A stretch of DNA of 37,871 nucleotides from positions 1-37,871 of the forward strand of contig DYQZ01000007.1 of the NCBI GenBank assembly GCA_020719005.1, given 5' to 3'. The position numbers were made by a program, and so were the translations under genes. The notes under the pieces were generated by a model. That model did not search any database and was not told the origin of the DNA. It saw only the letters and a list, made by a program, of their open reading frames with translations. Positions 1 to 37,871 of the stretch are shown here, one piece after another (the first letter of the stretch is position 1; every line of letters starts with the position of its first letter). The DNA comes from Candidatus Omnitrophus sp. (GTDB lineage: Bacteria > Omnitrophota > Gorgyraeia > Zapsychrales > Fredricksoniimonadaceae).

Positions 1-235
1 CATGACCAACAGCCGCATGGGACAAAAACAATTGCGCAAATGGTGTGGACTCGATGAGAAGAGCAAGAACCTGTTAAAAGAAGCGATCGAAAGCCTCGGG
101 CTATCCGCCCGTGCCCACGACAAGATCCTCAAGGTCGCCCGTACTATAAGTGACTTGGCAGGATGTGAAAATATCAAAGCAGAACATCTGGCAGAAGCGA
201 TCGGGTACCGGTGCCTGGATAAAATGAATACTTAA
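1..235 (+). CDS. comM: YifB/ComM-family Mg-chelatase-like AAA+ ATPase, C-terminal fragment (5' truncated by window edge)
   Basis: MTNSRMGQKQLRKWCGLDEKSKNLLKEAIESLGLSARAHDKILKVARTISDLAG...HLAEAIGYRCLD matches the characteristic C-terminus of the YifB/ComM family. Confidence 0.85.
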   Translation, partial: MTNSRMGQKQLRKWCGLDEKSKNLLKEAIESLGLSARAHDKILKVARTISDLAGCENIKAEHLAEAIGYRCLDKMNT

Positions 236-251
236 TTGCCTTAAGAAAGGA

Positions 252-827
252 ATGCTGATGAAAACCAATATCAAAATGATAATAACAGAGCGGATCGAAC
301 AGAAAATATTTCATATCCGCGGCAAGAAAGTCATGCTTGATAAAGACCTTGCAGAACTGTACAGCGTGCCGACCTATCGTTTCAACGAGCAGGTCAAACG
401 TAATAAATCACGCTTTCCGAACGACTTTATGTTTAGACTTTCCCGTCGTGAAACTGCCGAACTCATCGCAAATTGCGATAGGTTCAAGATGTTGAAACAT
501 TCATCACATCTGCCTTTTGCTTTCACCGAACAAGGTGTCGCAATGCTCTCCAGCATTCTTAACAGCGAACGCGCTATCACGATCAACATCCATATCATGC
601 GTGTCTTTACTCACCTGCGGGAACTTATGATCCGTCATAAAGACCTTGAACAACGGATCGATGCTCTGGAGAAGAAATATGACCGGAAATTCAAGAACAT
701 CTTTGAAGCCATCCGCCAACTGCTCGACCCACCACCCATTCCAACAAAACCAAAACTCCCCATCGGCTTTCACACCCTCCAAAAGAAACCGGAAGAAAAA
801 ACTACGCTCACGCAAAAGCGATGTTGA
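252..827 (+). CDS. ORF6N domain-containing DNA-binding protein
   Basis: IFHIRGKKVMLDKDLAELYSVPTYRFNEQVKRNKSRFPNDFMFRLSRRE...FAFTEQGVAMLSSILNSERAI is the typical ORF6N signature; SD-like AAGAAAGG upstream. Confidence 0.85.
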   Translation: MLMKTNIKMIITERIEQKIFHIRGKKVMLDKDLAELYSVPTYRFNEQVKRNKSRFPNDFMFRLSRRETAELIANCDRFKMLKHSSHLPFAFTEQGVAMLSSILNSERAITINIHIMRVFTHLRELMIRHKDLEQRIDALEKKYDRKFKNIFEAIRQLLDPPPIPTKPKLPIGFHTLQKKPEEKTTLTQKRC

Positions 828-1227
828 TCAGATCATGCCGCCCCACCACGCCGACAAGTTTATCTCCGTCGTAAATAGGGATCGTAAGCGCCTTTTTCTT
901 ATGCATGAGCGCAATAGCCTTTGCTGCAGTATCATTTTGCTGCAGGACAACGAACTCTTTTGCCAAAAAAGCACTGACAGGCTTCTCTGCGATCTCATTT
1001 AATGCTTGCATCTTACGCGCCCCGCGGGACATCACATCCCCCATGAGCGCCAACAGATCCGCGGTCGTAAAAACACCCAAGAGCTGCTCCTCATTTTCCA
1101 CGTTCACCACCAGCATCCCGTTGATCCGGTAACGCAGGAGTAAATGCGCCACATTGCGGATAGAAACGTCTGACTTCACCTTGATCGGATGATCATTCAT
1201 AAAATCACTAACGATCAAATTCAGCAT
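808..1227 (-). CDS. CBS domain-containing protein (two CBS motifs)
   Basis: MLNLIVSDFMNDHPIKVKSDVSIRNVAHLLLRYRINGMLVVN...VVGRHDLINIAFA; start chosen at 1227 because GGGAGG lies just upstream of that ATG; 3' end overlaps the convergent ORF6N gene. Confidence 0.8.
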   Translation of the reverse strand: MLNLIVSDFMNDHPIKVKSDVSIRNVAHLLLRYRINGMLVVNVENEEQLLGVFTTADLLALMGDVMSRGARKMQALNEIAEKPVSAFLAKEFVVLQQNDTAAKAIALMHKKKALTIPIYDGDKLVGVVGRHDLINIAFA

Positions 1228-1332
1228 ACCCTTGCCTCCCAATATTGAACAGTCCCCCGATGGTGATCATCTTAATATATTATAGTATAAACCCTTTTCA
1301 AAACCTAGATCATAGAATATACTTGAACTACC

Positions 1333-2904
1333 ATGTTGATCCATTCTTCATCCTCACAACGCGGGCAGTCCCTTCTTGAATATGCCGTTATTCTAGCCTT
1401 GGTCATCAGTGGCATCCTTATTGGCGGCCCGCTTTTAATGAACGCGGTGAACTCCCATTTTCGACTTCTCGATGATGCTACACAAGACTCTCTTACGGAG
1501 CAGATCCAATCCGGTGCCACAGCCGAAAACCCTGTTTTACCAACTGATGATTGTTCCTGCCAAGCATGGGTGCCAATAACGGGAAATGCAGGTTGTGGCG
1601 ACAATGCCGGTTGCAGTTCTAAAAGCCGAAAATCCACACGCACCTGTACCCCGGAAGGTTGTGACACAGAACAAAAATGTGTCTCCGATCCTGGCTGCTG
1701 TACAGCGCTGATCGAAATGAGCTGCGGAACCCTTTTGCCCAGTGGATTCAGTACGACCGAATGCCCTACCAGGGCCACTATCAATGCTAAGATGTCGCCA
1801 CGCCTTCCTTCATCAGGCAGTTTTCAACCTACGTGTGAAGACAAGACCGGCGCCGATACACTGCAATGCGCTATCGGTGAAAGAAAAGTCCGTGTTGAAT
1901 GCGGCACAGATCCAACTGCCACGACCAGCACTCCAAACATTTTTTATGCCTGTCAAACCGATGAACATTGTCTGCCCAATTGTTCTCCCTACATTCTCAC
2001 CCATGCCAGTGATTGTCATAGCGGAACAAGCGCCAACACAACACCCCGCAGCGATCTCATTGCAGAGATGGTCAAGCGAAAGACACTCCCGAGCTCAAGT
2101 CTTAGACCAACCAGGAGCGTCAAGGTTTTCAATACCGCTGAGACAGAATTTGATGTCAGCGCTGTTCAATTACCGTATGCTTTTGTTCAATCCAACGCAA
2201 ATTGCACATCGAACCGCTATTGTGAAGCTTCCTGCGAACAGGACCCGAGCGATCCCAATACAGTCTATGTTCCCTCTTCTGACGGCACAATGTGCAAAGC
2301 CGCCTTCTGCCAAGAGACAGCGCGCTCATCTTTTGGTAAGAACTACGATGAATTTAATTCCAGCGAACTTCCATACAAAACAGATTTTGATGTGACCATA
2401 TTGGCCAATCAACATTATATCTTCGCGTGCCTCGATGAGAACGGCAACATCACAGAACAACAAGGCACTGCCGAACTCCAGAATAATACAGCCTGCCCCA
2501 TCAGCAATGAGCGCACCCTGAACGGCCGTGATTATTGTATTTCAGATCCGATCACTACGCCGATCACTGCTGACACCTTTGTTTCCTGCACGGATCGGGC
2601 AGATCAATTATATTTACGTGTCTGGACCGAAGGCGCTACCACAACCCCTGGCTACAGCCGTCTTATATACACAAAATGCACCTCTTTTACACCAAGTCCG
2701 AAAATGGCATTAGATAACAATGCCATTTCAGCATGCGGCACTAAAATGAAAGTGGTCACAGATCCGAATGTATATCGGGATAATTGCGATAATGCGGAAG
2801 GATGGTATGCCTATGCACCTTCAATAGGAATACCTGATTATTTCTTGGGATGCAGAAAGCCTCAATGCACAGGGAATGATTGCTACTTCGTTTACTGCGA
2901 ATAA
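1333..2904 (+). CDS. Cys-rich secreted pilin-like protein (class III / Flp-like prepilin N-terminus)
   Basis: N-terminus SSSSQRGQSLLEYAVILALVISGILIGGPLL resembles GQxxxEY prepilin signals; about 34 Cys in 523 aa by hand count. Confidence 0.6.
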   Translation: MLIHSSSSQRGQSLLEYAVILALVISGILIGGPLLMNAVNSHFRLLDDATQDSLTEQIQSGATAENPVLPTDDCSCQAWVPITGNAGCGDNAGCSSKSRKSTRTCTPEGCDTEQKCVSDPGCCTALIEMSCGTLLPSGFSTTECPTRATINAKMSPRLPSSGSFQPTCEDKTGADTLQCAIGERKVRVECGTDPTATTSTPNIFYACQTDEHCLPNCSPYILTHASDCHSGTSANTTPRSDLIAEMVKRKTLPSSSLRPTRSVKVFNTAETEFDVSAVQLPYAFVQSNANCTSNRYCEASCEQDPSDPNTVYVPSSDGTMCKAAFCQETARSSFGKNYDEFNSSELPYKTDFDVTILANQHYIFACLDENGNITEQQGTAELQNNTACPISNERTLNGRDYCISDPITTPITADTFVSCTDRADQLYLRVWTEGATTTPGYSRLIYTKCTSFTPSPKMALDNNAISACGTKMKVVTDPNVYRDNCDNAEGWYAYAPSIGIPDYFLGCRKPQCTGNDCYFVYCE

Positions 2905-2916
2905 CTCACAAAGTGT

Positions 2917-3515
2917 CTAAGCCTCATTTTCCTCATCACTCACGATACCTTTTTTAATAGCACTATCAACGGCATTGATAATATCCGCAACCGTTTCATA
3001 TTCGATCAGATCATAGCCACACGGTATCCAGCCTTGAGCAAACCAAGCGATATCTTCTCCAAAGACACGGGATCATTATCCACCACATAGACCGTCTTCA
3101 CTTTAAGGGAGATCTTCCCCTTTTCTCCAGCGACAACCTTACGGTCGCGTTTCTTGATGATCTCTTCAGCCTTCGCCACGAGTGCATCGATCTCGAAAGG
3201 TTTTGCCACAAACCCGTCGATATCCAGATCCTTGAACAACTGCTCGGTATTCGCACACGCTGTCAAAATAAGTACTGGATGCGATGGCCTGCCCTCGGCG
3301 GTGCAGATCCTCTGATAAAATTCAATACCTCCCATGCGCGGCATATTAAGGTCCAGAATGATCAACTGGGGGTTCACTGTTGCCAGTTTTTCTAACCCGT
3401 CGATGCCATCTCTCGCGATCACGGTATCATACCCTTTTGCCCTGAACTGGAACACCATCATGTCCCGCAGGTCTTCTTCATCATCAATGATCAAAATAAG
3501 CGGCGTTTTATTCAT
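2917..3515 (-). pseudogene. Response regulator receiver protein with second partial receiver-like domain, frameshifted near 3014-3026 (intact ORF part 3006-3515)
   Basis: REC signature LILIIDDEEDLRDMM...LDLNMPRMGG...VAKPF; after the premature stop the -1 frame continues GYDLIEYETVADIINAVDSAIKKGIVSDEENEA* ending at 2917. Confidence 0.65.
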
Positions 3516-3521
3516 AACACA

Positions 3522-4688
3522 TTACCCCTTTCTTCTCTCCACAATAGGCAACACAAAGATCACTTTTGTCCCTTTACCATATTCTGACTCTGCCCAGATC
3601 TTGCCACCATGTTTCTCAACGATCATCTTTGAGATCGCCAGCCCCAGACCTGTCCCGCCGCTCTTGTTATAAGCACTGCTCTCAAGTTGCTGGAATTTCT
3701 CGAACAAACGAGACAAATCCTCGGCCTTAATGCCCGGTCCAGTATCCTCAACGGAGATCTCGACGCAATTACGTTCATAACAGACAACGCTTTTAACAAC
3801 AATATTCCCTTTCTCCGTGAACTTAAGCGCATTTGACAACAGATTCGCCATAACCTGCGCAAGCCGATCCTTATCGAACACAACCGCCGGAATTCCGCTC
3901 TCAAGGTTTGATGTCAATAACAACTTCTTGTTCTCGGCGACGAGGCGCTGGCTGTCAATGCTTTCGAGAAGCGCACTATTAAGGTCTCCCGACACCAGAC
4001 GCATCTCGAGCTTACCCGCCTCAAGTTTGCTAAGGTCCAAAATATCATTGATCAAACGATTCAGCCGGTCCACATTTGATTTTGCCTTACTTAGAAAATT
4101 CAACTGATCCGGTGTCATGGGTCCTGGTGTTCCGCTGATAATAATATCTAAGGCCATCTTGATGGATGCAAGCGGCGTACGGAGTTCGTGCGATACCGTG
4201 GACGTAAATTCTTTTTGTTTCTCATACAAACGCTGAAGTTTGTTATTCGCGTCGATCAATTCCTTATTCTTGGCATCAAGTTGTTCAAACAGCTGACGCC
4301 GTTCAAATGCAAGGTCATAGCGGTCAATAGCCTGATGCACGGCCCTCCGCAATTCTTCAGGCTCCCACGGCTTTGTTAAGAACCGATATACCTGTCCGAC
4401 ATTGACAGCCGCTTCAGCCGCATCCATATCCGCGTGACCTGTCAACAGGATACGGATAATGTCAGGATAACTGTCCTTGACCTCTTTCAGGAATTGAACA
4501 CCTGAAACGACTGGCATGCGCTGATCACTGATCACAACTTTGACCGGATTCTTGGAAAGGATCTCCATGGCCTCGAAAGGATGGGATGTGGTGAGAACAT
4601 CAAAAGGCTCATGTAAAAAAAGACGTCTTAATGACGCAAGGATATTGCTCTCATCATCGATGATCACTACAAAGACAGGTTTATCCAT
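3522..4688 (-). CDS. Hybrid REC - HisKA - HATPase_c sensor kinase
   Basis: Receiver VVIIDDESNIL...VISDQRMP...LTKPW, then SHELRTPLASIK (H box), N box NLLSNALKFTE, DTGPGIK and GGTGLGLAI. Confidence 0.93.
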   Translation of the reverse strand: MDKPVFVVIIDDESNILASLRRLFLHEPFDVLTTSHPFEAMEILSKNPVKVVISDQRMPVVSGVQFLKEVKDSYPDIIRILLTGHADMDAAEAAVNVGQVYRFLTKPWEPEELRRAVHQAIDRYDLAFERRQLFEQLDAKNKELIDANNKLQRLYEKQKEFTSTVSHELRTPLASIKMALDIIISGTPGPMTPDQLNFLSKAKSNVDRLNRLINDILDLSKLEAGKLEMRLVSGDLNSALLESIDSQRLVAENKKLLLTSNLESGIPAVVFDKDRLAQVMANLLSNALKFTEKGNIVVKSVVCYERNCVEISVEDTGPGIKAEDLSRLFEKFQQLESSAYNKSGGTGLGLAISKMIVEKHGGKIWAESEYGKGTKVIFVLPIVERRKG

Positions 4689-4707
4689 AAATACAACCTC
4701 GAGGAGA

Positions 4708-5283
4708 TCACGAAATACCGAGCACCCGTTCGATCTTCATCAGTAGAAATTCATTGCGGAAAGGCTTGGTCATATAATCATTGGCCCCGAGCGCCATGAC
4801 CTTCTCCATGCCATCCATATCAAGTGCTCCGGATACGATGATGATCTTAACCCCGCGGGATGCAGGGTCCTTGCGAAGACGGGAACATACCTCAAATCCA
4901 TCAACCCCTGGCATCTTGATATCCAAGAGAATAAGATCCGGCTTGAACTCGGAGAACTTCTGTCCGGCGCTAAAACCGTCAAATGCCACATCAACCGTAA
5001 ACCCGTGATGGCTGAGCAACACACGCTTGATCGCGCTTACCATTTCTTTATCATCATCCACGATCAGGATCTTATGACCGACGCCAACCTCCCTGAACTC
5101 GGACGGGATAGGCATATTATATTCTTTCAAGAACTGCAGAAAGTCCTCAACACTGATACGGCTGTGATTGCCTGGTGTCCGGTAGGCTTTCAGCTTACCT
5201 TCATCAACCCATTTCAAGACAGCGCGGTCTGTCACATGACAATACTGTGCGATCTCTCCGGTTGTCAACGGTCTAGGATCCAT
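4708..5283 (-). CDS. Excisionase/MerR-type HTH fused to C-terminal receiver domain
   Basis: N-terminal LTTGEIAQYCHVTDRAVLKWVDEGKLKAYRTPGNHSRISVEDFLQFLKE (HTH_17-like) followed by ILIVDDDKEMV...LLDIKMPGVDGFEV...MTKPF. Confidence 0.9.
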   Translation of the reverse strand: MDPRPLTTGEIAQYCHVTDRAVLKWVDEGKLKAYRTPGNHSRISVEDFLQFLKEYNMPIPSEFREVGVGHKILIVDDDKEMVSAIKRVLLSHHGFTVDVAFDGFSAGQKFSEFKPDLILLDIKMPGVDGFEVCSRLRKDPASRGVKIIIVSGALDMDGMEKVMALGANDYMTKPFRNEFLLMKIERVLGIS

Positions 5284-5409
5284 AACAACTCCGTCCTTCC
5301 TGGTTCACATTTTTCTGCTTCTTCTTGCTCTTCAGACTATACTATATTTTAACAAAAAAACAAGTGTTCCGCCTGCGCACTTAAAATCAGAAGATATGGA
5401 GAAAAAACC

Positions 5410-5450
5410 AAAGGGCGCGCTGACTTCTACTAAATGTCAACACGCCCCTT
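5410..5450 (-). terminator. Stem-loop terminator downstream of hcp
   Basis: GGGCGCGCTGAC ... GTCAACACGCCC arms around TTCTACTAAAT, flanked by A/T runs, just 3' of the hcp stop. Confidence 0.6.
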
Positions 5451-5483
5451 TATTATTTTATTCCTGTCACCGATCCTTTACCC

Positions 5484-7142
5484 TCAAACTCCTGCCACGA
5501 TCGCTTTCACATCTGAAGGAGCATCCGAGATAGGTTTGATATCAAACTTCTCAATGAGGACTTTAGCTACACCAGGTGAGAGGAACGCCGGTAAAGTCGG
5601 TCCTAAACGGATATGCTTAACCCCGATGAACAATAGCGCTAAAAGGACAGCAACTGCCTTTTGTTCATACCAGGCGATATCATACGAGATCGGCAGTTTG
5701 TTAATATCATCAAGCCCAAAGGCTTCCTTAAGTTTAAGCGCGATCACAGCCAGCGAATAAGAATCATTACACTGTCCGGCATCAAGCACGCGCGGGATCC
5801 CGCCGATGTCACCGAGATTGAGTTTGTTATAACGGTATTTGGCACACCCCGCCGTGAGGATGACCGCATCCTTAGGCAATGCTTTCGCCACATCGGTGAA
5901 ATACTCGCGGTCCTTATTACGGCCATCACATCCGGCCATGACCACAAAACGTTTGATCGCCCCGCTCTTAACAGCAGCTACTACTTTATCCGCAACAGCC
6001 ATGATCTGAGCGTGTGCAAAACCGCCAACAATAGTCCCGGTCTCTATCTCTTTAGGCGATGGGCATGTTTTGGCCAAAGCAATGATGGCCGCGAGATCTT
6101 TCCTCCCGCTCGTAGGACGGTCTGTAATATGAACCGCCCCCGGATACCCTGCCGCTCCCGTCGTGAACATCCGTCTTAAATATGTTCCCTTGACCGGAAT
6201 GATACAATTGGTCGTCATCAGGATAGGGCCGTTGAAATTTTCAAAGTCGTCATTCTGATGCCACCAGGAACCGCCATAATTCCCGACGAAGTGATCATAT
6301 TTCTTGAATTTCGGATAATAATGCGCAGGTAACATTTCACTATGCGTATAAACATCAACTCCGCTGCCTTTGGTCTCCTCAAGAAGGTCCTCAAGGTCCC
6401 GAAGATCATGCCCTGAAATAAGAATCGCCGGATTCTTCCTGACACCTAAGTTGACGGTCGTAACTTCAGGGTTACCATACGTCGAGGTGTTGGCTTTATC
6501 AAGAAGTGCCAAGGTCTTTACTGCATACTCACCGGTCTTCAGCGTCATGGCCACCAATTCATCTGCCGTTAATTCATGGACCGTGGCTGTTAAGGCATTG
6601 ACCACATGATCATAAATATCAAGATCCTCATACCCGAGCTCCGCGGCATGCTCAGCATACGCAGCGAGACCTTTAAGGCCATACGTGATCAGTTCACGCA
6701 AAGAACGGACATCTTCATTTCCCGTCGTAAGCACGCCCACATAAGCCGCTTTTGCCCTGATCTTTTCATCCGTATCCGCAGACCATGTCGCACATTCAGG
6801 CGTCGTCAGACGGCAGGAACAGTCTTGAGAACTGCCCAAGACTTTTGCCTGCCAAACATCACGGACACCAAGTGCCTCTTTAATGCGCGCCATGATCATC
6901 CCCTCATCAAAATTCGCATTTGTGATCGTTGTAAAAAGAGCCCTGGTCATAAAACGTCCCGTCTCCTTGTCCATGAACAAGCCCTTACTGCGTCCTTTCT
7001 CGACCCACACCGCGATCCCCTTGGTAACAAAAATAAGAAGATCCTGTAGATTGGCGACGACATCGGTCTTGCCGCAAACACCCTTGACCTTACAACCGGC
7101 ATTCCCCGCCGTTTCCTGACATTGAAAACAAAACATACTCAT
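5484..7142 (-). CDS. hcp: Hydroxylamine reductase / hybrid-cluster protein
   Basis: [37 protein letters not shown]-terminal cysteine motif; [47 protein letters not shown] Hcp motifs; start trimmed to MSMFCF. Confidence 0.96.
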
Positions 7143-7205
7143 ATCATTCTCCTTGGTTTTTTTGCCTGTTAAATTATTACCGACGAACATTTTTGCTATT
7201 CTTTT

Positions 7206-7925
7206 CTAGACCATTTCTCCCTGAAGCGAAAGTGTATACTCTTTCATCAGGATATTCTTTCCAGAACGACGCAACGCTTCCTCCACGATCTTGACCGTCC
7301 CCCCGCAACACGGCACTTCCATCCGAACAACCGTGATAGAACGGATATTATTTTCTTTCAATATCCCGGTGAGTTTCTCAATATATTCATCAAGACCCTC
7401 ATCCAGCTTCGGACAAAACACAACAAGCGCCTTATTTTTTAGGAACTTCTGATGAAAAGGACCGAACGAAAAAGCTGTGCAATCCGCAGCCACCAAAAGA
7501 TCCGCATCCTGAAAGAACGGCGCCCTTGGATTAAGCAATTTCAACTGAATAGGCCACTGCTGCAGCGCAGATGGAACATTACCTTGCAACGCCACAGCAG
7601 AATGCACAGCATCTGGTGAAGACGCCGCACGAAAATCCCGCATCATCGAACCCGGACATCCGCAAGCCATCGGCTTATCTGATGCTTCATTCTTCTTCGC
7701 CATAGAAACAGCCTCCTCACTGAACGCCTTAGCATCCCGTTCTTCTATTGTAATAGCCCCTTGTGGGCATTCTCCCAGACACGCACCGAGACCATCACAT
7801 AACGCATCTTCGAGCAACTTTGCTTTTCCATTGATGATCCTGATAGCCCCCTCATGACAGGAAGGCACACACAAAGCACATCCATTGCATTTGCTTTCAT
7901 CTATCTTGACGATCTTTCGTTTCAT
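7206..7925 (-). CDS. 4Fe-4S ferredoxin-type protein associated with hcp
   Basis: MKRKIVKIDESKCNGCALCVPSCHEGAIRI...CDGLGACLGECPQGAITI: two CxxCxxC-type clusters; start trimmed to 7925 because the operator palindrome overlaps the longer ORF start. Confidence 0.9.
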   Translation of the reverse strand: MKRKIVKIDESKCNGCALCVPSCHEGAIRIINGKAKLLEDALCDGLGACLGECPQGAITIEERDAKAFSEEAVSMAKKNEASDKPMACGCPGSMMRDFRAASSPDAVHSAVALQGNVPSALQQWPIQLKLLNPRAPFFQDADLLVAADCTAFSFGPFHQKFLKNKALVVFCPKLDEGLDEYIEKLTGILKENNIRSITVVRMEVPCCGGTVKIVEEALRRSGKNILMKEYTLSLQGEMV

Positions 7926-7938
7926 CTCATACCCCTCA

Positions 7939-7961
7939 AATGACACTATTTAAGTATCATT
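7939..7961. promoter_or_regulatory. Putative Rrf2-family operator upstream of ferredoxin-hcp
   Basis: AATGACAC-N7-GTATCATT, one mismatch from the perfect palindrome AATGATAC-N7-GTATCATT at 8381-8403. Confidence 0.65.
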
Positions 7962-7976
7962 AGTTAATAAAGAAAT

Positions 7977-8375
7977 TTAACGCATCAATGATGCGACCGT
8001 TACCGAACGCAAATGCCCTAATGCCAGACTCTCAATGGTCTTGATCTCTTTTCTTAAAGGACAGGTGCGCATGCAGGAGCACACCTTCTTACGGAACAGG
8101 CAATCCCCCATCGAAACAGGCCCCTGGAACAAAACAATGAGATCATTAAGAACGATCTTCTCCGGCGATATCAAGAAAGAAAAGCCTCCGTTCTTGCCTT
8201 TAACAGAATCAAGATACCCCGCTTTCTGCAAAGTCTGAAGCGTCTTTCTCATAAAAGGCCGAGGCAATCTGAGATCCCGCAACAAGTCTGCTGTTGAAAC
8301 CCTTTCCGGCGCTTTGCCTGCCATGTAAATAAGCGCGCGAACGGCATAATCTGTATTGCGTGTCAGTAAGTTCAT
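7977..8375 (-). CDS. Rrf2-family transcriptional regulator (NsrR/IscR-like, Cys cluster)
   Basis: MNLLTRNTDYAVRALIYMAG...LRLPRPFMRKTLQTLQKAGYLDSVKGKNGGFSF; cysteines in CLFRKKVCSCMRTCPL. Confidence 0.93.
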   Translation of the reverse strand: MNLLTRNTDYAVRALIYMAGKAPERVSTADLLRDLRLPRPFMRKTLQTLQKAGYLDSVKGKNGGFSFLISPEKIVLNDLIVLFQGPVSMGDCLFRKKVCSCMRTCPLRKEIKTIESLALGHLRSVTVASLMR

Positions 8376-8380
8376 GGTTT

Positions 8381-8403
8381 AATGATACCACCGTAGTATC
8401 ATT
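8381..8403. promoter_or_regulatory. Putative Rrf2-family autoregulatory operator
   Basis: Perfect inverted repeat AATGATAC-CACCGTA-GTATCATT immediately upstream of the Rrf2 gene. Confidence 0.7.
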
Positions 8404-8410
8404 TGTCAAG

Positions 8411-8453
8411 GAAAAAAAACGGACTGATCTTCTTTGGATCATCAGCCCGTTCT
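8411..8453 (-). terminator. Rho-independent terminator of the REC/SBP/HK operon
   Basis: Minus strand: AACGGGCTGATGATC...GATCAGTCCGTTTTTTTTCC. Confidence 0.75.
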
Positions 8454-8460
8454 CACTTCT

Positions 8461-8857
8461 CTATGTAATGATCCCGAGTTCTTTAAGAGCCTTCTTGACA
8501 TCTTCTGCTGTCGCAGGCTTTGTCAGATATCCATCACAGCCGTCATAATAGGAAAGGGACACATGCTTAAGATCCCTTTCTGTTGTAGCCATCAGGATCT
8601 TTGCCTGTTTTACTGCAGGCACGCCTAGTAGTTGCTCGATCTGCCGCATTTTCTTAACAACTTCCGGCCCGTTAATATCAGGCATATTAATGTCCATGCT
8701 GATAAGCGCGTAAGGCTCCATCTCTTTTTTGAGCATCCTCGAACATCTTAAGCCCCGTTAAGCCATTAACAGCTGTATCACACTTCCCGTAAAGAGAAAA
8801 CAGCGCCGACATCTTGGTGCGCGCGACAACATCATCATCTACAACCAATATTCTCAT
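8461..8857 (-). pseudogene. Stand-alone receiver domain protein split by a frameshift at an A6 tract (8725-8730)
   Basis: N-terminal half MRILVVDDDVVARTKMSALFSLYGKCDTAVNGLTGLKMFEDAQK is in the frame of ORF 8687-9022; C-terminal half EMEPYALISMDINMPDINGPEVV...GYLTKPATAEDVKKAL is in ORF 8461-8736. Confidence 0.75.
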
Positions 8858-9252
8858 ACGACCTCCGGAGATCTTAACGCATAATGAATGATCGCATCCC
8901 GGATCACATCCATGGATACAGGCTTCATGACAAAATCGTTCATTCCGACCTCCAGGCAAGTATCCCTCGTCGCTTTCATCCCTGAGGACGTCACCGCAAC
9001 AATGGGAAGCACTTTTGAACATTCCTCACGGATGATCTGTGTCGCCTCGATACCGTTCATCACAGGCATCATGATATCCATAAAACAAATATCATAGGCG
9101 CATGCCTTAACAGCATCAACAGCCTCACGCCCGTTACGGCATAAAGTAAAAGAACAGCCGAGTTTCTTTAAATATGTTTCCATCAATTTTAAGAATGTCG
9201 ACTCATCCTCAACCACCAGGACACGCACGTGTTCCATCTTCAACTCACTCAT
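8854..9252 (-). CDS. Stand-alone CheY-like receiver protein
   Basis: MSELKMEHVRVLVVEDESTFLKLMETYLKKLG...CFMDIMMPVMNGIEAT...FVMKPVSMDVI; start at 9252 trimmed from the longer ORF. Confidence 0.9.
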   Translation of the reverse strand: MSELKMEHVRVLVVEDESTFLKLMETYLKKLGCSFTLCRNGREAVDAVKACAYDICFMDIMMPVMNGIEATQIIREECSKVLPIVAVTSSGMKATRDTCLEVGMNDFVMKPVSMDVIRDAIIHYALRSPEVV

Positions 9253-9265
9253 ATCCTCTCCTTGT

Positions 9266-11416
9266 CTAAGTTTGATCCGCACGGGGAAGCACGACCGTAA
9301 ATGTCGTTCCTTTGCCAGGCTCCGACGACACACAAATATCTCCCCCCAATTTTGATACGATCTCATAGCTGATACTAAGCCCCAGCCCTGTTCCCTGTCC
9401 CACAGGCTTGGTCGTAAAGAACGGTTCAAAGATCTTGGCCATATTCTCGCGTTGGATGCCTTTGCCGGTATCCTGAATATCAACACAGACGTATCCTTCC
9501 TTCACGTATGTGCGTAGCGTAATAACTCCCGGCTCTTCTCCCTGCCCCTGGCTTATCGCCTGCGCGGCATTGACCAGCATATTAATAAAAACCTGCCCTA
9601 TCCGTTGGGATTGGCACAGCGCTTTGGGCACACGGCCATATTCACGCACGACCTGTGCTTTATATTTTATCTCATTCCAGACGATGGTCAGCACCTGCTC
9701 AAGCACTTCTTCAATATCAACCGCGGATTTAGGCTCCTGCTCAACGCGTGCGAAAGTCCGAAGGTCCATCACGATCCGACGCACACGATTAAGCCCATCA
9801 CGCAAGTCCGGCACCATGGCCTTCAGATCCCAACGGATACGCTCGAACTGATTCTCCTGGCTCTTTTTGAATGCCGCTGTAACATCCATGCGTGCATCAT
9901 CAAGATTTTCCCAGGCATCTTTGCGCACAGGCAATTTTTCATACTCAAGCACGATCTGCTCATATCGATTGATATACAGCTCCAGCGTTTCCATATTGCT
10001 CATGACATACGCAAGAGGATTATTGATCTCATGGGCAACACCTGCCGCCAGTTGGCCGATCGCAGCAAGTTTCTCTGATTGGACCAGCTGACCTTGAGCC
10101 TTCTGAAGTTCTTCATTCTTCTTGACCAGATCCAGGCGGGAATGCTCTAGTTCCTGGATCTTTTCATACAAGTTCTTACGCATCAATGCAAAAGCCCCTC
10201 CGAGACGTCCGATCTCGTCATTCGCAGACAACACCTGCGGGTCGATCGGAATGCTCATATCCGAAACCGCTGCGACTGCCTCAAGCTTTCTTAATGGACG
10301 GGAAATAAATAGCGCCAGAAAATACGCCAAAAACGACCCTGCCATAATAAAAAGCAGACATATCTGAACGATATGCCGGCGAATGGCCTCGAGCCCTTTC
10401 AGGAAATCCTCTTCATACGCCCCAACACCGATGACCCATCCCCATCCGCGATCATATACAACAGCCGCTATCTTCTCATATTGTTTTGTTTCACCAAATT
10501 CTTGCCAGAAATATTCTGTAATGAAAGGATCCCCTTCCGGCCATTTGAGGGCCTGTCCAATGATATCCTTAACAACATATCTTCCATATTTATCCTGTGT
10601 ATCGATGACCCGCTCTCCGTCACGAAAACGATCTTTGGAAACCAGCATATCTCCCTCAGCCGAAAAAACCCAAATATACCCGCGCTCACCGATCTTCTGA
10701 TGGGCCATACGGTCCTTCAGCTCCTCCTTGATCGTCGCCTCAAGTTCATAACTTTTATAATCCGTATAGAACATGCTCGCCGCGATCAACAGGTTCTCCT
10801 TGGCATAATAAGTGACTGCTGATATCTTCATCCGAGGCTCAGGGGCATCAATATCCTGCCATGGGTATTGATAGATCTTAACCTCATCGGGAAAAGATCT
10901 GCGTGCATCCTCGACCATAACACGATAATTGCTTGCAGGCACTTTTGAATTCAGATCATAAATAGATACCCCGTCATGCTTTCTATTCTTTGAAACAACA
11001 TATTTGCTTTCCCCATCAACAATAAATGCATATCCATTGCGGCCTATTTCAATGGACGCGATCTTATTCAAAAGACGTTCAAAATCAGGCCCCTCACGTT
11101 TGCCGCCCATCTCAAAATACAGCTCGACCATCTTCTTTATATCAAGCGCTACCGAGGTCAAACGTTTCTCGACCAAATATTGCTCCCGGCGCATGATACG
11201 ATCAACCTGAGAACGGTATATCTCTGTCGCGGTCTTCCAACCGAGCGCAACGAGTTTGAGATCACGCGCCGTATTGGTCATGACCTCGCGTCGGTATGTA
11301 TTATAATTAACAGTCCCCAAGACGATCGCAGGCAGGGTCACGCAGACCAGGCAGACCAAAAGGAGTTTCCAACGGATACTGAAGAATGGCCTGGCGGAGG
11401 GTTTAAGAAAGCTCAT
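9266..11416 (-). CDS. Membrane sensor histidine kinase with Cache-type extracellular sensor, HAMP, HisKA, HATPase_c
   Basis: N-terminal TM segment; RGYIWVFSAEGDMLVSKDR Cache-like region; GWGWVIGVGAYEEDFLKGLEAIRR; GVAHEINNPLAYVMSNMETL H box; GTGLGLSISYEIVSKLGG. Confidence 0.92.
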   Translation of the reverse strand: MSFLKPSARPFFSIRWKLLLVCLVCVTLPAIVLGTVNYNTYRREVMTNTARDLKLVALGWKTATEIYRSQVDRIMRREQYLVEKRLTSVALDIKKMVELYFEMGGKREGPDFERLLNKIASIEIGRNGYAFIVDGESKYVVSKNRKHDGVSIYDLNSKVPASNYRVMVEDARRSFPDEVKIYQYPWQDIDAPEPRMKISAVTYYAKENLLIAASMFYTDYKSYELEATIKEELKDRMAHQKIGERGYIWVFSAEGDMLVSKDRFRDGERVIDTQDKYGRYVVKDIIGQALKWPEGDPFITEYFWQEFGETKQYEKIAAVVYDRGWGWVIGVGAYEEDFLKGLEAIRRHIVQICLLFIMAGSFLAYFLALFISRPLRKLEAVAAVSDMSIPIDPQVLSANDEIGRLGGAFALMRKNLYEKIQELEHSRLDLVKKNEELQKAQGQLVQSEKLAAIGQLAAGVAHEINNPLAYVMSNMETLELYINRYEQIVLEYEKLPVRKDAWENLDDARMDVTAAFKKSQENQFERIRWDLKAMVPDLRDGLNRVRRIVMDLRTFARVEQEPKSAVDIEEVLEQVLTIVWNEIKYKAQVVREYGRVPKALCQSQRIGQVFINMLVNAAQAISQGQGEEPGVITLRTYVKEGYVCVDIQDTGKGIQRENMAKIFEPFFTTKPVGQGTGLGLSISYEIVSKLGGDICVSSEPGKGTTFTVVLPRADQT

Positions 11417-12732
11417 TCTTTATAATACCCCGCGGATTCAAATATATTTTCCCATTCATTGGCCACATTTTCAAGTGACCGCTCCGCAGGAACATCATCC
11501 TTAAATAAGAAATCATGAAAATGCTTCTGAGAAACCCCAAGCAATTCAATATATTCAGGTACAGCCCAGAAATCTTTCATGAACCCAAGAGATTCTGTCA
11601 ACGCCCTGTTATAAGGCGTGGCGTTCAAAAATTCTTCAGAATGAATGACCGCCTTACTGCAGGAATATCCACCCAGACGCGCCCATTCATGCTGAACATC
11701 TTCCCGGATGAACCATTCAACGAACTTAAGTGACAATTCTTTTTGTTTAGAAAAACGGATGATCGAAAGTCCCTGCCCTCCTAAAGAAGTGAACCGACCC
11801 GAAGGGCCGGCAGGATTAGCAAAGAAACCCGTGGCCTTGGCATAAGGATTTTGCGCCGGATCAAGAAGATCGGGGAAAAAAGCAAAATATCCCATGACCA
11901 TCACAGCCTTACCAGCAAAGAAGGCTTTATTCGTATCAAGATATGCATCCTTCCATTCTGGTGCGCCACACCGATGCATTTCTTTATATAATTTCAACGC
12001 TTTCGCGGCAGCCGGTGTATTCAAGAATCCTTTTACTTTAAAAGAAGTATCATTCCCCAAGCTTGCACCATACGACCATATGAGCGTCTGAACCCCCATC
12101 GTAAGACCATCATAATCCTCGCTCGCCCAGACATTGACGCCATATAAACCTTTCTCCGGACGATAAAAGAAAGATGCAATATCCCTCAATTGCTCCCATG
12201 TTTGGGGCACAGCCAATTCATACCCAAAGCGTGCGTGAAAATCTTTTTTTTCTTTCTTATCTTCAAAAAGGTCCTTGCGATAAGCAACGCCCATGGCATC
12301 CCCCTCAAGGGGAACAGCCCAATATCTTTTGAGTCCTCTGGGATATTCCGCATACCCCAGCACTGATGTTTCTGTCATCTTGTCAGCAACATCGTTCCTC
12401 TTGAACCACTCCGTCAAATTTACGTAATAACCATTGGCAACACTCAGCCCCAGCCACTGCGAATCCCCGCCAACCATATCATATGTTGTGCTTTTTCCCT
12501 TCATCGCACCAAAGAACACATCGTAATAACGATCCCAACTCACCTGCTCGATCCGCACTTTAACACCTGTCTCACGGGTAAACCCTTCAGACAGCTTCTG
12601 AAGATAATCTGAAGGCGCCCACTTCGCCCATAAGATCACAAGCTCCTGCGACGGAACAGGAGGCGATCTCTTTTGCCCACAGGCCAGAAGAAAACACCCG
12701 AAGACAAGCCCGATCATGATCAATGATCTCAT
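11413..12732 (-). CDS. Extracellular solute-binding lipoprotein (ABC-type family 1 SBP)
   Basis: Lipobox LLAC in MRSLIMIGLVFGCFLLACGQK; LVILWAKWAPSDYLQKLSEGFTRETGVKVRIEQVSWDRYYD; typical SBP body; overlaps the HK start by 4 nt. Confidence 0.88.
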   Translation of the reverse strand: MRSLIMIGLVFGCFLLACGQKRSPPVPSQELVILWAKWAPSDYLQKLSEGFTRETGVKVRIEQVSWDRYYDVFFGAMKGKSTTYDMVGGDSQWLGLSVANGYYVNLTEWFKRNDVADKMTETSVLGYAEYPRGLKRYWAVPLEGDAMGVAYRKDLFEDKKEKKDFHARFGYELAVPQTWEQLRDIASFFYRPEKGLYGVNVWASEDYDGLTMGVQTLIWSYGASLGNDTSFKVKGFLNTPAAAKALKLYKEMHRCGAPEWKDAYLDTNKAFFAGKAVMVMGYFAFFPDLLDPAQNPYAKATGFFANPAGPSGRFTSLGGQGLSIIRFSKQKELSLKFVEWFIREDVQHEWARLGGYSCSKAVIHSEEFLNATPYNRALTESLGFMKDFWAVPEYIELLGVSQKHFHDFLFKDDVPAERSLENVANEWENIFESAGYYKE

Positions 12733-13139
12733 TGCCCCGCTCCTTTTTCTCTCTTAGCCAAAAGGGATTTCCGTAACGCCGTATACACAAGCTCGACCAA
12801 TTCCTTATTGCTCCAAGGTTTCGCAATAAAATACGCCAAGTCCCCGCTGCTGATCACACGGACAAGGCTCTCAAAATCAGCATATCCGGACAACATGATC
12901 ACCGGCAAAAGAGGAAAATTATACCGGATGCTTTTTAAAAGCTCATCCCCTGTCATTTCAGGCATTTTCTGATCAATGATCATTACATTTATTTCCCCTC
13001 CCCGCTGTTGCAGGATCGAGAGGGCCTCCTTACCTGACAACGCAAGCAGGATCTCTATATCCTCCGTCGAGAAACAACGTTCAAGGCTCTTTAATATATT
13101 GATCTCATCATCTACACATAAAACAACTGGGCGTTTCAT
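12729..13139 (-). CDS. Stand-alone response regulator receiver protein
   Basis: MKRPVVLCVDDEINILKSLERCF...MIIDQKMPEMTGDELL...FIAKPWSNKELVE; 4-nt overlap with the SBP gene. Confidence 0.92.
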   Translation of the reverse strand: MKRPVVLCVDDEINILKSLERCFSTEDIEILLALSGKEALSILQQRGGEINVMIIDQKMPEMTGDELLKSIRYNFPLLPVIMLSGYADFESLVRVISSGDLAYFIAKPWSNKELVELVYTALRKSLLAKREKGAGQ

Positions 13140-13223
13140 AAGACTCCTTCACCTAACAAATAAGTAAAAGCAGAACTATCAGAAATATATTATATTCTAA
13201 ACCCGTAAAATTAGGAATAAAAG

Positions 13224-13254
13224 AAAGCCCGGTATATTTTCCGGGCTTTTTAAT
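13224..13254 (-). terminator. Rho-independent terminator after hisI
   Basis: AAAGCCCGG-TATATTTT-CCGGGCTTTT stem-loop 3' of the hisI stop. Confidence 0.75.
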
Positions 13255-13275
13255 TTAATATTAAGTATTTTCTTA

Positions 13276-13710
13276 TTATAAGAAAATAAGATCTTCCCCC
13301 TTGATCCGACGATAATAGCAACCGAAGCGGGCTTGCCCCGAACCATCTTTCACATGGCACGACCCTTTACCGACCAACCGCACAAGGTAAAGAAGAGAAT
13401 TTTGTTCGCAATTCACGCGCACTTCAACGATCTTCAGCTCATCCCCCGAAGTCTTCCCCTTGATCCAAAGCTCATTACGTGACGTACTCCAAAATGTTGC
13501 CAATCCCGACTCTAATGTATGTTTCAACGCGCGCTCATTGGCATACGCTAAAATAAGAACTTCCCTTGAATCCGCATCCTGCACAATAACCGGAACAACA
13601 GGGTCCTGACATTCAGCGACCTTACGGAGTTTCTCAAAATCAACGATCAGGGCAGTGCTGTCTTCCAGCACCTTGGATGTCACCTCTCCCTTATGATCTT
13701 TGCGATTCAT
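13276..13710 (-). CDS. hisI: Phosphoribosyl-AMP cyclohydrolase
   Basis: VPVIVQDADSREVLILAYANERALKHTLESGLATFWSTSRNELWIKGKTSGDELKIVEVRVNCEQNSLLYLVRLVGKGSCH is the HisI signature. Confidence 0.92.
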   Translation of the reverse strand: MNRKDHKGEVTSKVLEDSTALIVDFEKLRKVAECQDPVVPVIVQDADSREVLILAYANERALKHTLESGLATFWSTSRNELWIKGKTSGDELKIVEVRVNCEQNSLLYLVRLVGKGSCHVKDGSGQARFGCYYRRIKGEDLIFL

Positions 13711-13721
13711 ACACCCTCTCC

Positions 13722-14765
13722 TTACTTGGCATCAAACATTTTCGCGAACTGACGAGACTTGCGGCTCTTCCAGCTTGAATTATGATAGGCATAGCTGACC
13801 ATGAGCGGAACAACGGTCGTCGCTTCCGCATAGACCATCTGTTCGAACACGGTATCAACCTTGCCCCATGAAGCAGCCTCTTTGAGAGTCGAACTTGAGC
13901 ATGCTCCGTCGCGCACATCCGCCACCGTGATCTGCACGGCATATTTATGCATTGGGACTTCAACACCAAGCACTTCGGCGCACACAACCGTATCCTGCGC
14001 AAAGTTCTTCGGCACGCCTCCACCGATCATGAACAAGCCTGACGTCGGCGCCTTCATCTTGATCTGGGTCAATTCATAAAAGTCCTTCACTGAGTCGATC
14101 GACATATGTGCTTTCGGATTTCTCACCTGATGAAGCACAAGCCCGAACCCGGCAGATGAATCACTGAACGCAGGACAGAAGATCGGCACATCTTTTTCAA
14201 AACAAACCTGAACGAGCGAATCCTTTTTCTTTGATTTCTTTGTCAGATAACGCCCCATCTCCTTGATGAATTCACGTGAAGAATACGGACGCGGTTCAAG
14301 GCCATCAGCGATCTCATGGATCGTCTTATCACACACCTGAAGATCTTCCTCACTGATAAAAGTATCGTAAATGCGGTCAATATAAAGCGAACGCAACACC
14401 TTATCATCCACCTGAGGCGTGCCTTTATAATGCTTGAATCCAAGCGCTTCAAAAAAGTCCATATCAACAATGCTTGCCCCCGTCGAAACAACAGCATCGA
14501 CCATGTTGGCCTTGACCATATCCACATACACCTGCATACATCCGCCGGCGCTGGTCGAACCTGCGATACAAAGGATATTGGCACTGCCCTTCTCATTGAT
14601 CATCTTCACCAGGATATCTGTTGCGCGCGCCGTATCACGTGACGTAAAAGACATCTCACGCATCGCATCAATGATCTTTGTAGAATCAATGCTCTTGATA
14701 TCAATATGTTTGATCGTACCCTTTAAAATTTCTTTCTTCGTCATTTTTCCCATTCTTAACTCCAT
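13722..14765 (-). CDS. Deoxyhypusine synthase-family protein (probable homospermidine synthase-like)
   Basis: GSTSAGGCMQVYVDMV, STGASIVDMDFFEALGF, CPAFSDSSAGFGL, GGGVPKNFAQD, AASWGKVD (conserved SWGK lysine motif of the DHS family). Confidence 0.92.
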   Translation of the reverse strand: MELRMGKMTKKEILKGTIKHIDIKSIDSTKIIDAMREMSFTSRDTARATDILVKMINEKGSANILCIAGSTSAGGCMQVYVDMVKANMVDAVVSTGASIVDMDFFEALGFKHYKGTPQVDDKVLRSLYIDRIYDTFISEEDLQVCDKTIHEIADGLEPRPYSSREFIKEMGRYLTKKSKKKDSLVQVCFEKDVPIFCPAFSDSSAGFGLVLHQVRNPKAHMSIDSVKDFYELTQIKMKAPTSGLFMIGGGVPKNFAQDTVVCAEVLGVEVPMHKYAVQITVADVRDGACSSSTLKEAASWGKVDTVFEQMVYAEATTVVPLMVSYAYHNSSWKSRKSRQFAKMFDAK

Positions 14766-14779
14766 TGTTTAAAGAATAA

Positions 14780-14820
14780 GGGATACAGGCTTTACTCACA
14801 TTAAGTCAAGCGTGTATCCC
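14780..14820 (-). other. Intercistronic stem-loop between pdaD-like and DHS-like genes
   Basis: GGGATACAGGCTT ... AAGCGTGTATCCC, 12 of 13 bp paired, loop of about 15 nt. Confidence 0.5.
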
Positions 14821-14831
14821 TTAAGATATGT

Positions 14832-15458
14832 TCAACGAATACTTATTACCGGGCACACATGGCTGGTGAAGCAGATCGCCACGAGTGAGGTGCCGTATTT
14901 CTTTTTCGGGATAAAACTTTTCATGGTCAGGCGTTCTTCACGAAGATCGAAATCCTCGGAGAATCCGTTCGTATAAAGTGTCTGAAGGCTGGAACGAAGC
15001 TGTTCCCCCGCATCTTCTTCAGGAAGAGAACCGTTATATTCACAGACCAATCCACCAAAACGTTCCTTGGTCTTGCGATTAAAAAGCCAGCCATAAATGA
15101 TACCGGCCGTCGCACGAACACCTTTTTCAGCATTAGCACACGCCATGATCGTTTCCATGACAGCGCCATGGACCGCGTCCTTGGGCTTCTTCACTTCGCG
15201 CGCAATACCGGGCATAATTGAAGAATAGGTCATCACGTTATACCGCTCGATCCCGGCATCACGAAGTGCCAGATGGAACGAACCCGCGTGCACCGTGATA
15301 TCGCACTCACCGCAGCCTTTGGTGACGAAATAATCTTTCGGGACCCTCATCCCAATGGTGATCGACTGAAAGGCCTTTTCATTCACTAAACCCTCGGCAT
15401 CCCTGAGGACATCCTCCAGATTGAGCGGCTCTTTCAACGCGACAGCGGGTTGTTTCAT
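14832..15458 (-). CDS. pdaD: Pyruvoyl-dependent arginine decarboxylase
   Basis: VPKDYFVTKGCGECDITVHAGSFHLALRDAGIERYNVMTYSSIMPGIAREV: Ser-Ser self-cleavage region and PvlArgDC family motifs. Confidence 0.88.
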   Translation of the reverse strand: MKQPAVALKEPLNLEDVLRDAEGLVNEKAFQSITIGMRVPKDYFVTKGCGECDITVHAGSFHLALRDAGIERYNVMTYSSIMPGIAREVKKPKDAVHGAVMETIMACANAEKGVRATAGIIYGWLFNRKTKERFGGLVCEYNGSLPEEDAGEQLRSSLQTLYTNGFSEDFDLREERLTMKSFIPKKKYGTSLVAICFTSHVCPVISIR

Positions 15459-15513
15459 TTCTTTTTCCTTCTTCCCATTTTAAAAGGACACACTTCGCCT
15501 GTTAAACCCGATG

Positions 15514-15557
15514 AAAAAAATACACAGATCGCACATAAACGTAATGAACCTGTGTAT
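15514..15557 (-). terminator. Terminator-like hairpin in the leader upstream of pdaD
   Basis: Minus strand ATACACAG-N22-CTGTGTAT followed by T7. Confidence 0.5.
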
Positions 15558-15793
15558 ATTCTATACAGCTTTTTTCTTACTTATCGATACAATTCTTCAG
15601 TTTCTTTATTTGCTTTTCCAACCGCAAAAAGGCACGAACAAATGTCGGATACAAGTAAAAATTTAACATCTATTTTCGTGCAATGCAATAAATAATTTCC
15701 TGAATATCAAGAAGAACACCGACGAGGAAAAACGGGGACGAAAAATATTTATCCACAGAAAAGAAAAACATACGGACCAGGTGCCCGCAAGGG

Positions 15794-16507
15794 TCAAAAA
15801 CGGAAGTGGACGCCCCCTGTAGCAGAACCTCCATCTTGCCAATCTGACTCGAAATTCAACCACACATCAGGGCTTAAAGGGATATCCATCCCGAAGATCA
15901 AACCAAAGCGGCGGGCATCATCTGAATTGATACGGTTGCGCTCATTATCAAGTGTATGGATGTAGTCCATGACCGTATAACGCACGCCCGCATAAGGGGT
16001 CACATATTTCGTTTTGTAAGATTCCAACAAGGAGAATTGCCAATCTTCGAGAATGCCGTTGTTCTTGTGTCCGTCCCTCTTGACGGTCATCGGATGGATG
16101 CTGAAATGCTGAAAACCCGTTACGGTCTTCCATGGGTCTTTCTCATGAAGCTTTATCCGAAAGCCATAGCCCCCGCCCCAGACAGAACGGTCATAACGCA
16201 TCTGGCTCCCATCCGCGCTATTATGCCGAAAGGTGCTGTATAAACTCAACTTAAGGTCGAGCGATAACCAGTCAAGGACCCCGTATGACATCGTCAGATA
16301 ATTCTGGTAACTATGAACAGTCCCCAGATCATTACCAAGGTTCCGGCGATCAACATAATAATGCTGTAGGCCCCAGAAAGTTCCTTTCTTCTCGGGCATA
16401 GCAGTGCCATAGGCGGGAGCAGCCATGGCGGATGAGGTATCCATCAAGACTGCTATCAGCATCCCTAAGATCAAAGAAAGAAAGCACATCAGAAAAAGTT
16501 TTCTCAT
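15794..16507 (-). CDS. Predicted outer-membrane beta-barrel protein
   Basis: Signal peptide MRKLFLMCFLSLILGMLIAVLMDTSSAMAA; alternating aromatic strands; C-terminal GGVHFRF. Confidence 0.6.
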   Translation of the reverse strand: MRKLFLMCFLSLILGMLIAVLMDTSSAMAAPAYGTAMPEKKGTFWGLQHYYVDRRNLGNDLGTVHSYQNYLTMSYGVLDWLSLDLKLSLYSTFRHNSADGSQMRYDRSVWGGGYGFRIKLHEKDPWKTVTGFQHFSIHPMTVKRDGHKNNGILEDWQFSLLESYKTKYVTPYAGVRYTVMDYIHTLDNERNRINSDDARRFGLIFGMDIPLSPDVWLNFESDWQDGGSATGGVHFRF

Positions 16508-16526
16508 CTTCTCTCCCTATGAATGA

Positions 16527-17486
16527 TCAGACCAGAACAACCTGTAGGAAATTAAAAATATACCCCGTGATCATGATCGCGAGCGCGGTCACGCAAAAAA
16601 ACATCATAATAAGCGGCAATTTCATCGCCCGACGGAGCATCACCGCTTCAGGCAAGCTGAGCGCCGAGATCGCCATCAGGAAAGACAGGGCCGTCCCCAA
16701 CGGCATCCCTTTTTGGAACAACTCGACCGCGATGGGAACAACGGCCGCACAGCTCCCATAAAGAGGGACCCCAAGCAATGTCGCTACAGGCACGGAGAAA
16801 ACACCTGTTGCCGATATAAGACCATCGATCGTTTCGCGGGGTACATAGTTATGGATGATCGCGCCCACACCAACACCGACGAGTATCCATCCCCATATCT
16901 TGCGCGTGATCGAAATGGCCTCCCGCCAACCGAAGGAAATACGACTCATGAAAGTCGAAAAGACCGGTAAGGATGGCGCATTATCGCTATTAAAAACAAA
17001 ATCCTCGACCAGATGTTTTTCAAGTTTCATGCGCCCGAGCAATATCCCGGAAACAATACCGATGAGCATACCGCTTAGCACATACGCGACAGCGATCTTC
17101 CACCCGAACGCCCCGAACATAAGGACAACAACATACTCATTGACCACGGGAGACGTGATCAAGAATGAGAACATCACGCCGAGCGGAACGCCCGCTTTGA
17201 GGAACGCAAAAAAGATAGGAATGGACGAACACGAACAAAAAGGAGTGACCGCACCAAAAAGAGCGGCGAAAAAATGCCCCGCCAGACCGGTCTTACTCAT
17301 CCAACGACGGATCTTTTCATGAGGGATAAAAGAACGGACCACGCCTATTAGAAAGATAAGAACAAGAAGAAGCGCCGTGATCTTGATCGTATCTTCAACA
17401 AAAAAAGAAACAGCTTCAGCCAGACGACTTCCTTCGTTGAGACGGAAAACATGAAGCGCGACCCAACTACCGAGTTTTTCTAGCAT
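16527..17486 (-). CDS. Permease of DUF318/ArsP (YraQ) family
   Basis: GLAGHFFAALFGAVTPFCSCSSIPIFFAFLKAGVPLGVMFSFLITSPVVNEYVVVLM and LGVPLYGSCAAVVPIAVELFQKGMPLGTALSFLMA are signature motifs. Confidence 0.93.
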   Translation of the reverse strand: MLEKLGSWVALHVFRLNEGSRLAEAVSFFVEDTIKITALLLVLIFLIGVVRSFIPHEKIRRWMSKTGLAGHFFAALFGAVTPFCSCSSIPIFFAFLKAGVPLGVMFSFLITSPVVNEYVVVLMFGAFGWKIAVAYVLSGMLIGIVSGILLGRMKLEKHLVEDFVFNSDNAPSLPVFSTFMSRISFGWREAISITRKIWGWILVGVGVGAIIHNYVPRETIDGLISATGVFSVPVATLLGVPLYGSCAAVVPIAVELFQKGMPLGTALSFLMAISALSLPEAVMLRRAMKLPLIMMFFCVTALAIMITGYIFNFLQVVLV

Positions 17487-17626
17487 TTCTTATCCTTCTT
17501 ATCACCCGAACAGCAACAGCAACCGCCGGACTTGGCCTTCTCTTCCATCTTCTGATCAAGCTTTGCAAAAAGATTCGCCCAAAATCCCTTTTTTTGTTCT
17601 TTACCGTTATTTTGTTTCACTTCCAT
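17480..17626 (-). CDS. Small Cys-rich protein (48 aa, CCCC motif), translationally coupled to the permease
   Basis: Hand translation MEVKQNNGKEQKKGFWANLFAKLDQKMEEKAKSGGCCCCSGDKKDKKC*; GGAGG SD 6 nt upstream; its stop overlaps the permease ATG (ATGCTAG); not in the ORF track. Confidence 0.75.
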   Translation of the reverse strand: MEVKQNNGKEQKKGFWANLFAKLDQKMEEKAKSGGCCCCSGDKKDKKC

Positions 17627-17650
17627 AAATTCCTCCAATTCATTCAAAGA

Positions 17651-18103
17651 TCATTGTGACGACGAGGAAGCCTCATCGCTATTGGTCATCGCATTGATCG
17701 TTACGCCTTCTTTCTTATCAGGAGCGGCTTTCTTGGAACCATAAACTCTTTTCTTACGCATGCTTTTCTTCTTGGGTATTTCTTTTACCTCGGCCTCTGC
17801 TTTTACTTGCGGGGCAACAACAACGGGCTTTCCATCTTGCCCCAGAGCCACTTCGGGTTTAACTTCTATTACCTTTACCGGAGCGCTTTGTTTATCTGTC
17901 GGGGCCTCGGCATCAGAACTTACATTGACCTTAACGTCCGGGGTCTTCTTTGATGTATAAACCTTCTTTTTCTTTTTATCCTTCCAGGCTTTGCGTTTCT
18001 CATGAACAGGGCTGTAATCACGCTCCTGTTGTGCATGAACCACAGGAACAAGCACCCCCGCAAAAAACAACACAATAAAGATCCAAATACATTTTCTGAA
18101 CAT
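17651..18103 (-). CDS. Secreted Lys-rich low-complexity hypothetical protein
   Basis: Signal peptide MFRKCIWIFIVLFFAGVLVPVVHA; repeated KKK motifs. Confidence 0.55.
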   Translation of the reverse strand: MFRKCIWIFIVLFFAGVLVPVVHAQQERDYSPVHEKRKAWKDKKKKKVYTSKKTPDVKVNVSSDAEAPTDKQSAPVKVIEVKPEVALGQDGKPVVVAPQVKAEAEVKEIPKKKSMRKKRVYGSKKAAPDKKEGVTINAMTNSDEASSSSQ

Positions 18104-18251
18104 AAGTGTCTCCTTTTCAAAGGATTATACTCTCAAGCCTGCAGGCGCGCATCACTAAAATAATAAAAGACCGGAATAACCACAAAAAAGGTGCGCAATA
18201 AGGAAATTTCGCTACTGCAAATTTTATGTTTATGTTACAATTTCGCCTACT

Positions 18252-18326
18252 GTCCCCTTAGCTTAACGGATAAAGCACCAGCCTCCGGAGCTGGTGATGG
18301 GGGTTCGATTCCCCCAGGGGGCGCCA
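18252..18326 (+). tRNA. tRNA-Arg (anticodon CCG)
   Basis: Acceptor GTCCCCT/AGGGGGC, anticodon arm CCAGC-CTCCGGA-GCTGG, T arm GGGGGTTCGATTCCCCC, encoded CCA. Confidence 0.93.
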
Positions 18327-18347
18327 TTTTTACTCCGTAAAAATGGC
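18323..18347. repeat. Perfect hairpin abutting/overlapping the tRNA 3' CCA
   Basis: GCCATTTTTAC-TCC-GTAAAAATGGC, 11-bp perfect arms. Confidence 0.7.
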
Positions 18348-18446
18348 AAGCCCATTCCTTACGTTTTGATTTTCTATTGGTTCGCCTGCCGTTGTTTACC
18401 TGGGATGCTTTCACATTCAATGGTTGAGTCGCTTGGCAACGTGCTT

Positions 18447-18496
18447 GGGGACACGTAGCCCTGCTTGTTGTTTTGATGGCGGGGCAACATGTCCCC
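18447..18496. repeat. Strong imperfect stem-loop between tRNA-Arg and agmatine deiminase gene
   Basis: GGGGACACGTAGCCCTGC ... GCGGGGCAACATGTCCCC, 16 of 18 positions pair including a G-U, 14-nt loop. Confidence 0.6.
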
Positions 18497-18510
18497 TGGT
18501 CGGCATTGGT

Positions 18511-19554
18511 TTATAACGGAATTTGCTGGGAAAGGCAATGGCATGTGCCGAGGCCGACGATAATGTCAGTTGCATCAATGGGAACAATGCGACGGCCTTT
18601 GAAAAGACCTTTAAGAATGCGGATCGCTTCTTTATCCTGGGCACAGTTGAATACCGGCAACAGAACGATCCCGTTGGCAATATAAAAGTTCGCATAACTC
18701 GCCGGAAGACGTTCATCTTTGCGATAATAACGGGGTTCAGGCATCGGGAGCGTCACAATACGGAACGGTTTCCCATCCAGGTTGCGAAAACTCTTCAAGC
18801 GCTCAATATTGTCGCGGCATATTGCGTGGTTCTCATCCGCTTTGTTCTTTTCCTTAACCGTTACGATCGTATTTTTATCTGTAAAGCGCGCGATATCATC
18901 AATGTGTCCGTCGGTGTCATCACCCGCGATGCCATCTTTGAGCCACAGGATCTTTTTCACACCAAGATTTGACTTGAGCGCCGTCTCGATCTCTTCTTTG
19001 TTCAAATGCGGATTACGGTTCTTGTTGAGCAGGCACAATTCTGTGGTCAAGAGCACGCCGGCACCATTGACATCAATGGACCCGCCCTCCATGACCAGAG
19101 GATATGAAAAACACGGAAGCCCGAGGAATGAGGACATCTTCTTAGCGATCCTGTTATCCTTGGCCGAGGGATATTTTCCGCCCCATGCATTAAAGATCCA
19201 ATCAGTGGCAACCCGCGCGCCTGTCTTTTGATGCTTAAGGACAATACAACCATGATCCCGGCACCAGGCGTCATTCGTCGGAAAACGATGCAGGAACACA
19301 TTTTTTGTGACCTTGCGCTTCTTGAGCTTAAGTTTAAGCGCACGTTCCATCGCATCGTCATTAACGTTAATGTGAACCTCTTCAACCTTGGCCAGATGCA
19401 TCACCATATCTGCAAAAGCATCCTGAGCAGATTTAAGGGCGGTGAAGAAACTTTTTGGATTATGAGGATACGAAAGCCATGTGCCCTGATGGGGTTCCCA
19501 CTCGGCGGGCATCCTGTAACCTTGACGTATCAGATCGTGAAATTTATTTTTCAT
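18511..19554 (-). CDS. aguA: Agmatine deiminase
   Basis: MPAEWEPHQGTWLSYPHN, NDAWCRDHGCIVLKH, VMEGGSIDVNGAGVLLTTELCLLNKNRNPHL, GDDTDGHIDDIARF; C-terminal GTCHCLSQQIP. Confidence 0.95.
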   Translation of the reverse strand: MKNKFHDLIRQGYRMPAEWEPHQGTWLSYPHNPKSFFTALKSAQDAFADMVMHLAKVEEVHINVNDDAMERALKLKLKKRKVTKNVFLHRFPTNDAWCRDHGCIVLKHQKTGARVATDWIFNAWGGKYPSAKDNRIAKKMSSFLGLPCFSYPLVMEGGSIDVNGAGVLLTTELCLLNKNRNPHLNKEEIETALKSNLGVKKILWLKDGIAGDDTDGHIDDIARFTDKNTIVTVKEKNKADENHAICRDNIERLKSFRNLDGKPFRIVTLPMPEPRYYRKDERLPASYANFYIANGIVLLPVFNCAQDKEAIRILKGLFKGRRIVPIDATDIIVGLGTCHCLSQQIPL

Positions 19555-20440
19555 TGTCGAACCGTTTATATAAAGCGCTGTAACTATCAATACGTCTATC
19601 ACGCAAAAAAGGCCACTGCACACGTTTGGAAGCGATCACATCAAGATCAACAGAGACAATGAGAGCCTCTTCCTTATTTACAGAAGCACGCTTCACGACC
19701 GTTCCATAAGGATCAGCCACAAAGCTCTGCCCCCAGAACTCAATACCTTCCTTGCCCTTTTCCGGGTTCGGCTCATATCCCACACGGTTCGTCGCCGCCA
19801 CAAAACAGCCGTTAGCAATAGCATGTGCGCGCTGGATCGTCTCCCAGGAATCGTGCTGACGCACACCGTATTCAGCCTTGTCCGCCGGAAGCCAGCCGAT
19901 CGCAGTCGGATAGAAAATGATCTGTGCGCCCTTAAGCGCAGTCAAACGTGCCGCTTCGGGATACCACTGGTCCCAGCAAATAAGAACGCCGATATCCGCA
20001 TATTTTGTCTTAAAGACCTGATATCCCAGATCACCAGGCGCAAAATAAAACTTTTCATAAAATTGAGGGTCATCAGGGATATGCATCTTGCGGTATTTGC
20101 CAAGATACTTTCCGTCGGCATCAAGTACCGCGGTCGTGTTGTAATAAACACCCTCGGCCTGTTTCTCAAAAAGAGAGGCCACAATGACAACTTTATATTT
20201 CTTGGCGAGAGAAGACAATGCCTTGACGACTGCGGCTTTCTCACTCACCGGTTCAGCAAGTTTAAAGAGCTCGTAGGATTCGTGCTGACAGAAATAACGC
20301 GACTTGAACAGTTCCTGGGTCGCGATGATCTTTGCCCCTTTTTTAGCAGCAGAAGCGATCATCCCAAGCACTTTATCAAAATTCTTACCGACGCTATCAC
20401 TACAGGAATGCTGGATCAGTCCAATATTGACCTTGTTCAC
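19544..20440 (-). CDS. aguB: N-carbamoylputrescine amidase
   Basis: VNIGLIQHSCSDSVGKNFDKVLGMI, ATQELFKSRYFCQ, RKMHIPDDPQFYEKFYFAPGDLGYQVF, GVLICWDQWYPEAARLTALKGAQIIFYPTAIGW. Confidence 0.96.
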   Translation of the reverse strand: MNKVNIGLIQHSCSDSVGKNFDKVLGMIASAAKKGAKIIATQELFKSRYFCQHESYELFKLAEPVSEKAAVVKALSSLAKKYKVVIVASLFEKQAEGVYYNTTAVLDADGKYLGKYRKMHIPDDPQFYEKFYFAPGDLGYQVFKTKYADIGVLICWDQWYPEAARLTALKGAQIIFYPTAIGWLPADKAEYGVRQHDSWETIQRAHAIANGCFVAATNRVGYEPNPEKGKEGIEFWGQSFVADPYGTVVKRASVNKEEALIVSVDLDVIASKRVQWPFLRDRRIDSYSALYKRFDNEK

Positions 20441-20511
20441 ATCTCCCCCTTTTTTAAGCAGGGTTTATTGTAGCGAAAGTGTTGTGATTTTCAACAGGTA
20501 AATAAAACCGC

Positions 20512-23274
20512 CTATCCATTGGGAAACAACACCCGCTCAACCTCCGGGATTGACGAGGCCGGCTTCAACGGTTTGAGATCAAAGATAACGGGAGAAAAGC
20601 CAAGGGTGTTCTGATAAGCATTCAATTGTTCCTTGCTCCATGTATCAAAATGGACTTGTCCGCCCGCGGCATCTACAAACATATCCATCGTGCCGGCACC
20701 GAGGTCGATGCCGCCGGCCGGAGCCGCTATCACATCCGCATCTAAAGAAGCCGCCGGATGCTTTTCTATTGATCTGCGGAAAATAACAGAAGAACTGCTT
20801 TCCGGAAGAATAAAATCCCCCTCAGCTCTTAATATCTCATTAAATCCATCACCAACGAAGGCGGTGAGAAAAATGATCCCGCCCGGCTTTAAGACCCTCA
20901 ACAATTCCTGAGCCATCTCATCAGGAAGATCTTCAGAGATCGTCAGGTTCTGACCAAAAATAACACCGATACTGTTGTCGGGAAGCGGCAAGGTGTCTTC
21001 AAAAGATCTCTGATATATTTTGTATTCAACTTTTCCCGGTTCATTTTTGCTCTGATAATATTCTTGCGCCACCTTGATGCGCCCCGCCTGAATTTCCATG
21101 CCATGGATCACCGATGCCCCTGTAACAGCTTTGACCTTTTCCAGCTCCTGATAAGAATTCCCGAATCCAAGGACCAATGCCTCATTAATATCAACACCAT
21201 CATGCACCATTTTCTTAACCTCGCCTTTCAGAAGAGGGCCATAGTGTGTAGCAAACAAATCCCGGCTTGTCCGTGTACCACCACCGAAATCATCATAAAA
21301 TCTCGGGTCAACGGCCTTGATCTTTTCTGAAGCATCGTCTGTGTTGCCTTCAGCAGCAAACCCCTTGCCCGCCACAACATGAATAACCTCCGGAAGCGCG
21401 CCCGAACGAAAACTTTGTCGAGACTCCTCCATCACCTTGATATTCAGTGACGTCCAAATGCCTTCACGCTTGATCCCGTCTTTCCCGGAAAGTAAAGAAT
21501 AAAAAGTCTTCACCAACCTGGGATACTCGACATTGAACACAAAGAAACCATCCGATGAGAAAAACCTATTCAAAGCCTTAAAATGAAGAGTCACCTCTCT
21601 TCGACGCCACTGTTCATGAAGAATAAAGTGAAAACCGTTCTTACTATAGCCAGCCTGAATAAGGGATCCTTCAGGTAATACCTTTTCCAGCACCTCTCCC
21701 GTCGTCTGGAAAGGTGCCACAACCATCGAGATCGCTGGCTCCATCTCCAGGTCATTGATCATGCGCGGATATATCGTTTCAGTCGTTGCGATCACGCGAA
21801 CATTGTTGATCCCGCGCTTGCGCATTTCCACCAGCAAGCCTTTAGCCGCACGCAGATCCCCTGCTCCCCAATCAAGCACATAAAAAGGCTTATCACCAAA
21901 AATAGCGGCATCATGCGCGATACGATCGATCAGTGAACCATTCAAGATAGTCGTAAAAACATGATCGATCTCCTGGATCGTGGTCTGGAAAATAGGCCAA
22001 CCATCTGCAAAGCGTACAAATGACCCGATATTCCCGCAAAGAACCCGTTTTGTCCGCCCCTGTTTTCTCGACTGAAGAATATCATGATAAGAAACCGCTG
22101 GATCCAGAAAGAGACGGCGCCTAACATCTGCCGGAATAACTCCTAAAGCGTTACGTTCCGGCAAAAGCCCCATTCCAGCCAGAAGCAAATGACGTCCAAT
22201 AAGGGAGCCCAGCCCTACAACCTTTGAGATCTTCATTGACGCATCCACGAGGACGATCCCGCCGGAAAAATATTTACGCGGAATTAGCGCTCCGGAGGCA
22301 GAGTCGTGCTCTTCCTTGATCAAATTGAACGCGCCCTGTTTGAACGACGCCACATACTGCTGATAGATCTCCTCCACCGCCGCCGGGTCTCCTGTATCAA
22401 CCCCAGGCACTTTCTTCTGATCCACATAGACCGATGCCAAAAGCGTGTCCTTGACCTTCTTTTTATACCAACTCGCAAGAATGAACGAATGATAGATCTG
22501 ACGCAGGCGTGCAAAATGCGCGCCTTCATTGACTTCTTTTTCCAACGCTGGAAGAACGACCTCACGCATTACAGACACAGCAAGGTCTGAACCTTGTTCT
22601 ACCAATGGTGCGGTTGATGCGATGGACTGTCCGCGGTCTTTTGCCATCGCCAGATAATCCACCTCGGTCATGACCTTCAAATGAGAACTGACCACAACAG
22701 CGGTCGCGTCTTTAGCATCAGGTCTTTCATAAACCGTAACCTCTGCCGGAACGATCCACACACGGTTGCGTGCATCAAAAGGTATCTCGGTCGTTCCCAA
22801 ACGCTCCTGAGCCGTGCGGTATACCTCATCCCAGAATTTCTTTCCGATCGCCTCATCCGGATAAATAGCAGAAGAGGCGATCTGCTTAAGCAAATAATCC
22901 TGTGCCAAAAGGTCTCTGCCCATTTCAGTTTGACCAAAAAGTTCGGGCACGATACGGTCATGTTCATCGGGGGACAAATTAACCCAAAGATCTTTTTCAG
23001 GAATAGTAAGCGCCGCCATGAAATATTTCGCGAGGCGCGTGATCTCATCCTTCAAGGCGGGCGCATCATCAGCTCCGTCACCTTGATCAACAATAAGATC
23101 AAAACGGAACGGCTCTTTACTGTAGGCCTTGATCCCGACCAAGACCGGCGGCTGATACGAAGACGAAAAACTCACCAATGCCCCAGGTTCAGGCAGAACA
23201 ATGCCCGATGCCCCGACAGGTGTTCCTGTGAGGATCAAGAATAAAATCAATAACAAGTGCAGTATCTTTTTCAA
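20512..23274 (-). CDS. Large exported protein with conserved N-terminal region and two methyltransferase-like regions
   Basis: Signal peptide MKKILHLLLILFLILTGTPVGA; FYVLDWGAGDLRAAKGLLVEM (degenerate MTase motif I) and ALVLGFGNSYQELEKV...IHGMEIQAGRIKVAQEYY...SFEDTLPLPDNSIGVIFGQ...ELLRVLKPGGIIFLTAF (Methyltransf_11-like). Confidence 0.75.
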   Translation of the reverse strand: MKKILHLLLILFLILTGTPVGASGIVLPEPGALVSFSSSYQPPVLVGIKAYSKEPFRFDLIVDQGDGADDAPALKDEITRLAKYFMAALTIPEKDLWVNLSPDEHDRIVPELFGQTEMGRDLLAQDYLLKQIASSAIYPDEAIGKKFWDEVYRTAQERLGTTEIPFDARNRVWIVPAEVTVYERPDAKDATAVVVSSHLKVMTEVDYLAMAKDRGQSIASTAPLVEQGSDLAVSVMREVVLPALEKEVNEGAHFARLRQIYHSFILASWYKKKVKDTLLASVYVDQKKVPGVDTGDPAAVEEIYQQYVASFKQGAFNLIKEEHDSASGALIPRKYFSGGIVLVDASMKISKVVGLGSLIGRHLLLAGMGLLPERNALGVIPADVRRRLFLDPAVSYHDILQSRKQGRTKRVLCGNIGSFVRFADGWPIFQTTIQEIDHVFTTILNGSLIDRIAHDAAIFGDKPFYVLDWGAGDLRAAKGLLVEMRKRGINNVRVIATTETIYPRMINDLEMEPAISMVVAPFQTTGEVLEKVLPEGSLIQAGYSKNGFHFILHEQWRRREVTLHFKALNRFFSSDGFFVFNVEYPRLVKTFYSLLSGKDGIKREGIWTSLNIKVMEESRQSFRSGALPEVIHVVAGKGFAAEGNTDDASEKIKAVDPRFYDDFGGGTRTSRDLFATHYGPLLKGEVKKMVHDGVDINEALVLGFGNSYQELEKVKAVTGASVIHGMEIQAGRIKVAQEYYQSKNEPGKVEYKIYQRSFEDTLPLPDNSIGVIFGQNLTISEDLPDEMAQELLRVLKPGGIIFLTAFVGDGFNEILRAEGDFILPESSSSVIFRRSIEKHPAASLDADVIAAPAGGIDLGAGTMDMFVDAAGGQVHFDTWSKEQLNAYQNTLGFSPVIFDLKPLKPASSIPEVERVLFPNG

Positions 23275-23460
23275 CGCCTATCCCCTTATTATGACGCTCA
23301 TTCCACCTTTAATAAGTATCTACTTATAAAAGAAGAAAAACAAGGGGGCTGCCAGCCCGCTGGAAGACATTCTTCTCTGATGCATCTCATTGCAGGGGTG
23401 AGTGATACGGATGTATTAAAAGATTGGGCTATTCATTTATATTTTTTTATTGACCGGCAA

Positions 23461-23568
23461 GAGGCCTGTGGGATGTCTTTGATGCGAGTTAAAAAACTGC
23501 CGACCCGAAAACCCTAATAGAAAAGGCAGTTTTTTCTGTCTGAGCAGCAAAGACATCCCGCTGGCCTC
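23461..23568. repeat. Long imperfect inverted repeat containing a terminator-like core
   Basis: Outer arms GAGGCCTGTGGGATGTCTTTG (23461-23481) / CAAAGACATCCCGCTGGCCTC (23548-23568), 19 of 21 matches; inner arms AAAAAACTGCC (23491-23501) / GGCAGTTTTTT (23525-23535), perfect. Confidence 0.75.
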
Positions 23569-23595
23569 AACACCTTGGCATCCGGTACACTCGGC

Positions 23596-23619
23596 GATCC
23601 CTCACTGCGTTCGGGATGA
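23596..23619. repeat. REP-like short palindromic sequence
   Basis: GATCCCTCACTGCGTTCGGGATGA, imperfect palindrome resembling dispersed REP-type repeats. Confidence 0.35.
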
Positions 23620-23654
23620 CGTATAATATTCGAAATGTTCTGACCGGAATATAG

Positions 23655-26600
23655 CTATTCCTTAAGGTCGAGGAGGAATTTGATGTCTTCCCAGCCGAGG
23701 CTCTTAAAGACGGTCTCATCAGACAAGACGAGTGCGTTCATCATGGACTTCTTGCGTTCCTGCAACTCTAAGATCCGCTCCTCGATGGTGCCGCGGGCGA
23801 TCAGGTGATAGGCGAGCACAGCGTTCTTCTGTCCCATGCGGTGCGTACGGTCAATGGCCTGTTGTTCCACCGCCGGGTTCCACCACGGCTCATATAAAAT
23901 AACCGTATCCGCCGACGTCAAATTAAGGCCCAAGCCGCCGACCTTAAGACTCAACAAGAAAACTTTCACATCCTTATCCGTATTAAAATGCTCGACGCGT
24001 TCCTGGCGGTTCTTTGTTTTCCCGTCCATATATTCGAACGTGATCTTTTCATGCTCCAGATATTCCTTGAGGATCTTAAGCATTTCAACGAACTGACTAA
24101 ATACGAGAACGCGATGACCTGAAGATAAAAGCTCCTGCAACATTTCTTTAAAAAGATCTGTCTTCGCCGATACGCCGATCTGGTGTTTAAGCGCGACACC
24201 CGCGATCTGGGGATGACAGCAGATCTGCCTCAAACGCAGTAACAGCGTCAGGATAAGCATGCGACTTTTGCCAAGTCCATTAGTGCGATAGGCCTCGAGC
24301 GCTTCCTTGCGCGCCTGATCCGCCATTGAAGCATAAAGTTTCGCCTGCGCCGGCTCCAGTTCACAAAAAGCGGTCTGCTCGATCTTCTCCGGCAATTCCT
24401 TGATCACATCGTGTTTGAGACGGCGCAACACAAAAGGCGCTATACGCCTAGAAAGTTCGGTCAGCTTCTGGCTGTCCTGACCCTGGACAATAGGCGTTTC
24501 ATAGATCTCACGGAACCGCTCGTAGGTCCCCAGAAAAGACGGCATTAAAAAGTCAAAGATCGACCAAAGGTCCGCAATACTATTCTCAAGAGGCGTTCCG
24601 CTTAATGCCAGACGATGATCAGCCTTCAGACGTTTGGTGACCTGAGCACTCAATGTATGACGGTTCTTGATATTTTGTGCTTCATCAAGGATCAAATAAT
24701 GAAAATGATACGGCGCATAATATTCGACATCCCGACGCAGAAGTGCATAGGAGGTGATCACGATCTCAACCTCAGGGATCTTCTGCAAACGGCTGCGACG
24801 ATCATTCCCGCCGATAACAAGCGTCTTCATCCCGGGCAGGAATTTCTTCACTTCCGCTTCCCAGTTCCAGACAAGTGTTGTCGGACAAACGACCAGACAT
24901 GGCAGTTTAACGCCATCTTCTTTCGCCTGACAGATCATGGCCAGCGTCTGCAACGTCTTACCTAAACCCATTTCATCTGCGAGAATACCGCCGAAACGGA
25001 ATTTACGGATGAACGTCAGCCAGTTGACCCCATGGCGCTGATAATCACGCAGAACACCGGCAACAGACGCAGGCATCTGAACCTCATCAACACCTTTGAA
25101 ACGTTTTAATTCTTCATATAACCGCTCTGTCTCAGCATCCACCTCGACCGTAATACCCTTCGCACGCAGGTCATCCATCACAAAAGGAATATGCGCCAGC
25201 ATTAATTTATTTTCACGGTCGCGTTCATCGAGGAGGCTTCCGATACGGCCAAACGCTTCAGCATTAAGCGGAATGAATTCCCCGCTCTTTAGACGAATAA
25301 ATTTCTTTCCCTGAGCCAAATTCTCCCGCAACAACTCAATAGGGATATCCAATTCTTTCCCGTCACGGCTATAAGAAATATCATAAGAAAACCAGTCGAT
25401 CCCAAGCGAACTGACCCTGACGCGCGTATTAAGCCCCGTTGTCCCCTGATAAAGCGCTCGTGCTTTCTCCGACAAAAGAACATCACCCTCATCATCCAGT
25501 CTTTTTGCGTGCACCGACAAGAATTCAAATGTGTCCTCGGGAGACGTGAAATGAAAAGCATTCCCGTCTTCATCAAAAACACAATGACACACGCTGATAA
25601 GTGCATGCGCTATTTCCTCTTCCCGCATCAGATCACGGCGGACCAGAACAGCACCATCAGCATCAGCCCACTCTAAATATACCGAATTCTCACTTCTCGT
25701 ATACGACGCGCTCGCTTTGCCATAAACAAACATGAGCGCAAGCACCAGCTTCCCGCGTTTAACATCTATCTCATAACGCGCACGCGGCACATGGGCCTCA
25801 AGACGCGCCGCGCATGTTTTCTTGTCATCAACCTCAACAACAGCACATTCGCGAAGCCGCGGCAAAGCAGCGATAAGAAAATGTTGACGTTCGAGCGACG
25901 TGAGCGCCTGTTCCTCATCCAGAAAATAAGTCAACACACGTTCTTCGATCCTCGGGTCTAACAGACGAAAAGACAAACTCGGTTCATGAAAGAGCCACAC
26001 ATGACTTCCTGAGATCACATCTTTTTTCGTCCAGGCCTGATCAGGATAAAGAGGATCCACGAGACCTGCCTTGACCGCGACTTTATCCGTGGATAACGTG
26101 CGCACGCCGAGCTTAAGTCCCACCAAAGGTGTGGTCACAAAAGTAAAAACCCGGGCTGTCCTGGGCTCAATGATCTCGATCCCTTCAAAACGGCTGACCA
26201 GGTCGAGTAAAATGCCGAGCTGCAATGGCAGCAAACGCCACAACACGATCTCTCCGACGGAATCAGGCTCACGCACAAAACCTTTTAAGACATGAAGAAA
26301 ATGATGTTGCGCTGATGTAAAAGCAGATAACGGAGGAAGGTTCTCGTCAGAAAGAAAAGCATCACCTAACAGATCATCAATATCAGTCACGGAAAGCGTT
26401 CGGCCGCGGTATTCCACGGAAAGCGAGAACGGGATGCCTGTTTTGGCTGAACTGCGCAGTCCTTTGACGGTAAGTCCTATTTTAAGCTGGACAGGCGTAT
26501 CGATCGACGAAAGAAAAGCACTGATCCCGCTGGTCTCTGGCATCTCTTCACGACCAGCCTCTGATATACCAGCGGCTGTATCAAGCGTGTCGTCGTCTTC

Positions 26601-26903
26601 AGCAGGGTCATTCTCAGACTCACCTGTCTCACCGAGGCCCATCATGTATAACAAAAGCGCGACCGCATGCTTGCAAAAAACACCGGCAGTTCCGTGAGGG
26701 CATGAACAACGCACCAGCGGCCTGCCATGACGGAAAGACGCCACCACTTTATATGGACGACGCTTGGAGCCATGCACTTCAGCATGTGCCCGGTCGCCTT
26801 TCCACGTCAGGGAACGCACCATTCCTGCCCGGAAATATTCTTCCCCGCGCAAAAAGATCGTGTCCCCTGCCAATTCCTTGATCACTTGTCCTGTTAATGT
26901 CAT
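23655..26903 (-). CDS. SWIM zinc-finger / SNF2-family DNA helicase
   Basis: VRCSCPHGTAGVFCKHAVALLL (CxCxnCxH SWIM); GGILADEMGLGKTLQTLAMI, LDEAQNIKN, LSGTPLENSIADLWSIFDFL, VFSQFVEMLKIL, LSLKVGGLGLNLTSADTVI, DRTHRMGQ. Confidence 0.97.
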   Translation of the reverse strand: MTLTGQVIKELAGDTIFLRGEEYFRAGMVRSLTWKGDRAHAEVHGSKRRPYKVVASFRHGRPLVRCSCPHGTAGVFCKHAVALLLYMMGLGETGESENDPAEDDDTLDTAAGISEAGREEMPETSGISAFLSSIDTPVQLKIGLTVKGLRSSAKTGIPFSLSVEYRGRTLSVTDIDDLLGDAFLSDENLPPLSAFTSAQHHFLHVLKGFVREPDSVGEIVLWRLLPLQLGILLDLVSRFEGIEIIEPRTARVFTFVTTPLVGLKLGVRTLSTDKVAVKAGLVDPLYPDQAWTKKDVISGSHVWLFHEPSLSFRLLDPRIEERVLTYFLDEEQALTSLERQHFLIAALPRLRECAVVEVDDKKTCAARLEAHVPRARYEIDVKRGKLVLALMFVYGKASASYTRSENSVYLEWADADGAVLVRRDLMREEEIAHALISVCHCVFDEDGNAFHFTSPEDTFEFLSVHAKRLDDEGDVLLSEKARALYQGTTGLNTRVRVSSLGIDWFSYDISYSRDGKELDIPIELLRENLAQGKKFIRLKSGEFIPLNAEAFGRIGSLLDERDRENKLMLAHIPFVMDDLRAKGITVEVDAETERLYEELKRFKGVDEVQMPASVAGVLRDYQRHGVNWLTFIRKFRFGGILADEMGLGKTLQTLAMICQAKEDGVKLPCLVVCPTTLVWNWEAEVKKFLPGMKTLVIGGNDRRSRLQKIPEVEIVITSYALLRRDVEYYAPYHFHYLILDEAQNIKNRHTLSAQVTKRLKADHRLALSGTPLENSIADLWSIFDFLMPSFLGTYERFREIYETPIVQGQDSQKLTELSRRIAPFVLRRLKHDVIKELPEKIEQTAFCELEPAQAKLYASMADQARKEALEAYRTNGLGKSRMLILTLLLRLRQICCHPQIAGVALKHQIGVSAKTDLFKEMLQELLSSGHRVLVFSQFVEMLKILKEYLEHEKITFEYMDGKTKNRQERVEHFNTDKDVKVFLLSLKVGGLGLNLTSADTVILYEPWWNPAVEQQAIDRTHRMGQKNAVLAYHLIARGTIEERILELQERKKSMMNALVLSDETVFKSLGWEDIKFLLDLKE

Positions 26904-27016
26904 CGAAGCCTCATACGGTAAATGGAAGAATTCTTCATTATACTACGCAATGAGGATATTAGGGAGAATAGTCTTGCACGGAAGGAAATAAAACACGAAT
27001 GATGGGCGGAATAATA

Positions 27017-27436
27017 TTACTTCTTCCCCGAACCGCTCGCCAACCAATCCTGTGTTCTTAAGCCAGGAACCTGTGAGAACTCTTTGAGGTTATGGGTCAC
27101 AAGAACGCCTCGATGAGCCAACACTGTTGCCGCAATCACCAGGTCATTAGGCCCTATCGGCTTCCCTTTCTCTTCAAGATCAGCGCGTAAAGCCGCATAA
27201 GCCTCCGCACCTTTATCGTCAAAAGAAATGATCTCGAAAGGCTCGAGGAATGCCTCAACAGCTTTCTGTGCTGTGGACGAGTTCGACGATTTATAGGCGC
27301 CCAGCCAAAGCTCGGCCGCAACAATACTGGGGATCTTGATGGCATCGGGCTTACGCGACTGGAACTCTTCGATCAAGGCCGGATGCGTCCCGCGAAGAGC
27401 AAAAATGCAAATATCTGTATCAAGAAAGAACGTCAC
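27017..27436 (-). CDS. vapC: PIN-domain toxin (VapC family)
   Basis: FFLDTDICIFALRG...SIVAAELWLGAYKS...GPNDLVIAATVLAHRGVLVTHNLKEFSQVPGL. Confidence 0.92.
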   Translation of the reverse strand: MTFFLDTDICIFALRGTHPALIEEFQSRKPDAIKIPSIVAAELWLGAYKSSNSSTAQKAVEAFLEPFEIISFDDKGAEAYAALRADLEEKGKPIGPNDLVIAATVLAHRGVLVTHNLKEFSQVPGLRTQDWLASGSGKK

Positions 27437-27663
27437 AGGACCTCCCGCGCGCAGTCTTTTTTAGCATCCGGCTGTTTGGGTCGCGCTATATCCGCTTGCC
27501 GCAATGAGCCGAAGACCTTGAAATAATCCTTAGGCCAGGCGTCAGTCATCGAACCGGTCAAACGCTTCTTGACCCAGGCCGACACGGAGTCATCGTCGAG
27601 CTTTGCCGACTTTGATATCTTCCCTAACGTCTCGTCATCTATATAAATAGTCAGTTGTGCCAT
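27433..27663 (-). CDS. VapB-like antitoxin
   Basis: MAQLTIYIDDETLGKISKSAKLDDDSVSAWVKKRL RHH-like N-terminus; 4-nt overlap with vapC. Confidence 0.8.
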   Translation of the reverse strand: MAQLTIYIDDETLGKISKSAKLDDDSVSAWVKKRLTGSMTDAWPKDYFKVFGSLRQADIARPKQPDAKKDCAREVL

Positions 27664-27705
27664 GTCTTACCTCCACCTTGAATATACCACATCAAAGGGT
27701 CTATG

Positions 27706-27731
27706 ACAAGTATATGTCCAAGTATACTTGT
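27706..27731. promoter_or_regulatory. Putative vapBC operator
   Basis: Perfect ACAAGTATA-N8-TATACTTGT palindrome about 43 nt upstream of the antitoxin start. Confidence 0.55.
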
Positions 27732-28433
27732 TCAACGCCCTCCCAAGAGGGTTGTAAAAGGGCCTGGGAGATCGGCGGTAAAGACAAGGGGCTTGTGGGA
27801 AAGAGGATGCACGAATGAGATCTGTTGTGCATGAAGAAAAAGGCGCGGGTAACGGACACCGCCGGGACGGCCGTATTTATCATCTCCGACGATTGGATGC
27901 CCCTGATCCGCCATATGCACGCGGATCTGGTTCTTGCGACCAGTAAGTAGATCTATCTTAAGCAAACTGAACCGTGGCGTCTCGCGCTCAACAGTATAGG
28001 CGGTATGCGAAAGCCTGCCCTCGCCGCTGTCAGCGCTGGAATGCACCACATAATCCTCATCCTCCTGAAGATAGCTTGAGATCGTTCCCGACGGCTTAGG
28101 CATCCGGCCGTGCACAATGGCATAGTAGGTCTTCTGAACATCTTTCCAACCTTCTTTAAGCAAGAAGTGCACCCGCTCGCTCTTGGCGAACATCAGCACC
28201 CCGGATGTCGCCTGATCAAGGCGATGGACAACGAACACGCGCTTCCTCGACGTTGAATTGCCTTTGCGCACATACTTATTAAGCAGCTGATGGACCGTAT
28301 GCTCGCGCTCCCACAATGCCCCGACCGTTAACAGGCCAGGCGCCTTGTTGCCGACGATCAGATGATCGTCCTCATACAACACTTCAAAACCTTTGGGCTG
28401 ATGGCGTTTAGGTATTTTCTTGATGGAAGACAT
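27732..28433 (-). CDS. RluA-family pseudouridine synthase
   Basis: FEVLYEDDHLIVGNKAPGLLT, VHRLDQATSGVLMFAKS, LLTGRKNQIRVHMADQGHPIVGDDKYG. Confidence 0.95.
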   Translation of the reverse strand: MSSIKKIPKRHQPKGFEVLYEDDHLIVGNKAPGLLTVGALWEREHTVHQLLNKYVRKGNSTSRKRVFVVHRLDQATSGVLMFAKSERVHFLLKEGWKDVQKTYYAIVHGRMPKPSGTISSYLQEDEDYVVHSSADSGEGRLSHTAYTVERETPRFSLLKIDLLTGRKNQIRVHMADQGHPIVGDDKYGRPGGVRYPRLFLHAQQISFVHPLSHKPLVFTADLPGPFTTLLGGR

Positions 28434-28477
28434 GGGATGGTCCTAAATAATTGAGAAGACGGGACGGAAGCAACGCG

Positions 28478-28813
28478 TCAGGGCGTCATGATCTTCTTAA
28501 GGCGCTTGGTGGCTGTATCTTCCATATGGGTAAAATAAATAGCAAACCCCTCGCCCGGTACGATACGCGAAATGCAGGCTTTGCCATAAATATGATCATC
28601 TGCTTTCTCAGGCGCACTTGAGATGGAAAACCCTACCTCATCATTAGCCTGAACATAAACACTGTATTTGATCCTGATGAAGGCGCTCTTTAAAGAAAGG
28701 TCTTTCAACAATCCCTGGAGAGTAAGCTGGGAACCAATGCTGATACGCACCGGCAACTCGAGGCTGACACGCGCATCCTTACGCTGATTACTGAACTCCG
28801 GGGTGTAGGACAT
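28478..28813 (-). CDS. PilZ domain protein
   Basis: RKDARVSLELPVRISIGSQLTLQGLLKDLSLKSAFIRI, RxxxR and D/NxSxxG-like motif (degenerate). Confidence 0.65.
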   Translation of the reverse strand: MSYTPEFSNQRKDARVSLELPVRISIGSQLTLQGLLKDLSLKSAFIRIKYSVYVQANDEVGFSISSAPEKADDHIYGKACISRIVPGEGFAIYFTHMEDTATKRLKKIMTP

Positions 28814-28875
28814 GACTTGTCTCCGATGGCCTTGATGACGCTCTCGACTATTTCTTATACCATACTTTCACGTTA

Positions 28876-28926
28876 AAAAGTAGGGACACGATGACTTTTG
28901 TGGAAAGTCATCGTGTCCCTACTTTT
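28876..28926. terminator. Perfect 23-bp inverted repeat / possible bidirectional terminator or REP-like element
   Basis: AAAAGTAGGGACACGATGACTTT-TGTGG-AAAGTCATCGTGTCCCTACTTTT. Confidence 0.7.
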
Positions 28927-28930
28927 CTTG

Positions 28931-29356
28931 TCAAACATAGTCTTTGAGCCATTGTTCTATTCGGGCTGTGATCTGATCGCGGACGAGTCGGGTTTGATGG
29001 CGTTTTTCTTCAATAGAACCTTCAAACTTCGACGGATCGACAAAGCCCCAGTGGAGGCGCTTGGCAGGGCCGGGAAAAATAGGGCAACGCTCGGCGCTTG
29101 TTTCATCACAGACGGTGATCACATAGTCGAAGCGCTTGGCGCTCTTTAAAAGATCTGCCACAGCCTGCGTCTTTTTATTGGAAATATCAATACCAAGTTC
29201 TTTGAGGACATCGATCACAACGGGATTAAGTTTTCCCGGTTCGATGCCGGCACTTTCGACCTCAAACCTTTCCCCTGCAAGCTTCCGCAACAACTCCTCG
29301 GCCATCTGGCTACGCGCGGAATTATGGATACACACGAAAAGGACTTTTTCTTTCAT
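28931..29356 (-). CDS. arsC: Arsenate reductase, LMW-PTP/thioredoxin-coupled type
   Basis: VLFVCIHNSARSQMAEELLRKLAG (C(X)5R loop), VITVCDETSAERCPIFPGPAKRLHWGFVDPSKFEGS. Confidence 0.95.
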   Translation of the reverse strand: MKEKVLFVCIHNSARSQMAEELLRKLAGERFEVESAGIEPGKLNPVVIDVLKELGIDISNKKTQAVADLLKSAKRFDYVITVCDETSAERCPIFPGPAKRLHWGFVDPSKFEGSIEEKRHQTRLVRDQITARIEQWLKDYV

Positions 29357-29371
29357 TGCATCATTCCTTTC

Positions 29372-30430
29372 TTATGAACAACACGCTTTTTTTATTACAA
29401 CTTTATTATTCAATCTTCGGGCGACATTGACAAGCGCGATCATGACCGGAACCTCGACCAGAGGCCCGATGACCGCCGCAAATGCCGCGCCCGAGTTGAT
29501 GCCAAAAACAGCGATGGCGACCGCGATCGCCAACTCAAAATTATTGCTTGCCGCCGTAAAAGAGAGCGTCACCGTCTTTGCGTGATCCGCACCGGTCTTT
29601 CTTCCCATCAAGAATGAAATAAAGAACATCACGACAAAATAAATAAGCAGAGGCACCGCGATCCTGAGCACATCAAACGGGATCTTCACGATATATTCCC
29701 CCTTAAAAGAGAACATCACAAAGATCGTGAACAACAGCGCGATCAAGGTCATAGGGCTGATGCGCGGGATAAAAACTTCTTCATACCACGCGCGTCCTTT
29801 GGTGCGTAAAAGAACGAAGCGGCTGATCACGCCTGCCAGGAACGGGATGCCTAAATAAATGAACACACTTTGTGCGATCTGCATGATCGTGATATCAACA
29901 ACAACCCCTTTAAGCCCGAACCAGCCGGGCAGGATCGTCACAAAGACCCATGCGTAAATGGAAAAGAAAAACACCTGGAACAATGAATTGAACGCGACCA
30001 GCCCCGCACAATATTCCGTATCTCCGTCGGCAAGGTCATTCCATACGATCACCATGGCAATACAACGCGCCAGCCCGATCAAAATAAGGCCGACCATATA
30101 CTCGGGATAGCCGCGAAGAAAAACGATCGCCAGCGCGAACATCAAAATCGGCCCGATGATCCAGTTCTGCACCAAGGACAGAAGAAGCACCTTCCAGTCG
30201 TGGAACACATCCCCCAATTCTTCATACTTCACTTTAGCGAGTGGTGGATACATCATCAGGATAAGTCCAAATGCGATCGGGATATTCGTCGTACCGCTGT
30301 TGAACTGTTCCCAGAAAGGAACAATGCCAGGGACAAAGAATCCCGCCCCCACCCCGAGGCTCATGGCAAGGAAGATCCAGATGGTCAGATGTTGATCCAG
30401 AAATGAAAGTGTTTTAGTTTTCAAACCCAT
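29372..30430 (-). CDS. ACR3-family arsenite efflux permease
   Basis: [92 protein letters not shown]. Confidence 0.97.
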
Positions 30431-30441
30431 ACCCCAACTCC

Positions 30442-30732
30442 TTATTTAACACGGCAACAGCCGCCTTCGATCTTGATCGCCTTGATGTTCACCAGTCCGT
30501 CCGCAACCTTCATATGCGCGGATGAGAGAATGCGGGTGAACGTAGGACGTGACACTTTCATTAGCCCTGCCGCCCTCGCATGGGTCAACCCCTCAAGGTC
30601 AGCCAGACGCAGAGCCTCGAACTCATCGATCGAAACCTCGACCCCTGCAAGCTTCGCCGACTTTCTGCACTCAGGCCGAAAGCATCTTTCCCCCGGCAAA
30701 CATTTCACCCAACGCGTCTTTTTAGGCCTCAT
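30442..30732 (-). CDS. DUF134-family HTH protein
   Basis: [24 protein letters not shown]...[49 protein letters not shown]. Confidence 0.93.
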
Positions 30733-30743
30733 GATCTTTCTCC

Positions 30744-30765
30744 ATTATGAACTATTGTTCATAAT
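30744..30765. promoter_or_regulatory. Putative operator of the DUF134-ACR3-ArsC operon
   Basis: Perfect ATTATGAAC-TATT-GTTCATAAT palindrome 12 nt upstream of the DUF134 start. Confidence 0.65.
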
Positions 30766-30808
30766 ACCATGAAAAAATGACCGCTGTCAAGACAGCGGTT
30801 CGATCTCG

Positions 30809-32476
30809 TTATTTCTCGCCCCAACTGCCGGGGACGATGGACAGGCGGCGGTTCACGCTTTCGGTGGTCTCGCCGGCGTAAAGACGGGCGATCTCAGTAG
30901 CGGATAGAGTACGACTGTAAAGACGAACATCGTCGATCTTGCCTGTAAAATAATCACTGCCTCCATCATATGAAGAACGACCTATTTGAAAAGGAGCCTC
31001 ACTATCATAATCAGATGCTGAGTATCCTGTGTTATAAACCATTTCCCCATTAACATAAAATAAAATATCCGAACCGCTATAAACAAGCGCCACATGGGTC
31101 CATGTATTTAAAGCCGAAGGCGTTGTTGTTTCTTCCCAGCCAGCACCAGTGTAAATAAACCAATAATACGGACTTCCTACTCGTGCACTTAAAGCTCTAT
31201 CAAAACCACCGTCATCATTTCCAAAGACTGTGCCACCATAAGCTGTCTTGTAAACCCACGCCGCCAACGTTATCTCTGGATAATCATCAATATCAATAGG
31301 CGCTGTGGCATTTTTTGTTCCATCCAAATTCAATGCATAATCCCCAACCTTGCCACTCGTCCAGGCAAGAGCGCTTGACACAGTCCCGGTATTCCCATTC
31401 CCGCTCGAATCCGCAACTGTCGTTCCTGAGCCTTCATCAAACTCCCAGTGCCCGACCAGATCGCCGTCCATGTAAAGCTGGGCTAGCTCTTCAGCTGACA
31501 AAGCGCGTGAATAAACGCGTACATCATCGATATCTCCATTAAAAAACTCATCCATCGAATAATGTTTACCGATAACCAGATCACTCACCGCATCTGTGAA
31601 ATCACAATCCGCCTTCTCACCGATCAAATTCTGATCCACATAAAATCTCATCGCACCAGCACGATTCACGCTCATGGCATAAAAATGCCATTGCCCCAGC
31701 ACAGGACTATATCTTCCGGCACCGCCCCCCCAACACTGCCCTGTCATAGCGGCGATATCTTTACCCGTAGGCCCCCAATTGTATTCATATATGCCATATC
31801 CAGTATAATCCTCGGACTTCCCTACTAAATATGGAGGAGACGTCGGCACATTGACCTTAGTCCACAAAGCAACCGTTAGTGTCGCCATATTTAAACTCGC
31901 CGCATCAGGAACGCTGACATGACTACTACCATTAAAACGCCCTGCCTGCCCCTTTTTTCCAGCAACATAAGTTGCTGTCCCAGACCATGTCCCGTTGTTC
32001 CCATATCCGCTGGAATCCGTTACTGCCATGCCAATGCCGCCATTAAATCCCCATTGACCAACAGGCCCTGTCTTCACACGCTGATATACCGTTCGCTCCA
32101 CTCCATTGACCGTCGCGCTTGATGTCAGATATATCGATGCGTCCACGCTATAATCACGAACCCATATCGTATAGATCCCACCGTCTAAAGTCTCAGCCTG
32201 AGGATCAGTTGGATTGGCACCTGCCACAGTCGGATACGCACTTGTGCGCCAGGAAGCATCTGTTGATCCATCAGGCGCTGTATGAAGCAGATACCATTTG
32301 GCTTTCTCTAATCCCGCCTCGGCTAGATAAAAAGCTTTCAGATTATCCACCTGTCCTGCCGTGACCTTGCCCGCGCTGTTCACGGAGAATAGAAAAGCAG
32401 TGGCCAGACCGCTTAACGCGATCATGAATACCAAGACCATCAACATCAAACTTCCCCGTCGCGTCAACAACATCAA
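30809..32476 (-). CDS. PilX-like pilin N-terminus fused to two LamG/ConA-like domains
   Basis: [59 protein letters not shown] (PilX_N-like); two LamG repeats ([13 protein letters not shown]...[18 protein letters not shown] and [13 protein letters not shown]...[18 protein letters not shown]). Confidence 0.85.
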
Positions 32477-33015
32477 CCTCTCCTTGCAGGATAAACATCC
32501 TGTTCCTTGAAAAACCGCAAGAACGCCTCACTGGATAAAATCTTATCACGCCCGACACTGGCCTTGAACGTTTTTGTTCGATAAAGCAGACCCACACAAA
32601 AAAAGAACCTTTTGAAAATAACGCCGACACGTTGTGAAAAAAGCTTGTAGTCACCGCGCACAAAGAATTCGAGCAATTGGGGCAACCCTAGGCCGAACAC
32701 ACCGCTTTCAATAACAGCGAAGAAACATTTTATTTTAGAGATGGGCGAAATGGTGGTCTCTGAATGCCGCTTAGGCGTCGAGAAATAGCGGTAAGCCACA
32801 TCGATCGTGATCCCCTGCTCACGCTCAGCCCGAAGCCCGTCGGTAACAAATGACAGATCAAGCCCCTCGCGCTGGAATTTACGCGAATCACCGTGGAGTG
32901 TGGCAAGATGATCCTCATAAAGAGCGCCCGCCTCAAATAAAAGACGGCCGATCAAGGTCGACTTCCCGTCATCAACACTGCCTGCCGTTGTAAAACGCAA
33001 TAGGTCCTGATCCAT
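32473..33015 (-). pseudogene. cysN: Truncated/chimeric CysN (N-terminal P-loop region only) fused to an unrelated tail
   Basis: [37 protein letters not shown]...[24 protein letters not shown] is CysN; homology stops at residue ~83, just before the expected DTPGHEQY (G3) motif. Confidence 0.85.
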
Positions 33016-33974
33016 TAAAAATACCCCTCGCGCTTTTTCTGCTCCATGGACGAATCCTGATCATGGTCGATCAGCCGCGTGATCCTCTCGGAATTCCTAA
33101 CGGTCATCATCTCTTCAATGATCTCAGGCACCGTCGTTGCGGATGAACGGACCGCGCCTGTGCAAGGATAACAACCCGGTGTTCTGAAACGGCACATCAC
33201 ACGTTCAACACGTTCGCCCTCTTTAAGCGGGATCGGCCCGTCCAGAGGGATAAGCTGCCCTCCCCGCACCACCACCTCGCGTTCACGTGCAAAATACATA
33301 GGCACCACAGGAATATTCTCGGCGTGAATATACTGCCAGATATCAAGCTCTGTCCAATTCGACAACGGAAAAACCCGGAGGCTTTCGCCGCTGTTCACCC
33401 GTGTGTTATAAATTCCCCACAGCTCAGGGCGCTGGTTCTGCGGATCCCATTGACCGAACGCATCCCGAAAAGAAATGACCCGCTCTTTGGCCCGCGACTT
33501 CTCCTCATCACGCCTTGCCACGCCGATCGCAGCATCATACCCCCCGGCCTTAAGCGCCTCCAACAGCGCCTGGGTCTTAAAGATCCCACAACATTTAACC
33601 GTGCCAAGCGCCCGGGGATCGGCTTTATCCGCAACAACGGAAGTCGCCGTATGCACCCGCAGATCAGCACCGATCGACGACACGAACTGATCACGGAATG
33701 CGTACATGCCTTTGAATTTAAGGGTCGTATCCACATGCAACAACGGGAATGGTATCTTGGCAGGGGAAAATGCCTTCTGCGCCAGACGGACCAGGACAGA
33801 TGAATCTTTGCCGACAGAATAAAGCATCACAGGATGCTCGACGGTAGCAACGACCTCGCGGAGGATGTGAATGCTCTCGGCCTCCAGCGCACGCATTTTG
33901 CTAAGGCGATAAGTTTCTGTTTTCTTTAACAAGAGGAACCCCTCGAAATAATGCTGATCATCCTTTTGAGGCAA
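33015..33974 (-). CDS. cysD: Sulfate adenylyltransferase subunit 2
   Basis: [96 protein letters not shown]. Confidence 0.97.
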
Positions 33975-34691
33975 GCCTGAACAACGTCAATAAGCCCAAA
34001 AGCGCGATCAAGATGCCCACATATTTCTTAAGCCTTATTGACGGCGTCTTTTTAACAGCCAGGACAGCGCTTGCGGTCAAGAAACCAATAAGCGGCCAAT
34101 CCAGGGGCTTACCGTTAAGAAGATAAACCAGAAATCCGACCAGACAAGTAATGGCTTCAGCAAACGCGGTGATCCCCACCGCGCTCTTGGCATCAACTCC
34201 GGAGAGCATCTGCCCACCCATGACCAAAGGCCCGTATCCACCGCCGGAAATGCCCTTATTGAATGACGCGACAAAACTAACTGCCATTAATTTCTTCCAA
34301 GAAAGAAGCATCGGCCGTGACGCTGTCCAGAACACAAGAAGACCCATGAGAAAAACAAGCGACCCGATATAGATGGAGAGAAAGTCTTTGGGGATCTTGA
34401 CCGCCACCATGACCGCGGCAATGACCCCAACACTGCTGATCCCCCCCCCAGGATCATGGCCACTTTGAAATCTTGTGAACCGATCTTCAGATCCACATTC
34501 TTGGCCTTATGATGCAGGGTCATGGTGACAATGTCGGTCGCCAACTGCGATATCAACACCGCAGGGATGACCTTAAGCGGATCATAACCCAGAAAAAGCA
34601 TCATCGGCACAAGCGCAGTGCCATATCCCATTCCCATGCTTGAATCAAGGAACTCACTGAAGAAAGCCAGCGCACCGACCAGGAAATTCAT
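33958..34691 (-). pseudogene. TSUP (TauE/SafE)-family transporter, frameshifted at a G9 tract (34441-34449)
   Basis: ORF 34287-34691 carries the N-terminal half (FSEFLDSSMGMGYGTALVPMMLFLGYDPLKVIPAVLISQLATDI); ORF 33958-34410 the C-terminal half (VASFNKGISGGGYGPLVMGGQMLSGVDAKSAVGITAFAEAI). Confidence 0.85.
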
Positions 34692-34740
34692 GTGCTATCC
34701 CTTAACTTTTCTTAACCACAACGGAACGTGATCACCATGA

Positions 34741-36099
34741 TCACTTTTGATACAACGCCTCAACCGCTCCCGAGAACTGCCGCACCGTGCTGTCTTCCAA
34801 ACAATAATTCCCCGTCACTTTATCAACAAGAACTGGATAACATGCAACACCATTCGCCCCCTGTTGCGGCTGGAACACCTTGACCTCCACCCTACCGGGA
34901 AGGGTGGAGGTTATAGAGATCGTTAGGAATTCAGAGGTTTTACGGAATGCGACTGGCGATGTGGTGAGGCGCATGCCTTTGACAGCTTGGATCAAAGCCT
35001 TTACTTTCTCGACGTCGAAAGATACACCTTTGGCTGTTACCCAGGAAGTTGCCCCGGCCTTCTGCATCAATGTTTCTTTCTTTTTTAAACCCGGCACACT
35101 AAAACGCACCTCGCTCACTTTTGTTTCATCAATATGAAAAAGATCATCGGCAAAGAATCCGCCGTCATTACGATCAAGATTGCTGAAATGATATACCGCG
35201 ACACGGATCGCATAAGGCTTTTCACCCTCTCGAATAAAGAATTCTCCCTTGTCACTATACTTGCGCCGCAACACAACAGGCGCCGCGTCCTTCCGACGGA
35301 GTGTCAGCGTCCAGTCCTCGGGTGTCCACTTCACTATATCGGCCGGAACGATCGCAACACCGCGTTGGCCACTGATCATTTGGATATAATTCTTTACCTT
35401 CTCCCCGTCTATCGGATACGCGTAATTGCTCTGGAATTTCCAAACTCCCTTCGCGTCTTTTAATACATCCGCATAGATCTTTCCTCCCTCAGTGATATTC
35501 AATCCTTCAACCGCATCTGCCCCAACATTCAAAACCCTTTTATCCAGCCATTTATCCAGGTCGAATTTCTTCTCTGCGACATCCTTGCCAAATCCAAAAT
35601 AACGCAGGATATCTTCCGTAACGGCATAGACTTTGGCAGAACCCTTCCGACGGATAAAGTTGCTTCCTTTATCGGTAGCTTTAAATCCCAAGAGCAGATC
35701 CTCGATCATGCCCTTCTCGGTCCCGATCACGACCTCGATCGCCTCTTCATCCGTCAGTGCATACGACTTGAACAAAGAAGGATCATTGGAACGCTCATCC
35801 GTCGTGATATTCTTAAGCGATGTCAGGAAATCCAAAAAGACAGCCGCATCAGCATTGATCCCGCCGAAACGATTCACTAGTTTCCATTGCCCTTCATCTT
35901 TCTTTAATTCAAACGTTTCTTTCCCCGCCCGTACCGTGCACATCGTGACAGAAAAAGGTTCAAAGTCGAATTTCATCCGTGATGAAACGACCACGGTCTC
36001 TTCGACCTTCTGCTCTTTAACACGCGCTCGCTCTTTCAACAGAACAAGCCCTCCCATCAAAACCGCGAATATAACAAAGATGACCAATGTTTTTCTCAT
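34741..36099 (-). CDS. DUF4340 domain-containing protein
   Basis: MRKTLVIFVIFAVLMGGLVLLKERARV...; KRVLNVGADAVEGLNI; located next to a GldG-type protein as is common for DUF4340; start trimmed to 36099. Confidence 0.75.
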   Translation of the reverse strand: MRKTLVIFVIFAVLMGGLVLLKERARVKEQKVEETVVVSSRMKFDFEPFSVTMCTVRAGKETFELKKDEGQWKLVNRFGGINADAAVFLDFLTSLKNITTDERSNDPSLFKSYALTDEEAIEVVIGTEKGMIEDLLLGFKATDKGSNFIRRKGSAKVYAVTEDILRYFGFGKDVAEKKFDLDKWLDKRVLNVGADAVEGLNITEGGKIYADVLKDAKGVWKFQSNYAYPIDGEKVKNYIQMISGQRGVAIVPADIVKWTPEDWTLTLRRKDAAPVVLRRKYSDKGEFFIREGEKPYAIRVAVYHFSNLDRNDGGFFADDLFHIDETKVSEVRFSVPGLKKKETLMQKAGATSWVTAKGVSFDVEKVKALIQAVKGMRLTTSPVAFRKTSEFLTISITSTLPGRVEVKVFQPQQGANGVACYPVLVDKVTGNYCLEDSTVRQFSGAVEALYQK

Positions 36100-36109
36100 A
36101 TCATGACCT

Positions 36110-37871
36110 TTATTTCTTGACTGCCTGCATATAAAGCGCCTTTTCTTTCCGACGCCACAACACCCTGATAATACCAAACACCGCGATCCCCACGGGAACA
36201 CAAAAAACAACGGCCAGGCGCCACCAGAACTTAGCCGATGCATCCAGCGGCTTGATGCGACTGGCTGATACCCGATGATTGCGGATATTGATAAGCTCCC
36301 CGCCGAGAGTCAACACATCCACGGCATTGGTCAAAAAACCGAGCGACCCATTGTCAGGTAAAAGGGATTCCTCGAACATTTTAACGCAACCAGCAACGAT
36401 CAGTTTTCCCGGCTTTGCATCTTCCTTCTTGAGCGCCTCTGCAACAACAGCAGCATTCGCGGCCTTGCCAGCTTCCGGCATATCAGAAGGCTCTTCTTTC
36501 CAGGCCGGCACAGACTTTCCTGCGGTCGTATCCGGGAATTGCCCCTCGACCATCACCGCCAGCGGATAAGGCCCTTCGAACTTCCTGCCAACGGATGAAA
36601 TATCATCCCGCGTCAGCATGCTCGAACGCTGCGGCACCGCCCAGCTCGTATGACTGGATGAAATAAGCACCGTATTCTTTAACCCCAGTGCTTTCATTTT
36701 TTCCTTATCAAGATCCAGAAGCGATCCCCAAAGATAGAAGATCGACGGCAAACCACCCGTGATCGACACATCCTGATTCAGTTGCTCCTCAGGCACACGG
36801 ATCTGGATGGGGGCTTTCACCGGTGCCGTAAATGACATCGGGCCTATCCCCGCATTACCAGAGACATTAATAACATCGTTATTCTCGTCCATCAGCATAC
36901 GATCATCCACATTAACACCATAGGCTCCAAGAAGATCATTAGCCTCATTGGCAATGCGCTGTGGAAAAATGCCTGTGCCATATTGATTTTGTTTGTAATC
37001 GAACTTGTAAGACTGCGTGGCCATCACGACCTTGCCGCCTTTATAAAGATAACGGGCCACTTCATAACGCTGACGCGCCGTCATTTTATCCGGCACCAGC
37101 ACAACAAGCGCATCAATTCCCTCCGGGATCGGCTCGTCCTCGGTCAAACGGATCCTTTTGACCGTATGACCTTCATACTGAAGCGCGGCCTCTACTCCAC
37201 GATACAGATCATCCCGCATGGTCAGCGGAGCGGCCTGGCCGAATTTCTTGAGCATATTGAGCATGCCAGGGTCCATGGCTTTTTCTTCATAAGGAGCGAC
37301 AAGGGCCACGACCTGCTTTTTCTCTGCCATCATCCGGTAGATCTTGGATGCCACCGAATATTCAAGCTTCTGCACATCCGCCGGTAAAACGCGCGGGATA
37401 TATTCTTCATCCCTGTCCTTGTAGGCAACAGCGATCGCGGCATAAACAAGCTTTACCCCCACCTCATCCTTGTCAATACTGCGCACGGATATAGGAGCGA
37501 TCCCCTTTTTATACAACTTGGCGGCGGTCGAGTTCTCATCGGGTTTGTCTGCCAAAGGTTCGGCCTCCATCCGGATGGTCTTATACTGCAATTTCCCCGC
37601 CGACTTGACACGGAGCTCCTCTAAGCGGTCGCGGATATCCTGCTCTAAGGTCTTCAGCGCCGTCGGCATCTTTTCCTGCGGCGTGATATACAACTTTAAG
37701 GTCACCGGTGCATCCAGTTTCTTTAAGATACGCGCCGTAGCTTCGGTGATCGTATACAAACGGCCTGTGGTCAGGTCAAAGCGGCCGAGCGGCAGGTCTG
37801 CCAAGAGAATATTCGCCCACAAGATAATGATCCCACCAATGACCGCGGTCATGGTGAAATACAGCTTTGCC
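36110..37871 (-). CDS. GldG-family (ABC-type uncharacterised transport auxiliary) protein, 5' end beyond window
   Basis: PLGRFDLTTGRLYTITEATARILKKLDAPVTLKLYIT; C-terminal TM and KRR tail; frame stays open to the window edge (AKLYFTM...). Confidence 0.82.
   Translation of the reverse strand, partial: AKLYFTMTAVIGGIIILWANILLADLPLGRFDLTTGRLYTITEATARILKKLDAPVTLKLYITPQEKMPTALKTLEQDIRDRLEELRVKSAGKLQYKTIRMEAEPLADKPDENSTAAKLYKKGIAPISVRSIDKDEVGVKLVYAAIAVAYKDRDEEYIPRVLPADVQKLEYSVASKIYRMMAEKKQVVALVAPYEEKAMDPGMLNMLKKFGQAAPLTMRDDLYRGVEAALQYEGHTVKRIRLTEDEPIPEGIDALVVLVPDKMTARQRYEVARYLYKGGKVVMATQSYKFDYKQNQYGTGIFPQRIANEANDLLGAYGVNVDDRMLMDENNDVINVSGNAGIGPMSFTAPVKAPIQIRVPEEQLNQDVSITGGLPSIFYLWGSLLDLDKEKMKALGLKNTVLISSSHTSWAVPQRSSMLTRDDISSVGRKFEGPYPLAVMVEGQFPDTTAGKSVPAWKEEPSDMPEAGKAANAAVVAEALKKEDAKPGKLIVAGCVKMFEESLLPDNGSLGFLTNAVDVLTLGGELINIRNHRVSASRIKPLDASAKFWWRLAVVFCVPVGIAVFGIIRVLWRRKEKALYMQAVKK

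What the first reader, a model, noticed from the sequence alone, without database searches (positions are those of the whole stretch)
20512..23274. Exported 920-aa protein with tandem methyltransferase-like regions
A clear signal peptide precedes a long unrecognised N-terminal region. Then come a degenerate Rossmann-type motif (FYVLDWGAGDLRAAKGL), a better Methyltransf_11-like region (VLGFGNS...HGMEI...LRVLKPGGIIFLTAF), and a C-terminal GGID...PVIFDLKPL tail. That tail resembles, from memory, tails in other Omnitrophota large proteins. SAM is not expected outside the cytoplasm, so an exported MTase fold implies either a non-catalytic role, an unusual compartment, or a mis-called signal.
Basis: partly seen in the sequence, partly recalled or inferred. 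Interest (0 to 1): 0.6.

Follow-up and report, generated by a model that had tools for sequence, protein, structure and literature searches.

The report
Exported carrier proteins with swappable enzymes
This protein is one of a huge, apparently undescribed family in a little-known bacterial phylum (Omnitrophota): an export signal, a constant front part and a constant tail flank a different enzyme in nearly every copy, so these possible predators seem to export dozens of enzymes that normally work only inside cells.

Summary
The ORF is real (920 aa, TTG start, RBS, Sec signal peptide) and its two methyltransferase-like stretches are genuine domains. Residues ~23-340 are a constant module found in about 10 other proteins of this genome and about 55 in a relative (~8% of that genome). 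AlphaFold models it confidently (pLDDT 91.8); Foldseek finds no similar fold in PDB or viral libraries. A ~65-aa GGID tail closes most copies. Between these ends lies a cargo that differs almost every time. Of 1,969 within-genome pairs, none shares most of its cargo. Two paralogs keep 88% (head) and 83% (tail) DNA identity around unrelated cargo. Cargo domains are typically cytosolic: radical-SAM, kinases, dehydrogenases, methyltransferases, deaminase. Cargo cysteine is 0.15% against 1.23-1.26% in presumed cytosolic neighbours, yet nine radical-SAM cargoes keep CxxxCxxC. This argues for real export of functional enzymes. A head homolog sits beside toxin-like domains in exported Streptomyces proteins. 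Best explanation: an exported carrier with exchangeable enzyme cargo acting outside the producer's cytoplasm, most plausibly in an attached cell (inferred, not shown). The family is unmatched in Pfam and NCBIfam; no description was found.

The parts
23281..23287 (-). ribosome-binding site AAGGGGA, six bases before the TTG start
   Evidence: sequence
20512..23274 (-). whole gene, 920 aa, constant-ended cargo protein
23209..23274 (-). Sec signal peptide, residues 1-22 (VGA|SG)
   Evidence: sequence; family-wide in 130 of 132 by heuristic
22255..23208 (-). constant N-terminal module (head), residues 23-340, ending in YFSGG (335-339, window 22258-22272)
   Evidence: AlphaFold pLDDT 91.8; no PDB or viral fold match
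22042..22254 (-). linker after the head, residues 341-411, with the D-[AS]-x-M-type motif DASM at 344
   Evidence: motif enriched in the first 50 residues after the head family-wide; position
21517..22041 (-). cargo domain 1, residues 412-586, methyltransferase-like Rossmann (VLDWGAG at 466)
   Evidence: homologous cargo domains in L193, L146, L034; model; Foldseek
20809..21186 (-). cargo domain 2, residues 697-822, class I methyltransferase (VLGFGNS at 701, acidic residue in GMEIQ at 725-729, LKPGG)
   Evidence: Pfam Methyltransf_11 2.6e-8; homologous domains in L100 (three tandem), L086, L037
20515..20715 (-). constant C-terminal tail, residues 854-920 (GGIDL ... PVIFDLKPL)

Best explanation
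The protein is one member of a large Omnitrophota family of exported carriers: signal peptide, constant ~320-residue head, cargo, constant ~65-residue GGID tail. The cargo is an exchangeable enzyme. Here it is a tandem pair of methyltransferase-like domains; elsewhere it is kinases, radical-SAM enzymes, dehydrogenases and others. Shown here: the constant ends, the cargo diversity, reuse of nearly identical ends around unrelated cargo, cysteine depletion with catalytic cysteines kept, and the presence of the head beside toxin-like domains in exported Streptomyces proteins. Inferred: the chain crosses the inner membrane by Sec, and the head and tail act as the address or display chassis. The cargo works outside the producer's cytoplasm, most plausibly after delivery into an attached prey or host cell, the place where SAM, ATP and NAD are available. 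Separate confidences: family architecture 0.95; genuine export of cargo 0.85; catalytically competent cargo in general 0.7; delivery into another cell 0.4.
For: Same-genome paralogs share residues 2-345 at 45-61% identity, with unrelated remainders. Head present strongly in 33 of 35 order genomes sampled, up to 77 candidate copies per genome; about 55 near-complete copies in G001. 857 tail matches in 32 family genomes. 105 of 136 complete ORFs carry the tail, ending 0-27 aa before the stop. Most of 101 cargoes are mutually unrelated; none of 1,969 within-genome pairs shares most of its cargo. L216/L217: 88.4% over 1,076 bp, unrelated cargo of 906 and 802 aa, then 83% over 154 bp. Where cargo is kept between syntenic orthologs it is nearly as conserved as the head (60-65% against 69-71%), consistent with function. 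Cargo Cys 0.15% against 1.23-1.26% in presumed cytosolic neighbours. Nine radical-SAM cargoes keep CxxxCxxC with 17 other Cys in 8,650 aa; Pfam-found radical-SAM ORFs of G002 average 10.2 Cys. Deaminase cargo in L223 has exactly two Cys, PCSSC. Cytosolic-type Pfam hits. Streptomyces homologs, E 1e-30 to 1e-50. In another omnitrophote, Ca. Velamenicoccus archaeovorus, micrographs show open cytoplasmic contact with prey and predator RNA is found in dead prey (PMC13153191); predation or parasitism is proposed for the phylum (PMC10066038).
Against: No secretion machinery, receptor or recipient was identified, and no expression or localisation data exist. Many cargo enzymes (glycogen debranching enzyme, acetate kinase, glutamate dehydrogenase) are not obvious effectors. 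The query's motif I is degenerate (GFGNS), so its own activity is uncertain. Other exported proteins of these genomes are also Cys-poor (0.47% if one presumed multihaem protein is left out), so depletion supports export in general, not delivery into a cell. Near-identical ends around different cargo could also come from gene conversion of the ends. Predation evidence comes from a different omnitrophote, not shown to carry this family.
Confidence: 0.45

Rival explanations
1. The carriers act in the producer's own periplasm or on its surface. Head and tail anchor or assemble them there, and the cargo enzymes digest or modify prey-derived material or external polymers.
For: Signal peptides and Cys depletion. 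Some cargo would suit digestion: GH116, alpha-amylase, glycogen debranching enzyme, M48 peptidase, HExxH motifs. Streptomyces homologs look surface-anchored, with LAxTG-like or TM C-termini.
Against: SAM, ATP, NAD and low-potential electrons needed by methyltransferase, HATPase, kinase, dehydrogenase and radical-SAM cargo are not normally supplied to the periplasm (general knowledge).
Confidence: 0.3
2. The cargo is a hypervariable display or decoy. Enzyme folds are reused as variable surface proteins (adhesion, phage or prey recognition) and catalysis is incidental or lost.
For: Extreme cargo turnover with constant ends. Degenerate motif I in the query. Many cargoes match no Pfam family. Copies occur on viral contigs.
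Against: Catalytic Cys are kept against a strong general loss of Cys. Fic, kinase and HATPase signatures are retained. Syntenic cargo is nearly as conserved as the head.
Confidence: 0.15
3. The signal is mis-called and the proteins stay in the cytoplasm, or are N-anchored with the cargo inside.
For: Cargo families are typical cytosolic enzymes. Some distant relatives have an N-terminal anchor without an obvious AxA site.
Against: Signal-like N-termini in 130 of 132, AxA-like in 112. Cys about one tenth of presumed cytosolic controls; radical-SAM cargo stripped of non-cluster Cys. Few further TM segments (17 of 132).
Confidence: 0.07
4. The finding is simply an isolated exported methyltransferase of unusual localisation, with nothing special around it.
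For: Methyltransf_11 match.
Against: The rest of the chain is a family-wide chassis with unrelated cargo in other copies. The query's cargo has no counterpart at E<=1e-10 in 31 genomes of its own family.
Confidence: 0.02

Closest known systems
Polymorphic toxin / effector systems (CDI, Rhs, MafB and similar; PMC3482391 as the general description)
   Same: Constant trafficking part joined to highly variable effector domains; many copies; nearly identical constant parts around unrelated cargo. In Streptomyces the head homolog sits beside deaminase-like or nuclease-like domains (read by eye).
   Different: Cargo lies between two constant ends rather than at the C-terminus; cargo is mostly metabolic or signalling enzymes; tandem copies abut with no room for an immunity gene; the head is unrelated to known trafficking domains in Pfam or NCBIfam.
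C-terminal sorting tags (T9SS CTD, PEP-CTERM, GlyGly-CTERM)
   Same: Short conserved C-terminal region on many otherwise unrelated exported proteins.
   Different: No match of the GGID tail to any NCBIfam model; the tail seen in the alignments has no terminal transmembrane helix plus basic cluster; it is paired with a large conserved head.
Giant Omnitrophota ORFs (>20 kb) described by Seymour et al. 2023 (PMC10066038)
   Same: Same phylum; large proteins of unclear function, discussed in the context of symbiosis or predation.
   Different: Those are described as poorly conserved and few-domain; these are 0.4-5.8 k aa with strictly conserved ends. The terms 'secreted' and 'effector' do not occur in that paper's main text.
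Streptomyces plasmid proteins WP_121549542.1, WP_266737726.1, WP_331747086.1, WP_251091514.1 (annotated hypothetical)
   Same: Contain the head core (E 1e-30 to 1e-50), begin with an export signal, and carry GG[IV]DF motifs at both edges of the module.
   Different: Cargo precedes the module, and a C-terminal LAxTG-like or TM anchor follows it.

Membership tests
Class I SAM methyltransferase (domain 2) | significant match to a methyltransferase profile | tested here: met
   Methyltransf_11 2.6e-8, 34.8 bits against cut-off 21.2
Class I SAM methyltransferase (domain 2) | motif I GxGxG and acidic SAM-ribose residue | tested here: inconclusive
   Motif I is VLGFGNS (two of three glycines); an acidic residue is present in GMEIQ; homologous cargo shows the same variant motif
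Class I SAM methyltransferase (domain 1) | profile match or confident fold | tested here: inconclusive
   No Pfam hit; DWGAG motif conserved in three other cargoes; low-confidence model with a beta-alpha-beta core; weak Foldseek matches to methyltransferases
Class I SAM methyltransferase | SAM binding and methyl transfer | not testable with these tools
   needs purified protein
Polymorphic toxin systems | constant trafficking region with variable effector domains | tested here: met
   constant head and tail, unrelated cargo
Polymorphic toxin systems | variable toxin at the C-terminal tip | tested here: not met
   cargo is internal; the conserved tail ends 0-27 aa before the stop
Polymorphic toxin systems | adjacent immunity gene | tested here: not met
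   tandem copies abut directly (e.g. L074 6992-10036 / 10040-14317, L073); in the window the downstream neighbours look like an amidohydrolase and an agmatine deiminase by sequence. Not tested for every copy.
Polymorphic toxin systems | cargo is a toxin | tested here: not met
   mostly metabolic or signalling enzymes; one Fic domain
Sec-exported proteins | N-terminal signal peptide | tested here: met
   sequence and family-wide heuristic; SignalP not available
Sec-exported proteins | composition consistent with export | tested here: met
   cargo Cys 0.15% against 1.23-1.26% presumed cytosolic; the query has 1 Cys in 920 aa, Poisson P(<=1)=1.5e-4
Known sorting-tag families (PEP-CTERM, GlyGly-CTERM, T9SS) | match of the C-terminal tail to the curated model | tested here: not met
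   41 tails against NCBIfam, best E 0.041 to an unrelated family
Anti-phage defence systems | match to a defence model over the whole protein | tested here: not met
   only a weak partial hit over the methyltransferase region (mad2, 7.2e-5)

The most novel reading that the evidence does not exclude
A previously unknown cargo-delivery chassis: epibiotic or predatory bacteria devote up to about 8% of a genome to Sec-exported carriers whose head and GGID tail bracket exchangeable, catalytically intact intracellular enzymes, including radical-SAM enzymes. These would be delivered into another cell's cytoplasm and possibly released at the conserved GG sites (YFSGG / GGID). The same module is used with toxin-like domains in Streptomyces.
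Probability: 0.25. Interest if true: 0.95.

Novelty: categorically new. Interest (0 to 1): 0.8.

Why it matters
If real, this is a large protein family with a new fold that joins conserved export parts to an open-ended set of enzymes not expected outside a cell. It offers a direct, testable candidate for how uncultured Omnitrophota interact with the cells they attach to, and a possible natural chassis for exporting complex enzymes, including iron-sulfur ones. The rule 'lose every cysteine except the catalytic ones' is an unusually clean genomic signature that such enzymes work outside the producer's cytoplasm.

Tried and rejected
Isolated exported methyltransferase: rejected by the family survey. 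Cytoplasmic protein with a false signal: argued against by family-wide signal sequences and Cys depletion. Cargo swap at the same genomic locus: tested by synteny; pairs with similar heads but different cargo are not syntenic, so the claim is limited to reuse of near-identical ends around different cargo. Known fold for the head: no PDB sequence match, no Foldseek match in PDB or BFVD. Known sorting tag: no NCBIfam match. Phage-genome family: no match in 50,697 phage records, though three IMG/VR contigs carry copies. AlphaFold of the query cargo with only 4 sequences gave pLDDT 48.9; used only as weak support. Alignments A6 and A9 for that model were discarded as misaligned. Profile comparison of domains 1 and 2 was too weak to prove homology (24% probability). 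A survey of Streptomyces genomes could not be centred with the tool. SSP linker motif: only about twofold enriched across the family, so not used.

Full report
OBSERVATION. The ORF at 20512-23274 (-) is open, 920 aa, with a TTG start and AAGGGGA six bases upstream. The N-terminus MKKILHLLLILFLILTGTPVGA|SG reads as a Sec signal peptide. Pfam gives one solid match, Methyltransf_11 at 717-802 (2.6e-8); nothing matches residues 1-700 or the tail in Pfam or NCBIfam. There is one cysteine, C413, in 920 residues.

A FAMILY, NOT A SINGLETON. Searching the protein against its own genome showed that residues 2-345 recur at 45-61% identity in about ten other large ORFs, and the tail recurs too. Aligned paralogs give a ~340-residue head with more than 50 invariant columns, ending in YFSGG, and a tail beginning GGID. 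Across the phylum 90 of 285 genomes have the head at E<=1e-10. In this protein's order it is in 33 of 35, at E<1e-140, with up to 77 candidate copies per genome; other families of the class have fewer and mostly weaker matches. G001 holds about 55 near-complete copies; summing the open frames by hand gives about 180 kb of 2.2 Mb. The tail was found 857 times in 32 genomes (summed by hand). The genome-wide pattern scan found at least 502 relatives; nearly all of the 80 best records are labelled Omnitrophota, the exceptions being three contigs labelled Ca. Elulimicrobium and one unnamed bacterium.

ARCHITECTURE. Of 136 complete ORFs with the head, 105 have the tail, which ends 0-27 aa before the stop; GGID occurs 101 times after the head against 2.3 expected. 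A D-[APS]-[AS]-[MQ] motif is concentrated in the first 50 residues after the head. Distant relatives in other families keep the same layout, with SSPA-type linkers and GGID motifs. AlphaFold with 115 sequences models the head at pLDDT 91.8, pTM 0.91. Foldseek finds no similar solved or viral structure, and PDB sequence search finds none. AlphaFold DB of cellular proteins was not available, so 'new fold' means new against these two libraries.

CARGO. Between the ends lies the cargo. Of 101 cargoes, most were mutually unrelated at BLAST 1e-5; of 1,969 within-genome pairs none shared cargo over more than half of the shorter one. Pfam hits are mostly enzymes of the cytosol: radical SAM, B12-binding, HATPase, ABC1 and protein kinases, PPDK, glutamate and alanine dehydrogenases, cystathionine-type PLP enzyme, serine acetyltransferase, acetate kinase, phosphotransacetylase, glucanotransferase, SNF2, cytidine deaminase, Fic and many methyltransferases; also glycosidases and M48 peptidases. 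The tallies list only the 25 commonest families per batch. The query's own cargo has no counterpart at E<=1e-10 in 31 genomes of its family, but its domain 1 recurs in L193, L146 and L034, and its domain 2 in L100 (three tandem), L086 and L037.

REUSE OF THE ENDS. In one genome, L216 and L217 are 88.4% identical over 1,076 bp covering the head from just before the start codon to SGG, then have unrelated cargo (906 and 802 aa), then are 83% identical over 154 bp starting at the GGID codons. L241/L219 (two species of one genus) show the same at 80% and 81%. The pairs checked are not in the same genomic neighbourhood, whereas the two checked pairs that keep their cargo are syntenic, with cargo 60-65% identical, close to the head at 69-71%. 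The constant ends are therefore repeatedly found with new cargo. Whether by cargo exchange or by conversion of the ends is not resolved. Three IMG/VR contigs carry copies, one beside a gene resembling phage tail-fibre proteins, which suggests a vehicle.

IS THE CARGO REALLY EXPORTED AND FUNCTIONAL? Cysteine gives an internal test. Cargo: 271 Cys in 185,227 aa (0.146%), 100 of 219 with none. Presumed cytosolic ORFs from the same loci: 1.23-1.26%. Exported non-family proteins: 0.93%, or 0.47% without one Cys-rich (probably multihaem) protein. These control classes rest on a simple hydropathy rule. Nine radical-SAM cargoes nevertheless keep the complete CxxxCxxC; L049 (503 aa) and L062 (924 aa) have no other cysteine at all. 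Thirty radical-SAM ORFs found by Pfam in genome G002 average 10.2 Cys. The nine were recognised by the motif itself; in the first 101 cargoes the six Pfam radical-SAM hits compare with seven motif carriers, the extra one being L049, which has no Pfam hit. A deaminase cargo has exactly two Cys, the PCSSC zinc ligands. Fic HPFADGNGR, protein kinase HRDIKPEN and HATPase DxGxG signatures are kept. The simplest reading is that the chain leaves the cytoplasm and many cargoes still work as enzymes.

OUTSIDE THE PHYLUM. The head core is found in Streptomyces plasmid proteins (E 1e-30 to 1e-50 with the family profile). They begin with an export signal, then a domain that by eye resembles a deaminase (HSE...FCTRC) or a PD-(D/E)xK nuclease, then GG[IV]DF, the module, GGVD, and an LAxTG-like or transmembrane end. 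Pfam did not name these domains, so the toxin-like reading is a lead, not a test.

MECHANISM. Best-supported model: Sec export; head and tail form a chassis for trafficking or display; the cargo acts outside the producer's cytoplasm. Because many cargoes need SAM, ATP, NAD or low-potential electrons, a partner cell's cytoplasm is the most economical site. In Ca. Velamenicoccus archaeovorus, another omnitrophote, micrographs show open cytoplasmic contact with prey and predator intron RNA accumulates in dead prey (PMC13153191); predatory or parasitic lifestyles are proposed across the phylum (PMC10066038). Delivery of these proteins has not been shown, and the family was not shown to be present in that organism. 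The invariant GG pairs at both cargo borders could be processing sites; this is speculation.

NOVELTY. No Pfam, NCBIfam, PHROGs, PADLOC or PDB entry covers the head or tail, and literature searches found no description; subscription journals are largely absent from that library. The system works like a polymorphic effector system but fails two defining features (C-terminal cargo, immunity gene) and carries mostly non-toxin enzymes, so it is not filed as one.

Noticed in passing
L278, L279, L280 (IMG/VR contigs): Viral contigs carry one family gene each (1229 and 1599 aa open frames; the GGID tail is intact in L279/L280); the neighbour in L278 resembles phage tail-fibre proteins. The family may travel on Omnitrophota phages or prophages.
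   Followed up: partly
L281-L284 (Streptomyces plasmids): Hypothetical exported, apparently surface-anchored proteins with deaminase-like or nuclease-like N-terminal domains and the Omnitrophota head core; no immunity gene adjacent in the annotated neighbourhoods.
   Followed up: partly
L187, L188, L189 (distant relatives in another family of the class): SSPA linkers and repeated GGIDL motifs separate several domains in one chain (including a methyltransferase-like domain and, by eye, a response-regulator receiver), as in a polyprotein.
   Followed up: no
window 30809-32476 (-): Exported or pilus-like protein with PilX_N and two Laminin_G_3 domains, a possible adhesin; laminin-G domains are reported in giant Omnitrophota ORFs.
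   Followed up: no
window 18511-20440 (-): A carbon-nitrogen hydrolase and an agmatine deiminase-like gene (by sequence) lie directly downstream, probably polyamine synthesis; no sign of functional linkage to the finding.
   Followed up: no
L068, L071, L089 (contigs labelled Candidatus Elulimicrobium): Family members at about 51% identity in a genome that NCBI places in the Patescibacteria group; either the label is wrong or the family has a wider range.
   Followed up: no
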